This document shows, piece by piece, positions 1 to 64,000 of a DNA stretch of 64,000 bases. This stretch comes from Thermomonas sp. Lineage in GTDB: Bacteria > Pseudomonadota > Gammaproteobacteria > Xanthomonadales > Xanthomonadaceae. The notes under the pieces were generated by a model. It was not told the DNA's origin, did not search any database, and was given only the letters and a program-made list of their open reading frames with translations. Numbering within the stretch: position 1 is the stretch's first letter; every line of letters starts with the position of its first letter. Both the position numbers and the translations under genes were made by a program. Where the stretch lies: NCBI RefSeq assembly GCF_019104945.1, contig NZ_JAHRWW010000035.1:1-64000 (forward strand). Direction: 5' to 3'.

Positions 1-110
<110 letters not shown>

Positions 111-283
111 AAGTTTTCGAAGCCGAAGCTTCTAATGCTTAAAAATGCAGAATTTCTCCCAGTCCCAATTACTCGCTGTACGTTGTACTTGCGTACGAAT
201 ACTTATAAGAATTGAGGTTCTGTTCGAACGTCTGCTATGGACAACTATCCATTACCAGACGCCCGCACAAGTTACCTGCGCAC

Positions 284-297
284 ACTGTCAAAGATCA
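284..297 (-). promoter_or_regulatory. BoxA-like antitermination element of the rRNA leader
   Basis: The minus strand reads TGATCTTTGACAGT, close to the bacterial boxA core (TGCTCTTTAACA). It lies between the two rRNA promoters and the 16S 5' end, where Nus-factor antitermination signals are expected. Assignment is by similarity and position only. Confidence 0.5.
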
Positions 298-361
298 TCG
301 GGTTGGGCCTCAGCGCCTTTCCCTGTTCACCCCGTCGCCGTAGCGTCCGAGTGAGCCGCCC

Positions 362-389
362 ATTATGCCGAAGTTTTTCAACTTGTCAA
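362..389 (-). promoter_or_regulatory. rRNA promoter P2 (proximal)
   Basis: On the minus strand TTGACA (384-389) is followed after 16 bases by CATAAT (362-367). The predicted start is near 355, about 245 bases upstream of mature 16S. A GC-rich GGCGGCTCAC stretch follows the -10 box, as in stringently controlled rRNA promoters. Confidence 0.8.
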
Positions 390-450
390 CACGCCGAAGC
401 GATTTTTTTTCGTTTCACTCATTCTGCCGAAGCGCCTGAGTGAGCCGCAC

Positions 451-478
451 ATCTTAGCGAACTTTCCGTGTTTGTCAA
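451..478 (-). promoter_or_regulatory. rRNA promoter P1 (distal)
   Basis: On the minus strand TTGACA (473-478) is followed after 16 bases by TAAGAT (451-456). As in P2 the element begins GTGTTGACAA and is followed by a GCGGCTCAC motif, so the two promoters look like a tandem duplication. The predicted start is near 444. Confidence 0.8.
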
Positions 479-628
479 CACTTCATTTCGCCGCCTTGTC
501 GGCCCCTTCCGCTGCAAACCGCAGCCCGCTCCAGAAGGGAGGCGAATCATGCGCCTGTTTTTCGGTTTTGGGAAGTCTTTTTTTTCAAAATGAATGCAGA
601 TATTGAGCCCGCATTCAGCTTTCTACCC

Positions 629-1840
629 TCAAGCGCTTGTTACTAGGCGGATGCGCGCGAAATTGCGCTTACCCACCGCGACTACGCCCTCGAACCCTGG
701 CGTAAACAGGCGCGCCGTGTCTTCAAAGATTTCGCCATCAATTTTTACTGCGCGCTCTTTGAGCTTGCGATTTGCCTCTGAGTTAGAGGGCGTAATCCCA
801 GCCGCGGTGAGCAGCGCCGCGATGCGCACGCCTTCTGCAGGTACCGCAACATCTTGCAGCGGCAGAGAAGAGAGGTCGCCCTCGCCGCGCACCGCGGCAT
901 GCCAGCCCGCCAAAGCCTGCTCCGCCGCCGCTGCATCATGAAAGCGGGCGGCCAGCTCACGCGCGAGGCGTAGCTTGATATCGCGCGGGTTTAACCCAGC
1001 CTCGACTTCAGCACGCAGCGTTTTGGCTTCGTCTATTCCAATATCGAAGCTGAGCAGGTCGATCCACTTCCACATCAAGTCGTCGCCAATCTTCATCGTT
1101 TTGATGACGATGTCGATGGCAGGCTCAGCGATGCCGATGTAGTTGCCCAGTGATTTGCTCATCTTATTGACGCCATCAAGACCTTCCAGCAGCGGCATGG
1201 TCAATACGATTTGTGGCGCTTGCCCATGGTGCTCCTGTAGGCCACGCCCCATCAGCAGGTTGAACTTTTGATCGGTGCCGCCCAGTTCCACGTCGGCCTT
1301 CAGCGCCACTGAGTCGTAGCCTTGCACCAGCGGGTAGAGAAATTCGTGGATGGCGATCGACTGCTGCGCGGCATAGCGTTTGGCGAAGTCGTCGCGCTCG
1401 AGCATGCGCGCCACGGTGTGCTGGCCGGCAAGGCGAATCATGTCGGAGGCCGACATCTTGCCGAACCACTCGCTATTGAAGCGAATTTCGGTGCGCTCTT
1501 TGTCGAGCACTTTGAAGACTTGATCGGCGTAGGTCTGGGCATTGGCTAGTACGTCTTCACGCGATAGCGGCTTGCGGGTAACGTTCTTGCCGGACGGATC
1601 GCCGATCATGCCGGTGAAATCGCCAATCAAGAAGATGATCTGATGGCCTAGGCCTTGGAACTGGCGCATCTTATTGAGTAGAACGGTATGCCCCAAATGC
1701 AGATCGGGCGCGGTGGGGTCAAATCCCGCTTTGACTCGCAGTGGGCGTCCCAACTTAAGACGCGCTTCAAGCTCTTCACGCTTGAGGATTTCATCGCTGC
1801 CGCGCGCGATAAGGTCTAGGGCTTGCTGTAATTCCGACAC
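629..1840 (-). CDS. tyrS: Tyrosyl-tRNA synthetase
   Basis: Charges tRNA-Tyr with tyrosine in the cytoplasm. The class I signatures are both present: HLGH near residue 48 and KMSKS near residue 228. A C-terminal S4-type RNA-binding region (about residues 335-400) is present. At 403 residues it fits the shorter TyrRS subtype common in proteobacteria. The start is GTG; the nearest purine-rich stretch is GGAG about 11 bases upstream. It is transcribed toward the rRNA operon and divergently from the M23 peptidase gene. The order tyrS / M23 peptidase / anmK is also familiar from pseudomonads. Confidence 0.96.
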
Positions 1841-1952
1841 GATTGTGGTTCTCCGAGGCGCACACCACTACAGGCGCGCATTCATGTATTTAAAGAAGGC
1901 GTTAGCCCACCGTTAAACTGTGATCTTCAAAAACATTTGTAGATTCAACGGG

Positions 1953-1981
1953 TTGACGCGGGCCTTTCGGGTGTCTATGGT
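1953..1981 (+). promoter_or_regulatory. Sigma-70-type promoter of the M23 peptidase gene
   Basis: TTGACG (1953-1958) and TATGGT (1976-1981) are separated by 17 bases. The predicted start is near 1988, about 35 bases before the chosen ATG. Assigned from the sequence only. Confidence 0.6.
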
Positions 1982-2021
1982 AACCCGCCGATAGATTTTG
2001 TTACACGCAGGGGACGATCAT

Positions 2022-3461
2022 ATGACGGATCTGCATCACGACGCCGTACGGCGCGACAACTTAGAACGCGCCCGCGCCAATGCGGATCACCCCGTTACCC
2101 CGCCCAAGAAGCATCCGTTTCAAGGCCGCTGGACGCGTCGCCAATGGGCCCACGCCAGCGTCGTCACCACGATGGGCGTATTGCTGGTGGCCATTGTGCC
2201 GGGCTTCTCGAATCTGCTTGACTCCACGATGAGCGCCAAAGCGCAGCGGATGACGCTATCGCTGACGCTACCGAAAGCCAGCGCACTGGCCGGGAAATCC
2301 ACGGACGACAACTGGCAGTCGGTCTCGCTCAAGCCGGGCCAGACTCTCAGTGGTGTCTTCGAAGAGCTGGGCATTCCGTATGACCAACTTGAGCGAGTGA
2401 TGCAGCACCCGAAGATCAAGCCGACCTTGCGCAAACTGCGCCCGGGGACTGCGCTGAGCTTCAACTTGCCGCGTGATGGCAGCGTGCGCGCGATGCGCCT
2501 AGAGCCGGGCCCCGGTGTGGGCGAGTTCCCAATTGAGCTTGAATTCAACGGTGACGCGCTGCGCGAACGCGCCGTGCCGGTGGAAATCACCACCCGCACT
2601 GTGGTGCTGACCGGCGAAGTGGGTAAATCGCTATTTGCGTCTGCGCGCAAGCTGGGGCTGGGCAGCCGTCAGCTGAACCAACTCACTGACGAGATGTTCA
2701 AGTACGACATCGACTTCGATTCTGATTTGAAAGAGAGCGACCGCTTCAGCGTGGTGGTCGATCAAACGTGGAAAAATGGCCAGCTGTCCGACACCGGTCC
2801 GGTGCTTGCGGCTACGTTTACCGTCGATGGTAAGCTGAAGAGCGCGTTCCGCTATATGCGTGATGGCAAGCCTGAATACTTCACTCCGGATGGGCGTTCA
2901 CTCAAGCGTCCCTTCATCCGTATGCCCATTCCTTATGCACGCGTTAGTTCGAGCTTTGGGATGCGCAAACACCCAGTGCTGGGGCGTATGCGCGGCCATA
3001 TGGGGATTGACTACGCGGCCGGTACCGGCACGCCCATCATGGCGGCAGGTGATGCCAAGGTGGAATTTGTGGGCCGTAAAGGCGGCTATGGCAATGCGGT
3101 GATTTTGAACCACGGCGGCGGTAAAACCACGCTGTATGGGCATATGTCGCGCTTTGCCAGCATTCGTGCTGGGCAGCGCGTGGCGCAAGGCACGGTGATC
3201 GGTTATGTGGGTAGCACCGGCATGTCCACCGGCCCGCATTTGCACTATGAATTCCGCGTCAATGGCGTGCATATGAACCCATTGAAGATGACCTTGCCGC
3301 CGCCGACGCCGTTGGTCGGTAGCGATTTAGTGGCCTTCAAGGGCGAGACCCGACGTGCGCTTGAGAAGATTCGCGAAGTAGAAGACGTGGTATTCCAGCT
3401 GGATGACGGTAGCCGGGTGGCGAGTGCACCGACACCCACGCTTACCCGCAAGAAGGGCTGA
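2022..3461 (+). CDS. M23 family peptidoglycan endopeptidase (MepM-like)
   Basis: Predicted inner-membrane-anchored, periplasm-facing zinc endopeptidase that cuts peptidoglycan cross-links. One transmembrane segment lies near residues 44-65, followed by an OapA/LysM-like middle region. The C-terminal LytM domain carries the HMGIDYA and HLHYEF motifs that hold the zinc ligands. I chose ATG 2022 (479 residues) over the upstream in-frame TTG at 1998 because AGGGGA lies at the right distance before it. It is followed after 32 bases by anmK, so cell-wall cutting and recycling genes are linked. Confidence 0.93.
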
Positions 3462-3473
3462 GTAAATTTGGCA

Positions 3474-3493
3474 GCGATGCGATACTGCATCGC
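3474..3493 (+). other. Perfect hairpin abutting the anmK start codon
   Basis: GCGATGC, a six-base loop, then GCATCGC end directly at the ATG of anmK. No Shine-Dalgarno sequence is visible, so the hairpin occupies the space where one would be. It may modulate translation or be incidental. Confidence 0.45.
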
Positions 3494-4621
3494 ATGACCG
3501 ACCCTACTCACAACGACCTTTTCCTTGGCCTGATTTCCGGCACCAGCGTTGACGGTATCGACGCCGCACTGGTGCGTTTTCAGGGCACTGCCGCGCAGGC
3601 ACGACCGGAACTTATCGCTGGCCATACCTATGGCTGGACGCCTGATTTGCGCCAGCAGCTTGTCGCGCTGGGTCAGCACGCACACACGCTCTCGTTAGAC
3701 GATGTAGGGGCGTTGGATACGCGCATTGGCCAAGCGTTTGCTGAGGCCGCTTCCAGCCTGATGGATGCAGCAGGCATCGCGCGCAAGTGCGTTCTGGCGA
3801 TTGGTTCACACGGCCAGACACTGCGCCACCACCCGCATGGCAACGCGCCCTTCACCTTGCAGCTGGGCGATGCCAACATCATTGCTGAACACTGCGGTGT
3901 TCAAGTGGTGGCGGACTTTCGCCGCCGCGACGTGGCCGCCGGAGGGCATGGCGCGCCCCTCGTCCCGGCCTTTCACGCTGCGATTTTGCACACACCAAGC
4001 GAAGATCGCGCCATCCTCAACCTAGGGGGGATTGCCAATGTCACCTTGCTCCCCGCACAAGGAGCGGTGCGCGGCTTCGATACCGGCCCCGCCAATGGCT
4101 TGATGGATGCGTGGTGCTTGCACCATACCGGCCAGCCTTACGATGTAGGCGGTGCGTTCGCCGCACAAGGCCATGTGGATACTGAGCTACTGGCGCGCCT
4201 GCTGGCCGAGCCTTGGTTTGCCATGCCTCCGCCGAAGTCCACCGGGCGCGATCAGTTCCACTTGGGTTGGGTGCAAGCTGCATTGCGCGGTGCTGAAGCC
4301 CCCGCCGATGTGCAGGCCACCTTGCTGGCGCTGACGGCGCGCAGCGTGGCCGACGCGCTGCAGCACAGCCAGCCCAACACCCAGCGCGTGATCGTTTGCG
4401 GTGGCGGGGTGCACAATCCGCAGCTGCTGCAGGCGCTCCGCGAAGTTCTACCGAATTCGATTATTGAATCCAGCGCCGCGCACGGGCTGGACCCGGACTT
4501 CGTCGAAGCCATGGCGTTTGCTTGGCTGGCGCGTGAACACCTCGCGGGCCGCCCCGGCAACCTCCCTGCAGTGACCGGCGCGCGCGGCCTGCGCGTGCTG
4601 GGGGCGCGCTACCCTGCTTGA
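3494..4621 (+). CDS. anmK: Anhydro-N-acetylmuramic acid kinase
   Basis: Phosphorylates and opens 1,6-anhydro-MurNAc to MurNAc-6-phosphate during peptidoglycan recycling. The N-terminal [16 protein letters not shown] stretch is the ATP-binding signature of the family, and the length (375 residues) is typical. [10 protein letters not shown] and the preceding aspartate-rich motifs also fit. It lies 32 bases after the M23 endopeptidase gene and converges with ampG, overlapping that gene's 3' end by 13 bases. Three consecutive genes therefore serve wall cutting and recycling. Confidence 0.95.
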
Positions 4622-5952
4622 ACGCCCGCTGCAGGCGCAGTGCGCATCCGCTGTGATAGCCACAGACAGAGCAGCAGCGCTGGAATACCCGCCAATGCGG
4701 TGCCAAGGAAGAATAAGCCGTAGCCTTCGGCAAGACTCCGGCCCAGCGCGAGTTGCTCCACCGCCACCCCGGAGAAGCCTTTCAGAAGCTTTCCTAGCAG
4801 TGCGTAGAAGGAACTGAGCAAGGCATATTGCGTCGCGGTATAGCCCACGCTGGTGAGGCTGGACATATAGGCCACCAGCGCGGTTCCGGCAAAGCCGGTG
4901 GCGAAGCCGTCGATGGCCATCGCCACGGCAAACACGCTGTGATCGCCGCTGGCATAGGCCACCCAGGTAAAGGCGGCGTTCGAACCGGGGCCGAGAATGG
5001 CACCGGCGAGCAGGGTTGGCACAAAGCCAAACCGCACCGCACTTATACCCGCTGCCGCAATTCCGAGCATTGATGTTCCCAGCCCGATCGAGGCGCGAAT
5101 TTCACCCACAAATTCCTTACTGATACCGATATCGGCATAAAACGGGTTACTCATCGGCCCCATCACAAAATCCGGCAGCCGATACAGGCTGATCGCCGCC
5201 AGCATCAGTAACGCCCACTTGCCGTGCGTTTTGAAGAAGGCGATAAACGGCCCGGCGATGGCGTCCCACAGCCCGGAGAGCGTCCATAACGGCGCATGCT
5301 CGCGCACCTTGGGGGTTTGTGAGGCAGCAGGTTCACGCGCCAGCAGGAGCACCGCCGCGACGCCTACACCCATTAGCGCCACCATCGCCCAATACGACAG
5401 CGCCCAGCCGATATAGGTGGCGAGGATCAGGATCAGCGCATCGGTGACCAACAGCGCGCTGCGGTAGCCGAACTGGGTACCGGAAGTGAGCAGACCTAGC
5501 TCTTCGGCATCGTCGGCGATCTCGATCCGCCAAGCGTCCACCACAATGTCTTGCGTGGCCGATGCAAATGCAGCCATCAGTGCCAGTGCGCCGAACACCA
5601 CCAGCCCACCCTGCGGCTGCACGATGGCCATCCCCGCCAACCCCACCGCCACGATCAGCTGCGAGAGCAGCATCCAGCCGCGCCGGTGGCCCAGCCGTCC
5701 CAGCAGCGGAACATTGGTTTTATCGATGATGGGCGCCCACAAAAACTTCAGGGTATAGGCCAGCCCCACCCACGACAGAAAACCAATAGCCGATAGCTCG
5801 CTACCGTTTTCGCGCATCCAGTAGCCCATGGTATTGCCAACCAAATACAGCGGCAGCCCGGAGGAAAAACCCAACAGCAGCATCGCCAGTACTTTAGGCC
5901 GCCGTAGCGCACGCACGACATCGGCAAAGGTTTGCTTATGCGCTACGCTCAT
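4609..5952 (-). CDS. ampG: Muropeptide MFS permease (AmpG family)
   Basis: Inner-membrane importer for anhydro-muropeptides. The N-terminal sequence [16 protein letters not shown] with the later WAPIIDK motif is characteristic of AmpG. The 447-residue protein is almost wholly hydrophobic, with about 12 membrane segments, shorter than the 491-residue E. coli protein. Its start overlaps the stop of the ExoIII gene by four bases (ATGA), so the two are probably co-transcribed. Its 3' end overlaps convergent anmK, its pathway partner. Confidence 0.92.
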
Positions 5953-6749
5953 TCGTCGTACTCCACCAGCAAAGGCGCGTGGTCGGAGAATTTCGGTTCT
6001 GGGAATATCTCGGCGGCACGAATCGTTGCGGCGATACCCGGCGTGGCGATCTGGTAGTCAATTCGCCAACCGACGTTATTGGCCCGCGCAGCGCCGCGCT
6101 GCGACCACCACGAGTACTCCACCGCATCGGGTTTGGCCACACGGAAGGCGTCTTTCCAGCCCTGTGCGGGTGGCACGATCAAACCATCGTGGGCGGCGTC
6201 GGCAATCATTCCGCTAAGCCAAGCACGCTCGTGCGGCAGGCAGCCGGAATTTTTCTGGTTCCCCGTCCAATTTTTAATGTCATTCTTGGCGCGCACGATG
6301 TTCCAGTCGCCGCAGAGTACGTACTCGCGGCCGCTGGCCAGCCAGCCATCCATGATCGGCTTGAGCCAAGCCATCACCTCTTCTTTGAAGCCTTGGCGCT
6401 CTTCGCCAGAGCTGCCGGAGGGAATATAAAAGCTCACCACAGAAAGATTACCGAAACGCGCCTCGATATAACGCCCTTCATCGTCGAACGGCGCCCATCC
6501 TAGGCTTGTGCGCACTTCATCCGGCGCGCGCCTACTGTAGATCGCCACGCCGCTATAGCCCTTTTTTTGTGCATCTTTGAACCAGCGCTGGTAGCCGCCC
6601 GGCTGGAACACCGCATCGCCCAGCTGGTGTTCCTGCGCCTTGGTTTCCTGCACGCACAACACATCGATATCGTGCTGCGCCAACCATTCAAAAAAACCTT
6701 TACTTGCCGCCGAACGCAGGCCGTTGGCGTTGAAACTCAAAATTCGCAT
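5949..6749 (-). CDS. Exodeoxyribonuclease III / AP endonuclease at the crc locus
   Basis: Predicted to incise DNA at abasic sites and degrade 3' ends. The EEP-fold residues are intact: QETKA (metal-binding Glu), GDWNIV and SDHAPL (catalytic Asp-His). The 266-residue protein is divergent from pyrE, the position of crc in pseudomonads. Pseudomonas Crc lacks these catalytic residues, so this looks like a catalytically competent member of the same lineage. A second ExoIII gene lies at 58474. Translation is coupled to ampG. A possible TATGCT -10 box lies about 35 bases upstream of the ATG. Confidence 0.9.
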   Translation of the reverse strand: MRILSFNANGLRSAASKGFFEWLAQHDIDVLCVQETKAQEHQLGDAVFQPGGYQRWFKDAQKKGYSGVAIYSRRAPDEVRTSLGWAPFDDEGRYIEARFGNLSVVSFYIPSGSSGEERQGFKEEVMAWLKPIMDGWLASGREYVLCGDWNIVRAKNDIKNWTGNQKNSGCLPHERAWLSGMIADAAHDGLIVPPAQGWKDAFRVAKPDAVEYSWWSQRGAARANNVGWRIDYQIATPGIAATIRAAEIFPEPKFSDHAPLLVEYDE

Positions 6750-6830
6750 GCGCGTGCGCCCAAAGTGGGTGAAAACCCGACAAGCATAGCCGGTTCAAGC
6801 AGCCGTCTCGCGACGTATGTTGTACGCTTT

Positions 6831-6851
6831 GCGGTTGAACCGCCGTTTTTT
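6831..6851 (+). promoter_or_regulatory. Terminator-like hairpin in the pyrE leader
   Basis: GCGGTTGAACCGC (6831-6843) is self-complementary and is followed by CG and six T residues (6846-6851), ending five bases before the pyrE ATG. It has the form of an intrinsic terminator or attenuator. No ribosome-binding sequence is visible between it and the ATG. A possible -10 box TATGTT lies at 6816-6821, which would place the hairpin at the very 5' end of the mRNA. Confidence 0.55.
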
Positions 6852-6856
6852 ATCCC

Positions 6857-7507
6857 ATGACCGACCATCGCACCCGCTTTTTACAGCTCGCTCTTCGCGC
6901 CGACGCCTTGCGCTTTGGTGAATTCACCCTCAAATCCGGGCGCGTCAGCCCGTATTTTTTCAACGCCGGGCAGTTTAACTCTGGCGCAACCTTGGCCGAA
7001 CTTGCCACCTGCTACGCCGATGCAGTGGATGCGGCAGGCCTAGAGTTCGATCTGTTATTTGGCCCCGCCTATAAGGGCATTCCGCTGGCTACCGCACTGG
7101 GCTGCGAATACGCAAAACGCGGCCGTGATCTGCCGTTGGCGTTCAACCGCAAGGAAGCCAAGGCGCATGGCGAAGGCGGCAGCCTGATTGGCGCACCGCT
7201 GGAGGGCAAGCGCGTACTGATTGTGGATGATGTCATTACCGCTGGCACGGCGATTCGCGAGGCGCTGGGGATTATTGCGGCCGCGGGCGGCAGGCCAGCG
7301 GGGATTGTGATTGCACTGGATCGCCAAGAACGCGTACAGGAAGACGCTGCTCTTTCTGCGGCGCAGTCGGTGGCGGGTGAGCACCAGATTCCTGTCATTG
7401 CCGTGGCCGGGTTGGCCGACCTGCTTGCGTTTTCCAACGACAGCCACACGCTTTCCGCCCATCGTAATGCCCTGCTTGCCTACCGCGCACGCTACGGGAT
7501 TGCCTGA
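6857..7507 (+). CDS. pyrE: Orotate phosphoribosyltransferase
   Basis: Converts orotate and PRPP to orotidine 5'-phosphate in pyrimidine synthesis. The PRPP-binding signature VLIVDDVITAGTA is present near residue 115, and the length (216 residues) is typical. The N-terminal FTLKSGRVSPYFFN segment also matches the family. The leader hairpin with its U-run suggests pyrimidine-responsive control, known for pyrE in enterics by a different arrangement. A small periplasmic protein gene follows 30 bases downstream. Confidence 0.96.
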   Translation: MTDHRTRFLQLALRADALRFGEFTLKSGRVSPYFFNAGQFNSGATLAELATCYADAVDAAGLEFDLLFGPAYKGIPLATALGCEYAKRGRDLPLAFNRKEAKAHGEGGSLIGAPLEGKRVLIVDDVITAGTAIREALGIIAAAGGRPAGIVIALDRQERVQEDAALSAAQSVAGEHQIPVIAVAGLADLLAFSNDSHTLSAHRNALLAYRARYGIA

Positions 7508-7537
7508 TAGGCTTAATGTTCGTCGCAGGGGGACATC

Positions 7538-8245
7538 ATGGAACGTCATTGCAACACCCATCGCACCACCCAAGGAATTTTGATTGCACTCACGCTGCTT
7601 GCAGCGGGCGCGACTTTTGCGCAAACCAAAACGCCTACTGAGAAGAAAATTTATTGCTGGAATGAAGGCGGCAAGCAGGTGTGCGGCGACGCCCTGCCCG
7701 CCTCTGCGGTGGACAGTGCGCGCACCGAATTCAGCGTAAAAAGTGGCATGACCACCGCGGTAGTGGGCCGCGCACTGACCGATGAAGAGCGCAGCGCTGC
7801 GGCCCAAGCCGCAGATGCAGCGCGCGATCAGGCCGAACAAGACGCCACGCAAAAACGTCGCGACTTGGCCATGATCGAGTCGTATATGACCGAGAAAGAC
7901 TTGCGCCGCGCCTACGGCGAGCGCACCGCGCTGCTGGATGAAACGCTTAAAGCAAGCCGTTTGGGCGTGGCCAACCTGCGCCTGAGCCTGCTTTCGCTGC
8001 TGCGCCAAGCCGGTGACCAAGAACTCAGTGGCGCGCCCGTCACCAAGAAACTCACCGACTCTATTTTGCAGCAGCACGCCGAACTGCTCCGGCAGAAACA
8101 GATCTTGCTGGTGCAAGAATCCGATCGCGCCGCGCTTGGCCAAGAGCTGCAAAGTTCGCTGGAGCGCTATCGCGGCATGCGGGCAGCACTGGAAGGCAAG
8201 CCGCCTGTTACGTCACCAGCACCGGCTGCGCCTGTTAAGAACTAA
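7538..8245 (+). CDS. Periplasmic DUF4124-like protein
   Basis: The 235-residue product has a hydrophobic N-terminal segment ending in AGATFAQ, read as a signal peptide. After it comes a short region with two cysteines (YCWNEGGKQVCGD) resembling DUF4124. The remainder is charged, Ala/Gln/Glu-rich and likely a coiled coil (about residues 85-215), ending in a Pro/Ala tail. AGGGGGA precedes the ATG at a good distance. It probably shares the pyrE transcript and ends at a strong bidirectional terminator. Function unknown. Confidence 0.75.
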   Translation: MERHCNTHRTTQGILIALTLLAAGATFAQTKTPTEKKIYCWNEGGKQVCGDALPASAVDSARTEFSVKSGMTTAVVGRALTDEERSAAAQAADAARDQAEQDATQKRRDLAMIESYMTEKDLRRAYGERTALLDETLKASRLGVANLRLSLLSLLRQAGDQELSGAPVTKKLTDSILQQHAELLRQKQILLVQESDRAALGQELQSSLERYRGMRAALEGKPPVTSPAPAAPVKN

Positions 8246-8259
8246 CTAGGCTTACTGAC

Positions 8260-8290
8260 GCTGCGCTGCTCAAAGCAGCGCAGCAATTTT
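8260..8290. terminator. Bidirectional intrinsic terminator
   Basis: A perfect ten-base stem (GCTGCGCTGC / GCAGCGCAGC) with loop TCAAA is followed by AATTTT. It lies between the convergent DUF4124-like and phosphomannomutase genes and can serve both. Confidence 0.85.
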
Positions 8291-8295
8291 CATTA

Positions 8296-10686
8296 TTAAA
8301 ACGGCAGCTCTAGCTTAGGTTCAAGCTGCAGCAGGCGGTCACGGAAGGCCTGCTGGATCCGCGCTACAGCACTGTTATTGTCGGCATCAAACCGCATCAC
8401 CAGCACCGGGGTGGTGTTGGATGCGCGCACAAGACCCCAGCCGTCTGGCCAGTCTACGCGCACGCCATCAATGGTGGTGAGCCGCGCACCATCGAACCCT
8501 GCGGTCAGACGGAAGCGTTCGACAAACTCGTGCGGGTCGCCTTCTTCCGGCAACGCGACCTTGATCTCCGGTGTGGAAACACCATCCGGCAGGGCGTCGA
8601 AGACGGCTTCTGGCGCTTCTCCGCGCACGTCCAAAATCTCCAGCAAACGCGCTGCGGAGTAGATGCCGTCATCAAACCCGAACCAGCGTTCGGCAAAGAA
8701 GAAGTGCCCGCTCATCTCGCCGGCCAGTGCGGCCTCGGTTTCGCGCATCTTCGCTTTGACCAGCGAATGCCCGGTTTTCCACATCAGTGGGCTACCGCCG
8801 TGGCGCAGGATCTGGGTGGGCAGGCGGCTGGTGCACTTCACGTCATACACGATCACCGCACCGGGGTTGCGCTCCAGCACGTCGGCGGCAAACAGCATCA
8901 GCAGACGATCTGGGAAAATATTTTTCCCGCTGCGGGTGACCACGCCCAAACGGTCGCCGTCGCCGTCGAAGGCCACGCCTAGATCCGCGTCCAAACGCTC
9001 CACCATTTGGATCAGTGCTTCCAAATTATGCGGCTCGCTGGGATCTGGGTGGTGGTTGGGGAAGGTGCCGTCGATCTCGCAGAACAGTGGCGTAACTTCC
9101 GCCCCAATAGCTTCCAGCACGCGCGGCCCAATGCCGCCCGCCACGCCGTTTCCGGCATCCACCACCACTTTCAGGCGTTGGCCAATCTGAATATCGTCGG
9201 CGATGCGCTGCACGTAGTCTTCGCTGATATCGCGCTCGTCCAGATCGCCACGTACTTTTGATTCCAATAAGCGATCTTCCGCGATGCGGGCGTACAGATC
9301 CTTGATGGCATCGCCCGCTAGCGTTTCGCTGCCCACCACGATTTTGAAGCCGTTGTAATCCGGCGGATTATGGCTGCCGGTAATCGCAACGCAGCACCCG
9401 GTGTGCAGGTGATAACTTCCGAAATACACCACCGGCGTGGGTGCCATGCCGATATCAACGACATGACGCCCGGCTTTACGCAGCCCTGTGATCAGGCCTT
9501 CCGATAGTTCTGGCCCAGACAGGCGGCCGTCACGGCCAACCACGATTGAATCCAATCCTTGTTCGGCCATCACCGAGCCGATGGCTTGGCCGATCAATTC
9601 CGCCACACCAGCATCGAGTGATTTGCCGACTATGCCACGGATGTCGTAGGCGCGGAAGATGCGATGATCGATGACCACGCGTACCTTGGCTTCTGTCTGC
9701 GTGTCGTCGGTATCCGCCGATGGGTCTTTCGACGCGGCTTTTGCCTTCGCTTTGGCTTTTGTCACCGGCTGGTTCTGTTGCAAGTCGGCCAAGGTGGGGC
9801 CCGATTCCACTTCCACCACACCGCCCATCGCCAGCAGTTTCGGCCGCAGCTTGAACCACAGCCCGGCCGCCGCTAGCAGTAGCAGCACGCCCATCACCAG
9901 TGCGGTAATGCCACTAACGCCAAACGGTGCGGCAACAAAATCCGGAACCGCTGCAGCGATGCGTAGATCCGAGTCGGGTACTTTGACGCCCAACGCCTCG
10001 GCGGCACCATTGAGCGCTGTATCACCGCGCTCGATCACGCTGCGCTGGCCTTGGCGCAGTGCGAGATAGGTGTTTTCGGGTAGGCGTGGCCCTTCTACGC
10101 CGCTGGCAAGGCGGGTGATTGGCAGTTCAATGTAGGCCACGAATGGCGCAGCCCCTTGCACAGCCGCCGCCAGCGCCAGCCGGTGCTCCCCACCCGACTG
10201 CACAACCCGCTCCGCGGTTTTATTGTCTAACAAGGCGTCTTCGGCCACCGCTAGCGCGCCAAAACCGCTGCGCGGCAACCCTTGATAGAGCGTGTCAAGA
10301 TCGGCGGGCCAAAGCTCGCTGCGCTGCACGTCGTCCCACCCGGCCTTGAGTGCTTTAGCGGCTGTAGCGCGGTCACCGGCTTTGGCGGCGGCAATAAATT
10401 CTTTGGAGGAAAGACGAGCGCCTAGCTTCTGCCGCTGCTCATTGATGGTGCGGCGCACGGCCATCGCGACATTGTCCCGCGCGAACTCCAGCGCATGCTG
10501 ACGGCTCTCATCGCGCTGACGCAGCGCACCTGCCACCAGGCTCCATAGTGCGAATGCAACCAGCAACAGCACGAGCCACGGTAGCGCCCGTGCTGCCTGC
10601 AACGGATCAAACTGCAGCTGCGACTTTTCGTCGTCGGCCGCATCCGTTGCGTCTTGTGTTTTTTTCCCTAAGCCAAACAACCCCAT
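8296..10686 (-). CDS. Phosphomannomutase/phosphoglucomutase with membrane-anchored sensor-like N-terminus
   Basis: The C-terminal half (from about residue 338) is an AlgC/XanA-type hexose phosphate mutase. It carries the phosphoserine loop TGSHNPP (Ser near 438) and the metal loop DGDGDR. It should interconvert 6-phospho- and 1-phospho-sugars for GDP-mannose or UDP-glucose supply. The N-terminal half is unusual: membrane segments near 36-54 and 258-280 enclose about 200 predicted periplasmic residues. A Lys/Ala-rich linker follows. ATG 10686 is preferred over an upstream TTG because AGGGGGAG precedes it. It follows dut after 11 bases. Confidence 0.9.
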   Translation of the reverse strand: MGLFGLGKKTQDATDAADDEKSQLQFDPLQAARALPWLVLLLVAFALWSLVAGALRQRDESRQHALEFARDNVAMAVRRTINEQRQKLGARLSSKEFIAAAKAGDRATAAKALKAGWDDVQRSELWPADLDTLYQGLPRSGFGALAVAEDALLDNKTAERVVQSGGEHRLALAAAVQGAAPFVAYIELPITRLASGVEGPRLPENTYLALRQGQRSVIERGDTALNGAAEALGVKVPDSDLRIAAAVPDFVAAPFGVSGITALVMGVLLLLAAAGLWFKLRPKLLAMGGVVEVESGPTLADLQQNQPVTKAKAKAKAASKDPSADTDDTQTEAKVRVVIDHRIFRAYDIRGIVGKSLDAGVAELIGQAIGSVMAEQGLDSIVVGRDGRLSGPELSEGLITGLRKAGRHVVDIGMAPTPVVYFGSYHLHTGCCVAITGSHNPPDYNGFKIVVGSETLAGDAIKDLYARIAEDRLLESKVRGDLDERDISEDYVQRIADDIQIGQRLKVVVDAGNGVAGGIGPRVLEAIGAEVTPLFCEIDGTFPNHHPDPSEPHNLEALIQMVERLDADLGVAFDGDGDRLGVVTRSGKNIFPDRLLMLFAADVLERNPGAVIVYDVKCTSRLPTQILRHGGSPLMWKTGHSLVKAKMRETEAALAGEMSGHFFFAERWFGFDDGIYSAARLLEILDVRGEAPEAVFDALPDGVSTPEIKVALPEEGDPHEFVERFRLTAGFDGARLTTIDGVRVDWPDGWGLVRASNTTPVLVMRFDADNNSAVARIQQAFRDRLLQLEPKLELPF

Positions 10687-10697
10687 GTTCTCCCCCT

Positions 10698-11162
10698 TCA
10701 ACGCACGCCGGTGTGGCCAAAGCCACCCTGACCACGCGCGCTTTCTTCAAAAGTATCCACGACTTGCAGCTTCGCATGCACCACTGGCATCAGCACCAGT
10801 TGGGCGATACGGTCGCCCGGTTCAATTGTGAAAGCCGTATCGCTGCGATTCCACGTGCTGATCATCAGCGGGCCTTGGTAATCGGCATCGATCAAACCAG
10901 TGCCATTGCCGAGCACGATGCCGTGCTTATGGCCCAGCCCCGAACGCGGCAGGATGACGGCGCACAAATGCGGATCGGCGATGTAGATCGAAAGCCCCGA
11001 CGGTATCAGCTGAGTTTCACCTGGGGCCAGGCTCAGCGGCGCATCCAGCGCGGCGCGTAAATCAAGACCGGCGCTGTGCTCGGTGGCATAGGCGGGCAGT
11101 GGCCAAGTGGAGCCAAAGCGTGCATCTAAAAGTTTGACCTGCAGCTGGTGTGTACTCACCAC
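10698..11162 (-). CDS. dut: dUTP diphosphatase
   Basis: Hydrolyses dUTP to dUMP, limiting uracil in DNA and feeding dTMP synthesis. The trimeric dUTPase motifs are present in order: RSGLG (motif 2), [10 protein letters not shown] (motif 3) and the C-terminal [11 protein letters not shown] (motif 5). At 154 residues it has the usual length. It overlaps the coaB reading frame by seven bases, so it follows coaC-coaB in one operon, the order also seen in E. coli and pseudomonads. Confidence 0.96.
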
Positions 11163-11824
11163 TTTTGCCCCTGCATCAAGCGTTCTCCAATTAAATCCAA
11201 CAGCGCCCCTGCTAACACCGTTTTCGGTGCGGGGCCCAGCGCGCGCTCCGCGCTCGCCTCGATGACCAACAGCGCGTTATCGTCGCTTTCAAAACCACTG
11301 CCCGGCAAGCCCACTTGATTTGCGCAGATCATATCCAGCCGCTTGCGTTCCAGCTTACCGCGCGCATAGGTGGACACGTCGTTGGTTTCTGCGGCAAACC
11401 CTATAACTAAACGTGGACGCTGGCTGTGAGCGGCCACATCGGCGAGGACATCGCGGGTCTGCACAAGTTCTAAGGTCAGCGTATTTTGCCCTGCACGCTT
11501 TTTCAGTTTGTTCGACAGCGGCGCCACCGGAGTGAAATCGGCCACCGCCGCCGCGCCGATATAAACATCGCACGGGAGTGCAGCCATGACTGCATCGTGC
11601 ATCTGCGCCGCGCTACGCACGTCGCTACGTTGCACGCCTGCAGGAGTAGGCAGCTGCACGGGGCCAGCCACCAGCACGACATCGGCACCGCGCTGCGCCG
11701 CTTCTGCGGCAATGGCAAACCCCATTTTTCCGCTGCTGCGGTTGCCCAAAAACCGAACCGGGTCAATATCTTCAAACGTGGGCCCTGCGCTGACCACGAT
11801 ACGTACACCTGCGAACTGTGTCAT
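11156..11824 (-). CDS. coaB: Phosphopantothenate-cysteine ligase (CoaB domain, separate gene)
   Basis: Joins 4'-phosphopantothenate and cysteine in coenzyme A synthesis. The start ([20 protein letters not shown]) and the [12 protein letters not shown] motif match the CoaB half of CoaBC, and the protein is complete at 222 residues. In most bacteria this domain is fused to CoaC. Here its ATG overlaps the coaC TGA by four bases (ATGA, 11821-11824), so the partners are translationally coupled but separate. A single-base indel in an ancestral fused gene, or a sequencing error, could produce this. Confidence 0.92.
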
Positions 11825-12378
11825 ACCTTTGCCCCCAGTGCGGCCACGATTTGTGCAGGCTCCGCCATTCGGCCAGGGCCAGACTCACCTTCGGCCAGCG
11901 GGCCATCGTTTGGCCCAATTAAGCGCGCCCCGCGCGCGAGCAAGGTGGCGATATTGGCCTGAGTTGCGGGGTGTTTCCACATACGATGATTCATGGCCGG
12001 GGCCACGGCCAGCGGCGCTTCGGTGGCCAAACAGAGCGTGCTGACTAAATCATCGGCAAGCCCGTGCGCAAGTTTCGCCAAGGTATTCGCGGTGGCTGGG
12101 GCCACGACGACCTGCTGCGCCCATCCGGCCAATTCTAAATGCCCCATCGCCGCTTCGGCCTGCGCGTCCCATAGGGAGACCCGTACCGGGTGGTGCGATA
12201 AGGCTTGAAATGTTTGCGGCCCCACAAATCGCTGCGCGGCTTCGGTCATCGCTACTTGCACATCGGCCCCGGCGTCACGCAAGCGGCGCACCAATTCGGC
12301 CGATTTATACGCAGCAATACCGCCGCTGACGCAGAGCAGCACACGGTAGCCAGCATTCGGAAAACACGGAGCCTGCAT
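11821..12378 (-). CDS. coaC: Phosphopantothenoylcysteine decarboxylase (CoaC domain, separate gene)
   Basis: FMN-dependent decarboxylase that forms 4'-phosphopantetheine. The flavoprotein start LLCVSGGIAAYKS, the active-site histidine in GHLELA, and the PAMNHRMW motif are all present. I chose ATG 12378 (185 residues) rather than the frame's first start at 12432, because AGGGAA precedes it and the extra residues are not conserved in type. It ends in the ATGA overlap with coaB. It is divergent from radC. Confidence 0.92.
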   Translation of the reverse strand: MQAPCFPNAGYRVLLCVSGGIAAYKSAELVRRLRDAGADVQVAMTEAAQRFVGPQTFQALSHHPVRVSLWDAQAEAAMGHLELAGWAQQVVVAPATANTLAKLAHGLADDLVSTLCLATEAPLAVAPAMNHRMWKHPATQANIATLLARGARLIGPNDGPLAEGESGPGRMAEPAQIVAALGAKV

Positions 12379-12474
12379 CGGGCCGTTCCCTGACCTTAGT
12401 CCAAAGCACCAGCTTACCTGATGCCGGGGCAAGTTCCGCTATCTGGCGCATTTTTGTTCATGCAATCTGCTTGC

Positions 12475-13149
12475 ATGCATATCCGAGATTGGCCTGAGGC
12501 CGAACGCCCCCGCGAAAAATTACTGGCCCGTGGCCCCGGCAGCCTGTCGGATGCCGAATTGCTGGCGCTTTTCCTTGGCTCTGGCCGTGCCGGGCAGGAC
12601 GCCGTGAGCTGCGCCCGTACCCTTTTAAGCAACTACGACGGCCTGCGTAAGCTGCTCGATCGCGACGCCAACGCGCTTACCCAGCTACGCGGCATTGGCC
12701 CAGCGCGTGCCTGCCTGCTGGCAGCAGCACTTGAGCTGGGGCAGCGGCACTTGGCTGCGCAGCTGCAGCGCGGTGAGGCGCTGGCAAGGCCAGATGCCGC
12801 CGGGCGCTATTTTTGCCAACGCCTGCGTGGGCTACGCCACGAGGTTTTTGCCGTACTTTATCTTGACACCCAGCATCGGGCGCTGGGTTTTGAAGAACTC
12901 TTTCGCGGCAGTATTGATGGCGCTGAAGTGCACCCGCGCATTGTTGTGCAACGCGCACTGGCGCATGGGGCGGCTGCGGCCATCCTCGGCCACAACCACC
13001 CCAGCGGCAACCCACAACCCAGCGCCGCCGACCGCGCCGTAACCACGCGCATCAAGCAAGCGCTGGCCTTGGTGGATATTCGCCTGCTGGATCATTTTGT
13101 CATTGGCGACGGTGCGCCTACGTCCATGGCCGAGCTTGGCATGGTGTGA
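12475..13149 (+). CDS. radC: RadC family JAMM-domain protein
   Basis: The 224-residue product has an N-terminal helix-hairpin-helix-like part (LRGIGPARACLLAA) and a C-terminal JAMM metal site, HNHPSGNPQPSAAD. RadC was linked to DNA repair, but its biochemical role is unsettled. The start is uncertain: ATG 12475 begins the conserved MHIRDWPEAERPRE segment, while ATGs at 12460 and 12421 are also in frame. No clear ribosome-binding site distinguishes them. Divergent from coaC-coaB-dut. Confidence 0.93.
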   Translation: MHIRDWPEAERPREKLLARGPGSLSDAELLALFLGSGRAGQDAVSCARTLLSNYDGLRKLLDRDANALTQLRGIGPARACLLAAALELGQRHLAAQLQRGEALARPDAAGRYFCQRLRGLRHEVFAVLYLDTQHRALGFEELFRGSIDGAEVHPRIVVQRALAHGAAAAILGHNHPSGNPQPSAADRAVTTRIKQALALVDIRLLDHFVIGDGAPTSMAELGMV

Positions 13150-13189
13150 GCCGCTAAGCATCGGTTCTGAGATCGGCGGCCGCCTCGCG

Positions 13190-13195
13190 TACAAT
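13190..13195 (+). promoter_or_regulatory. Putative -10 box of argS
   Basis: TACAAT lies 31 bases before the chosen GTG start. The in-frame ATG at 13194 overlaps it, which argues against that ATG as the start codon. No clear -35 box is visible. Confidence 0.5.
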
Positions 13196-13226
13196 GACAG
13201 GTCGTTTGATACGCAGCCCTCTTTTC

Positions 13227-14915
13227 GTGAAAGCTCAACTCCGCGCCCTGATCGAGCAAGGCCTAACCGCCCTGCGTGCCGCTGGCACCTTACCTTCCGA
13301 CCTTGCTTCGCCTGACTTTGTGATCGAGCGGCCGAAAGAGCGCGCGCACGGCGATTTCTCCTGCAATGCGGCGATGCTGCTGGCCAAGGCGGCCAAGAGC
13401 AACCCGCGCGCGCTGGCGCAGCAGCTGGTGGACGCATTGCCCGTGAGCGACGCGATCGCCAAGGTCGAGATCGCCGGCCCCGGCTTCATCAATTTCCACC
13501 TCACCGCCACCGCCTGGCAGCAGCAGGTGCGTGATATCCACGCTGCCGGTGCGGCGTTTGGCCGCAATGCCAGCGGCAAGGGCGTCACCGTGGGCGTGGA
13601 ATATGTGTCGGCCAATCCCACCGGCCCGCTGCACGTCGGCCACGGCCGCGCCGGGGTGATCGGTGACTGCATCGCCCGGGTGATGGCCGCCAATGGCTGG
13701 AACGTGGCGCGCGAGTTCTACTACAACGACGCTGGCGTGCAGATCAACAACCTCGCCATCTCCACCCAGGCCCGCGCCAAGGGCTTCAAGCCCGGCGATG
13801 CGCAGTGGCCAGCCGATGCCTATAACGGCGACTACATCGGCGATGTGGCCGCCAGCTACCTGCGCGGTGACAGCGTGGAAGTGGAAGGCCAGACCATCAC
13901 CGGCAAGAACGACGCCGATGACCTCGACGCGATCCGTCAGTTCGCGGTGGCCTACCTGCGCCGCGAGCAGAACGAAGACCTCGCCGCGTTCGGGGTGAGC
14001 TTTGATCGCTACTTCCTCGAATCCTCGCTGTACAGCGACGGCAAGGTCGAGGAAACCGTGGCCGCGCTAACCGCCGCCGGGCATACCTATGAAGAGGGTG
14101 GCGCGCTGTGGCTGCGCAGCACTACCTTCGGCGACGACAAGGACCGCGTCATGCGCAAGTCCGACGGCAGCTATACCTATTTCGTGCCGGACGTGGCCTA
14201 TCACCTGTCCAAGTGGCAGCGCGGCTACACCCGCGCCGTCACCGAACTCGGCGCCGACCACCACGGCTCGCTGGCGCGGGTGAAGGCCGGGTTGCAGGCG
14301 CTGGACTGCGGCATTCCGGCCGGCTACCCGGACTACGTGCTGCACCAGATGGTGACGGTGATGCGCGGCGGCGAAGAAGTGAAGCTGTCCAAGCGCGCCG
14401 GCTCCTACCTCACCCTGCGCGACCTGATCGACGAAGCCGGGCGCGATGCCACCCGCTGGTTCCTGGTGGCGCGCAAGCCGGATTCGCAGCTGACCTTCGA
14501 TATCGACCTGGCGCGCTCGCAGAGCAACGACAACCCGGTCTACTACGTGCAGTACGCGCACGCCCGCGTCTGCAGCCTGCTGCGTCAGGCCGGCGAGAAG
14601 AACATGCCGCACGATGCCGGCAACGGCGCGGCCAATTTGCACCGGCTCGACGATGCACCGGCGCTGGAGCTGCTGCGCGAGCTGTCGCGCTACGCCGAGG
14701 TGGTGGAAGCTGCTGGTGCCACGCTGGAGCCGCATCTGGTCGCGCAGTACCTGCGCGAGCTGGCCAATGCCTTCCACGGCTGGTATCACGCCAGCCCGGT
14801 GCTGGTGGAAGATGCCGCCCTGCGCGACGCACGGCTGGCGCTGGCGCTGGCCTGCCAGCAGGTTCTGGCCAACGGACTTGACCTGCTCGGCGTGTCCGCC
14901 CCGGAGCGCATGTAA
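13227..14915 (+). CDS. argS: Arginyl-tRNA synthetase
   Basis: Charges tRNA-Arg. The class I signature appears as [14 protein letters not shown] and the KMSKS equivalent as VKLSKRAG; the DALR anticodon-binding domain forms the C-terminus. I chose GTG 13227 (562 residues) because the upstream ATG at 13194 sits inside a probable -10 box. Third codon positions look richer in G and C than in the flanking radC and SPOR genes, which could reflect expression level or recombination. The stop overlaps the next gene's ATG by one base (TAATG). Confidence 0.95.
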
Positions 14916-15667
14916 TGGCGGCGCGTCGCGGAAAATCGCAGGCTAAACGCAATGGCTCTAACGGCCTGCCCGGATGGGCTTGGCTGGTCATCGGCGTGGT
15001 GCTGACCTTACTTGCCGTGCTCCTGCTCCCCCGCTATTTGAAATCCGATAGCGGCGACGGCTTCTTCCGGCCCAAACCCAACCCCGACGCGCTACCCGCT
15101 GCGGTAAGCGAAGAAGGCGAGGCCATCGCGCCCGACGTGGCGCCCGCGAGCAAACCGGACAGCGAGAAGCCGAAGCCCACGCAGTACGACTTCTACACGC
15201 TGCTGCCGGGGCAAGAAGTCGCCATGACCGACGCCGAGCTTGCCGCCAGCGCCAAAGCCGAAGCAGATGCACAGGCCAAGGCCAATAAGCCCGCCGACAC
15301 GCTTCCCGCGCCGGTCACCGAGGCCCCTACAGCAACGCCTCCTGCCGCAGCGGCAAACACCACTGCCGCACAAACCCCTGAAACGCCCCCATCTGAAGCA
15401 AGTAGTGCAGCGTCCAGCAAGCCGACCGCAGCGGAAGCGCGCTATATCTTGCAAGCGGGCGCCTTCGGCGCTTCGGGTGATGCAGAAGCGGTTAAAGCCA
15501 AAATTGCGATGCTCGGCCTTTCCGCGCGCGTGGAATCGGCGCAGATCAGCGGTAAGACGGTTTATCGCGTGCGCATGGGGCCGTATGGAAGCGCCTCAGA
15601 ACTCGCCGACGCCAAGACCAAACTCAGCAGCGGCGGCCTGCAAGCGATGGCGGTGAAGACCAACTAA
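14915..15667 (+). CDS. SPOR domain protein (FtsN/DedD-like)
   Basis: Predicted single-pass inner-membrane protein. A basic N-terminus precedes a membrane segment near residues 26-44 (WAWLVIGVVLTLLAVLLL), then a long Ala/Pro/Glu-rich periplasmic linker. A C-terminal SPOR domain (about 172-250, starting YILQAGAFG) should bind denuded septal glycan. Such proteins act at the division site. The one-base overlap with argS implies coupling, and the argS-SPOR order recurs in pseudomonads and xanthomonads, where the neighbour is called FtsN. Confidence 0.87.
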   Translation: MAARRGKSQAKRNGSNGLPGWAWLVIGVVLTLLAVLLLPRYLKSDSGDGFFRPKPNPDALPAAVSEEGEAIAPDVAPASKPDSEKPKPTQYDFYTLLPGQEVAMTDAELAASAKAEADAQAKANKPADTLPAPVTEAPTATPPAAAANTTAAQTPETPPSEASSAASSKPTAAEARYILQAGAFGASGDAEAVKAKIAMLGLSARVESAQISGKTVYRVRMGPYGSASELADAKTKLSSGGLQAMAVKTN

Positions 15668-15688
15668 CGACCACCGATTTCTTGGTCG

Positions 15689-15694
15689 TAGAAT
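15689..15694 (+). promoter_or_regulatory. -10 box six bases before the SDR start codon (leaderless pattern)
   Basis: TAGAAT, then GCGGGG, then ATG at 15701. The predicted transcription start coincides with the start codon. The GGGG is too close to the ATG to act as a ribosome-binding site. Confidence 0.55.
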
Positions 15695-15700
15695 GCGGGG

Positions 15701-16462
15701 ATGAATACTACGTCTCCCCGCACCGCACTTATTACCGGCGCCACCGCTGGCTTCGGCCGCGCCGCCACCCGTCGTTTTATCGCTGCCGGATGGCAGGTCA
15801 TTGCCACCGGTCGCCGCGCCGAGCGTTTGGCCGAATTGCAAGCCGAATTGGGCGATAACTTACATACCGCTTGTTTTGACGTGCGTGACGAAGCCGCAAT
15901 GCGTGCCGCGCTCACCACCCTACCCGAGCGCTTTGCCGGGATCGATCTTTTGGTCAATAACGCGGGCCTTGCGCAAGGCACCAAGCCTGCCCAGCAGGCC
16001 AGCCTTACCGACTGGCGCACCATGATCGACACCAATATCACCGCACTGGTGACCCTGACCCATACCCTGCTGCCCACCCTCATTGCGCGCAAGGGGGCGA
16101 TCATCAATATCAGCTCCACCGCCGCCCTCTACCCCTATAGCGGCGGCAATGCTTACGGCGGCACCAAGGCCTTCGTCAGCCAATTTTCGCTGAACCTGCG
16201 CACCGACCTGCACGGCACCGGTGTGCGCGTCACCGCGATTGAACCCGGCATGGCCGAAACCGAGTTCACTGTCGTGCGCACCCACGGCGACCAAGCCGCC
16301 TCCGATGCGCTGTACGGCGGGGCCAACCCAATGACCGCCAATGACATCGCCGAAACGATTTTCTGGGTGGCCAGCCAGCCGCCGCATCTGAACATCAACC
16401 GGATCGAACTAATGCCGACCTCGCAGTCGTTTGCAGGTTTCCAGGTGTATCGGCAGGGCTAA
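15701..16462 (+). CDS. Short-chain dehydrogenase/reductase (YdfG-like)
   Basis: NAD(P)-dependent oxidoreductase of the classical SDR type. The Rossmann motif TGATAGFGRA, the NNAG motif and the catalytic Ser with YGGTK (Tyr-Lys pair) are visible. The 253-residue length and the end of the protein (HLNINRIELMPTSQSF) resemble YdfG, which reduces malonic semialdehyde and oxidises serine and 3-hydroxy acids. Substrate is inferred from similarity only. It is expressed from its own, apparently leaderless, promoter. Confidence 0.88.
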   Translation: MNTTSPRTALITGATAGFGRAATRRFIAAGWQVIATGRRAERLAELQAELGDNLHTACFDVRDEAAMRAALTTLPERFAGIDLLVNNAGLAQGTKPAQQASLTDWRTMIDTNITALVTLTHTLLPTLIARKGAIINISSTAALYPYSGGNAYGGTKAFVSQFSLNLRTDLHGTGVRVTAIEPGMAETEFTVVRTHGDQAASDALYGGANPMTANDIAETIFWVASQPPHLNINRIELMPTSQSFAGFQVYRQG

Positions 16463-16528
16463 TCTCCAATTCAGGCAAAAATTACCAAAAGGGGTATATT
16501 GACCTTACTCTGAACAAACGGGGCTGTT

Positions 16529-16885
16529 ATGAATGCTGTGTTAGCACCCAAGTTATTGGAGGATCTACCCCACACGCCCGCTTCCGATGTAAAAAAGTTG
16601 GGCTGGCGTGGCGTGATGGCCACCGTGCACCGCGAGGGCAAGGTACTGGTAACCAATCACGGGCGGCCAGAGGCGGTTGTCTTGTCTGCCGAAGCCTATG
16701 ATGACCTACTGCAAGAAGCACTCGAAACCCGTGTGCGCAAGCAGGCCGCACTGGACGAGTTAAGTCACCAATTTGATGAACGTATGAAGGTGCTGCAGAC
16801 CCCGGAAGCACGCGAAAAGCTGCGAGGCATCCTACGCCGCCCTATCAACTTTGACGGCAAAATTTTCACTGGTGATGAATTTTAA
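16529..16885 (+). CDS. Phd/YefM-type antitoxin
   Basis: The 118-residue product has a Phd/YefM-like core (VHREGKVLVTNHGRPEAVVLS, read in two parts) followed by a charged helical C-terminus that would bind the toxin. It lies three bases before a zeta-type kinase gene, the layout of a type II toxin-antitoxin operon. These antitoxins usually bind the operon promoter; the AT-rich region 16480-16528 is the candidate operator. Its pairing with a zeta toxin instead of the usual epsilon antitoxin is noteworthy. Confidence 0.82.
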   Translation: MNAVLAPKLLEDLPHTPASDVKKLGWRGVMATVHREGKVLVTNHGRPEAVVLSAEAYDDLLQEALETRVRKQAALDELSHQFDERMKVLQTPEAREKLRGILRRPINFDGKIFTGDEF

Positions 16886-16888
16886 GCC

Positions 16889-17530
16889 GTGACGCGGCCA
16901 TTGATTTTTGTGTTGGCAGGCGTCAACGGCGCAGGCAAAAGCACAGCAGGTGAGCGCCTACTCACACAGGAGGGGTTGACGTGGTTCAACCCCGACACAT
17001 TCACCCGGCAACTCATCGCAGCCACTGGCACCGCACTAGCAGAGGCCAACGCAGCCGCGTGGAAACAGGGAGTCCGCCAACTGGATGCCGCACTTGCCTA
17101 CGGTCGTGATTACGCCTTTGAAACCACGCTGGGCGGCACGACGATTGCCGCGAAATTACGCGAAGCCAGCAAAACCCACGATGTGCTGATGTGGTTCACC
17201 GGGCTGGATTCGCCAGAACATCACCTTGCCCGCATCCAGCTGCGTGTCTCACGCGGAGGGCATGACATACCTGAAGCCAAAGTCCGTGAGCGCTACGAAA
17301 CATCGCGCAAAAACCTAATTGCACTGCTGCCGCTGCTCAGCCAGCTGCAAGTGTACGACAACAGTATCGACGCCATTCCCGGCCAGCCCATGCCCAACCC
17401 GCGTTTGCTGCTGCAAATGGAACATGGGCTGATTACGCATCCACACACCATTGAAGCACTGCGCGATACGCCGCATTGGGCGAAACCCATTGTGGAAGCA
17501 GCGCTGCAACTACAGGCGCGATCGCGCTAA
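16889..17530 (+). CDS. Zeta-toxin family kinase
   Basis: The product starts with a P-loop, AGVNGAGKSTAGE, followed by WFNPDTFTRQL and the FETTLGG segment typical of the zeta toxin/UDP-N-acetylglucosamine kinase family. Family members phosphorylate UDP-GlcNAc and poison wall synthesis, although some relatives act on other substrates. The start is GTG, three bases after the antitoxin stop. At 213 residues it is a compact single-domain toxin. Toxicity and substrate are inferred from the family and context. Confidence 0.83.
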   Translation: MTRPLIFVLAGVNGAGKSTAGERLLTQEGLTWFNPDTFTRQLIAATGTALAEANAAAWKQGVRQLDAALAYGRDYAFETTLGGTTIAAKLREASKTHDVLMWFTGLDSPEHHLARIQLRVSRGGHDIPEAKVRERYETSRKNLIALLPLLSQLQVYDNSIDAIPGQPMPNPRLLLQMEHGLITHPHTIEALRDTPHWAKPIVEAALQLQARSR

Positions 17531-17539
17531 GGCGTTACA

Positions 17540-17905
17540 TCAGCGCAGTAACAGCACCGCCGGCAGCGCCATCAGCCCAAGCACAAAGACGATAGCCAAG
17601 AAGGTCAGCACGACGCGGGCCGGGTTAGCGCGCAGCACCGTGGCAAAGGTTTCTGCTGTCCCGTCTTGCTTGGCCGCCGCGTACTCGGCGCGTGCACGCG
17701 CACCGCGCTGCGTTTGATACGCCGCCATAGCGCGCTTGGCTTGGTCTATATCGGCATCGTCCTTGATCCAGACCCCACCAACAGTGATGCCCCACAGACT
17801 AGGCTTGGTTTCGTAATACGCGATCTTCTCAGCATCCAGCAGCGCACGCACATCGTCTGCTTCATCGTCAGGGACATTGCGTAAATTCAATAATAGCTTG
17901 GCCAC
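17540..17905 (-). CDS. DUF6164 family membrane protein
   Basis: The 121-residue product begins with a compact domain (AKLLLNLRNVPDDEADDVR), then a charged helix, and ends in one membrane segment (about residues 97-119). I recognise it as DUF6164-like, a family found beside speA in xanthomonads. The start is GTG with AGGAA six bases upstream. It lies 21 bases after speA and is probably in its operon. The resemblance of the N-terminus to nucleotide- or ligand-sensing DUF2007 proteins is only an impression. Confidence 0.78.
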   Translation of the reverse strand: MAKLLLNLRNVPDDEADDVRALLDAEKIAYYETKPSLWGITVGGVWIKDDADIDQAKRAMAAYQTQRGARARAEYAAAKQDGTAETFATVLRANPARVVLTFLAIVFVLGLMALPAVLLLR

Positions 17906-17926
17906 GAGTAATTCCTACGCGCCACA

Positions 17927-19813
17927 TTACTGCGGCGTGTCATCCAAATAGGTATAGGCCGTTAGCCCCGCTTCTAGCGCAGCTTTCAGACGTTCGCTCT
18001 CCTCGGTGGGCAGCTGCGCGGCATCGACTTTGGCGTTGTATTCGGCACGCAGATCAGCCAGTTGGTAGCCCACGTAATCCAACATCACATCGGTGGTGTC
18101 GCCACGCCGCTGGCGAGTGATGGCAAAGCCTGTTTCGGTGCTGCGCACTTCAATGGCATCGGTATCGCCAAACAGATTGTGGATGTCACCCAAAATCTCT
18201 TGGTAAGCGCCAACTAAGAAGAAGCCGAGCCGGTAATTTTCACCCTTGCGCAGCGCGTGTAGCGGCAGCGACGTGTCGAGGTCTTCGTTTTCCACATAGG
18301 TGTCGATCTTGCCGTCAGAATCGCAGGTGAGGTCACAAATGACACCACGCGTGGTAGGTGCTTCATCGAGGCGTTCAATCGGCGCGATGGGAAACACTTG
18401 GTCGATCGCCCACACATCGGGCATCGATTCAAACACGCTGAAGTTGACGAAGTATTTGTCCACCAACCGTTCGTTGAGCTCATCGAGCAGATCACGATGA
18501 CTTTTTTCGTCGTACGTCAGGCGCGCTTTGACCGCGTGCGCGATGGCGTAGAACAGGTCATCGATACGTGCGCGCTGGATCAAATCCAGCTGGCCCAATG
18601 TGTACAGCGTCAAACCTTCTGCATGCGCATGTGCGGCCTCGTGGAACACTTCCACCGCCGGGCGCTCGTGCATCTCGGCATGCAGCTCACGCAGTTGCCG
18701 CACCGGATGCGACTCATCCGTATGAGACTCGGGCACACGCCCTTCCGGCGCACGCTCGACCTCGGTGACATTGGTCACCAGCACCGCATGATGCGCCGTC
18801 ATCGCACGGCCGCATTCGGTGAGAATACGCGGCGGCACAAGCCCTTCTTGCTGGCAGGCTTCCGCCAGCGGCTGCACGATGCTAGACGCATAGTGATGAA
18901 TGCCGTAATTCACGGAGTTGTATGAACGGCTGCGCGTGCCTTCGTAATCGATCCCCAAGCCGCCGCCGACATCGACATGGCTGATCTTAGCCCCAAGCCG
19001 CGACAACTCAACGAAGTAACGAGTGGCTTCACGCATACCCGCCGCGATATCACGCACGTTGGAAATCTGGCTGCCCATGTGGAAGTGCAGCAGCTTCAGG
19101 CAATCGCCCATGCCGCTATCGCGCAGCTCTTTCCACAGGTTCAGCAGTTGCCGCGGGTCGAGCCCGAATTTGGCTTTATCGCCACCGCTGTTTTGCCATT
19201 TGCCTGAGCCTAACGAAGCCAGCCGCATGCGCACACCCAACCCCGGCTTCACACCTAGTGCGGCCGCTTCTTCCAACGCCACTTTCAGCTCAGAAGGTTT
19301 CTCGATGACGATAAACGTCTGCAGCCCTAACTTGCGCCCAATCAGCGCCAAGCGGATGTATTCGCGGTCTTTGTAGCCGTTGCACACAACCGTACTGCCG
19401 GGCCGCGACAGCGCCAACACCGCCATCAGCTCAGGCTTGCTGCCCGCCTCCAACCCAAAGCCTTCACCGTGATGGCTGGCCAGGGTGCCGGCCACGCCGT
19501 GGTGCTGATTGACCTTGATCGGGTAGATGGCGGTATAACCACCGCTGTAGTTCCAATCTTTTTGCGCCTGTGCAAACGCGGCCTGCAGCTTGCCAAGACG
19601 ATGCCCCAAAATTTCTGGGAAGCGCACCAATACCGGCAGGTTGCCATCCTGCGCCAGCGAGGCATCAACGATCTCCGGCAGCGCCAGCGCTGGCCCATGC
19701 GCACCGGTGGGGCGCACCATGATGCGTCCTTGTGCATCCACATCGAAGTAGCCGTCCGCCCAATGCGGGATCGAATAGGTTTTACGCGCAAGATCAAGCG
19801 ACCAAGAGGACAT
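17927..19813 (-). CDS. speA: Biosynthetic arginine decarboxylase
   Basis: PLP enzyme that makes agmatine from arginine, the first step of polyamine synthesis by this route. The fold type III PLP lysine lies in YPIKVNQ, and the N-terminal SLDLARKTYSIPHWADGYFDV stretch is diagnostic. Length (628 residues) is normal. ATG 19813 is preferred over GTG 19822 on similarity. A TACAAT -10-like box lies at 19846-19851. speE lies 1.4 kb away on the other strand with a PatB-like gene between them, so the two polyamine genes are linked but not in one operon. Confidence 0.95.
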   Translation of the reverse strand: MSSWSLDLARKTYSIPHWADGYFDVDAQGRIMVRPTGAHGPALALPEIVDASLAQDGNLPVLVRFPEILGHRLGKLQAAFAQAQKDWNYSGGYTAIYPIKVNQHHGVAGTLASHHGEGFGLEAGSKPELMAVLALSRPGSTVVCNGYKDREYIRLALIGRKLGLQTFIVIEKPSELKVALEEAAALGVKPGLGVRMRLASLGSGKWQNSGGDKAKFGLDPRQLLNLWKELRDSGMGDCLKLLHFHMGSQISNVRDIAAGMREATRYFVELSRLGAKISHVDVGGGLGIDYEGTRSRSYNSVNYGIHHYASSIVQPLAEACQQEGLVPPRILTECGRAMTAHHAVLVTNVTEVERAPEGRVPESHTDESHPVRQLRELHAEMHERPAVEVFHEAAHAHAEGLTLYTLGQLDLIQRARIDDLFYAIAHAVKARLTYDEKSHRDLLDELNERLVDKYFVNFSVFESMPDVWAIDQVFPIAPIERLDEAPTTRGVICDLTCDSDGKIDTYVENEDLDTSLPLHALRKGENYRLGFFLVGAYQEILGDIHNLFGDTDAIEVRSTETGFAITRQRRGDTTDVMLDYVGYQLADLRAEYNAKVDAAQLPTEESERLKAALEAGLTAYTYLDDTPQ

Positions 19814-19897
19814 TGCAGCCACACCAACAACACTAGAGGAGGCGCATTGTAGCCCCCTCGTGCATGCGCTACCCGATCCCGCGTTCAGGCTAAACGC

Positions 19898-21055
19898 TTA
19901 GCGCGCCACAACCGCCTGCGCCATCTGATGCACGGCCTGTGCCAGCAGCGGCCGCGGCAGGGCAAAGTTGAAGCGCACATGGCCCTCGCCCATGCAGTCG
20001 CGGCCGTCGGTCAACGCCACCTTGGCCTGTTGCAGAAAGAACGGCTGCGGGCTGGGCGTAAGCGCCAGTGCGCGGCAGTCCAGCCACGCCAGATAGGTGC
20101 CCTGCGCGGGAATATGGCCGACCTGCGGCAGCTGCTCCGCCAGCTCCTGCGCCAGCAGATCGCGGTTACCCTGCAGATAGGCCAGCACTTGTTGCCGCCA
20201 CGGCTCGCCCTGCGCCCACGCTACCGTTTGCGCGATCACCCCAAACGTGGCGGTGGCGTCGTTGACGCGGTGGCCGATCTTGCGCCACAGCGCGCGGTCC
20301 GTGTCGCGGGTGAACACGAATTGTGCGCACTTAAGCCCCGCCAGATTCCACATTTTGGAAGCCGACACCGCGGTGATGGCCTGCTGCGCCGCGGTCTCGT
20401 TAAGCGCCGCATACGGCACATGCTGCGCCCCCTCAAACACCAGCGGCGCGTGGATCTCGTCGGAGAACACCCGCGCGCCGTGGCGCTCGACGATCGCGCT
20501 GATCCGCAGCAGTTCTTCGCGAGAGAAAACCTTGCCAATTGGGTTATGCGGATTGCATAGCAGCAGTAAACCGGCCCCTTGAGCAAATGCGGCGTCCAGC
20601 CCAGCTTCGTCCATCACCCAGCCCTCCCCCTCACGCAGCATCGGCAGCTGCAGCACCGGGTTGCCGCACCATTCCAAAATAGGGATGAACGGCATGTAGC
20701 AGGGCGTCGGCACCACCACCGGGGTGCCGACCGGCAGGAAATGCCGCAGCACCACCTCCAGCGCGCTCAGCACGTCGGGCATCACCTGAATATCATCGGG
20801 AGCCACCGCCCAGCCGTGGTGCGCCTGCTGCCAGCTGGCACAAGCCTCGCGCAGATCCCGCAATAGTTTGGTGGTAAGGTAGCCGGTGAGGCCATCGGTC
20901 ATCACCTTATCCAGCGCCTGCCGAATCGGCGGCGCGATACCGAAATCCATTTCCGCCACGAACGCGCCAATGCAGCCTGGGAACGCCGTCCATTTGCGGC
21001 TACCGGCGGCACGGAGCTGGTCGGCGGTTAAGGTGTCAAAGTGCGCGATTTCCAA
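19898..21055 (-). CDS. PatB/MalY-type PLP aminotransferase (C-S lyase)
   Basis: Fold type I PLP enzyme of the MalY/PatB group, usually cystathionine beta-lyase-like C-S lyases. The PLP lysine motif is SASKMWNLAGLKC, and NPHNPIGKVF is typical. I prefer the TTG start at 21055 because AGAAGG lies eight bases before it; an ATG at 21085 has no ribosome-binding site. It separates speA from speE. Like argS and speE it appears richer in G and C at third codon positions than its neighbours. Confidence 0.87.
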   Translation of the reverse strand: MEIAHFDTLTADQLRAAGSRKWTAFPGCIGAFVAEMDFGIAPPIRQALDKVMTDGLTGYLTTKLLRDLREACASWQQAHHGWAVAPDDIQVMPDVLSALEVVLRHFLPVGTPVVVPTPCYMPFIPILEWCGNPVLQLPMLREGEGWVMDEAGLDAAFAQGAGLLLLCNPHNPIGKVFSREELLRISAIVERHGARVFSDEIHAPLVFEGAQHVPYAALNETAAQQAITAVSASKMWNLAGLKCAQFVFTRDTDRALWRKIGHRVNDATATFGVIAQTVAWAQGEPWRQQVLAYLQGNRDLLAQELAEQLPQVGHIPAQGTYLAWLDCRALALTPSPQPFFLQQAKVALTDGRDCMGEGHVRFNFALPRPLLAQAVHQMAQAVVAR

Positions 21056-21154
21056 TGCGATAGCCTTCTGTAAATACCAAAACATTTAAGACGGTGGCGG
21101 AGTCCGCCCCTTCCTATCCGGGTAAGGATAACCGGCCCACCGTTAGATTCCCGC

Positions 21155-21160
21155 TACAAT
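21155..21160 (+). promoter_or_regulatory. Putative -10 box of speE
   Basis: TACAAT lies 37 bases before the speE ATG, which has its own AAAGGA ribosome-binding site. A matching -35 box is not obvious. Confidence 0.5.
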
Positions 21161-21197
21161 CCGCACCCTAGCTTTCTTTATCAAAGGATATTTCGCC

Positions 21198-22052
21198 ATG
21201 ACCGACGCCACCTGGCTGCATGAGAATTTCGAGCACACCGGCTCGTCGATCGGCTTTCGCATCACCCGCAAGCTGGATGAAGTGCAGTCGCCATTCCAGA
21301 AGATCGAGATCTATGAATCGACCGACTGGGGCAATGTGATGCTGATCGACGGCGCGATGATGCTGACCAGCCGCGACAATTTCTTCTACCACGAGATGAT
21401 GGCGCACCCGGCGCTGTTCACCCACGCCGCGCCGAAGCGGGTGGTGATCATCGGTGGCGGCGACTGCGGCACCCTGCGCGAAGTGCTGCGCCACCCGGGC
21501 GTGGAAAGCGCGACCCAGTGCGACATCGACGAACAAGTCACGCGGATGGCCGAGAAATATTTCCCGGAACTGTGCGAATCCAATAATGATCCGCGCGCCG
21601 AGCTGCTGTTCGACGACGGCATCGCCTACATGGCCAATTGTGCGCCGAACAGCGTGGATATCGTGATCGTCGATTCCACCGACCCGGTCGGCCCGGCCGA
21701 AGGCCTGTTCAACAAGGCGTTCTTTGAAAGCTGCCATCGCGCACTCAAGGCCGACGGCATCTTGGTGCAGCAGAGTGAATCGCCGCTGGCCCTACTCAAG
21801 CTGATCAAGGAAATGCGGGAAGAGATGGGCAAGGCCGGTTTCGCCAGCTTCCAGACCCTGCCGTTCCCGCAGCCCTGCTATCCCACCGGCTGGTGGAGCT
21901 GCACCATGGCCAAGAAGGACACGAACGCCGACTTCGGCTTCCGCGAGGTCGATGCCCGCGGCAAGAGCTTCGACACGCTCTACTACACCGCCGATGCGCA
22001 CAAGGGCGCGCAAGTGCTGCCACCGTTCGTGGCTAAGGCGCTCGCCGAGTAA
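21198..22052 (+). CDS. speE: Spermidine synthase
   Basis: Transfers aminopropyl from decarboxylated S-adenosylmethionine to putrescine. The signature VVIIGGGDCGTLREVLRH and the catalytic-loop region VDSTDPVGPAEGLF are intact, and the 284-residue length is typical. AAAGGA precedes the ATG. With speA it supplies an agmatine-to-spermidine route, though the agmatine-to-putrescine genes are not in this window. A strong terminator follows. Confidence 0.95.
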   Translation: MTDATWLHENFEHTGSSIGFRITRKLDEVQSPFQKIEIYESTDWGNVMLIDGAMMLTSRDNFFYHEMMAHPALFTHAAPKRVVIIGGGDCGTLREVLRHPGVESATQCDIDEQVTRMAEKYFPELCESNNDPRAELLFDDGIAYMANCAPNSVDIVIVDSTDPVGPAEGLFNKAFFESCHRALKADGILVQQSESPLALLKLIKEMREEMGKAGFASFQTLPFPQPCYPTGWWSCTMAKKDTNADFGFREVDARGKSFDTLYYTADAHKGAQVLPPFVAKALAE

Positions 22053-22059
22053 GGTTACA

Positions 22060-22096
22060 CCGGGCATTGCAAATTGCGATGCCCGGCACGTTTTAC
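22060..22096 (+). terminator. Intrinsic terminator of speE
   Basis: An eight-base perfect stem CCGGGCAT / ATGCCCGG (22060-22067 and 22079-22086) is followed by CACGTTTTACTTT. Confidence 0.8.
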
Positions 22097-22146
22097 TTTC
22101 TTCACACCCGGTATGTTCCTCTGTTGATCTAGGATCAGGGGGCCGG

Positions 22147-24042
22147 ATGGATCAATCTTTCGCAGCACGCTTGCTGGCGATGCTCTTCGCATTGAGCATC
22201 GGTTTGGCGTGCGCGCAATCGGCCCCGCCAAATCCCAAGGCCACGCCTGCAGCACAGTTTGATGAAGTACTCGAGCGCCTCGTTGGGCCGTACTCCATGG
22301 ATCTTGCGCCCACGCTCTACAACGACAACCTAGACCGTTTGCGCACATTGATCCCCGGCGGTGACCACGCTCGCGAGATTCAATTTCGCTCGGTGTATTG
22401 CATCAGCCAACACTGGCGCGACCCCAAGCAGGGCTTAGCCTACAGCGATGACGCCATTAAACGCGCCCATGCGGTGGGCGACATCGCCTCTGAGGCACGC
22501 GCGATGTTCTGCCGCACGGCCTACACCCTGCGCCTGCACGGCACCAAACAGGGCCTTGCCGAGGTCAATAAAATCATCGCCTTTTTGCAAGACACGCCCG
22601 AGCAACAACTGCTCTCGGAGCTATACCTCTATCGCGGCACCCTGCTTTCAGAACTTGGCGAACAAGCCAAAGCGCTGCTGGATTACCAGCGCGCGCGTGC
22701 AGGCTACCGCGCCATTGGCATCACCAAAGACCTAGATGAACTGCTGCTGCAGTCAGCGATTACCTATCGCCGCATTGGCGATTGGGCGCAGGCCGAACGC
22801 TATTTCAAATCCTCCGTACAGCGCATGCAGGACAAGCAAGACTGGACGCGCACTGTTACCAATCTTATCCAACTTGGATTTTTGTACGACGAATCCGGCA
22901 ACCCGCAAAAATCGCTGGCGGCCTTTGAGCAAGCCGTTGCCGTGGCGACCGAGCACAAAGACCCCACCGATATCGGCGGCGCAAAACTAGGGCTTGCCTC
23001 TGCGCAGATCAGCCAAGGTCAGTTCGACAATGCATTGCAATCACTCACCGAGGTCAAGGCCGCGTATGCCGAGGCGGGAATCGACCCGCGCCAAGACATG
23101 CTGCTTCTGCTTACCGGGCAAGCCCATGCAGGCAAAGGGCAACATACCGAAGCGCTTGCTTACTATCAGAAGGCACTGCCACTGATCGAACGCGACGGCA
23201 ACGAACGTTACCTTGCCTTGCTCTACCAAGCGCAGGCGGCGAGCGAGGAAGCGCTTGGCCGCAGCAAAGAAGCACTGAATGATTACCGCCGCTACAGCAC
23301 GCTGCAACTGGGCTTGCAACAAAAAATGCGGCTGGAGCAAAGTCGGCTGCTTGAGTACGAGTATGAAATTCGCCGCCGCGAATTTGAAAACCAACGACTA
23401 CGCACCGAAGCGGCGGGCCAGCAAAAGCAAGTGCAATCGCTTGAACGTGAGCGTCGTTGGCAAATCCTCGCGCTTACGCTTGGCGTACTGCTGCTAGTTG
23501 CACTACTTGTGCTTGTTCTGCGACAGATCCGCAGCGCCAAGCAGTTACGCATCCTTGCAATGACCGACCCGCTTACCAGCACGCTCAGCCGCCGTGCGGT
23601 TGAAGCGGCCCTCGATCGTCACCTTGTGCGCACTCAGCAACACGCGCAGCCCATCAGCGTGATGATGCTGGATCTTGATTACTTCAAAGCCATCAACGAT
23701 CGCCACGGCCACCCCATTGGTGACGAAGTGCTGCGCACAGTCACCGCCTGCTGGAAAGAACAGCTGCGCGACAACGATGCGCTGGGGCGGATTGGCGGAG
23801 AAGAATTCATCATTATTTGCCCAAATACCGATGCAGCGCAGGCACAACTGATCGCAGACCGGCTTTTGCAAACTACCCGCATGATGCGGCTGCCTGAAAT
23901 CGCCCACGATCTGCTGCCGATCACCACCAGCATCGGTATCGCCCAAGGCCAGCCGAATGAAACGCGCGAAGAACTGATTGCCCGCGCCGATGCGGCGCTC
24001 TATCAAGCCAAGCAGCAAGGCCGCAATCAGGTTGTGCTCTAA
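22147..24042 (+). CDS. TPR-repeat, membrane-anchored diguanylate cyclase (GGDEF)
   Basis: Predicted to make cyclic di-GMP. A signal peptide (about residues 1-22) exports a TPR-rich region (about 40-420). A membrane segment (WQILALTLGVLLLVALLVLVL) then returns the chain to the cytoplasm for the GGDEF domain. The active site is GGEEF and an RxxD inhibitory site (RDND) lies five residues before it, so activity and product feedback are both plausible. ATG 22147 is chosen for its AGGGGG site and signal peptide. The TPR domain probably senses a periplasmic protein or peptide. Confidence 0.88.
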   Translation: MDQSFAARLLAMLFALSIGLACAQSAPPNPKATPAAQFDEVLERLVGPYSMDLAPTLYNDNLDRLRTLIPGGDHAREIQFRSVYCISQHWRDPKQGLAYSDDAIKRAHAVGDIASEARAMFCRTAYTLRLHGTKQGLAEVNKIIAFLQDTPEQQLLSELYLYRGTLLSELGEQAKALLDYQRARAGYRAIGITKDLDELLLQSAITYRRIGDWAQAERYFKSSVQRMQDKQDWTRTVTNLIQLGFLYDESGNPQKSLAAFEQAVAVATEHKDPTDIGGAKLGLASAQISQGQFDNALQSLTEVKAAYAEAGIDPRQDMLLLLTGQAHAGKGQHTEALAYYQKALPLIERDGNERYLALLYQAQAASEEALGRSKEALNDYRRYSTLQLGLQQKMRLEQSRLLEYEYEIRRREFENQRLRTEAAGQQKQVQSLERERRWQILALTLGVLLLVALLVLVLRQIRSAKQLRILAMTDPLTSTLSRRAVEAALDRHLVRTQQHAQPISVMMLDLDYFKAINDRHGHPIGDEVLRTVTACWKEQLRDNDALGRIGGEEFIIICPNTDAAQAQLIADRLLQTTRMMRLPEIAHDLLPITTSIGIAQGQPNETREELIARADAALYQAKQQGRNQVVL

Positions 24043-24074
24043 AGACGCCTGTGCCCGCATTCTGGCGGCGTCTT
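24042..24074. terminator. Hairpin between convergent genes
   Basis: AAGACGCC and GGCGTCTT form a perfect eight-base stem between the convergent GGDEF and glnK genes. There is no long T-run, so its strength as a terminator is uncertain. Confidence 0.55.
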
Positions 24075-24081
24075 ACCTACA

Positions 24082-24420
24082 TCACAGCGCGTCGCCATCC
24101 AGCTCGCCCGTGCGAATGCGCACCACTCGTTCTAAATCCCAAACAAAGAGCTTGCCGTCACCAATCTTGCCTGTTCCGGCGGCTTTGATAATCGCCTCTG
24201 TCACCGCGTCCACTTGATCATCGGTCACCGCGATTTCCAGCTTGATCTTCGGCAGAAAATCCACCACGTATTCCGCGCCTCGATACAGCTCGGTATGGCC
24301 CTTCTGGCGGCCAAACCCTTTCACTTCCGTCGCGGTGATCCCGGCCACGCCAACATCGGCCAGCGCTTCGCGCACATCGTCCAACTTGAACGGTTTAATC
24401 ACCGCCATGACCATTTTCAT
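24082..24420 (-). CDS. glnK: Nitrogen regulatory protein P-II
   Basis: Small trimeric signal protein that reports nitrogen and energy status to transporters and enzymes. The 112-residue product starts MKMVMAVIKPFKLDDVREAL and has the T-loop uridylylation tyrosine in RGAEYVVDF. GAGGAGG precedes the ATG. In many relatives glnK is followed by amtB. Here its downstream neighbour is the convergent GGDEF gene, and no ammonium transporter lies in the window. Whether GlnK or GlnB is the better name cannot be settled here. Confidence 0.93.
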   Translation of the reverse strand: MKMVMAVIKPFKLDDVREALADVGVAGITATEVKGFGRQKGHTELYRGAEYVVDFLPKIKLEIAVTDDQVDAVTEAIIKAAGTGKIGDGKLFVWDLERVVRIRTGELDGDAL

Positions 24421-24582
24421 CTTGTAAGCCTCCTCATCAATGCGTCAAAGCATACCTTGACTATTCCGTGCATACTGCATCCTTGGTAATTTAAGATTTT
24501 TCTGACGCCGCGCCGCGCCCTGCACCGACGGCGTTCATGCCCCTCCTTGCGGCATGCTGGCCACACGTGCAGGAGAACCCCC

Positions 24583-24867
24583 ATGATGACCGCCCCCATG
24601 ATCGATCTTTCGCAACTGGATGACCTCGCCCGCCGCCTCAGCAGCCTTGTGCCGCCCGCCCTACGCGAAGGCCGCGACGAGTTGCAGCAAAACTTCAAAA
24701 CCGTGCTGCAGGCAGGCCTTGGCAAGCTGGATCTTGTCACCCGCGAGGAGTTTGACGTGCAGCGCGCGGTACTCTTGCGCACCCGCGAAAAACTAGACGC
24801 TCTCGAGCGCCAGCTCACCGAACTGGCAGACGCCGCCTCTGCCGATAGCACCACGCCCCGCCACTAA
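24583..24867 (+). CDS. ubiK: Ubiquinone biosynthesis accessory factor
   Basis: The 94-residue product matches the UbiK/YqiC (BMFP) family: an amphipathic N-terminal helix (LSQLDDLARRLSSLVP) and a C-terminal coiled coil with REEFDVQRAVLLRTREKL. UbiK partners UbiJ in the aerobic ubiquinone-synthesis complex; ubiJ and ubiB lie at 51-54 kb in this window. ATG 24583 is chosen because AGGAG precedes it; the frame extends upstream to 24547. It lies 12 bases before comM. Confidence 0.88.
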   Translation: MMTAPMIDLSQLDDLARRLSSLVPPALREGRDELQQNFKTVLQAGLGKLDLVTREEFDVQRAVLLRTREKLDALERQLTELADAASADSTTPRH

Positions 24868-24878
24868 GCGCCGCCACC

Positions 24879-26393
24879 ATGAGCCTTGCAATCGTGCACA
24901 GCCGTGCGCGCGTGGGTGTGCACGCGCCTGAAATTCGGGTCGAAGTGCATCTCGCGGGGGGGCTGCCTGCGATGTCGATCGTTGGCCTACCTGAGGCGGC
25001 CGTGCGCGAGGCCAAAGATCGTGTACGTGCCGCCATTCAGTGCGCCCAGTTTGAGTTTCCCGCACGTCGTATCACGATTAACCTCGCTCCTGCTGATCTT
25101 CCTAAAAGTGGTGGCCGCTTTGACCTAGCCATTGCCCTCGGCATTCTCGCGGCGAGTGGGCAAATTCCAGTTGCGGCGCTCGATGGTTGGGAGTTTTTGG
25201 GCGAACTTGCGCTCACCGGCGAGCTGCGCGAGGTGGATGGCGTACTTGCCGCTGCGCTGGCGGCAGGCCAGTCCGGCCGCAAACTCCTTGTGGCCCCGCA
25301 TAACGGCGCTGAAGCGGCATTGGCTGGAACGGTTGAAACCCACACCGCGCGCACGCTGCTGGAAGTGTGCGCGGCACTAGAGGGGCGAAAATCACTTCCT
25401 GCGGCGCAGCCACTGCCGCAGCGCCCCAGCACCGAACCCGACCTTGCCGACGTGCGCGGGCAAACCCAAGCGCGGCGCGCACTGGAAATTGCCGCCGCAG
25501 GCGCGCATCACCTCCTTTTGATTGGCCCACCGGGAAGTGGCAAAACGCTGCTGGCCTCGCGCCTTGGCGGCATTCTGCCGCCGCCCACGCAGGCAGAAGC
25601 GCTGGAGGCGGCGAGTATTGCTTCCACCAGCGGCCGCGGACTAGACCTTACCCGCTGGCGGCAGCGCCCGTTTCGCGCCCCGCACCACACCTCCAGTGCC
25701 GTGGCCTTGGTCGGTGGCGGCGCCGACCCTCGGCCCGGCGAGATTTCTCTTGCCCACAACGGCGTGCTGTTTCTCGACGAACTCCCCGAATGGAGCAGGC
25801 ACGCGTTAGAAGTATTGCGCGAACCGCTGGAATCGGGCCATGTGCACATTTCGCGTGCCGCACGGCATTGTGAGTTTCCCGCCAATTTTCAGCTGGTTGC
25901 CGCCATGAACCCCTGCCCCTGCGGCTGGGCCGGCGATCCTTCAGGGCGCTGCCTGTGCACGCCCGAGATGATCCAGCGCTACCGCGCGCGCATTTCCGGG
26001 CCTCTGATGGAGCGCATCGATCTGCATATTGAAGTACCGCGTTTGCCACCCAGTGCGCTGCGCACCGATGCGCCCCCTGTTGAGGCAAGCGCAGACGTGC
26101 GTGCGCGCGTGGTCGCTGCACGCGCGCGCCAGCAGACACGTAGCGAAACACCCAATGCGCGGCTTAGCCAAACACAAACCAATGCGTTCTGCCGCTTAGA
26201 AACGCGTGATTCATTACTGCTTGAGCGCGCAGTGGATGCGCTGCAGCTTTCTGCACGTTCGCTGCACCGCATCTTGCGCGTGGCCCGTACCATCGCCGAC
26301 CTTGCTGGCAGCGCGCAGATCGAAACACCCCACCTAAGCGAAGCAATTGGCTACCGCACACTGGAGCGTGGGAGTACAAGGGCGGCGGCCTGA
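24879..26393 (+). CDS. comM: YifB/ComM family Mg-chelatase-like AAA+ ATPase
   Basis: The 504-residue protein has an N-terminal Lon-like domain, a central AAA+ Mg-chelatase domain with Walker A GPPGSGKTLLASRL and a Walker B-type LFLDELPEW, and the C-terminal helical domain. ComM relatives act as helicases that promote branch migration during natural transformation. It follows ubiK after 12 bases, a pairing seen in xanthomonads. No strong ribosome-binding site is visible before the ATG, so translational coupling to ubiK is likely. Confidence 0.93.
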   Translation: MSLAIVHSRARVGVHAPEIRVEVHLAGGLPAMSIVGLPEAAVREAKDRVRAAIQCAQFEFPARRITINLAPADLPKSGGRFDLAIALGILAASGQIPVAALDGWEFLGELALTGELREVDGVLAAALAAGQSGRKLLVAPHNGAEAALAGTVETHTARTLLEVCAALEGRKSLPAAQPLPQRPSTEPDLADVRGQTQARRALEIAAAGAHHLLLIGPPGSGKTLLASRLGGILPPPTQAEALEAASIASTSGRGLDLTRWRQRPFRAPHHTSSAVALVGGGADPRPGEISLAHNGVLFLDELPEWSRHALEVLREPLESGHVHISRAARHCEFPANFQLVAAMNPCPCGWAGDPSGRCLCTPEMIQRYRARISGPLMERIDLHIEVPRLPPSALRTDAPPVEASADVRARVVAARARQQTRSETPNARLSQTQTNAFCRLETRDSLLLERAVDALQLSARSLHRILRVARTIADLAGSAQIETPHLSEAIGYRTLERGSTRAAA

Positions 26394-26411
26394 GCCTGCT
26401 TAGCCACCGCC

Positions 26412-26427
26412 CTGCCTCTTTAGGCAG
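26412..26427. terminator. Small hairpin between comM and aceA
   Basis: CTGCCT and AGGCAG form a six-base stem with a four-base loop at the aceA stop codon, between convergent genes. It lacks a T-run, so its role is uncertain. Confidence 0.35.
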
Positions 26428-27718
26428 CCTCGCGCGCGCCGTGGAACTGCTCTTCTTCGGTGCTCCCTTTCAGCGCTACGGTGGAGCTTTGCCCACCTTG
26501 AATGGTCTGCGTGATCGCATCGAAATAGCCAGTGCCAACCTCGCGCTGGTGCTTCACCGCCGTAAAGCCACGGTCTGCGGCGGCAAACTCTTTTTCCTGC
26601 AATTCAACAAAGGCGCTCATCTGCCGCCGCGCATAGCCGTGCGCCAGCTCAAACATGCCGTAGTTCAGTGCATGAAACCCGGCCAAGGTAATGAACTGGA
26701 ACTTGTAACCATAGCTGGCAATTTCCTTTTGAAACTTCGCGATGGTGACGTCGTCTAGGTTCTTCTTCCAGTTGAAGCTTGGCGAGCAGTTATAGGCGAG
26801 CAACTTACCGGGGTATTTGGCGTGAATGGCCTCGGCAAATTTACGCGCAAAATCCAGGTCCGGCTTGCCGGTTTCGCACCACACCAAATCCGCATAGGGA
26901 GCATAGGCAAGGCCGCGGCTAATGGCCTGATCCAACCCTTTGTGGGTTTTGTAGAACCCTTCCACGGTGCGCTCGCCGGTGCAAAACGGGCGATCATTAG
27001 GGTCCACGTCCGAGGTGAGAAGATCGGCAGCTTCGGCATCGGTGCGCGCTACGATCAGCGTTGGCACGCCCATCACGTCGGCAGCCAGCCGCGCTGCGGT
27101 GAGCTTTTCAATCGCTTCGCGCGTTGGCACCAGCACTTTTCCGCCCATATGCCCACACTTTTTGACACTAGCGAGCTGATCTTCGAAGTGCACACCTGCG
27201 GCACCGGCTTCGATCATCGCCTTCATCAACTCAAAAGCATTGAGTACGCCACCGAAGCCCGCCTCAGCGTCGGCCACGATGGGCTGCAGATAGTCGATAC
27301 TGTTATCACCTTCGGCGTGGCTGAGTTGGTCGGCGCGCAGCAGGGTGTTGTTGATGCGCTTGACCACCAGAGGCACCGAGTTGGCCGGATACAGTGACTG
27401 GTCGGGATACATTTCCCCCGCCACATTGGCATCGGCCGCCACTTGCCAACCAGAAAGGTAGATCGCTTTCAATCCGGCCTTGACCTGCTGCATGGCTTGG
27501 TTGCCGGTGAGCGCACCTAGCGCGTTGACGAAATCTTCGTGATGCAACGACTTCCACAGCTTCTCGGCGCCGTGCCTTGCCAACGAATGTTCAACCGCCA
27601 CGGTGCCGCGCAGGCGCACCACGTCTTCGGCCGAATAGGTACGCGTAATGCCGGCCCAGCGCGGGTTATTGGCCCAATCGATCTTCAGCTGCTCAGCGGT
27701 AGGAAAATGGGTTTTCAT
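26420..27718 (-). CDS. aceA: Isocitrate lyase
   Basis: Splits isocitrate into glyoxylate and succinate in the glyoxylate shunt. The active-site [10 protein letters not shown] motif (catalytic Cys) is intact, and the 432-residue length is typical of the short bacterial form. The frame extends upstream to 27883, but ATG 27718 is preceded by AAGGAG and begins [12 protein letters not shown] as in the family. It lies ten bases after aceB in an aceBA operon. Confidence 0.96.
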
Positions 27719-27728
27719 GGCGTGCTCC

Positions 27729-29357
27729 TTAAATGAATGAGTCGATACGTTCGTAAGCGGGAACAGTGAGGAAATCTGCCAATTCGTCGGCGTGGGTGAG
27801 GCGATCGAGCATGCCGATCGCTTCGCTGACACGGCTGGCGCCGGGAAGGTTGGGAATCGCGTTGAGGCGGCTAGGAAGCCCAATCAGCGCGCGCTCAAGC
27901 AGCATGAAATCCACCTGCGTGCCGTCATCTAAATGCAGCATGTCGCCGCCGTGATCGGAAAAATGCAGCCACTGCCACAGCTGGGCGCGGGCAATTTCAG
28001 CGGTCGCCGCGTCTTCCATCAAATGGTGAATGGGTACGCAGCCATTGCCATCGAGCCACGCGGCCAAATAGCGCACGCACACCTCGACATTGTTTTCAAA
28101 CCCGACGCGGGTAATCGTGCCAAGGCAAGGCTTGATCAAGTCATCGCGCTCCACCATGACGTCTTCGCGCGCAACGTGCAGTTGATTGGCCTGCGGCATG
28201 CGCGCATCGAACACTTCCCGCGCCAATGGCACCAGCGCCGGGTGCGCCACCCATGTGCCGTCATGGCCAGCAGTGACTTCACGCAACTTGTCGGCACGCA
28301 CCCGCGCGAGCGCTGCAGTATTGGCGGCCTCGTCACCGCGAATGGGAATCTGCGCCGCCATGCCGCCCATCGCGTGCGCGCCGCGCCTATGGCAGGTTTG
28401 AATCAGCAGTTCGGAATAAGCGCGTAAAAATGCTTGGGTCATACCCACTTGGCCGCGCTCGGGCAGCACACGGTCGCGATGGCGGCGGAACGTTTTGATG
28501 TAAGAAAAAATATAGTCCCAGCGGCCGCAGTTCAGCCCAACGATGCGGTCTTTGAGTGCGAACAAAATTTCGTCCATCTCGAACGCGGCCGGCAAGGTTT
28601 CGATCAACACGGTCACCTTGATCTGCCCGTGCGGCAGCGCCAGTGAGTGTTCGATATGACTAAGCACCTTCTCCCACAGCTGAGCTTCTTCCATCGATTG
28701 CAGCTTGGGCAGATACAGGTATGGGCCGCGATCTTTGCTCGCCAGTGCACGCGCGTTGTGCCACAGGAACACCCCAGCATCAAACAGCGCGCCCGATAAA
28801 CGCTGGCCGTCCACGCGCACGTGCTTTTCATCCAAATGCCAGCCGCGTGGGCGCACAATCAACGTCGCGCGTTCGGCCTCTGGCTTGAGGGCATAGTGTT
28901 TGCCATTCTCAGCCGTCAACGACAACGTTCCCGCCACCGCCTCGCACAAGGCGCGCTGGCCGTTCACCATATTCGCCCAGGTTGGGCTGGTGCTGTCTTC
29001 GCAATCGGCCATAAAGCAGTTGGCGCCAGAATTCAGCGCATTGATGAGCATCTTGGCTTCGGCCGGGCCGGTGATCTCCACGCGACGATCGCGCAGCGCG
29101 GCGGGCGCTTGGGCCACTTTCCACTCACTTTGGCGAATGGTCGCCGTTTCCGCGCGAAACCCCGGCAGCGCACCCGCATCAAATGCGGCCTGACGCATGC
29201 GCCTGGCCTGCAACAGGCGCTGACGCGTGCCGTCAAAGCGGCGGTGTAGGTCGGCTAAAAATTCCTGCGCAGCCGGATTGAGCACAGCCTCTTGCCCAGC
29301 CAGCTGAGCGATCACTTCCACCCCCAACGCGGGGCGTTCTTGCAGCACTGCAGACAT
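27729..29357 (-). CDS. aceB: Malate synthase A
   Basis: Condenses glyoxylate with acetyl-CoA to malate, completing the glyoxylate shunt. The 542-residue length and conserved blocks such as [28 protein letters not shown] and [11 protein letters not shown] identify the A-type enzyme. The ATG at 29357 has GGAGAAG upstream; a TTG one codon earlier is less likely. It leads the aceBA operon, divergent from a LysR regulator that probably controls it. Confidence 0.96.
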
Positions 29358-29402
29358 CAAGCTTCTCCGTAATGATGGGGGAAACCAACCATCCGCTAGC
29401 GT

Positions 29403-29430
29403 GTAGTATTTGACAAACGAGTTTTATCAA
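29403..29430 (-). promoter_or_regulatory. Candidate aceBA promoter and LysR-type dyad
   Basis: On the minus strand TTGATA (29425-29430) and TACTAC (29403-29408) are separated by 16 bases, with a very AT-rich upstream stretch (29431-29460). An imperfect dyad TTGA-N13-TCAA spans 29410-29430 and overlaps the -35 box. That is a plausible site for the divergent LysR protein. Confidence 0.5.
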
Positions 29431-29466
29431 TGTTTTGTATAAATTAAATAAATATGTTTTGAAACC

Positions 29467-30435
29467 ATGACATCCAAGCCGCCTGCCGCACTGCGTTTTG
29501 CCTACAAAGGCTCCCGCCTCAAGCCCCTGCGTGCGTTCTGTCAGGTGGTACGGCTCGGCTCTATTTCGCGCGCCGCCGAGGCGCTGTATCTCAGCCAGCC
29601 CGCGATCACCCTGCAGCTACAGGCGCTTGAGCGCGAGCTCGGTGCGCGATTATTTGAGCGCAGCGGCCGCCGCCTAACGCCCACCCGCGAAGGCGATCTG
29701 CTTTACGAAATGGCGCGGCCTTTGGTGGAAGGCCTAGACAATATCGCCGCGCAGTTTCGTGAGCAGGTGCGCGGCCTTGATGCAGGCGAGCTGCACGTTG
29801 CCGCGGGGAGCTCCACCATTTTGTATTTGCTCCCTGAGATCGTGGATGCGTTTCGGCAGAAACATCCCGACGTGCGCCTCTCACTGCACAACGTCACGGG
29901 CGCAAGCGGCCTTGATCTACTGCGCAGCGACGCGGTGGATCTTGCGGTAGGCTCGATGTTGGACGTTCCCAGCGACCTCAGCTACACGCCGGTGTATCGC
30001 TTCGATCCAATGCTGATTACGCCGCCCGAGCACCCCCTGGCGAACAAGCCAGAGCTCACCCTGCAAGATCTGTCGCCTTACGGGCTGATTCTCCCGCCTA
30101 AACGGCTCACCACCTACCGACTGGTGGACCTAGTCTTTCAACAAAACCGCGTGCCCTACACCGTGGCGCTGGAAGTTGGCGGCTGGGAGGTCATCAAGCA
30201 GTATGTGTCGATGGGGCTGGGCATCAGCATCGTGACGGCCATCTGCCTAACCGACGCCGACCGGCAGCGCTTGGTGGCGCGCTCATTGGCGCGCTGGTTT
30301 CCACCACGCAGTTACGGCATCGTGATGCGCAAAGGCAAGTTTCTATCGCCACAAGCGCGCGCGTTTGTGGGGCTGATCAAGCCCGATGCGCTCTCATCGC
30401 GCAGCCACGATGAGAGCGGGCATTCCGAACGCTAA
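29467..30435 (+). CDS. LysR family transcriptional regulator
   Basis: The 322-residue protein has an N-terminal winged helix-turn-helix (FCQVVRLGSISRAAEALYLSQPAIT) and a C-terminal periplasmic-binding-type effector domain. It is divergent from aceBA with about 110 AT-rich bases between them, the classic LysR-target arrangement. The likely target is the glyoxylate shunt, with an unknown effector. A TATGTT box lies eight bases before the ATG and no Shine-Dalgarno is visible, so the mRNA may have a very short leader. Confidence 0.9.
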   Translation: MTSKPPAALRFAYKGSRLKPLRAFCQVVRLGSISRAAEALYLSQPAITLQLQALERELGARLFERSGRRLTPTREGDLLYEMARPLVEGLDNIAAQFREQVRGLDAGELHVAAGSSTILYLLPEIVDAFRQKHPDVRLSLHNVTGASGLDLLRSDAVDLAVGSMLDVPSDLSYTPVYRFDPMLITPPEHPLANKPELTLQDLSPYGLILPPKRLTTYRLVDLVFQQNRVPYTVALEVGGWEVIKQYVSMGLGISIVTAICLTDADRQRLVARSLARWFPPRSYGIVMRKGKFLSPQARAFVGLIKPDALSSRSHDESGHSER

Positions 30436-30440
30436 GCGCC

Positions 30441-32429
30441 TCAGTAATCCATCGCGATATCCGGCAATTCGCCGGGCTGCTTGTCACCGGGCATTTCCAG
30501 ATCATCGGTTTTGTAGATGGCCACATGCGGCACACCATCGGTGCCAATCCAGCCACGGTACATCCCGCCGGTGTTGAACGGAAACGACAGCACGCCATCG
30601 GCCCCTAATACGATTGCGCCACCATCGCCCCCTTGTTTGGGGATCACTTTATTGATGACCGTATCGGCCGCTTTCGGCAATGGTTCACCGGCAAGCCGTA
30701 CCCGCGCGCAGACCTCGTGCGCGGCGGCATTGCGAATGTAGTACTCACCCCAGCCGGTGCCGGAGAACGCGCAGCCGGTATCGGCCCAAGTGCCTGCACC
30801 GATAATGGGCGAATCCCCCACTCGGCCATAGCGCTTATTGGTCATGCCGCCCGTGGACGTCCCTGCCGCAAGATTGCCGTGTGCGTCCAGCGCAATGGCG
30901 CCCACCGTACCGAAATAGGCCTTGCCCGGCAGCACCAGCGGTGTATTGGACGCCTGTGCTTTCTGCTCTTCCTGCAGTGCTTTTTGCAGCGAATTCCAGC
31001 GCTTTTCCGTACGGAAATAAGCAGGATCGACGAATTCAACACCCTGCTCTTTGGCAAAAATTTCAGCGCCGTCGCCAATCATCATCACATGATTGGACTT
31101 GTCCATAATGGCGCGCGCCAGCGTAATCGGGTTTTTTATCTTATGCAGCCCTGCCGCCGCTCCCGCCTTGCCACTGGTACCGTCCATGATCGAGGTATCC
31201 AGCTCGTTACGGCCATCGTGGGTAAATACCGCGCCACGCCCCGCATTGAACTGCGGCGCGTCTTCCAGCACCTTGATGGCATCGACGATGGCATCCACCG
31301 AACTTGCACCGGTTTGCAGCTTGGCATAGCCCATCCGCAGCGCCTTCTTCAGGGCTTTGCGCACATCCTCTTCTTCCTCCGGCGTGAGATCGCCCGGCTC
31401 CACACCTGCGCCGCCGTGGATCACCAGCATCGGCGTATCCAGTGCCACCAGCACCCCATCGCGTACGGCATAGTGGCGGTTGAATGCGGGCCGCTCGACT
31501 TCACCCGAGGGCAGATGCAAGGTTGAATGCTTATCAACACCCACGGTATCTAAGCGTTCAAGCTGCATCGCCTTGTCCGCGACCTGCTTCGCGCTAAAGT
31601 TGCCGCGCACGATGGTGGCCCCAGCCCCCGGCACCGTGGCGTACACGCGTGCCCGTCCATCGCCCTCCACCGCAACGGCCGCGCTCTCATCTACGCCCAG
31701 CCCCAGCAGCGAACGCCCCGCCACTTCTTCACTCTTGGCCAGAAACGCCGCCAGCCGCCCTAGCCGCGCACGCTCGCTGAAGTGGGTATCGGTGACCACG
31801 CCTTCGAGCAAACTAAAATTCAAAAATCCCGTTTCGATGGTATTGCTATCGCCCATTGGATCGGCCAGCGCGCGCGGGCTGGTGATGCTGCCGCCGTCCA
31901 TTGCGCCGTAGAGATACTCACCTTGAATCGCCAGCCCCGCACTGGTGCCCCCCAGCGGCTTGCCCGCCCGCACGTGGTCATCCAGCGCTTTCGCCACCGG
32001 CGTACCGCGCCAGAAACGCACGTAGCGCGACTGATCGCCACCGGCAATAAAAATGCCGTCGGCATGCTTCAGCGCTGCGAGAATTTTTGGATCACTCGAC
32101 GATTCGCGATCCTTGAAGACAAAGGTTTCAACCGACTGGATGCCGCCGACTTTATTGAAGAATTCCTCGCCGATCTGGCCACCCAAAGACGCACGCAGCA
32201 CCACGATGTGGCCATTGCCTGCCTTCTTCATAAACCAGCGCATCGCGTCGTAATTGCGATCGCCCCCGCCCACGAGCAACAGCCCCGGCTGCACCTTGCC
32301 CGGTGTCTTGGCGGCCGGGTTCCCAAGCACGTAATAGTCGGCCGTACTTGCAGCCCATGCCGCTGAAGCGGGCAGTGCCGCCATAACCGCTGCAAACAGA
32401 ATCGACCAACCGGAGCACCGTTTTTTCAT
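30441..32429 (-). CDS. Exported cyanophycinase fused to isoaspartyl peptidase
   Basis: The 662-residue protein has a signal peptide (about 1-26) and two hydrolase domains. Residues about 45-330 form an S51 cyanophycinase-like domain with the nucleophile elbow GGTSAG (Ser163) and DTHFSER (His216). Residues about 333-650 form an Ntn-hydrolase isoaspartyl peptidase/asparaginase, with the self-cleavage threonine in GTVGAIALD (Thr508) and GGMTNK. Cyanophycinases release beta-Asp-Arg from cyanophycin; isoaspartyl peptidases split such dipeptides. One secreted protein could thus yield free aspartate and arginine. It is divergent from fecI-fecR-TonB receptor. Confidence 0.88.
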   Translation of the reverse strand: MKKRCSGWSILFAAVMAALPASAAWAASTADYYVLGNPAAKTPGKVQPGLLLVGGGDRNYDAMRWFMKKAGNGHIVVLRASLGGQIGEEFFNKVGGIQSVETFVFKDRESSSDPKILAALKHADGIFIAGGDQSRYVRFWRGTPVAKALDDHVRAGKPLGGTSAGLAIQGEYLYGAMDGGSITSPRALADPMGDSNTIETGFLNFSLLEGVVTDTHFSERARLGRLAAFLAKSEEVAGRSLLGLGVDESAAVAVEGDGRARVYATVPGAGATIVRGNFSAKQVADKAMQLERLDTVGVDKHSTLHLPSGEVERPAFNRHYAVRDGVLVALDTPMLVIHGGAGVEPGDLTPEEEEDVRKALKKALRMGYAKLQTGASSVDAIVDAIKVLEDAPQFNAGRGAVFTHDGRNELDTSIMDGTSGKAGAAAGLHKIKNPITLARAIMDKSNHVMMIGDGAEIFAKEQGVEFVDPAYFRTEKRWNSLQKALQEEQKAQASNTPLVLPGKAYFGTVGAIALDAHGNLAAGTSTGGMTNKRYGRVGDSPIIGAGTWADTGCAFSGTGWGEYYIRNAAAHEVCARVRLAGEPLPKAADTVINKVIPKQGGDGGAIVLGADGVLSFPFNTGGMYRGWIGTDGVPHVAIYKTDDLEMPGDKQPGELPDIAMDY

Positions 32430-32512
32430 CGTCTTCTTATCCGTTTTTGGGGTGATAAGGGTTTAGACGAACGTACACGGATTTCCCCCCGCACGCGACT
32501 GCCAAGTTTCGC

Positions 32513-32518
32513 TATCTT
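32513..32518 (+). promoter_or_regulatory. -10 box six bases before the fecI start codon (leaderless pattern)
   Basis: TATCTT is followed by AGGCAT and the ATG at 32525. No Shine-Dalgarno or -35 box is apparent. The 32430-32524 interval must also hold the promoter of the divergent cyanophycinase gene. Confidence 0.55.
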
Positions 32519-32524
32519 AGGCAT

Positions 32525-33097
32525 ATGGAGAACATCATCGACCAGTGGTTCATACGGGACATCCTGATCCATGAGGCGGCGCTCACGCGCTTGCTGCAGC
32601 GCCACTGGCCGCAACGCGATGAGATACATGATCTACGCCAAGAGGTGTATGCGCGTACCTATGAGGCTGCGGCCAAAGGCTTTCCCAGCAACCCCAAAGC
32701 CTTTTTATTTGCCTGTGCACGCAACTTGATGACCGACCGTCTGCGTCGCAGCAAAGTGGTCTCGATCGAACCAATGGGTGATTTTGAACCTTCGCACGTC
32801 TTATTGGATGAAGTATCACCGGAGCGCTGGTGCGGTGGGCGGCAAGCCTTGCATCACCTATCCGCTGCGTTTGATCAGCTTCCCGACCGTTGTCGCGAGG
32901 TCGTGTGGCTACGCCGAGTAGAAGAACTCTCCCAAAAAGAAGTGGCGCGACGTTTGGGAATTAGTGAAAAAACTGTGGAAAAACATATCGCAAAAGGAAT
33001 GCGTTTGCTCGCCGATGCGCTGTACGGCACGCCCGAGTCTCCTCTTCATTCAGCGCTCTTGGACGAAAGCCGTGATGCCCAACGCCACGCCGACTAA
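32525..33097 (+). CDS. FecI-like ECF sigma factor
   Basis: The 190-residue product has sigma region 2 (EIHDLRQEVYARTYEAA) and a region 4 helix-turn-helix (SQKEVARRLGISEKTVEKHI), as in FecI-type sigma factors. It is followed by an overlapping FecR-like gene and a TonB receptor with an N-terminal signalling domain, a complete cell-surface signalling set. It should switch on the receptor gene when its ligand binds. The predicted mRNA is leaderless. Confidence 0.92.
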   Translation: MENIIDQWFIRDILIHEAALTRLLQRHWPQRDEIHDLRQEVYARTYEAAAKGFPSNPKAFLFACARNLMTDRLRRSKVVSIEPMGDFEPSHVLLDEVSPERWCGGRQALHHLSAAFDQLPDRCREVVWLRRVEELSQKEVARRLGISEKTVEKHIAKGMRLLADALYGTPESPLHSALLDESRDAQRHAD

Positions 33098-34136
33098 TGC
33101 CGCGCCCAAGGACAGCCTGAGCATCGAGCAGGCCGCCGCCGAGTGGCTGGCGCGCCGCAATAGTGGGCATTGGCAAGACGCAGACGAAGCCGCACTGCAG
33201 CTATGGCTGCGGGCGGCTACCCAACACCGCATCGCGTTTCTACGCCTGCAGGCCGCGTGGCAGGAGAGCGGCCGCCTGCAGGCGCTTGCGGCCGGGCAGC
33301 GCGGCAGCGGACCACCGCCGCGCAAACAAGCCGCACCCAGCCTGCGCCGCGACCAAATGCTGCACGCTACATTTCGCCCGCGCGCACGTACTCCCGTAAA
33401 ACGTACCCACCACTACGCAATCGCCGCCGCACTCGCATGCTGCGCGTTCGGTGCAACCGCCATGTGGGAACGCCATCCCCCCGCTACGGTATATGCCTTT
33501 AATACGGCACTAGGGGAAATCCAAACCCAACCGCTGGCCGACGGCTCGCATATCACTCTTGCGAGCAATAGCCGCGTTGACGTCCAGCTTTCGCACCAAG
33601 CGCGCAACATCTCGCTGCATCAGGGCGAGGCGATTTTTGATGTCGCCAAAGACCCACAGCGGCCGTTTAGTGTGGAGGCTGAGGGCTATCACGCCATCGC
33701 GGTGGGCACCCGCTTTTCGGTGCGGCGCGCCCCAGATGAACTGCGTGTTGTCGTCACCGAAGGTACCGTGCGCTTGGAGTCACCCGCCAGCACAGCCTCT
33801 TCAACGCCGTCGGCCCTACTTCCAGCGGGTAGCGTGGCACTGATCCACGGCCGTGATGTCTTGGTGCGCAGTCTGCCGTTAGCGGAAGCCCAGCACCTGC
33901 TCGACTGGAAAAACGGCTTACTGGTCTTCCGTGACGCCACATTGACTGAAGTCGTCACAGAATTTAACCGCTTCAACGCGCGCAAGCTGGTCGTTGCCGA
34001 CGCGGAAGCGGCCAATTTGCAGATTGGCGGTAGTTTTCGCTGGGATAACGAAGAAGGCTTTGCCCGCCTACTGGAAGTTGGGTTCCCAATACGCGCAGAC
34101 TATTCCAGCGCCCAAATCGTGTTGCATTCGCGTTGA
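33075..34136 (+). CDS. FecR-like anti-sigma/sigma regulator
   Basis: The 353-residue inner-membrane protein has an N-terminal cytoplasmic DUF4880-like region (SIEQAAAEWLARRNSG), a membrane segment near residue 115-135, and a periplasmic FecR domain (TQPLADGSHITLASNSRVDV and following). A further C-terminal part resembles an STN-contacting domain. It relays ligand binding by the TonB receptor to the sigma factor. ATG 33075 overlaps the end of the sigma gene by 23 bases; the frame opens earlier, at 32964, but those residues are not FecR-like. Confidence 0.9.
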   Translation: MPNATPTNAAPKDSLSIEQAAAEWLARRNSGHWQDADEAALQLWLRAATQHRIAFLRLQAAWQESGRLQALAAGQRGSGPPPRKQAAPSLRRDQMLHATFRPRARTPVKRTHHYAIAAALACCAFGATAMWERHPPATVYAFNTALGEIQTQPLADGSHITLASNSRVDVQLSHQARNISLHQGEAIFDVAKDPQRPFSVEAEGYHAIAVGTRFSVRRAPDELRVVVTEGTVRLESPASTASSTPSALLPAGSVALIHGRDVLVRSLPLAEAQHLLDWKNGLLVFRDATLTEVVTEFNRFNARKLVVADAEAANLQIGGSFRWDNEEGFARLLEVGFPIRADYSSAQIVLHSR

Positions 34137-34222
34137 ATCAGCCAAACTAGGCGGGATTTTTGCTCTCTGTCCGTCACCAACCATAACAGCGCCAAATCCG
34201 GCGCACCCTGGGGAACCTCCAC

Positions 34223-37200
34223 ATGAAATCGTCACGCCCATACCGCCTGCTCTTGCTGTCGCTGGCCTGTTCCGCTGCCTTGGCGGCCCAGGCACAGACC
34301 GCCGCCCCCATCAATATCGCGGCGGGTGATCTCGCCTCGGCGCTGGATGCCTACGCGCGCCAGTCTGGCACGCAACTGGTGTACCGCGCCGATCAGCTCA
34401 AAGGCGCACATAGCGCAGGCCTTAGCGGCCAAGCGGCCTCGCCGCAGGCACTGGATCATCTACTTAAAGGCAGCGGCTTTGCCGCCAAGCGTGACGCCTC
34501 CGGCGCAGTAATGATCGTTGCCGCAGCATCGGCCCCCAAACCCGCCGCCGCCCGCCCAGCACCGCAGAGCAAACCCGCGCAAGCGGAAGCAGATGCGCCG
34601 GTCACCAATATGCAAGCCATACAGGTCACCGGCTCGCGTATCCCGCGCGCGCAGATCGAAGGCCCGGCGCCGATCACCGTGGTCACCTCGGCGCAGATCC
34701 AAGCCGCTGGTTTCACCACCGTGCCCGACGTGCTGCGCTCGCTCAGCCAAAACAGCGGCACCGTGCAGGGCCAGCAGAACACCACCGGTGCACAGTCCAC
34801 CCCCGGCGCACAGGCAGTGGACCTGCGCGGCCTTGGCCCCAACCACACCTTGGTGCTGATCAACGGTCGCCGCATCGCCGACTTCCCGCTACCGCTGAAC
34901 GGCAAGAGCAACTTCACCGATATCGGTAATATCCCGCTGGGCATGATCGACCGCGTCGAAATCCTCACCGGCAGCGCCTCGGCGGTGTACGGTTCGGACG
35001 CAATGGCCGGTGTGATCAACTTCATTTTGAAGAAATCTACCGACGGTGCCACCATTGATTACCGCTACGGCGACACCCAACACGGCGGCGGACAATCCCA
35101 TAACCTCACCTTCACCTCCGGTTTTGAGCGCGGCGCGTTCACCGGCATCGTGGGCCTTGAGTTCGTCGATCAGCGCCCGCTGTGGGGCTATCAGCGCAAC
35201 ATCCAAGACTCCACATTAGACGGCCCGACAGAAGACAGCCGCCTTCCTACCCTCGTCGCACGTCGCTACGACTGGGATGACGACGTCGCCATGTCGCCTA
35301 ACGGCGACTGCAGCGCACTGGCTGGCCTGAATGGCGGCAGCACCATTCTTGCCAGCGACGGCTACGGCGAGCCCTACTGCGGCAGCGACAGCGTGATCGC
35401 TCAGCGCACGATCAACAACCAGCGCAAAGGCGTCACCGCCTACGGCTCGTTTGAGTACCGTATCAACGACAGCTTGTCGTGGTTTGCAGACGTCCAACTA
35501 GGTCACCAAGAAGTCAAACTAATGACCGGCAACGGCGCCAGCGACGATGTGAGCGACAATATGGGCTGGCAGTTCCAAGACGCCAATGCCACCGGCAGCA
35601 ACCGTGGGCGGTTCTACAACGCCAACACCGGCCATATTGAAGTTTGGCAGCGCCAATTTAGCCCCGAAGAAGTGGGCGGCCTGAAAAACCGAATGAATAG
35701 CACCACCGAAAAGACCATCGCCCTCACAACGGGTTTCAAGGGCTTCTTTGGTGAAGATTGGAATTGGGAAGCTGCATACAACCACTCCCAGTACAAGGCC
35801 ATCGTGAAGATGCCGCGTATCAAAACGGATGTGGCTAACCAGTTTTTCCTCGGCAACAGCCTTGGCTATGACGCCGACGGCTACGCGATCTATGCGTCGG
35901 ATCCGGACCGTCTATTCAAACCGCTCACCGAGGCCGAATTCGCCTCCATGGCGGCCATGTCCACATTCCGCCCCAAGGCCCAAAACGACAACCTCAGCTT
36001 CACTTTCGATAACTCGGCCCTGTTCACCCTACCCGCCGGTGATGCTGGTTTTGCAGGCGTCGTTGAATATGGCCGCCAGACCTACCGCATCAATCCCGAT
36101 CCCCTGGCCCTGACCGCCGACGCCTATTTCGGCCCCCGTTATGGCGATGGTAGCGGTAGCCGCAATCGCTGGAGCGTGGCCTCTGAGCTGCGTATGCCGC
36201 TGCTTAATACGCTGCAGGCCAGCCTTGCTGGGCGCTATGATCAATACAGCTATGGCGGCGAGAACCCCGGCAAATTCACTTACAGCATGGGCCTTGAATG
36301 GCGCCCGCTGGACACCTTGCTTGTGCGGGGCTCCTACGGCACCGGCTTCCGTGCACCCGACATGCACTATCTGTTCGCGGGTAACGACTACTACCGCAAA
36401 ACATCAACGGACTACTTCACCTGCCGCAGCGACGACCCCAGCATGAGCGATGGCGATTGCTATGACGACGGCAGCTGGGATATCAGCACCCGCGATGTTT
36501 ACAGCGGCAACCGCAAGCTGGACGTGGAAACCAGCACGTCGGCTTCCGTTGGGTTTGTATGGTCGCCCAGCGCCAGCTTCGACCTTGCGGTGGATTACTA
36601 TCGCATCAAAATCGCCAACCAAGTTCAAACCCAAGACCGTGAGTTGCTGCGGATTACCGAAGCCAACTGCCGCTTAGGTACTACCGACTCCGGCGCCAGT
36701 GTGGACATCAACTCGCCGACATGTCAGGACGCTATCGCCCGTGTTGTTCGTGATAGCAGCGGCGATATCACCAGCGTGCTATTTGGGCCCATCAATATCG
36801 CCAACGAGCAAACCTCTGGCCTTGATGTCACCGCGAACTACCGCCTACAAACTGCCCAAGCAGGTAATTTCCGCTTCAGCGGCAACTACACATGGGTGCA
36901 AAAGCATAGCTTCCAACAGTTCCCCGGTGACCCCACCCAAGACATGTTGGACTACAGCTCCTACAGCCCAGCGCTACCGCGCGTGAAGTCCAATCTGGGC
37001 GTGAGCTGGGACAAGGATGCATGGGGCGCCAGCCTGTTCGGCAACTACCTAGGCCGCGTACCCAACTACGACGACGATGCGTGGACCGAAGCTACCTGGC
37101 GCCTTAACGGCACCGCCCGTTATGACATCAGCAGCCATTTCCGCGTAGCGCTGACCGTCAACAACCTGCTCGACAAGATGCCGCCGAAAGACGCAACTTG

Positions 37201-37297
37201 GTCTGCGTATCCGTACTACGACACCTCGTGGTTCGATTCGATCGGCCGCAGCTACTTTATCCAGCTCACCTACAAATTCGGCGGCGCACCGCTGTAA
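34223..37297 (+). CDS. TonB-dependent receptor with STN signalling domain
   Basis: The 1024-residue outer-membrane receptor has a signal peptide (about 1-25) and a secretin/TonB N-terminal (STN) domain (about 30-100). After a Pro/Ala linker come the plug domain (starting AIQVTGSRIPRAQIEG) and a 22-strand barrel ending in YFIQLTYKFGGAPL. GGGGAA precedes the ATG. STN domains contact FecR proteins, so this is the ligand sensor for the adjacent sigma pathway. The ligand is unknown; proximity to an exported cyanophycinase suggests a cyanophycin-derived peptide. Confidence 0.92.
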   Translation: MKSSRPYRLLLLSLACSAALAAQAQTAAPINIAAGDLASALDAYARQSGTQLVYRADQLKGAHSAGLSGQAASPQALDHLLKGSGFAAKRDASGAVMIVAAASAPKPAAARPAPQSKPAQAEADAPVTNMQAIQVTGSRIPRAQIEGPAPITVVTSAQIQAAGFTTVPDVLRSLSQNSGTVQGQQNTTGAQSTPGAQAVDLRGLGPNHTLVLINGRRIADFPLPLNGKSNFTDIGNIPLGMIDRVEILTGSASAVYGSDAMAGVINFILKKSTDGATIDYRYGDTQHGGGQSHNLTFTSGFERGAFTGIVGLEFVDQRPLWGYQRNIQDSTLDGPTEDSRLPTLVARRYDWDDDVAMSPNGDCSALAGLNGGSTILASDGYGEPYCGSDSVIAQRTINNQRKGVTAYGSFEYRINDSLSWFADVQLGHQEVKLMTGNGASDDVSDNMGWQFQDANATGSNRGRFYNANTGHIEVWQRQFSPEEVGGLKNRMNSTTEKTIALTTGFKGFFGEDWNWEAAYNHSQYKAIVKMPRIKTDVANQFFLGNSLGYDADGYAIYASDPDRLFKPLTEAEFASMAAMSTFRPKAQNDNLSFTFDNSALFTLPAGDAGFAGVVEYGRQTYRINPDPLALTADAYFGPRYGDGSGSRNRWSVASELRMPLLNTLQASLAGRYDQYSYGGENPGKFTYSMGLEWRPLDTLLVRGSYGTGFRAPDMHYLFAGNDYYRKTSTDYFTCRSDDPSMSDGDCYDDGSWDISTRDVYSGNRKLDVETSTSASVGFVWSPSASFDLAVDYYRIKIANQVQTQDRELLRITEANCRLGTTDSGASVDINSPTCQDAIARVVRDSSGDITSVLFGPINIANEQTSGLDVTANYRLQTAQAGNFRFSGNYTWVQKHSFQQFPGDPTQDMLDYSSYSPALPRVKSNLGVSWDKDAWGASLFGNYLGRVPNYDDDAWTEATWRLNGTARYDISSHFRVALTVNNLLDKMPPKDATWSAYPYYDTSWFDSIGRSYFIQLTYKFGGAPL

Positions 37298-37320
37298 TTT
37301 CACTGCACCTGCTGTACCTA

Positions 37321-37347
37321 ACGCCCCGGTTTTCCGGGGCGTTTTTT
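37321..37347 (+). terminator. Intrinsic terminator after the TonB receptor
   Basis: A perfect nine-base stem ACGCCCCGG / CCGGGGCGT with a TTTT loop is followed by a T-run (37342-37347). It separates the receptor from the convergent polysaccharide operon. Confidence 0.92.
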
Positions 37348-37352
37348 ATGCG

Positions 37353-38312
37353 CTATTCCTTCGGTACCGGCTCACCCACGAAGCGGCGATAGCCTTGGTA
37401 ATGGTGAAACACAAAGCCAGCAAATGCCGCATTGCCGTGATAGGCCGCTTCAACCTTCTTGGCCTCGGTTTCGAATGCCGCTTCGCTCATGCCATAAAAG
37501 CTCAACTTGGCAGGCTCACCTTTGTTGAACTCAAGGCCGATGACCACTTTCTTTCCCACCTGTTTTGCGTACTGCATCTCGGCCTGTGCGTGCGACAAAA
37601 TACTGTCGCGGCCTTCGGCAAAATTGCGGTAATCCATCAGCGCCACATAATCTGTCATGCCGGTCACATGTTCGGCCACTGTCTTGCGCTTGCCGTGCCA
37701 CTCTAGGGTAATGCCATCCCACCAAAACGGCATCGCCGGGCCAATTAACAGCGTTTGCCCCGATTTGCGCTTGGCCTCCATCATCGCCGCCGTGAGCTCC
37801 AAAAAGCCTCTCAGCAAGCGCGGCCGCGTGGCGTCCTCCCACTCGTCCAGCAAATGCGGTTCGATATCATAGTTGATGCCATCAAAACGCTGCTCTGGTG
37901 CGGCGGCCGCGTTGTAATCCAATACACGCTGGGTCATCGCATTTGCGGTGCGACGATATTTTGGTAACACATAGCGCTCGGTGTGCAGATACCAAGAGCC
38001 CAGCAGCGCATAGGTTTGAATGCCACGCTTGTGCGCCGCGCTAATGAAGTCGCGGTACAGCTGTGGCTGGCTTTCGATCAGGTTTCGCTTCTCAAATGCA
38101 TCGGCGTACAGATAGATGATATTGATACCCTTGCGCTGCATAAACGTCAGTGCTTCTTCTGCAACCTGCTTGGATTCCAACATCGCATAAGAGTCTTCCT
38201 CCCACGTCCACACCGCACGCGACGGTGCGTGCGCCTGCTGCGCGCGCGCCGTACCCAGCAGCAGAAAGAGCGCTAAAACAATTCCACCGAAGTGGCCTTT
38301 GCACATGCTCAC
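37353..38312 (-). CDS. Secreted GH18-like TIM-barrel protein
   Basis: The 319-residue product has a signal peptide ending near residue 24 (TARAQ). The segment DGINYDIE (144-151) resembles the DGxDxDxE catalytic strand of GH18 glycosidases, with Asn in place of the first inner Asp. Surrounding blocks (NIIYLYADAF, IQTYALLGSWYL, YVALMDYRN) fit a TIM barrel. It could trim or modify the polysaccharide made by this operon, as PgaB does for PNAG. The GTG start overlaps the stop of the LtaS-like gene (GTGA) and has GGAGG upstream. Family assignment is tentative. Confidence 0.68.
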   Translation of the reverse strand: MSMCKGHFGGIVLALFLLLGTARAQQAHAPSRAVWTWEEDSYAMLESKQVAEEALTFMQRKGINIIYLYADAFEKRNLIESQPQLYRDFISAAHKRGIQTYALLGSWYLHTERYVLPKYRRTANAMTQRVLDYNAAAAPEQRFDGINYDIEPHLLDEWEDATRPRLLRGFLELTAAMMEAKRKSGQTLLIGPAMPFWWDGITLEWHGKRKTVAEHVTGMTDYVALMDYRNFAEGRDSILSHAQAEMQYAKQVGKKVVIGLEFNKGEPAKLSFYGMSEAAFETEAKKVEAAYHGNAAFAGFVFHHYQGYRRFVGEPVPKE

Positions 38313-40714
38313 TGCACTGCCTCCGCGATATCCAATGGAATGTGATAACGGCCCCGACCAAACGATTTTCCGCTATCCGGGTCCGATGCCAGCACTGAAA
38401 CAAAATAGCGCCCGGGTGAGAGCGACGGCAAGGTGATGGAGAACAGCACCTCGCGCCGTTCGTGTGCATTCAACTGAATCGAAGTGCCGTAGCCTTCACC
38501 CAGTTCGCGCCCATCTCCTCCGGTCAAAACAGCCAAGGGCGTGAAGATGCGGGACGCCGCGTTATCGCCGTTGACATACGTCGCCACGATCTGTGCGGCA
38601 TTGCGTCCCGTTCGCTCTAATTTCACTTCTTCTAGCGCAAGCCCAGGAGGCTGCGCCGCCAACGCTAAGCTATCCACTGAAGGCGGGGCTTCCACCGCAC
38701 TATTGAACGCCACCAGCGGCGGCGTGGCGCCGTCGGGTGAGAGCGCGAGGCGCTGCAAGAAACTGGCGTTGTCGGCTTGGTAGCGCACAAAGTGCTGTTG
38801 CACTTTGTCTAGTGTGCTTCGATCGTCCACTGCGGAAGCGCGAATACCATCACCAAGTTCAAACAGCTGGCCATCGTGCAAGAACCAACGGCCATCCACA
38901 AAATCCGGCACGCTGGTTTTGGTTTGCTTCAGTACAAAACTATGTGTGCTTTGAAAATGCGTGGCCATATCCAAGCCCGTACCTACCCACGTCACGCGCT
39001 CTGGGCGTTTCAGCCCATAGGTATGCGCCAGCAGCGCCAGTAGCGAGGGCGTGACATCCACATGCGACGACACCGCCTTGATCCGCGCAGGCTTCTTCAA
39101 CAAAGACGAGTAGATCAGCAGCGGCACGTGATAGCGCTCGATATGCGTATCCTGCGGAAGCTCCGCGAGGCGGTGATCGCCAGTAACAATAAAGATCGTA
39201 TTGGGATACCACGCGGTCTTTTTGACAGATTCAAAATAGCGCCGCAGTTGGTCATCGGTATAGAGAATCGCGCTATAAATATCCACATGAGCGCGGTATT
39301 CAAACTTCCGAATCGCCGGAATACCGAGTGCATCGAGCCGCTGCTCGACGCGCTGTTTGTACTCGGCCTGCCCCGGAAACTCATAAGCCGTGTGCATGCT
39401 GATGGTTTGTATCCCTTGCACGAACGGCGTCTGCTGGTTCGCGTTGTCGGCCAGCACCCGTGACACCAGCTCACGATCGGGATAGCCCCATTCGCTAAAT
39501 GGGTTCTTTTGGTAGCCGCTACCAAAATTGCGTAGATCCACAATTTTGTTGATCTCTTGCAATTGAAGATAGCCGCGTTCGTTATCGAACTTGCTGTCGG
39601 TGCCTAAATAAAAGGTGCTGTGGTAGCCCTGCCGGTGCAGCACGTTGAACAGCCCCACATGCGCTGGCATTTTTGGCCCAAGTTCGGCGAACCCTTGCTC
39701 GGCCACAGGTAACGAGCCGAGTAGCGAGGGCAGTACGCCAAACGTGCGCCCTTGGTTGGCCATGAAGTTGTCGAAATACAAACTCTGTCCGGCCAACTGA
39801 TCTAAAAAGGGTGTAAAGCTGCCAAGTGTCGCGTCGGGTCCGGAGAAGGAGCGCCCCAATCCCTCCACCACGATCAACACGATATTCGGTGGCTGCCCAT
39901 TTTGGGTGGCTGAAAAATACGGCCCCAGCGTATCGGGCGTTGTTTCTTCATGCCAAAAGGGATAGCGCGGGTCGAGCTGTTTTTCTGTCGCAGTCTTTGC
40001 ATCACTGCTGCTTAACGCTGGAGATGGTGCGGCAATAGTTGCCGGCGCACTTCGCCAATAGCGCAGCGTATCTGCAACAAAGAAAGCCCCTTTACTGGTG
40101 GCAACAAGGCGCGCCGACTCGCTGCGCAGCCCCTGCACGCCCACGGCCGCTGGCAGCAGCCAAGCGCCAATCCCGGCGGCCAACAAAACACCCAGCACCC
40201 ACGCAGATGCGACCACCTTCCACTTGTTCCAATAGATACCGGCCCATAGCAGTACCAGCGGCAGCACGAGATTGAGCCATGCACCAATGCCAAACCCATC
40301 TTCGGCAGCGCCCCCTACTGTTGTGCGAATTTCATCAAGGCGATAGCCAAATAAATCCGCCCCAAGCGCAACCCGCGCGGTAAGGAAGTACTGCTCCAAT
40401 GCAAATTCCAGCGCAATAAACAGCGACCATAGCGCGGCTAAAAGCCCCAGCCGCAACGTCTGTTTTTGCACGCGCAATAACGGCCAGCTCAGCAAAAAAA
40501 GTAGTGGCAGCGCGCGCAGCAAAAATAGCAGCTGGTTGCCCACCGCCAACGCGAGCACGGAGAACCCGCCGTCGCTGCCTGTTAGCGCCCGGCCCGCAGC
40601 TACTCCAGCAAACAGCAATTGCGCCAGCAGCAGCGCGGGGAGCGCCGCAAGAAACCGGGAAGCCGCAGAATCGTGCCCGCTAGGTGCGGCGGCGGGCGCA
40701 TTTGTGCGTCTCAC
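38309..40714 (-). CDS. LtaS-like alkaline-phosphatase-superfamily phosphotransferase
   Basis: The 801-residue inner-membrane protein has about five membrane segments in its first 190 residues, then a periplasmic sulfatase/LTA-synthase catalytic domain. Visible features are the metal-binding Glu in IVVEGLGRS (near 284), the candidate nucleophile Thr in NQGRTFG (near 324) and the later TGDHRL metal site. A C-terminal region (about 670-801) looks like a beta-sandwich. Such enzymes transfer phosphoglycerol or phosphoethanolamine to glycans. It overlaps the YaiO gene by four bases. Confidence 0.85.
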   Translation of the reverse strand: MRRTNAPAAAPSGHDSAASRFLAALPALLLAQLLFAGVAAGRALTGSDGGFSVLALAVGNQLLFLLRALPLLFLLSWPLLRVQKQTLRLGLLAALWSLFIALEFALEQYFLTARVALGADLFGYRLDEIRTTVGGAAEDGFGIGAWLNLVLPLVLLWAGIYWNKWKVVASAWVLGVLLAAGIGAWLLPAAVGVQGLRSESARLVATSKGAFFVADTLRYWRSAPATIAAPSPALSSSDAKTATEKQLDPRYPFWHEETTPDTLGPYFSATQNGQPPNIVLIVVEGLGRSFSGPDATLGSFTPFLDQLAGQSLYFDNFMANQGRTFGVLPSLLGSLPVAEQGFAELGPKMPAHVGLFNVLHRQGYHSTFYLGTDSKFDNERGYLQLQEINKIVDLRNFGSGYQKNPFSEWGYPDRELVSRVLADNANQQTPFVQGIQTISMHTAYEFPGQAEYKQRVEQRLDALGIPAIRKFEYRAHVDIYSAILYTDDQLRRYFESVKKTAWYPNTIFIVTGDHRLAELPQDTHIERYHVPLLIYSSLLKKPARIKAVSSHVDVTPSLLALLAHTYGLKRPERVTWVGTGLDMATHFQSTHSFVLKQTKTSVPDFVDGRWFLHDGQLFELGDGIRASAVDDRSTLDKVQQHFVRYQADNASFLQRLALSPDGATPPLVAFNSAVEAPPSVDSLALAAQPPGLALEEVKLERTGRNAAQIVATYVNGDNAASRIFTPLAVLTGGDGRELGEGYGTSIQLNAHERREVLFSITLPSLSPGRYFVSVLASDPDSGKSFGRGRYHIPLDIAEAVQ

Positions 40715-42003
40715 CAGCGTCGATACAGGGCGATGGAAATATCGTGCTCGTTGAAGCCATCGGCGTCATCAGAATAGCCCGCGCCCAGCTTTACGCCCCA
40801 ATTCGGCTTGAAGTAACGCACCCAATTCACACCGAAGGAAGCGTTGCTATTGCGTACAAGTGCGCCAAGCCGATCCAAGTCCGAACTGCGTCCGGTGCTG
40901 GCACTAACTTCAATGTAATCATCGGCATTGCCGCGATAGTAATTGCGCGCCACGCCGCGATGGCTCCAACTTCCTGAGCCAACACCGGGAACGTGCTGGA
41001 GCTTGTAACGGAAATACCAATTGCCTGTGTAGCGCCCCACACCGATGCCATAAAACTCGGTGTCGGAGCTATACCGCAAGTGATCGATGCTGGCAGACAC
41101 CTCCCAGCCGCTACCCACACCTTGAAAGACTTCCACGCGCCACGCATCACGCGGCAAAATTCCGCTGGATGGGCCCACCTGATAGCGCACATTGGCATAG
41201 GCGCGTGGCCACAAACTGACATAGCCATCCAGCGCCCACGCGCTATTGCTGCGCTTGAAGTTGTTGGCGTTGAGCATTTCCAAAGCCAGTGAGCCGCGTG
41301 CAAATTTGCGTCGTAGCGATACATTGGCGTCCAACCAACGGTCACGGCCTCCGCTAAAGCCGGTGCTATCCAGCCCCGCGCGTAACTGCCACGTGTAACC
41401 GTCGGCGAGAAATGCATCCGGTTGCGCCAGTTGAATGATCGTGCTGTCGTTCAAGCTTGCTACCTGCGCCGCGTCTGCGCCATGCGCTCCTGCTGCAGCG
41501 AAATCAGCGCGCGCCTGCTCCATTTGCCCGGCCGAGCGCCAAGCGCGGCCACGTGCAATTAGCGCTTCACTGCTGTCTGGTACTAACGCGATCCAATGGC
41601 CATACGCCTCAGCCGCCTGTTGCGGGCGATTACTCCATAAGTACATATCACCCAGCGCCGACCAAGCATCGGCATAATCAGGCTTGCGGGTCGTTACCGC
41701 ACGCATATCCGTCTCGGCTTCTGTGTAGCGCCCCATCCACGCGAACGTGCGCCCTCGCGCCAACAGCACGTCGCTGTTCTCAGGCGAGGTTTGCAGCATT
41801 GCGTTGTACACACTAATGGCCTGCTCACGCTGCGTCGGGTCACCTGATGTGGCCAACGTTCGCGCTTGGCGAAGCTGGTCTTCATACCCCAACGCTGGCG
41901 CTGGCGTTGCCGCTTGCACCACTTCTTGTACTGGAGTAGGCGCCGTTTGGACACCCCCCGCCACTCCTGCCGCTTGTAGCGCAGCCAACAACAGCAAACT
42001 CAT
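40711..42003 (-). CDS. YaiO family outer-membrane beta-barrel with TPR region
   Basis: The 430-residue product has a signal peptide, a TPR-rich part (about 60-190, with repeats such as ALLARGRTFAWMGRYTEAE) and a C-terminal barrel ending in SIALYRRW, with the terminal aromatic typical of outer-membrane proteins. YaiO and PgaA-type proteins combine TPR and barrel to pass a polysaccharide out. GAAGGAAG precedes ATG 42003; the frame opens upstream within the glycosyltransferase gene. In E. coli yaiO neighbours the glycosyltransferase gene yaiP, a parallel to this pair. Confidence 0.86.
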   Translation of the reverse strand: MSLLLLAALQAAGVAGGVQTAPTPVQEVVQAATPAPALGYEDQLRQARTLATSGDPTQREQAISVYNAMLQTSPENSDVLLARGRTFAWMGRYTEAETDMRAVTTRKPDYADAWSALGDMYLWSNRPQQAAEAYGHWIALVPDSSEALIARGRAWRSAGQMEQARADFAAAGAHGADAAQVASLNDSTIIQLAQPDAFLADGYTWQLRAGLDSTGFSGGRDRWLDANVSLRRKFARGSLALEMLNANNFKRSNSAWALDGYVSLWPRAYANVRYQVGPSSGILPRDAWRVEVFQGVGSGWEVSASIDHLRYSSDTEFYGIGVGRYTGNWYFRYKLQHVPGVGSGSWSHRGVARNYYRGNADDYIEVSASTGRSSDLDRLGALVRNSNASFGVNWVRYFKPNWGVKLGAGYSDDADGFNEHDISIALYRRW

Positions 42004-42029
42004 GGTCGCTTCCTTCAAATTAGCGTTGA

Positions 42030-43511
42030 TTAACGAACAGCCGGAGAGGTCACCGATGCCGGTGCCTGCGGTTCGTGCTCTTGTTCTTGCCAATGCGCAT
42101 TGCGCCGCACATGCCCCCATTTTGAACGACGGCCCAACTTAATCAGCCAACGACCTAGCCCAATCACGCGGAATAGTGAGGTCATCTGGCGGTATCCGAA
42201 GTTTTCTAAAATGGCGACGGAAAGCAGCTTGAGCTGCTGCCCCGGGCGCGGATACAGGTGGAAGGAAATTTCTTCCAGCATCATCGCATTGACCGATAGC
42301 AAAATCCCCAAGCCTACCGCTGCGAACAAGAAGGCAAAGAATGCCTCCGTCGAGAGTAGCCCGGTGAGCCCTAAAATAATCACTGCCGCATAGCCAAACA
42401 CTTCCACCAGTGGCCCAAGGCATTCAAACAACAGCATAAACGGGTATGCCAGCCAGCCCACAGCGCCACCGTTTCGGCGGAACATCAGCCCAAAATTGCC
42501 GAACAAACTTTCCGCAAGACCCTGCTGCCAACGCACGCGCTGGCTATACAGTGAACGCAAATCCGAAGGCACCTCCGTCCAGCAAATTGGGTCGGGAACA
42601 AACGAAATTCGGTAAGGGCGTTTTTCTTTGCGCATCTGCTTATGCAGACGCACCACCATCTCCATATCCTCACCGACCAAGTCGCTTTTATAACCGCCCG
42701 CGGCGATAACGCGTTCTTTATAGAACACCCCAAATGCGCCTGAGATAATCAGCAGTGCGTTGATTGGCGACCAGCCCAACCGGCCGAACAAAAAGGCACG
42801 CAGGTATTCCACGGTTTGCACCAGCGGCAACACCTTCTTGGGTAAATCGATTTCAGACAACAGCCCGTCTTTGACCTTACAGCCGTTGACCACGCGAATC
42901 ACCCCACCAGTGGCAATCATGCTGGAATCTTCGAGGAAGGGCTGCACCACGCGTGCCAAGCTATCTTGTTGCAAGATGCAATCGGCATCGACGACACAAA
43001 ACAGCGGATAGCGTGCGGTATTGACCCCCGCATTGAGTGCGTCGGCCTTACCGCCATTTTGCTTATCGACAAGCCGCACCCGCCCGCCATTCGGTGAAGC
43101 AAAAATGCGATTGACCGGCTTCGTTGGAAGGCGGCTACGGTAGGCTTCTGGAAATTCGACAAGCCCAAACTCCGCCACCACAGTCTCAAGCGTTTTGTCG
43201 GTAGAACCATCGTTGACCACTACGATCTCGAAATTGGGATACCCCAAGCGCAGCAGCGAACGGATCGTTGTAATGATGGTGCGCTCTTCGTTATGCGCGG
43301 GCACCAAAATACTGACCGGCGGCTGGTATTCGGCAAAGCTTTTGATACGAAAGCCAGCGCCGTGCTCGCGCGTGTAGCGCAAGATCGCGAACATCGAAAT
43401 GAAGTTCAGCGCGAGATACACCACGTTGATCAGAATGAAGTAGAAAAGAAACCCCCACTGCAACATTTCAAGCGTTGAGGTGACTTCTGGGGAAAAGAAA
43501 AACTCTTTCAT
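42030..43511 (-). CDS. Processive family 2 glycosyltransferase (PgaC/YaiP-like)
   Basis: The 493-residue inner-membrane synthase has N-terminal membrane segment(s), a GT2 domain with DGS (near 101), DAD (175-177), GED (280-282) and QxxRW (QRVRW, 324-328), and a cluster of C-terminal membrane segments. These are the motifs of processive beta-glycan synthases such as PgaC and cellulose synthase, which polymerise and translocate together. The sugar cannot be told from sequence. The ATG overlaps the stop of the HEAT gene by four bases. No PilZ domain is seen. Confidence 0.92.
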   Translation of the reverse strand: MKEFFFSPEVTSTLEMLQWGFLFYFILINVVYLALNFISMFAILRYTREHGAGFRIKSFAEYQPPVSILVPAHNEERTIITTIRSLLRLGYPNFEIVVVNDGSTDKTLETVVAEFGLVEFPEAYRSRLPTKPVNRIFASPNGGRVRLVDKQNGGKADALNAGVNTARYPLFCVVDADCILQQDSLARVVQPFLEDSSMIATGGVIRVVNGCKVKDGLLSEIDLPKKVLPLVQTVEYLRAFLFGRLGWSPINALLIISGAFGVFYKERVIAAGGYKSDLVGEDMEMVVRLHKQMRKEKRPYRISFVPDPICWTEVPSDLRSLYSQRVRWQQGLAESLFGNFGLMFRRNGGAVGWLAYPFMLLFECLGPLVEVFGYAAVIILGLTGLLSTEAFFAFLFAAVGLGILLSVNAMMLEEISFHLYPRPGQQLKLLSVAILENFGYRQMTSLFRVIGLGRWLIKLGRRSKWGHVRRNAHWQEQEHEPQAPASVTSPAVR

Positions 43512-44572
43512 GACGCATCTCCCAGCGCACGCTCGGCAATGACTTGGGTCAAAATATCGCGCGCGTATTTGTCTTCGCGGCTGTCGCGCACTTGCTCCAG
43601 TCGGCTTGCATCATTTCCAAACAGGTGCTGCACAGCCTGCGCCGTGCGGTAACGCACCCACCATTGGGTATCGGCCAATAACGGCATCAGCACGGAGGTA
43701 TCGGACTCTTTCCCCAAACGGCCTAACGCGGCGGCGGCGTGCATGCGTACATGCCAGCGCTCATGGTGCAGCAAGGGCCGCACTTTATCGAGATCATTCG
43801 CGTCCACCATCACTTGTAAGCAGGTGGACACCAAATGCTCATCGTGTGTCTCGGCCAATAGTTTGCGTATCACCGGCGCTGCCGCATCCGGGCTAACACC
43901 TGCCAAGAAGCGCACCAAGCGCGGCGCTACTTCGTCATTTGCACGCAGCGTTGCCGCACCCAGTTCATTCTTGACGGTCTCGGGTTCCGCCTCGTTGAGC
44001 ATTTGTGCAATACCGCCATCCACCCAGTCGTGGCGTTCGACGATCTGCGGCACCACACGCTGCACGGCGCGCTCAGCATTGATACGCATCAATGCTCTAG
44101 CTGCGGTGATGGAAACAATAGGACTGCGGTCATTGATCAGGCCTGCCAGCCGATCAAAGCTCGACGTGCTGCGCAAATGCCCTAACGCCACCACCGCCAT
44201 CACGCGGTGGCTAAAGCTGCCGGACGCCGTCATTTTTTCGAGCTTCGGTGCAAGATTCACCAGCGATGCCACCTGCAACATGCCCGGGTTATCGGTGCCT
44301 ACAGGCGTTTCATGCAGCTCGTTCCACACTTCCACAAAACCACTCATATCCTTACTGGTGAGGGCAGGCACCTCCGCCGGAGGGGACTGCATCGCATCGA
44401 TCAAAACCTTCCGCCAGAGCGCAACTGCGCGCAGGTGATTTTGCTCGCGCTGCTTGCCCACTTGGCGGATCACCAAGATGGCGATAAATAGGATGAGGGA
44501 CGCGAGCGTCACCCCGATCCCCACCCAAATCGCAAACACGATTTGTGGATTTCCGTATAACCAGGGATTCAT
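43508..44572 (-). CDS. Membrane-anchored HEAT-repeat protein
   Basis: The 354-residue product starts with one membrane segment (about 10-35) followed by a basic stretch, placing the rest in the cytoplasm. Residues about 115-340 are helical HEAT-like repeats, for example VMAVVALGHLRSTSSFDRL and HVRMHAAAALGRLGKESD. It probably scaffolds or regulates the neighbouring glycosyltransferase. ATG 44572 has AAGGA seven bases upstream. It ends in a four-base overlap with the glycosyltransferase gene. No enzymatic motif is visible. Confidence 0.82.
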   Translation of the reverse strand: MNPWLYGNPQIVFAIWVGIGVTLASLILFIAILVIRQVGKQREQNHLRAVALWRKVLIDAMQSPPAEVPALTSKDMSGFVEVWNELHETPVGTDNPGMLQVASLVNLAPKLEKMTASGSFSHRVMAVVALGHLRSTSSFDRLAGLINDRSPIVSITAARALMRINAERAVQRVVPQIVERHDWVDGGIAQMLNEAEPETVKNELGAATLRANDEVAPRLVRFLAGVSPDAAAPVIRKLLAETHDEHLVSTCLQVMVDANDLDKVRPLLHHERWHVRMHAAAALGRLGKESDTSVLMPLLADTQWWVRYRTAQAVQHLFGNDASRLEQVRDSREDKYARDILTQVIAERALGDAS

Positions 44573-44614
44573 TGTCATATCCTTTTGCGCACGATCTGTC
44601 TGCGCAGTCAATAC

Positions 44615-45619
44615 TTAGGGCGCGTCGGTTGCGGCCGACGTAGCAGGCTCTTGGAAGCCTTTTACCCGCGCCAACGCTTGTTTTGCTTCTTCATTTTCTG
44701 GAGCGATTTCTAACAGTTTGGAAAATGCTTTCTCCGCTTCCGCCCAACGCGCCTGCCGGTAATACGCATTCCCCAGCCCTTCTTGAACGGAGGCATCGCC
44801 CGGCTTCTCTTGGCTCAACGCGGCGAACTGGCGCTCGGCCTGCTCCGGCTTGTCTTGCGCGAGATCGCAATAAGCAAGGCCCACGCGTGAATCGAAATCT
44901 CCGGGGGCTAGCGCCAGCGCATCGCCAAACGCATCGCGCGCCTCATCAATTTTCGACATGCGATATAAATTCCAGCCTTTCACGCGCAGCACGCGCGGAG
45001 TCTGTCGCTCAATGGTGGCCAATAGCTCAAGGCTCTTCTCAAACTCACCTGCGCGGAACAACTTCTTTGCCGCTCGCTCCGTGGCTAAATCTGTATCGCT
45101 GGTGGCATTTGTCCCGGCATAGGTTTGCGTTTGTACTTGGGCATGCTCGGCCAGATAGCGCTGCACGTTTTTCGCCCGGTGAAGACCCAGATAACAGTGG
45201 ATATACGCCGTGCCGTCGGCATCCAGTGCGGCTTGCGCGGCGGCTTTGGAGTTCTTGCTGTAGTTGTTGCCAAACTTTTGCCCCAAGATACTGCCCATGG
45301 GGAAGTTCTCGACCCGCATTCCGTATTGGCTCGCCAGTTTGCGCTCACGCTCCAGCAGCACCTTTTCATAGGGCACATTGGGTTCGAGCAGGCTGATGAT
45401 GGTGGTCACGCCGCGCTTTTTTAGCTCGGAAAAATCCGCCTCTACTGGGTAAGGCCCAAACAGCACACCGTTGACGGCGCTCTCCGCACGCTCGGCCCGC
45501 CACGGCTGCACGAACACGCTTGCCGGGTGCAACAGCACCCAAACGCCGAATGAGAAGCCCAATAGCCCCAACAGCAAAAGTCCTACCCAAAGACGTTTTT
45601 TTGACTGAATCTTGAACAC
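44615..45619 (-). CDS. Membrane-anchored Cx5R phosphatase-like domain with TPR repeats
   Basis: The 334-residue product has a KKR-flanked membrane segment (11-30) predicting a periplasmic C-terminus. Residues about 45-160 resemble a dual-specificity/tyrosine phosphatase with the P-loop HCYLGLHR (Cys142, Arg148). The usual general-acid Asp is not evident near NFPMGS. TPR repeats fill about 185-320. GTG 45619 is chosen because AGGGGGAG precedes it; the frame extends upstream but would bury the membrane segment. First gene of the six-gene operon. A lipid- or sugar-phosphate substrate is possible. Confidence 0.8.
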   Translation of the reverse strand: MFKIQSKKRLWVGLLLLGLLGFSFGVWVLLHPASVFVQPWRAERAESAVNGVLFGPYPVEADFSELKKRGVTTIISLLEPNVPYEKVLLERERKLASQYGMRVENFPMGSILGQKFGNNYSKNSKAAAQAALDADGTAYIHCYLGLHRAKNVQRYLAEHAQVQTQTYAGTNATSDTDLATERAAKKLFRAGEFEKSLELLATIERQTPRVLRVKGWNLYRMSKIDEARDAFGDALALAPGDFDSRVGLAYCDLAQDKPEQAERQFAALSQEKPGDASVQEGLGNAYYRQARWAEAEKAFSKLLEIAPENEEAKQALARVKGFQEPATSAATDAP

Positions 45620-45738
45620 CCACTCCCCCTTGTAGATTGCGCGCAGCAAAAGACCGCCCACCCCTCTTCTGACAGAGGACTTCCCTGTATGTCGGCAGGT
45701 ACGCAGCTTGGCTTTAGTCGAAAGTATATCTAAAAAAG

Positions 45739-45754
45739 TGTGATGCAAATCACA
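45739..45754 (-). promoter_or_regulatory. Perfect CRP/Clp-type operator upstream of the polysaccharide operon
   Basis: TGTGATGCAAATCACA is a perfect TGTGA-N6-TCACA palindrome, 120 bases upstream of the first operon gene. On the minus strand a TATACT box follows at 45723-45728. With that box the site would overlap the -35 region. In xanthomonads Clp binds this sequence and is antagonised by cyclic di-GMP, and it controls exopolysaccharide genes. Confidence 0.72.
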
Positions 45755-45827
45755 TGCCATTCACATCGATGACTTGAATTTCCACGCGTTTGTAGACACA
45801 CGCGCCTTGTATACAGCCATATTTACG

Positions 45828-46478
45828 TCACTTATCGACGCATGTCGTCGCGCTGTTCGGCACTGGCTGCACCACATCATGATTGCGCCCTTTGAACGGC
45901 GCGTACCAGCTCTGGATACGGGCGATATCGGTGTCCATATCATCGGAGAGTGCCACTGCTGGGCCGATGGTAATGGTGCGGCTGGGGTAGTCGAACGAGG
46001 CCACAATCACCGGTACACCCGCCCCATGCGCGATGCGCCAAAACCCCGGTTTCCATTTGGCCACCTGCTTGCGCGTGCCTTCGGGGGCCATGGCATACCA
46101 AATGCAATCACTTGCGCGCATGGCCGCGACGGCCTGTTCCACCACACCTTGCGGGGCCGAACGATTGACCGGAATAACCCCCTGCCAGCGCAGCAGCGGC
46201 CCCAGCAGCGGAATATGGAACAGGCTGTGCTTGCCCAAAATCGACAGGCGAATACCTAAAGCCAACTTGGCGGAGATTCCCCACACGCCATCCCAATTGG
46301 ACGAGTGCGGCGCCGCGATCAACACCGCTTTGGGAATGTTTGGAAATTCGCCCACCATGCGCCAACCGCCAAGACGCAGCACCGTGCGTCCGAGCCACTG
46401 CGCCAAACGATAACGCGGCATTTTGGGGGCCTGCGCCGGCAGGGGCAGTACAACGGTGTGCTTCTCTTGATGACTCAA
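45828..46478 (-). CDS. 1-acyl-glycerol-3-phosphate-type acyltransferase
   Basis: Member of the PlsC/lysophospholipid acyltransferase superfamily. The catalytic HSSNWD (HX4D) and PEGTR motifs are present, and the protein of about 216 residues is short and lacks obvious long membrane segments. It likely esterifies a glycerol or glycolipid acceptor at the inner membrane. The start is uncertain: TTG 46478 overlaps the arfB stop (TTGA) with GAGG six bases upstream, while an ATG lies at 46421. It is co-transcribed with arfB. Confidence 0.83.
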   Translation of the reverse strand: MSHQEKHTVVLPLPAQAPKMPRYRLAQWLGRTVLRLGGWRMVGEFPNIPKAVLIAAPHSSNWDGVWGISAKLALGIRLSILGKHSLFHIPLLGPLLRWQGVIPVNRSAPQGVVEQAVAAMRASDCIWYAMAPEGTRKQVAKWKPGFWRIAHGAGVPVIVASFDYPSRTITIGPAVALSDDMDTDIARIQSWYAPFKGRNHDVVQPVPNSATTCVDK

Positions 46479-46888
46479 TCCCAACCTCGCCCGCTGCGGC
46501 CCTGTTTGATATTCGCACGCCCACGCTTCTCACCCAAGCGCCGTTCTTTGGAAGCGCGGGTTGGCTTGGTGGCGATGCGCGGTGTTGGGGCGCGCAACCC
46601 CGATTCGATAAATGCGGCCAGACGCACACGTGCATCTTCGCGGTTACGCTCTTGCGTGCGAAACCGCTGCGCCTGCAGAACCAGCACGCCTTCAGCGGTC
46701 ATGCGCCGATCGCGTTTGGCCAGCAGCCGCGCCCGCACTGGCTCGGGTAGTGAGGGCGAGCTTGCCACGTCAAAACGCAGCTCCACTGCACTCGCCACCT
46801 TATTGACGTTTTGCCCACCCGGCCCCGACGCACGCACGAAGCGTTCGATCAGTTCGTCATCATCGATGTGGACACGGCCAATTTGCAT
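46475..46888 (-). CDS. arfB: Ribosome-rescue peptidyl-tRNA hydrolase ArfB
   Basis: Releases nascent chains from ribosomes stalled without a stop codon. The GGQ catalytic motif lies in RASGPGGQNVNKVAS near residue 25, and the basic C-terminal tail (RRLGEKRGRANIKQGRSGRGW) is the part that enters the empty mRNA channel. Length (137 residues) is typical. A TAGAAT box lies six bases before the ATG with no Shine-Dalgarno, so the mRNA is probably leaderless. Confidence 0.92.
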   Translation of the reverse strand: MQIGRVHIDDDELIERFVRASGPGGQNVNKVASAVELRFDVASSPSLPEPVRARLLAKRDRRMTAEGVLVLQAQRFRTQERNREDARVRLAAFIESGLRAPTPRIATKPTRASKERRLGEKRGRANIKQGRSGRGWD

Positions 46889-46894
46889 AGCGCA

Positions 46895-46900
46895 ATTCTA
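46895..46900 (-). promoter_or_regulatory. -10 box six bases before the arfB start codon (leaderless pattern)
   Basis: On the minus strand TAGAAT is followed by TGCGCT and ATG (46888). No Shine-Dalgarno sequence precedes the ATG. Confidence 0.55.
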
Positions 46901-47617
46901 CGGCGCTAGGCCTGCATTCGGCGGATTAAAGAAGGCCAGCGCCTTCTCAAATTCGGCATCCGTTGGCGCCAATGCCTCGATGCGCTCTCCCGTATGCGGA
47001 TGGGTAAACGCCAAGCGGCGTGCGTGCAGCAACATGCGGTGAATGCCCAACATACGAAAACTGCGGTTATGCCGCCCATCGCCGTGGCTGGTATCACCAA
47101 TAAGATGATGGGAAAGATGCTTCAAATGCCGACGAATCTGCCGAAACCGCCCAGTTTTGGGTGAGGCACGCAACCACGCATAACGCGAGGTTGCAAAGCC
47201 CGCCGAAGGCAGCGCCAATTCGCACTGACTCAATACTTCAAACTCTGTGGTGGCCTCCTTTTTGACCGGCTTACCAGGGCCGCCGTCCAGCGGATGCTCC
47301 ACGGTGAAGTGTGTTTCGGCAGGCCAGCCGCGGCAAATGGCCCAGTAGTCTTTTTCCACTTCCTGCGCCATCAACGTTTTTCCCAATGCCGAAGCGGTGT
47401 CGCGATCGAACGCCAGCAATAGACAGCCACTGGTTGCGCGATCTAGCCGGTGCACAAGAAAAATCGGCTTACCAAACTGCTCGCGCAGCCGGTCGGCGGC
47501 AAAGTCGGTTTCTCCACGCGCCAGTGCGCTGTCGTGCACCATCAGCCCTGCAGGCTTGCACACCACAGCAAGCGTGCTGTCTGCATAGAGGATATGCAGG
47601 CATGACGAATCAGACAT
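46898..47617 (-). CDS. truC: tRNA pseudouridine(65) synthase TruC
   Basis: RluA-family pseudouridine synthase of 239 residues. The catalytic motif HRLDRATSG contains the active-site Asp near residue 58. The short single-domain layout without an S4 domain, and the LLHARRLAFTHPHTGE block, fit TruC, which modifies position 65 of some tRNAs. GGGAG precedes the ATG. It is followed within 10 bases by arfB, whose promoter overlaps the truC 3' end. Confidence 0.87.
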   Translation of the reverse strand: MSDSSCLHILYADSTLAVVCKPAGLMVHDSALARGETDFAADRLREQFGKPIFLVHRLDRATSGCLLLAFDRDTASALGKTLMAQEVEKDYWAICRGWPAETHFTVEHPLDGGPGKPVKKEATTEFEVLSQCELALPSAGFATSRYAWLRASPKTGRFRQIRRHLKHLSHHLIGDTSHGDGRHNRSFRMLGIHRMLLHARRLAFTHPHTGERIEALAPTDAEFEKALAFFNPPNAGLAP

Positions 47618-47676
47618 CAGGGGCTCCCAGTGACATTGCTAAACTTGCGCCTATTTTCCTGCATAAGACGCCAATC

Positions 47677-50457
47677 ATGAAATTGATTCGCCTGCACACT
47701 CTCGCCCTTGCCTGCTTGATGGCCATGCCCGCTACTGCTCTCGCCGATGCGGTCATCAAGCTCCCCAAAGGCGTTTCAGCCAATACGTGTATCGAAGGCA
47801 TCTGCGAATATCGCCTGCAGAACGGGCTGCGCGTCTTGCTATTCCCCGATGCCAGCAAGCCCACCGTCACCGTCAACCTCACTTATCTGGTCGGTTCGGT
47901 GCACGAAAACTACGGCGAAACCGGCATGGCGCATTTGCTGGAACACCTCTTATTCAAAGGCACGCCCACCTATACCGATATTCCCGGTGAAATGAAAAAA
48001 CGCGGCATTGGCTTTAACGCCACCACATCTCTTGACCGCACCAATTACTTCAGCAGCTTCCCTGCCAACGACGCCACGCTGAACTATGTGCTGGCACTTG
48101 AAGCTGACCGCATGCTGCATTCCTTCATTGCGAAAAAAGACCTTGATAGCGAAATGACGGTGGTACGCAACGAGCTGGAACGCAACGAGAACAACCCTGG
48201 CAGCGTGTTCAACCAGCGCCTGCGCGCAACCGCTTACCAATGGCATAACTACGGCAAACCAACCATTGGCCTGCGCAGCGACGTTGAACATGTGCCAATT
48301 ACGCACCTGCAAGCGTTTTATCGCACTTGGTATCAGCCGGATAACGCCGTTCTTGTTCTGGCCGGGCGGTTTGATTCTGCTGCGGCACTTGCCAGCATCG
48401 CGTCCACATTCGGCCCGCTAAAAAAGCCCACGCGTGTACTGCCTGTGGCGTGGACCGAAGAACCCACCCAAGACGGTGAACGCAGCGTTGATGTGCGCCG
48501 CAGCGGTGATATTCAAATTACTGGGCTGGCCTATCACGTCCCAGCGGCCACGCACCCCGACACACCGGCACTGCTGGTGCTGGCCAATGTATTGGCCCAC
48601 ACGCCTAGCGGCCGTCTGCATAAAGCACTGGTGGAACATAAACTAGCGGTGGCCACTGCAGCCTCGGCTGGGGCCTCGCACGACCCTGGCCTGTTCAACC
48701 TCATTGCGGTTGTCGCCAAAGATGCGGACCTTGGCAAAGCCGAAGCAGAGCTACGCCAGCAGGCCGAAGCACTGGCGTCAAAGCCCATTACCGCAGAAGA
48801 GCTAGAGGCGGCCAAGCAGCGGATCGCCAATGCATATGAGCTTTCATTCAATGATGTGAACGCGATTGGCTTGGCACTGTCGGAGTCGATTGCCGCAGGC
48901 GACTGGCGGCTGCGCTTCGTGCTGCGCGATGCAATGAACAAGGTGACATTGGACGATGTCAATCGCGTTGCACGCACCTACTTGATCCCCAGCAATCGCA
49001 CCACCGCACGCTTTATTCCTACAGATGCACCGGTACGCGCCGTGATTGGCAAAGCCCCAGCGGCGGCGACGCTTGTAGATAATTATCAGGGCCGTGCCGC
49101 CGTTGATGCGGGTGAAGCCTTTGACCCAACGCCTGCCAACATCGCTGCGCGCAGCGAAATTTACACACTGGGCGATGGGCTGACTGTATCGCTGCTTCCA
49201 AAGAAAACGCGCGGTGGCACGGTCACGTTGTCTGCCAACTTCCGCTTCGCGAATGTCGATACCCTAAGCCGCATTCCTGCAGTCGCACAGCCCTTTATCG
49301 GTGGGCTGCTGATGCGCGGCAGTGAAAGTCTGAACCGCGAACAGATCGACAAACGCTTCCAAGAACTCAAGACACAGGCCAGCATCAACGGTAGTGGCAA
49401 CATCGCCTCCATCGGCCTGCTGTCGCGTCGCGATAACCTTGCCCAAGCGTTGACGCTCGCGGCCGATATCCTGCGCCATCCGGCGTTTCCTGAAAGCGAG
49501 TTTGAACAAATGCGCGCTCAGGCCATTGCCGGTGTGGAAGCAGGCCGCAAAGAACCGGGTACGGTCATTAGCCAAGCGATGGGCGAAGCGTTCGACCCTT
49601 GGCCCGTCAACCATCCATACCATTTCCGCAGTCTGGATCAAATACTCGCCGATCTTAAAGCGCTCAAGCTAGAGGACATCAAGCGCTATCACCGCGAGGT
49701 GTACGGCAGCAGTGCAGGCCAAATTGCGATTGTGGGAGATTTTGATCCCGCACAGATCAAGCCGCTGCTTGCCTCGCTCTTTGCATCGTGGAAGCCGGGC
49801 GTCGCGTTTGTGCCGATTGACACCCACTACACCGCTGTTGCACCACGCAACGAGCGTTTTGAAACACCCGACAAAGCCAACGCGGTGTTCTCGGCGCGCA
49901 TGAACTTACCGCTAAATGACGTGGACCCTGATTACGAAGCGCTGCAAGTGGCAAATAATGTATTCGGCAGCAGCAGCTTGAAGTCGCGTCTCGGTGACCG
50001 CGTGCGTCAGCAAGACGGATTGAGCTACGGCATCGGCAGCAGCATTAGCGCAGACTCCAGCCGAAGCAATACCGATAATGCCGGTAGCTTTACCATTCAA
50101 GCCAGCGCTGCACCGCAAAACATGGCCAAGCTGGAAGCCGCTGTGCGCGAAGAGCTTGCGCGTTTTGTTGAAAGCGGCATTACCGAAGCGGAACTGAAAG
50201 ACGCCGTTAACAGCATTTTGGTGGCACGCCAGCAGGGCCGCGCCAATGATGGCAGCGTTGCGGGCATGCTCAATTCCGATGCTTATTTGGATCGCAAAAT
50301 GCTAGGCCGTGCCGAAACCGACGCCAAGTACGCGTCACTGACCGTTGCGCAGGTCAACGCGGCCATTCGCAAATTCTTAAAGCCTGAACAGCTCAGCGTA
50401 TTTGTGGCTGGGGATTTTGCTGCGGCCAAGGCAAGCGACACTGCGCCCAAGAAATAA
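47677..50457 (+). CDS. Periplasmic M16 family zinc peptidase (PqqL-like)
   Basis: The 926-residue product has a signal peptide (MKLIRLHTLALACLMAMPATALA) and two M16 halves. The first carries the inverted zinc motif HLLEH (HxxEH) near residue 89, with a downstream Glu expected. The second half (from about residue 490) is the inactive partner. The frame is open far upstream, over truC, but ATG 47677 with its signal peptide is the clear start. It probably degrades periplasmic peptides. The ribosome-binding site is weak. Confidence 0.9.
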   Translation: MKLIRLHTLALACLMAMPATALADAVIKLPKGVSANTCIEGICEYRLQNGLRVLLFPDASKPTVTVNLTYLVGSVHENYGETGMAHLLEHLLFKGTPTYTDIPGEMKKRGIGFNATTSLDRTNYFSSFPANDATLNYVLALEADRMLHSFIAKKDLDSEMTVVRNELERNENNPGSVFNQRLRATAYQWHNYGKPTIGLRSDVEHVPITHLQAFYRTWYQPDNAVLVLAGRFDSAAALASIASTFGPLKKPTRVLPVAWTEEPTQDGERSVDVRRSGDIQITGLAYHVPAATHPDTPALLVLANVLAHTPSGRLHKALVEHKLAVATAASAGASHDPGLFNLIAVVAKDADLGKAEAELRQQAEALASKPITAEELEAAKQRIANAYELSFNDVNAIGLALSESIAAGDWRLRFVLRDAMNKVTLDDVNRVARTYLIPSNRTTARFIPTDAPVRAVIGKAPAAATLVDNYQGRAAVDAGEAFDPTPANIAARSEIYTLGDGLTVSLLPKKTRGGTVTLSANFRFANVDTLSRIPAVAQPFIGGLLMRGSESLNREQIDKRFQELKTQASINGSGNIASIGLLSRRDNLAQALTLAADILRHPAFPESEFEQMRAQAIAGVEAGRKEPGTVISQAMGEAFDPWPVNHPYHFRSLDQILADLKALKLEDIKRYHREVYGSSAGQIAIVGDFDPAQIKPLLASLFASWKPGVAFVPIDTHYTAVAPRNERFETPDKANAVFSARMNLPLNDVDPDYEALQVANNVFGSSSLKSRLGDRVRQQDGLSYGIGSSISADSSRSNTDNAGSFTIQASAAPQNMAKLEAAVREELARFVESGITEAELKDAVNSILVARQQGRANDGSVAGMLNSDAYLDRKMLGRAETDAKYASLTVAQVNAAIRKFLKPEQLSVFVAGDFAAAKASDTAPKK

Positions 50458-50468
50458 CGCGGCTGTAC

Positions 50469-51392
50469 TCACGCATGCAGATGGGGTTCGCCGCAGTGGC
50501 GGCGCTCCATCTGCAGCGTGGCATGTTCTACAGCAAAGCGTTCGTGCAGCACCTCCGCCACAGCGGCACGCACAGCATCGGCTTCGTGCGCTGCATCGAA
50601 CACGATATGCGCGGTCAAGATAGGTTCTTTGGAACCTAGCGCCCAAATATGCAAATCGTGCACCGCTGTCACGCCGTGCACGGCCAGCATCACTGCGCGC
50701 ACACGTTCAACATCCATGCCCGCAGGCACACCTTGCATCAAGACATGCACCGCCTGTCGCAGCAACACCCATGTACGCGGAAGCACCCAAAGCCCAAGCA
50801 ATACCGCCACGATAGGATCGACCCACGTCCAGCCCGTGAAGTGGATCAACACCGCGCCCGCAATCACGCCGAGCGAACCGAGCATATCGCTCCAGACTTC
50901 TAGATAGGCGCCTTTGACATTCAGGCTATCGCCCGCACCGGCGGCGAGCAGCTTCATTGAAATCCAGTTCGCCGCGAGCCCAATTACCGCCACCACCAGC
51001 ATGCCAAGTGAAGCCACCTCTTGCGGTGTGCGGAAACGCTGCAGCGCTTCCCACAAAATATATCCAGCCACGACAAACAACAGGCTGCTGTTGATCAACG
51101 CGCCGATGGCCTCCATGCGCGCATAACCATAACTACGTTGCGCGTCGGCCGGGCGACGGCTCATGCGCACTGCAAACAGCGATACGCCCAGTGCCGCAAC
51201 GTCGGTCATCATATGCGCCGCATCGGACAGCAGCGCCAAACTATTACTCAGAAGGCCGCCCGCCACTTCCACCAACAACACCACAAAGGTCAGCGCGAAG
51301 GCGATCCAGAGTGGCCGTTCGTGCTTGATCACCGCAGGTACGTGGCTATGCGCATGATCGTGGCCATGCTCGTGTGCGTGATCGTGCGACAT
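50469..51392 (-). CDS. Cation diffusion facilitator, CzcD/ZitB type
   Basis: Inner-membrane exporter of Zn, Co or Cd in exchange for protons. A His-rich cytoplasmic N-terminus (HDHAHEHGHDHAHSH) precedes six membrane segments. The metal site includes HMMTD in segment 2 (SDAAHMMTDV) and EVWSD in segment 5. A C-terminal cytoplasmic domain (about 215-300) follows. The 307-residue length is typical. It converges with the M16 gene, with 11 bases between their ends. Confidence 0.93.
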   Translation of the reverse strand: MSHDHAHEHGHDHAHSHVPAVIKHERPLWIAFALTFVVLLVEVAGGLLSNSLALLSDAAHMMTDVAALGVSLFAVRMSRRPADAQRSYGYARMEAIGALINSSLLFVVAGYILWEALQRFRTPQEVASLGMLVVAVIGLAANWISMKLLAAGAGDSLNVKGAYLEVWSDMLGSLGVIAGAVLIHFTGWTWVDPIVAVLLGLWVLPRTWVLLRQAVHVLMQGVPAGMDVERVRAVMLAVHGVTAVHDLHIWALGSKEPILTAHIVFDAAHEADAVRAAVAEVLHERFAVEHATLQMERRHCGEPHLHA

Positions 51393-51453
51393 ATCAGGCG
51401 TCTTCGTTTCAAGGCGCGGTTAGCCTAGCGAAGAGCGCCCGCGTTACACAATT

Positions 51454-53106
51454 TCACCGCCTAGGCCACGCCGCCAACAGCGCCCACAGCCCACCAATAC
51501 CGGCAATCCAAGTGGCGACCGGAAGCCCACCTAATTTGGGCCCGCCCGCGTCTTGCGCATACAGCACCACCGCCACGATCATCAGGCCCACACCCAAAAT
51601 TGCGGACACCGTGCGTCGTTGTAGATTGTGCAAGGTTTGATTGAGTGCGCGAATATCTTCTGAATGCATCGCCAGAGTGTGCTTGCCCTGCACTTGCTGC
51701 TGTAGCCACGCATGCAGCAGACGCGGCATTTCTGGCGCACGCGTTATCAATTCTGGGGCGCGTTTTTTGAATTCTGTTAACAGGCGTTTTGGGCTATAGC
51801 GCTGGCGCAGAATTTGTTCAAGCACCGGTTTTGCCACCGCCCAAATATCGATCTGCGGGTCTAACTGACGACCTACGCCTTCGATATTGAGCAAAGTTTT
51901 TTGCAACAAAATTAACTGTGGCTGCAAGGTGAGCTCGTAGCGCTGCGCGGTACGGAATAACTTCACCAACACTTCCGCCAGTGAAATTTCTGAAAGTGGG
52001 CGGGTGAAATATGGCTCGCACACGGCGCGCGCTGCAGCTTCTAATTCATCAATCCGAATATGCGCGGGCATCCATCCAGCTTGCACATGTAGCTCGGCAA
52101 TGCGGCGGTAGTCGCGGTTAAAAATAGCCATGAAGTTTTCCGCGAGCCAGTATTGATCATCGCTGGAAAGCTGGCCCATGATGCCGAAATCCAACGCAAT
52201 GAAGCGAGGATCCGTTTTGCGGTTAGGGTCCACCCAGATATTGCCCGCGTGCGCGTCGGCGTGAAAGAAATTATCGCGGAACACCTGCTGATAAAACACG
52301 CGCACGCCTTTTGCAGCAAGTGCCTTACGATCAATTCCGACTGCATCGAGCGCGGCGATATCGTCCGAAGGGATGCCGTGCACGCGCTCCATGGTGAGCG
52401 CGGTTTCTGCGCTATGCGACCAAATAATTTCGGGTACATAGAGATCAGGTGAGTCTTGCCAGTTGCGGCGCAGCAGGCTGGCATTTCCAGCTTCGCGCTG
52501 CAGATCGAGCTCGGCGGCAAGTGTGTTTTCGATTTCAGCAACGACTTCGTGCGGACGAATTTTATCGGCGCGCGGATGCGTACGTTCCACGAGTGCCGCC
52601 ACTGCTTTAAGCAGCGCCATATCCGCTTCGATTTGGCGTTCAATCCCTGGGCGCAGCACTTTCACCACTACCTCGCGCCCGTCATGCAAACGCGCGGCGT
52701 GCACCTGCGCGATGCTGGCCGAAGCCAGGGGCGTGACATCAAAGCTGGCATACGCCGTTTCAATAGAACGCCCTAAAGCCCTTTCCACTAATGCGCGTGC
52801 TTGTTGGCCATCGAACGGAGCCACGCGGTCTTGCAGTAGCGCCAGCTCTACTGCGATATCCGGCGGTACTAAATCGCGGCGAGTAGAGAGAATTTGACCG
52901 AACTTAACGAAGATCGGCCCGAGGTCTTGCAGCGCAAGCCGCAGACGCGCACCACGCGACAATGCGGCCACGTCACGCGAAGCACGCGGCACGAACGGCC
53001 GCATTAGGTTTAACCAGCGCTCTGCGGCCGTACCATCCAATAGTGCGTCTAGACGGTAACGCAGCAAGATGCGCCCAATGCGCAGTGCGCGCAGCACCGA
53101 CTTCAT
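51454..53106 (-). CDS. ubiB: Ubiquinone biosynthesis atypical kinase UbiB
   Basis: Atypical ABC1/ADCK-type kinase-like protein needed for ubiquinone synthesis. The KxGQ motif appears in [11 protein letters not shown], the Ala-rich loop in [15 protein letters not shown], and the invariant Lys in VVKVLRPG. Two C-terminal membrane segments close the 550-residue protein. ATG 53106 overlaps the ubiJ TGA (ATGA); the frame opens five codons earlier inside ubiJ. UbiJ and UbiB lie together, and ubiK lies at 24.6 kb. Confidence 0.95.
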
Positions 53107-53741
53107 GCGTCTAACCCGCACGTGCGGCGCAGGCGCGCCAATTTGGCGGCCATGCGCTCAACGTCATCGCGCAGCGTGTCCACGTCGTCATGAAACGCGT
53201 CTAACTCCGCGCGCGGCACGACGTCACGGCTTTCTTCAGTGACATATTCCGCAGCCGATTCTGCTAGATTTTTGCTCACTACCTGTGCCTGCTTGAACGC
53301 ACCCGCAACGGCTTTTGCGATCTGTACGCCAAGCACTTCGCCAAAGACGCTGACAAAAGGTTGCTGCCAGTCTGGATCAAACCCTTGCGCCAGTTTTTGC
53401 AGCCGCTGCGCCAGCTGCGCATCGCCTTCGATCCGCAACTTACCTTCAGGCTTTGCTTTGGCGTCACGTAAAAACGGCAACTGCCCAAGCAGGCCACCAA
53501 GGTTGGCGCGTACACCCAGATCCGGTTCGTGCGTAGCATCCACAGGCCCTACGCGCAGGGATTGGCCCTCCACCCGCACTTCTAACGCCAGCGGTGGCGA
53601 CATTAAGCTGAGTGCGACGCGCTGGCCATCGAGCGCCTGCAGGTTCGCCCGTGTATCGTCATCCAATGCAAGCGCACGATTAAGCGCCAGCTCCAGCGCT
53701 TTGCCCGCAGGCTGTTTCCAATTAAACGAGAGTTCGGTCAT
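53103..53741 (-). CDS. ubiJ: Ubiquinone biosynthesis accessory factor UbiJ (SCP2 domain)
   Basis: The 212-residue protein has an N-terminal SCP2-type lipid-binding domain (about 1-115) and a helical C-terminus that contacts UbiK. UbiJ organises the soluble ubiquinone-synthesis complex. It is followed by ubiB with a four-base overlap. A TACAAT box lies exactly six bases before the ATG and there is no Shine-Dalgarno, so the mRNA is predicted to be leaderless. Confidence 0.9.
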
Positions 53742-53747
53742 GCGGGC

Positions 53748-53753
53748 ATTGTA
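53748..53753 (-). promoter_or_regulatory. -10 box six bases before the ubiJ start codon (leaderless pattern)
   Basis: On the minus strand TACAAT is followed by GCCCGC and ATG (53741). No Shine-Dalgarno sequence or clear -35 box is visible. Confidence 0.58.
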
Positions 53754-53768
53754 GGGCGAAACATGGGG

Positions 53769-54767
53769 TTACTTGTGCTGCAATGAAGCGCGCAGACGCT
53801 CTAGCCCTTCGGCCATGCTCACCTGCGGCACATAGCCAAAGCCGCGCTGCGCCGGGGCCATGGAATACCAATGCGCCGTGCTTAACTGTTCGACCAAGAA
53901 GCGCGTCAGTGGGGGCTCTCCGGAGAGTGGCAAGGTATTCCAAAGCGCTTCACACACGCCACCAATGGCATAGGCAAGGCCAAACGGAATGCTTTTGCTT
54001 ACCTCAGGGGCATCTGCGGCGCGCAGCAAGCCATTCAGCACATCGCGCAGCGGCCACGGCTCGCCATTGCTGATGAAATAAGCCTTGCCAGCGCAGGCCG
54101 CGCCCACCTGCAGATGCGCCAGCGCCTGCACATGCGCTTGGGCCGCGTTATCAATATAGGTGGTGTCCACAAGGTTCGTTCCGCCCGCCACAAGGCGAAT
54201 TTTTCCGCTGCGTGCGCGCTCCACCAGCTTCGGCAAAATTTGCGTATCACCAGGCCCCCAGATCAGGCGCGGGCGCAGGGCTACCGTTGCAAGCGCCGCA
54301 TCATTGGCCGCCAGCACACGACGTTCTGCTTCAATTTTGGTTGTGGCGTAGTGTGCTTTGACGCCCTCACCATAAGGCACCTCATCCGCCGTCGACCCTT
54401 CAACCGGATGTGTCGCGCGGTGCGCAACGCTGGGGGTGGAGGTGTGCACTAATTTACGAATACCATGCGCGCGGCAGGCATCCAGCACGTTTTGAGTGCC
54501 GGTCACATTGGCCGAATAATAGCTCTCCAAACTCCCCCAAGTACCGGCTTTGGCGGCGTTATGCAGCACCGCATCGAAGCCTTGCGAAAACGCATGCAAA
54601 ACGGCATCGCGATCGGCCAGATCTGCCTGCAACTGCGGTACGCCCAGCGCGTCTAATGCGGCGTGGCGGCTACGGCTCACGCTGGTAACCGCATGCCCTT
54701 GTGCGAGGAGGGCGCGGCACAGTGCTTGGCCTAAGAACCCGCCACCGCCTGTCACCAACACCTTCAT
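53769..54767 (-). CDS. oleD: OleD, 2-alkyl-3-ketoalkanoate reductase
   Basis: Extended short-chain dehydrogenase of 332 residues. It begins [17 protein letters not shown] (NAD(P) loop) and has the catalytic YATTK. In head-to-head hydrocarbon synthesis OleD reduces the keto acid made by OleA to the beta-hydroxy acid used by OleC. The ATG overlaps the oleC stop by four bases. Upstream in-frame codons to 54800 lack the conserved start. Without context it could be called a 3beta-HSD-like epimerase. Confidence 0.87.
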
Positions 54768-56416
54768 ACAGCCCCCTTCGCAAGCTGTGCAGCCGCCCAT
54801 ACCGCGAGCTTCTCACGGCCAATTTTGGCGTTATGCCGAATATCCACCGGAAATGGCTTGGGGTAATGCAGGAATGTTTTTATCGCCGCGGTGTATACCA
54901 GCGCTTGCGCGATATCTTGTAGTGCCAATGCAACTTCGTTGGCCTTTGCGCGCGCCTCGGGTTTTAGTTCAAAACACAGCACCGACTGCTGCGCGCCTTT
55001 TTCACCCACTCCCACCAGCGCCGTGCGTGCCACCGCAGGGTGGGCATTGAACACTGGCTCCACTTGCTCGGTGCATAGCGTGGTTGTGGCATCAATCACC
55101 ACGCGCTGCGATTTGCGCCCGCAAAACCACAGCCTGCCTCCCGTATCGAAATAGCCTAAATCGCCCATACGGTGCACGATGCGCTGCGTGCCATCGGGCA
55201 AAGACTCGCGAATTTTTGCCAGTGCGGTTTGTGCGTCGCGGTTGAAGTAGGCATCGGTTGCACTTGGCCCGGCCACGGTGATTTCACCCACCACGCCCGC
55301 TGCCAGTACGTCGCTATCGCGCCAGTCGGGCAGCGCGGCATCATCGATCCGAATAATGCGCACCGTATTGCCCGCCACCGGGCGGCCCACACAGGTGCCT
55401 GCTCCGGCTTCGGTATGCGCGCGTAGGGTGAGCAATTCGCGCCCCTCGATCGCCGCCACAGGCAGACATTCGGTGGCGCCATAGGGCGTCCAAAACTGCG
55501 CACCGGCGGGCAGCAGCGCCAACATGGTTTGCACCGTTTCTGGCGGCACCGGCGCGCCTGCGCTGGTCACACGCTGCAACGTGGGCAGTTGTTCGCCATG
55601 CTGCGCCAGCACCCGCATCAATGCAGGCGAACCAAATAGCTGGGTCACACCGAAACGCTTGATTGCCGCATGCAGTTTGTGCGGGTTGGCCTTCGCCGGG
55701 CGCGTGGGGTCCATATCCGGGATGATGCTGGTCAGGCCCAATGCCGGATCAAACAGTGCGAACGGCGGAAAAGTGGGGAAATCAATGCCGCCGGACGCGA
55801 TGCCAAAGGCTTCACCCAGCATTTGAATTTGCGCCACAAAATGCCGATGCCGATACACCACGCCCTTAGGCACACCGGTGCTGCCACTGGTAAATAAAAT
55901 CGCGGCCACATCCTCGCCATCGGTGGCTTCTAGCTGCGGCCCAGCGCCCGCACCCGCCGCTTCAATCTGCGCCAGCGTGGTATCTGCCAGCAACGCTGTA
56001 CGACCCGTGGTGACGCGCAGGCGCACGCCCTTGGCCCAGCCCAGCAGCGCCTTGGCTAGCATCGCCAGAGGAATACCGATAAACGCCTCCGGCTGAGCTT
56101 CTTGCAGGCACTGTTTGAGCGCGCGCTTATCAATGCCAGGATCCACCAACACCGGCACCGCGCCGGTTTTGAACAGGGCGTACATCAGCAGGAAGAATTC
56201 TGGCGTGGGCCGCACCATCACCACCACCCGGCTACCGCGCGCAATGCCGTGCTGGGCCAGCCCGGCGGCAATCGCATCGCTTCGCGTATCCAGCTGCGCA
56301 TAGCTCAACGCTTCGGCGTAGCGTCCATCGCGACCGGGGCAGCGCATGGCGATCTGGTCCGGCCGCTCGCGCGCAAGCCTCGGTAACGACGCCGCTATAT
56401 TGCAAATCTCGTTCAT
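54764..56416 (-). CDS. oleC: OleC, beta-lactone synthetase (AMP-dependent synthetase family)
   Basis: ANL-superfamily enzyme of 550 residues. The ATP loop [16 protein letters not shown] is intact, as is YGATECLP. OleC converts beta-hydroxy acids to beta-lactones, although such proteins are often annotated as fatty acyl-CoA ligases. Its position before oleD and near oleB supports the Ole role. A GATAAT box lies six bases before the ATG and no Shine-Dalgarno is seen, so the transcript is probably leaderless. Confidence 0.87.
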
Positions 56417-56422
56417 GCGCCC

Positions 56423-56428
56423 ATTATC
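56423..56428 (-). promoter_or_regulatory. -10 box six bases before the oleC start codon (leaderless pattern)
   Basis: On the minus strand GATAAT is followed by GGGCGC and ATG (56416). This gives oleCD a promoter separate from oleB. Confidence 0.52.
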
Positions 56429-56509
56429 GCCCGCTTACTTGCGCAAGACCGCCGATTGGAAAAAAATTGCGCCCCACTTGATTCATTTGCCGCGCAAGGC
56501 CCGGCTACC

Positions 56510-56893
56510 ATGCACCCCTGTCTCAGCTGCGGCGCCTGCTGCGCCATGTTTCGCGTTGCGTTTCACTGGATGGAATCCGACGACAGCACACCTGGTGGTG
56601 TCCCCACCGTGTTGACAGAAAAGCTCGATGCGCACCGCTTGGTGATGAATGGCACCTACTCAGAGCCCGTGCGCTGCACCGCACTCGACGCCGATATTGG
56701 ACACTACAGCCGCTGCACGATTCACCCCAACCGGCCATCGGTATGCAGGCAGGTCGATGCCTCATGGGAATACGGCACACCCAGCCCACAGTGCGACAAG
56801 GCGCGGCTTGCGCACGGCCTGCCGGTACTGACCCCGGCCGACTGGCCGCCGCCTAAACCTGCAGTGGATGCGCGTCCAAAAACTGCCGAATAA
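56510..56893 (+). CDS. YkgJ-like cysteine-cluster protein
   Basis: The 127-residue product starts MHPCLSCGACCAMFRV, a CxxCxxCC cluster near the N-terminus, and has a further cysteine pattern (RCTIHPNRPSVCRQ). This is the UPF0153/YkgJ zinc- or iron-sulfur-binding type. It lies on the opposite strand between oleC and oleB, and its 3' end overlaps the oleB 3' end by 41 bases. ATG 56510 is chosen because the cysteine motif follows at once. Function unknown; a link to olefin synthesis is only positional. Confidence 0.82.
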   Translation: MHPCLSCGACCAMFRVAFHWMESDDSTPGGVPTVLTEKLDAHRLVMNGTYSEPVRCTALDADIGHYSRCTIHPNRPSVCRQVDASWEYGTPSPQCDKARLAHGLPVLTPADWPPPKPAVDARPKTAE

Positions 56894-57761
56894 GCGGCAC
56901 CAATGCTTCGTGCTTGTCTTCCAGCGCATAGTGCCCGGCATCTTCGTACGCGTGCACTTCGGCATTAGGTAGCGCGGCACAAAAGCCATCAAAAAAATGC
57001 TTATCGAAGACAAAATCACGCAATCCCCAGCCAATAAAAGCGGGGCGATCCGCGTAACCGGGAAGCGCCTTGGCACTGGCTTCCACCAAAGGCATGGCGC
57101 GGTCGCCCACCTGCAGCGGGATATCCTGCATAAAGCGTAAGGTAGAAATGGCGTTCGCCCAGCCGTCATACACGCCTGCATAAGCCTTGCGCACGCCCGC
57201 AGGTAGTTTGCGCACCGTGCCAAAACGTGCCGCACCGCGTGCGAACAGGTTAAAGCGGCGGATCAGCCAGCCACCCAACTTCGAATCACGCCCCATGGCC
57301 AAACGCGCGGGAAAGCGCTTGGCTGCGGGCAACGGAAACGCAGCGGTATTGGTAATGATGAGGCGTTTGATCCGCGCCGGATCGCGCAGCGCCCAGCCGA
57401 AACCAATCATGCCGCCCCAGTCGTGCACCGCCAGCGTCACCGGCCCTGTGATGCCCAGCTTCGCAAGTAGGGTATCGAGGTCATCGACACGCGATTGCAG
57501 TGTGTAGTCGTAATGCGGCTGCGCTGAAGCACCGTCATCCGGGCGATCCGACAGGCCCATGCCTACATGGTCGGGCACGATACAGCGGTAACGGTCGCGC
57601 AAACCCAGCACCAAATGCCGCCAGTAATAGCTCCACGACGGGTTGCCGTGCAGCATCACGACGACCTCGCCATCGCGCGGGCCTTCGTCCAGATACGACA
57701 TCGCAATGCCGGGGCGCACCTCGATACGGTGCGGGGTAAACGGGTAATCAGGAAATTGCAT
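56853..57761 (-). CDS. oleB: OleB, beta-lactone decarboxylase (alpha/beta hydrolase)
   Basis: The 302-residue alpha/beta hydrolase resembles haloalkane dehalogenases: HGNPSWSYYWR (oxyanion region) and the Asp nucleophile in VHDWGGMIG. OleB decarboxylates beta-lactones to cis-olefins. ATG 57761 begins MQFPDYPFTPHRIEV; the longer frame to 57902 overlaps the divergent glycosylase gene. A TACAAT box lies six bases before the ATG, another leaderless pattern. oleA, expected nearby in xanthomonads, is not upstream here. Confidence 0.87.
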   Translation of the reverse strand: MQFPDYPFTPHRIEVRPGIAMSYLDEGPRDGEVVVMLHGNPSWSYYWRHLVLGLRDRYRCIVPDHVGMGLSDRPDDGASAQPHYDYTLQSRVDDLDTLLAKLGITGPVTLAVHDWGGMIGFGWALRDPARIKRLIITNTAAFPLPAAKRFPARLAMGRDSKLGGWLIRRFNLFARGAARFGTVRKLPAGVRKAYAGVYDGWANAISTLRFMQDIPLQVGDRAMPLVEASAKALPGYADRPAFIGWGLRDFVFDKHFFDGFCAALPNAEVHAYEDAGHYALEDKHEALVPLIRQFLDAHPLQV

Positions 57762-57767
57762 CTGCGT

Positions 57768-57773
57768 ATTGTA
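57768..57773 (-). promoter_or_regulatory. -10 box six bases before the oleB start codon (leaderless pattern)
   Basis: On the minus strand TACAAT is followed by ACGCAG and ATG (57761). No Shine-Dalgarno sequence is present. Confidence 0.58.
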
Positions 57774-57820
57774 GGCGGCCTTCTGCACTGAGATCACATT
57801 CGCACTGGCAAGATGCGCAA

Positions 57821-58426
57821 ATGCGTGAAGAATCGTTCGACCACCTAATGGCGCGCATCCGCGCCTGCCGCATCTGCGAGGCCCACCTGCCGCTGGGCCC
57901 ACGCCCGGTGCTGCAGGCTAGCCCCAGCGCGCGCCTATTGATTGTGAGCCAAGCGCCTGGGCGCAAGGTGCACGACACCGGCATTCCCTTCAACGACCCC
58001 AGCGGCAACCGCCTACGCGACTGGCTTGGTCTCGACAAAGCCACGTTTTACGACCCAGCGCAGGTAGCCATCGTGCCGATGGGCTTCTGCTTCCCCGGTA
58101 CCGGTAAAAGCGGCGACCTACCGCCGCGCCCGGAATGCGCCCCACAGTGGCACCCGCAGCTATTCCCACGCCTCACCGCACTGCGCCTCACGCTGGCCAT
58201 TGGCCAATATGCGCAAGTGGGCCTATTGAAAGAAGCCTGCGCAAAAACGCTGACCGCTAATGTGGAAGCTTGGCGCATACATCTGAACACGCGCCGCATC
58301 CTGCCACTGCCCCACCCTAGCCCGCGCAACCGGCTATGGCTAACGCGCCACCCGTGGTTTGAAGCAGAACTACTGCCAGAACTGCGCCAGCAAGTGGCGT
58401 TGGCGCTGAAGCCAGATTCAGATTAG
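57821..58426 (+). CDS. Uracil-DNA glycosylase superfamily protein
   Basis: The 201-residue product has the N-terminal CRICEAH segment, the SQAPG motif (pocket/catalytic loop) and HPSPRN near the C-terminus, as in small single-domain members of the family 4/5-like uracil-DNA glycosylase superfamily. It may remove uracil or be a divergent member with another role; the activity is not certain. It is divergent from oleB and lies 47 bases before an ExoIII gene, so a base-excision-repair pair is plausible. Confidence 0.8.
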   Translation: MREESFDHLMARIRACRICEAHLPLGPRPVLQASPSARLLIVSQAPGRKVHDTGIPFNDPSGNRLRDWLGLDKATFYDPAQVAIVPMGFCFPGTGKSGDLPPRPECAPQWHPQLFPRLTALRLTLAIGQYAQVGLLKEACAKTLTANVEAWRIHLNTRRILPLPHPSPRNRLWLTRHPWFEAELLPELRQQVALALKPDSD

Positions 58427-58473
58427 TTCTTCTCTTCTTGTTAGGCTTGCCAAATTCTCTTGGTTACGCGCTC

Positions 58474-59244
58474 ATGAAAATCGCCTCCTGGAACGTCAAC
58501 TCACTTAACGTGCGGCTGCCACATTTGCAGCAATGGCTCAGCGAATTTGCACCGGACGTGGTGGGCTTGCAGGAAACCAAGCTAGAAGACCATCGTTTTC
58601 CCGATGACGCACTGCTTGAGGCCGGGTATCGCAGCGTCTTTCATGGGCAGAAGACGTATAACGGCGTGGCGCTTTTGGCGCGGCAGGCGCTGGAAAATGT
58701 GCGCACGGGCATCCCCAATTTTGACGACCCACAAGCCCGTGCAATTGCCGCCACCGTAAACGGCGTGCGCATCATCAATTTATATGTGGTCAACGGCCAA
58801 GACCTCGGCACCGATAAATACGACTACAAATTGCGCTGGTTAGAAGCCGTACACGGCTGGATCGATGAAGAATTGAAAGCGCACCCCAAATTGGTGGTGC
58901 TGGGCGATTTCAATATCGCCCCCGACGACCGCGACGTGCCCGATGCCGCCGTTTGGAACGACGACCACATCCTCACCTCCACTGCCGAACGCGCCGCCTA
59001 CCGGCGCCTGCTGGCGCTGGGCCTGCACGACGGGCTGCGCCTGCTGCACGACGAAGCCGCGCTGTTTAGCTGGTGGGACTACCGGCAAGCCGCATTCCGC
59101 CGCAACTTGGGCCTGCGCATCGACCTCACCCTCGCCTCTGACGCACTGAAATCCGAAGTGATTGAAGCGGGTATCGACACAACCCCGCGCGGCTGGGAGC
59201 GCCCCAGCGACCACGCCCCGGCTTGGCTGCGCCTACGCAGCTGA
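58474..59244 (+). CDS. xthA: Exodeoxyribonuclease III
   Basis: AP endonuclease and 3'-to-5' exonuclease of 256 residues. It begins MKIASWNVNSLNVR, has the LQETK metal-binding Glu, the GDFNIAP motif and the SDHAP catalytic pair, all intact. It is the more canonical of the two ExoIII genes in this window and follows a glycosylase-family gene. ATG 58474 is preferred over the frame's first start at 58438 because of the conserved MKIASWN beginning. Confidence 0.94.
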   Translation: MKIASWNVNSLNVRLPHLQQWLSEFAPDVVGLQETKLEDHRFPDDALLEAGYRSVFHGQKTYNGVALLARQALENVRTGIPNFDDPQARAIAATVNGVRIINLYVVNGQDLGTDKYDYKLRWLEAVHGWIDEELKAHPKLVVLGDFNIAPDDRDVPDAAVWNDDHILTSTAERAAYRRLLALGLHDGLRLLHDEAALFSWWDYRQAAFRRNLGLRIDLTLASDALKSEVIEAGIDTTPRGWERPSDHAPAWLRLRS

Positions 59245-59253
59245 GCCAGCCAC

Positions 59254-59259
59254 TACAAT
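59254..59259 (+). promoter_or_regulatory. -10 box six bases before the rsmG start codon (leaderless pattern)
   Basis: TACAAT is followed by AGGCGG and ATG (59266). AGGCGG abuts the ATG and is too close to serve as a normal ribosome-binding site. Confidence 0.55.
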
Positions 59260-59265
59260 AGGCGG

Positions 59266-59904
59266 ATGCACGACGCCCTTCGCCCCGAACTTGAAACTGG
59301 CCTGCGCACGCTGGGCCTAGACGCTGGCCTTGCCGCGCCACTACTGGCCTACCTAGCCCTGCTGGCGCGCTGGAACGCCACCTACAACCTCACCGCGATC
59401 CGCGACCCGCAGGAAATGCTGGTCAAGCACCTGCTGGACTCACTTGCGATGCAGCCGTATGTGGAAAAACTCAGCACGCTGGCCGATCTCGGCACCGGCC
59501 CCGGCCTGCCAGGCATTCCTCTAGCCATTGCCACACCCACACTGGCTGTCACCTTGGTGGAAAGCAACGGCAAAAAAGCGCGTTTTCTGCGTGAAGCCGT
59601 GCGCCAGCTCAAATTAACCAATGTTCAGGTGGCCGAATCGCGCATCGAAGCCTTCCAGCCGGGCACCACATTTGACGCCATCACCGCGCGCGCGCTGGCC
59701 ACTCTGCCGCTTATTTTAGAGTTAGGCGGGCATCTACTCGCCCCCCACGGGCGGCTTCTGGCAATGAAGGGCACGTTCCCACAGGACGAAATTGACGCGC
59801 TCCCGCCCATATGGCGCGTCAGCGCAAGCTATCCGCTGCACGTTCCCGGACTTTCTGCAGAACGCCACCTGATTGAAATCGCAAGAGCCGCGCATCAGGC
59901 ATAA
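59266..59904 (+). CDS. rsmG: 16S rRNA (guanine527-N7)-methyltransferase
   Basis: S-adenosylmethionine-dependent methyltransferase of 212 residues that modifies G527 of 16S rRNA. The SAM loop [17 protein letters not shown] and the TARAL motif are typical. It precedes parA and parB, the usual gidB-parA-parB order near bacterial origins, although mnmG is not next to it here. The predicted mRNA is leaderless. Confidence 0.95.
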
Positions 59905-59917
59905 TCCCCTGTTCCAC

Positions 59918-59936
59918 CGCCTGTTTTGTTCAGGCG
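59918..59936 (+). other. Hairpin between rsmG and parA
   Basis: CGCCTG and CAGGCG form a six-base stem with a TTTTGTT loop. It is followed by CTTTCTG and then the parA ribosome-binding region. It could be a weak terminator or a leader structure. Confidence 0.35.
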
Positions 59937-59960
59937 CTTTCTGCAGGAATCCCAAGCCGC

Positions 59961-60755
59961 ATGGCCCGCATCATCGCCGTAGCCAACCAAAAGGGCGGGG
60001 TTGGTAAAACCACCACCGCCGTCAATCTCGCCGCCGCGCTGGCGCACACGCCTAAGCGCGTGTTGCTGGTGGATATGGATCCGCAAGGCAATGCCACGAT
60101 GGGCAGCGGCATCAATAAACGCGAACTAGACGCCTCCATCACCGACGTGCTGCTGGACGAAGCCCAGTTCGCCGACGCCATGGTGCATTGCGAAGACGGC
60201 TACGACCTATTGCCCTGTAATATCGACCTTACCGCCGCAGAAATTCAGCTGATGGATGCGGATAACCGCGACGGTCGCCTCAAAGCCGCGCTGGACGCGG
60301 TGCGCGCCAATTACGATTTTATCCTGATCGACTGCCCGCCGTCGTTGTCGATTCTGACCTTAAACGCCCTCACCGCCGCCGATTCGGTGCTGGTACCGAT
60401 GCAGTGCGAGTACTACGCTTTGGAAGGCCTATCGGCGCTGATGGACACCATCAACGCGCTGAAAGGACGGATCAACCCGAATATCGAAATCGAAGGCGTG
60501 CTGCGCACCATGTTTGACGTGCGCAACAACCTTGCCAATGGCGTATCGGCCGAGCTCACCCAGCATTTTGGCGACCTCGTCTTCCGCACCATTATTCCGC
60601 GCAATGTGCGCTTGGCTGAAGCGCCCAGCTATGGCCAAAGCATCATTGGTTACGATAAGTCCAGCCGCGGCGGCGTAGCCTATCTTGGTCTGGCGGGCGA
60701 AGTGCTGCGCCGTGAACGCGAACGTATTTCGAACAAAAAGGAGCATCAGGCATGA
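59961..60755 (+). CDS. parA: Chromosome-partitioning ATPase ParA
   Basis: Soj/ParA-type ATPase of 264 residues. The deviant Walker A motif NQKGGVGKTTTAVNLA is at the N-terminus and DCPPSLSILTLNAL is the Walker B region. It moves ParB-parS complexes during chromosome segregation. CAGGAA lies 12 bases before the ATG. The stop overlaps the parB ATG by four bases. Confidence 0.96.
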   Translation: MARIIAVANQKGGVGKTTTAVNLAAALAHTPKRVLLVDMDPQGNATMGSGINKRELDASITDVLLDEAQFADAMVHCEDGYDLLPCNIDLTAAEIQLMDADNRDGRLKAALDAVRANYDFILIDCPPSLSILTLNALTAADSVLVPMQCEYYALEGLSALMDTINALKGRINPNIEIEGVLRTMFDVRNNLANGVSAELTQHFGDLVFRTIIPRNVRLAEAPSYGQSIIGYDKSSRGGVAYLGLAGEVLRRERERISNKKEHQA

Positions 60756-61693
60756 GCGGCGGCAAGGAAGCGGGAAAACCAAGTGCCAAAAAACGCGGCC
60801 TTGGCCGTGGGCTAGAAGCCCTGCTTGGGCCTAAAGCTGCCGCCGAAGCACCGGCACTTGAGGCGCAACCCGGCGACGCCCTACGCACCCTGCCTGTCGA
60901 TGCGATGGTGCCCGGAAAATATCAGCCGCGCCGCACCATGGACGATGCCAAGCTAGAAGAGCTCGCCGCATCGATCAAAATGCAGGGCGTGATCCAGCCC
61001 ATCGTGGTGCGCGAGCGCATCGGTGCCGACGGCAAGGGCCAGCGCACCTACGAAATCATCGCAGGTGAACGCCGCTGGCGCGCCAGCCAGCGCGCCGGTT
61101 TAACCGAAGTTCCGGTGGTGATTCGTGAAGTGGATGACCGCACCGTAGTCGCCATGGCGCTGATCGAAAACATCCAGCGCGAAGATTTGAACCCGCTGGA
61201 AGAAGCGCAGGCGCTGCAGCGCCTGATCGACGAATTTGACCTCACCCACGCCGCCGCCGCTGAAGCGGTGGGGCGCTCGCGCGCGGCGGTATCCAACCTG
61301 CTGCGTCTGCTGGAACTGCCGCAGGCCATTCGCCTGTTGGTGCAAACCGGCGCGATTGAAATGGGCCACGCCCGCGCCCTGCTGCCGCTGGCCGAACCGA
61401 TGGCCATTGCACTGGCCAAGCAAGCCGCCGAAGAAGGCTGGTCGGTGCGCCAAGTGGAACACCGCGTGCAGCAAATCGCCGCCGGCAAAGTGCCGAGCGA
61501 CGGCAAAAAACCCACCAGCAAAGCGCGCGCGCCGCAGGCCGATATTGCCTCGCTTGAGCGCGAACTTTCGGAAACACTGGGCAGCCGCGTTAACGTGCTG
61601 AACGGGCGCGGCAACAAGGGCAAACTGGTGATTCATTACGCCAATCTCGACGCCCTTGACGGCGTGCTCGAGCGCCTGCGCAACAAAATCTAA
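60752..61693 (+). CDS. parB: Chromosome-partitioning protein ParB
   Basis: Spo0J/ParB-type protein of 313 residues. The N-terminal basic stretch (KKRGLGRGLEALLG) that stimulates ParA, the CTP-binding GERRWRAS motif and ENIQREDLNPLEEA, a helix-turn-helix (THAAAAEAVGRSRAAVSNLLRLL) and the C-terminal dimer domain are present in order. It binds parS sites near the origin; I saw no match to the parS consensus in this window. Confidence 0.96.
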   Translation: MSGGKEAGKPSAKKRGLGRGLEALLGPKAAAEAPALEAQPGDALRTLPVDAMVPGKYQPRRTMDDAKLEELAASIKMQGVIQPIVVRERIGADGKGQRTYEIIAGERRWRASQRAGLTEVPVVIREVDDRTVVAMALIENIQREDLNPLEEAQALQRLIDEFDLTHAAAAEAVGRSRAAVSNLLRLLELPQAIRLLVQTGAIEMGHARALLPLAEPMAIALAKQAAEEGWSVRQVEHRVQQIAAGKVPSDGKKPTSKARAPQADIASLERELSETLGSRVNVLNGRGNKGKLVIHYANLDALDGVLERLRNKI

Positions 61694-61748
61694 CGCAACC
61701 CTTCAAACATGACCCTAGGTACAGGGAAATTGTGCCTACGATGCTAGG

Positions 61749-61772
61749 ATTCCAAGGCCCTCCCCTTGGAAT
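61749..61772 (+). promoter_or_regulatory. Perfect nine-base inverted repeat before the DUF885 gene
   Basis: ATTCCAAGG and CCTTGGAAT flank a six-base spacer CCCTCC and end eight bases before the chosen GTG. A TAGGAT -10-like box (61745-61750) overlaps the left arm. It could be an operator or an mRNA hairpin. Confidence 0.45.
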
Positions 61773-61780
61773 ACCCTATC

Positions 61781-63547
61781 GTGACTACCCCGCTTCGCGC
61801 CTGCCTGCTCGCTCTTTTGCTTGCGCCCGCGCTCGCCTACGCACAAACCACACCGCCACCTGCGGCCGATAGCGCGTTTCAGCACATCTACCAAACCGAG
61901 TGGAAGTGGCGCACCCAACAGTCTTCCGGCGGGGATGAAGATGGCGACCCCAACGCCGCCGCAATGAACCGCCGCCTGCCCGACGTAGGCCCGGCCGCAC
62001 AGGCAAAAAAACTGGCCTATCTCGACGGCGTGCTGAAGCAGCTGGATGCGGTAGATGTGGCCAAACTTTCCGCCGCCGAACAGCTCAATTACGCCATCTA
62101 CCGCCCACAGATTGCGCATATGGCCGCCGAAATTCGCCTGCGCGACTATGAAATGCCGTTCAATTCCGACAGCTCGTTCTGGTCGAATCTCGATTTCATG
62201 GCCCGCGCCAATCTGCGCGACGCCAATGCCTACCGTGCCTATGCTGCGCGGCTGCGTGATGTGCCGCGCTACTTCGACCAACAGATCAGCAATATGCGCG
62301 CAGGCTTAGCGCGCGGTTTCTCGGTGCCGCAAGCCGTGCTGGCCGGGCGCGACGGCTCCATCGCCATGACCGCCGAGCTCAAAGACCCCACCAGCGCCAG
62401 CCTGTATGCGCCTTACGCAAAGATGCCCTCCAGCATTCCTGCTGCCGAGCAAGAAACGCTGCGCAAGGAAGGCCAAGCCGCTATTCGCGACGCGGTGATT
62501 CCTGCATTTGGCAAACTGCTCACCTTCTTCCGCAGCGAATACATGCCCAAGGCGCGCACCACGCTGGCCGCCGAGGCCATGCCCGACGGCGTGAACTGGT
62601 ACCGCGAACAGATCCGCAAATACACCACACTGGATCTCACGCCCGATGAAATCCACGCCATTGGCGTGCAAGAAGTAGCGTCGATCCGTGCCGAGATGGA
62701 AGGCATCATCCAAACGCTTGGCTTTAAAGGACAGTCGGAAGCCACGCGTTTCAATGATTTCCTCACCTTCTTGCGCACCGACCCGCAGTTCTACGCAAAA
62801 ACCCCGCAGGAGCTGCTCAATCACGCCGCATGGATCAGCAAACGCGTGGACGGGCAAATCGGCAAGATCATCGGCACCCTGCCGCGCGGCCGCTTCACCA
62901 TCGTGCCGGTGCCGCCTTCCATTGCCCCATTCTGGACCGCAGGACGCGGCGGCGCGGGTACCTATTGGGTGAACACCTACGACCTCCCCTCGCGGCCGCT
63001 CTACAACCTACCCGCTCTGACCCTGCACGAATCCGCACCGGGGCACTCGCTGCAGCAATCACTGGTGATCGAGCAGGGCGAGGTGCCGAACTTCCGCAAG
63101 GAATACATCAGTGCCTACGGCGAGGGTTGGGGCCTGTATAGTGAATGGCTAGGCAAGGAAATGGGGATTTATGAAACCCCTTACGATGACTTTGGCCGCC
63201 TCACCTATGCCATGTGGCGCGCCTGTCGCCTAGTGATCGACACCGGCGTGCACCATAAAGGTTGGACGCGTGAGCAAGCGCTCGCCTATCTGCGTGATAA
63301 CACCGCGCTGTCCGAACACGAAGTCACCACCGAAGTGGACCGCTACATCAGCTGGCCGGGGCAAGCGCTGTCGTACAAGCTGGGCGAGATCACCATCATG
63401 CGCCTGCGCCGCGAAGCCGAAGCCGCATTAGGTGCGAAGTTTGACGTGCGCAAATTCCACGACACCCTGCTTTCACAAGGCTCGGTGCCACTACCTGTGT
63501 TGGAAAGCCAAATCCGCGCGTGGATCGCGGCTCAAAAATCAGGCTAA
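61781..63547 (+). CDS. Exported DUF885 family peptidase-like protein
   Basis: The 588-residue product has a signal peptide (TTPLRACLLALLLAPALAYAQ). The C-terminal half carries LHESAPGHSLQ, the HExxPGH motif of the DUF885 family, which is a probable zinc site. The family resembles M3/M32-like helical metallopeptidases. GTG 61781 fits the signal peptide; the frame begins with TTG 61766, inside the inverted repeat. No operon partner; it follows parB after 87 bases. Confidence 0.87.
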   Translation: MTTPLRACLLALLLAPALAYAQTTPPPAADSAFQHIYQTEWKWRTQQSSGGDEDGDPNAAAMNRRLPDVGPAAQAKKLAYLDGVLKQLDAVDVAKLSAAEQLNYAIYRPQIAHMAAEIRLRDYEMPFNSDSSFWSNLDFMARANLRDANAYRAYAARLRDVPRYFDQQISNMRAGLARGFSVPQAVLAGRDGSIAMTAELKDPTSASLYAPYAKMPSSIPAAEQETLRKEGQAAIRDAVIPAFGKLLTFFRSEYMPKARTTLAAEAMPDGVNWYREQIRKYTTLDLTPDEIHAIGVQEVASIRAEMEGIIQTLGFKGQSEATRFNDFLTFLRTDPQFYAKTPQELLNHAAWISKRVDGQIGKIIGTLPRGRFTIVPVPPSIAPFWTAGRGGAGTYWVNTYDLPSRPLYNLPALTLHESAPGHSLQQSLVIEQGEVPNFRKEYISAYGEGWGLYSEWLGKEMGIYETPYDDFGRLTYAMWRACRLVIDTGVHHKGWTREQALAYLRDNTALSEHEVTTEVDRYISWPGQALSYKLGEITIMRLRREAEAALGAKFDVRKFHDTLLSQGSVPLPVLESQIRAWIAAQKSG

Positions 63548-63590
63548 CCCACAGCCTAATGTGAAACCTTTTACCTGATTTCGCAAGTGC

Positions 63591-63618
63591 TTGCAGCCTA
63601 GTGGCATCGCGCTATGCT
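63591..63618 (+). promoter_or_regulatory. Sigma-70-type promoter of the last gene
   Basis: TTGCAG (63591-63596) and TATGCT (63613-63618) are separated by 16 bases. The in-frame ATG at 63614 overlaps the -10 box, which favours the ATG at 63647 as the start codon. Confidence 0.55.
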
Positions 63619-63646
63619 GCAAGCATTCTTTATTCGGAACAGGCGC

Positions 63647-64000
63647 ATGCGGGGCCGCGTCTTCCAATTTGCGGTTGCAGCGGTGCTGCTATGCGGAGCG
63701 GTGGCGCTGTGGTGGGCATTCGAACACCGTGATAAACCGCCCCCTACGGCGCCGGTGCTGCGCGTCGGCCTGTATTCCAACCCACCCAAGCTCGATATTG
63801 ATGCCAACGGCCAGCCGACCGGGTTATTTGTCACCCTCCTTGACAGCATCGCCCAAGAAGAAGGCTGGACACTGAAGTACCAGCGCTGCGAATGGTCACA
63901 CTGCCTGCAGCTATTAGAGAACGGGCAGCTCGACCTAATGCCCGATATGGCCTACACCGTCGATCGCGCGCAGCGGTTCAACTTTCCCGATGTTCCCATC
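63647..64000 (+). CDS. Membrane-anchored periplasmic solute-binding-domain protein (5' part)
   Basis: The open frame runs off the window. The visible 118 residues have a membrane segment (about 8-25, VAAVLLCGAVALWWAF) and then the start of an SBP_bac_3-type domain (LRVGLYSNPPKLDIDANGQPTGLFVTLLDSIA, read in parts). The anchored layout, rather than a cleaved signal, suggests the sensor part of a histidine kinase or a GGDEF/EAL protein, but the output domain is outside the window. An earlier in-frame ATG at 63614 overlaps the -10 box. Confidence 0.72.
   Translation, partial: MRGRVFQFAVAAVLLCGAVALWWAFEHRDKPPPTAPVLRVGLYSNPPKLDIDANGQPTGLFVTLLDSIAQEEGWTLKYQRCEWSHCLQLLENGQLDLMPDMAYTVDRAQRFNFPDVPI

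Follow-up and report, generated by a model that had tools for sequence, protein, structure and literature searches.

A run of six minus-strand genes, which fills positions 37353–45619 of a 64,000-nucleotide stretch of DNA from Thermomonas sp. (the window), raises the question of whether it encodes a system for making and exporting an exopolysaccharide and, if so, whether that system is one of the few types of biofilm polysaccharide system that are known. An earlier note on this DNA had described six genes joined by 4-bp overlaps or short gaps, and gene calls and family scans of the window recovered all of these ORFs with their domains. The HEAT/GT2 and YaiO/LtaS-like pairs overlap by 4 bp, as do the LtaS-like and GH18-like genes if the latter starts at a GTG at 38312, while the remaining intergenic gaps are 42 and 26 bp. 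Read directly in the sequence, a terminator-like hairpin at 37320–37343 (stem AACGCCCCGG/CCGGGGCGTT, with a T-run on the plus strand) separates the cluster from a converging TonB-receptor-like gene. The domain labels first given to the proteins agreed with Pfam and NCBIfam (HEAT, GT2, YaiO with TPRs, and Sulfatase) and with GH18-type fold matches, and the Pfam scores for HEAT_2, Glycos_transf_2, YaiO and Sulfatase each exceeded their cut-off.

The order HEAT-GT2-YaiO-LtaS-GH18 was kept in all 22 distinct fetched loci with a GT2 at least 61% identical (L039–L047, L049–L054, L064–L069 and the window; L055 duplicates L066), and in a GT2 tree of 117 rows (LG+G4, quick search) these loci formed a single clade with an SH-aLRT of 100. 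In one of them, L044, the frame of the LtaS-like gene continues into the GH18-like one, apparently owing to a frameshift or an error in the sequence. A sample of the order (348 genomes) contained the GT2 (E up to 1e-40) in 19 genomes and close GH18-like relatives (E up to 1e-10) in 11, every one of which lies inside the 19, with the two genes 3.7–3.9 kb apart on the same contig in 11/11 genomes (Fisher p 4e-16, kinship ignored); one further genome of the 19 (G339, locus L062) carries a diverged GH18-like homologue that falls below the threshold and was recovered by profile. A class sample of 323 genomes held the GT2 in 15 (profile A1, E up to 1e-90) and a GH18-like match in eight (profile A2, E up to 1e-15), with an overlap of four (p 2e-4), namely the window genome and G042, both already known, together with G942 and G1000. 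The two genes lie ~3.4 kb apart on one contig in G942, while in G1000 the contig with the receiver, HEAT and GT2 genes is a different one from that with the YaiO, LtaS-like and GH18-like genes, which indicates that the add-on genes can stand apart from HEAT-GT2. The other four of these eight genomes (G940, G988, G1027 and G1045) had GH18-like matches (2e-25 to 1e-15) with no GT2 at E 1e-90, and three of those matches occupy a different locus type.

The DSP/TPR gene was full length in only six of the 22 loci (the window, L040, L042, L046, L047 and L049), and a remnant search of the loci that lack it, at E up to 10, returned matches to the TPR part and none to the DSP part. A receiver-domain gene was absent within 9 kb in all 22. 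The HEAT, GT2, YaiO, LtaS-like and GH18-like genes therefore form a real conserved unit to which the DSP/TPR gene is an accessory, and the conserved six-gene cluster proposed earlier stands for the five genes that co-occur in order and not for the sixth. A failure of the genes to co-occur, which the earlier note had named as evidence against its proposal, was likewise seen for the DSP/TPR gene alone.

Within the genus the block is patchy, being present in nine of 25 genomes, its own included. Genus relatives share its flanks, comprising pseudouridine-synthase-like and ArfB-like genes (named by eye) and an acyltransferase, with the TonB-receptor-like set also shared among the closest relatives, and the same flanking genes surround the block, rearranged, in Stenotrophomonas. 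These flanks were not seen around the block in five loci of family f12 or in three gammaproteobacterial MAG loci. The patchy presence together with the shared flanks agrees with a chromosomal locus that is old in the family and often lost, more than with a recently gained island; a mobile island is not favoured for the window's family, because the flanks recur around the block within the genus and, in rearranged form, in Stenotrophomonas.

At the centre of the unit, the GT2 protein (42030–43511, minus strand) is a predicted processive synthase with a Pfam Glycos_transf_2 score of 86.9 and the motifs DGS, DAD, GED and QRVRW; DAD, GED and Q[RK]xRW occur together in 110 of 118 sequences. PgaC/IcaA was its best NCBIfam model (140.2 bits, E 9e-41), with a cut-off of 422.3 that was not reached, and the CelA model gave 42.7 bits against a cut-off of 699. 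As the PgaC/IcaA match is far below its cut-off, the family match leaves the sugar of the GT2 unset. The HEAT-repeat protein (43508–44572, minus strand; Pfam HEAT_2, 82 bits) has, in a topology estimate, one N-terminal transmembrane helix with four positive residues among the 15 that come after it, so its repeats are predicted to be cytoplasmic. Distances of the GT2 and HEAT proteins were weakly correlated (r 0.25 against a permutation maximum of 0.21), in an analysis whose sequence extraction was faulty and which is given no weight here. We also considered a defence system and rejected it, PADLOC having matched the HEAT protein only, and weakly (three models, best 3.6e-7), with no match to the other five proteins.

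The TPR/YaiO protein (40711–42003, minus strand), a predicted polymer exit pore, matched Pfam YaiO with 93.6 bits in addition to its TPRs, and TIGR04390 with 122.5 bits (cut-off 32), and is the sole outer-membrane candidate among the six. The PgaA-type porin model matched its TPRs only, with 23.9 bits against a cut-off of 366.65, and the protein belongs to the YaiO family instead. The accessory DSP/TPR gene (44615–45619, minus strand) encodes a membrane-anchored DSP-type phosphatase domain (HCYLGLHR) with C-terminal TPRs. A positive N-terminus precedes its only helix in the topology estimate, and by the positive-inside rule the domain is predicted to be periplasmic. The HCx5R loop, with C142 and R148, is invariant in 13/13 homologues; Pfam phosphatase models gave sub-threshold matches only, and the profile of the domain retrieved nothing from the PDB at E 0.01.

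The LtaS-like gene (38309–40714, minus strand; Pfam Sulfatase 119.4) encodes an AlkP-superfamily membrane enzyme and predicted phospho-substituent transferase, whose model (pLDDT 81.7) has an extra C-terminal beta-rich part and VP1736 (3lxq), LtaS and LtaP as nearest structures. Residues T324, E284, H441, D513 and H514 were conserved in 20/20 five-gene orthologues in alignment A3, where, of three outliers, L113 has all five, L121 is truncated and L135 has D at 284. In such enzymes these residues are the catalytic Thr and the E, D and H metal ligands, and the protein fits the AlkP/sulfatase fold of the LtaS type with Thr and all of these ligand positions in place. The position of the LtaP histidine (FHTND) is L370 in the window and S, N, A or other residues in relatives, which sets the donor site apart from that of LtaS-type enzymes. 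Equivalog cut-offs were not reached for LtaS (36.7 against 970 bits), phosphoglycerol transferase I (33.9 against 572) or OpgB, the membrane-oligosaccharide glycerophosphotransferase (18.9 against 574), and as judged from its sequence the enzyme would be compatible with phosphoglycerol transfer, phosphoethanolamine transfer or hydrolysis.

OpgB-type enzymes decorate osmoregulated periplasmic glucans, and since such decoration is established the LtaS-like enzyme could, in the same way, decorate a periplasmic or membrane-bound glycan that is retained in the envelope. The matches to phosphoglycerol transferase I and OpgB, both far below cut-off, point this way, but a YaiO barrel with TPRs accompanies the enzyme in 22/22 five-gene loci, with none beside the GT2 in those Bacillota, Actinomycetota and archaea that were sampled, and we regard an envelope-retained product as unlikely.

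The last gene of the unit (37353–38306, or from the GTG at 38312; minus strand) encodes a GH18-like secreted TIM-barrel protein and predicted polymer-trimming glycosidase. No Pfam or NCBIfam model matched it, and at E 1 Pfam, its GH18 model included, gave no match to the window protein or to two distant homologues. An AlphaFold model built from homologues has a mean pLDDT of 92.9, and the top Foldseek matches were Cwp19, GH18-type chitinases and endoglycosidases (TM 0.4–0.6, large rmsd), with other TIM-barrels ranking lower. D147, E149, W195, M224, Y226 and R227 were invariant in 38/38 aligned sequences, so that the GH18 combination of a TIM-barrel and a D-x-E pair is present in the model and in D147/E149. 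The D-x-E pair belongs to enzymes that usually act on 2-acetamido sugars; the protein has MxYR in place of the MxYD of GH18 enzymes. Searched against the PDB at E 0.01, its profile retrieved 10yv alone (E 5e-23) and no PgaB chain, and 10yv, 'Putative GH97 from Cellulomonas fimi', is thus its only sequence relative there. The family is a candidate new matrix-degrading enzyme.

We next assessed how far the unit extends beyond these close relatives. A profile scan of named genomes yielded the best 80 loci of at least 591 matching stretches, from many phyla, in a sample chosen through the GT2; presence profiles were built from the sampled loci themselves and lean towards them, and gene calls in the loci came from simple ORF scripts. 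Three loci with a different, HEAT-less GT2 below the tree length limit (L171–L173) were left out, as was L055 as a duplicate of L066, while the duplicate pairs L056/L085 and L084/L178 are still counted within the 117 and 121 loci given here. HEAT-GT2 was sampled in Pseudomonadota, Nitrospirota, Acidobacteriota, Bacteroidota, Bacillota, Actinomycetota, Deinococcota and two archaeal assemblies. A HEAT gene lay within 9 kb of the GT2 in 115/121 loci and within 300 bp in 109/121. In the tree set of 117, the genes within 9 kb of the GT2 were HEAT (114), YaiO (81), receiver domain (76), GH18-like (41), LtaS-like (26) and DSP (13); the three loci without HEAT were L082, L087 and L120, and in the last two no more than 300 bp separate the GT2 from the end of the available sequence.

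On the GT2 tree the fewest presence changes were ten for the GH18-like gene, four for the LtaS-like gene and nine for DSP, which indicates repeated gain or loss of all three, in either direction. Mixed sets also occur: L062 and L167 have GH18-YaiO-HEAT-GT2-DSP, and L183 has YaiO-LtaS-DSP-HEAT-GT2, with a weak LtaS match (5e-12) and a GT2 that carries a stop. HEAT-GT2, joined by YaiO in many diderms, is thus a much wider module than the five-gene block, and the proposal of one dedicated system holds for the HEAT-GT2 core but not for the whole, the core being far wider and the LtaS-like and GH18-like genes being add-ons on separate branches.

The distribution of YaiO is a good but not perfect fit to the presence of an outer membrane. 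Among the listed named loci it was near the GT2 in 28/33 Pseudomonadota, and within 9 kb in 0/6 Bacillota, 0/6 Actinomycetota, 0/1 Chloroflexota and 0/2 archaea, an absence expected of an outer-membrane exporter. It was also not found within 9 kb in several diderm loci (four Massilia, one Lysobacter, three Gemmatimonadota, two Deinococcota, one Myxococcota, one Spirochaetota, 1/4 Acidobacteriota, 1/2 Elusimicrobiota and one Ignavibacteriota, the last with a short contig).

Taken together, the genes predict a membrane GT2, an inner-membrane partner, a TPR protein with a barrel and a periplasmic modifying enzyme in one operon, as in systems of the synthase-dependent kind. The earlier reading of a processive-type GT2, a HEAT partner, a TPR/barrel, an LtaS-type enzyme and a hydrolase-like protein as a conserved exopolysaccharide-like operon agrees with the families and with the order kept in 22/22 loci, and the cluster is a real and conserved operon that probably functions in exopolysaccharide production. 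We consider it fairly likely that the block is a synthase-dependent exopolysaccharide system in which GT2 and HEAT polymerise, the LtaS-like enzyme adds a phospho-substituent, the GH18-like protein trims and YaiO/TPR exports. The membrane GT2 would build the polymer out of a common nucleotide sugar and move the chain across the inner membrane, with the HEAT protein, a cytoplasmic solenoid on a single-helix anchor, as a putative regulatory or scaffold subunit in place of PgaD or a PilZ domain. On the periplasmic side, the LtaS-type enzyme would put a phospho-substituent on the chain, most likely glycerol phosphate from phosphatidylglycerol, and the GH18-like enzyme would cut or trim it, after which the TPR-YaiO protein may capture the chain and let it exit through the outer membrane; some genomes would add a periplasmic DSP-fold phosphatase. 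If so, the LtaS-type enzyme that accompanies the synthase gives a concrete way of asking whether Gram-negatives place glycerol phosphate on a matrix polymer that they secrete.

The backbone may be an N-acetylhexosamine, as suggested by the GH18-type D-x-E pair and by a deacetylase-like gene beside some relatives. Homologues of this gene adjoin the GT2 in six wider relatives (L075, L076 and L082, from Nitrospira, and L081, L135 and L141), and the protein of L076 gave 22.7 bits to PF01522, just under the cut-off of 23.1, in a Pfam scan for that locus alone. A diverged Pga system is a rival reading: its product would be undecorated poly-N-acetylglucosamine, HEAT would take the role of PgaD, and the GH18-like protein would stand in for the hydrolase half of PgaB. 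In its favour, PgaC/IcaA gave the GT2 its best NCBIfam match, the GH18-like protein keeps the D-x-E pair of acetamido-sugar hydrolases and the deacetylase-like gene adjoins the GT2 in some relatives. Against this, the GT2 and the exporter score 140 and 24 bits where the cut-offs are 422 and 367, Pfam and NCBIfam gave no deacetylase match among the six window proteins, the LtaS-like gene is present in 22/22 five-gene loci, and the GH18-like profile recovers 10yv in place of any PgaB chain. A diverged Pga system is therefore possible, though we think it rather doubtful.

Beyond the phospho-decorated product that we favour for the block, the HEAT-GT2 pair apparently has no earlier description as a system and is the most interesting part, often lying near a receiver-domain gene, which in L070 is a single-domain response regulator (PF00072, 132 aa). 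We tentatively suggest, while thinking it on balance improbable, that HEAT-GT2 is an unnamed pan-bacterial two-subunit glycan synthase class, in which docking of a single-domain response regulator (in the window's clade, of something else) on the HEAT solenoid would switch synthesis, instead of c-di-GMP acting on a PilZ- or PgaD-type partner, and that the Gram-negative bacteria of the window's clade would use it for a teichoic-acid-like polysaccharide that carries glycerol phosphate. If real, a class of synthase marked out by its HEAT partner would add a type of biofilm polysaccharide system with its own control logic.

The open literature, with subscription papers and preprints mostly outside its scope, held no description of a HEAT/YaiO/GT2 system that we could find; papers on xagABC and on S. 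stutzeri A1501 exopolysaccharide yielded none describing this cluster, and the YaiO matches were unrelated by title. In the excerpts available, two EPS clusters are reported from Stutzerimonas stutzeri MJL19 along with an LtaS-family gene that affects c-di-GMP, with no link to HEAT-GT2 (PMC12125118), PMC8249394 contains nothing on HEAT-GT2, and HEAT appears in PMC3826837 only in a note on an effector. The nearest genetically known candidate is xagABC(D) of Xanthomonas, which shares with the block the character of a biofilm-related operon with a putative glycosyltransferase, in a related genus, and serves as an analogy only: an rpfG mutant needs xagA and xagB, from a putative glycosyltransferase operon, to form its raised biofilm (PMC3609779), xagB being the putative glycosyltransferase gene (PMC3609779, PMC3826837), and XagABC is tied to protection from oxidative damage, while neither X. 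albilineans nor X. fastidiosa was reported to have it (PMC3542200). That the block is this same system is very unlikely, as two peptide patterns found no Xanthomonas record among the best 80 of at least 591 GT2 matches, and the available descriptions, on which alone the two are compared, make no mention of a HEAT, LtaS or GH18 component. The cluster was earlier put forward as a candidate undescribed system, and this holds for the open literature and for the Pga and Bcs tests, which it fails, while xagABC is set apart by description only.

Compared with the better known systems, the cluster combines familiar parts in a different set. PgaABCD, HmsHFRS and IcaADBC feature a membrane GT2, a small membrane partner, a TPR-barrel exporter and a secreted hydrolase-type domain, and the cluster resembles Pga in its GT2 synthase, membrane partner, TPR-barrel exporter and secreted hydrolase-type protein, but has HEAT in place of PgaD, adds the LtaS-type enzyme and has a GT2 and an exporter below the family cut-offs. 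The GH18-like protein shares fold matches with GH18-type barrels but reaches a TM of only 0.4–0.6 and matches no family model. LtaS, LtaP and OpgB share with the cluster enzyme the fold, the N-terminal membrane part, the catalytic Thr and the metal ligands, whereas the cluster enzyme has sub-cut-off scores, the extra C-terminal beta-rich part and a replaced LtaP histidine. An AlkP-superfamily transferase had been held to be foreign to Bcs; this was mistaken, as the cellulose system of E. coli includes an AlkP-superfamily enzyme, BcsG, which adds phosphate groups to the polymer, and with this precedent an LtaS-like gene in a synthase operon is a variation and not unheard of. A Bcs system with BcsG is like the cluster in synthase-dependent export, a TPR-barrel and an AlkP-superfamily decorator, but the cluster has an LtaS-type enzyme and a GH18-like hydrolase where Bcs has GH8, and none of the six proteins matched the PilZ, BcsB or BcsG families at E 0.001. 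The cluster is analogous to both Pga and Bcs and passes the tests of neither family.

Convergent to the predicted exopolysaccharide cluster, at 32525-37297 of the window, runs a gene set that we named by eye as sigma factor, FecR-like and TonB-dependent receptor-like genes, and in the closest relatives its homologues adjoin the cluster too. In one fetched locus, L044 (~5100-5600), the end of the LtaS-like gene lies in a different frame from its body and merges with the GH18-like frame, and this fusion is apparently a frameshift or sequence error.

Other enzyme-like proteins are encoded beside loci of the window's GT2 family. A 711-aa protein, glycosidase-looking by eye (L106:6239-8374; homologues in L104, L109, L110, L114, L115, L124, L134 and L142) and with no Pfam match at E 1, repeatedly adjoins the HEAT-GT2 pair in Clostridium and other bacteria. 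A polysaccharide-deacetylase-like gene (L076:4037-6007) adjoins such GT2 loci there and as five homologues (L075, L081, L082, L135 and L141). Relatives of the window's GT2 at 31-43% identity are carried by 14 plasmids (records H1-H14), haloarchaeal ones among them. Their annotations say no more than "glycosyltransferase" or "hypothetical protein", and for one of them no gene is listed.

GH18-like sequence also occurs in three ORFs of ~690-700 aa (L171:9067-9627, L172:9305-9790 and L173:9628-10035), in which an N-terminal part, TolC-like by eye, precedes a GH18-like C-terminal part with the motif HLDIEPH. These ORFs are adjoined by another GT2, without a HEAT gene, and their arrangement may represent a different type of polysaccharide locus. 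The sole solved sequence relative found for the window's GH18-like protein (37353-38306) is PDB 10yv, titled 'Putative GH97 from Cellulomonas fimi', whereas the conserved motif and predicted fold of the window protein are GH18-like.
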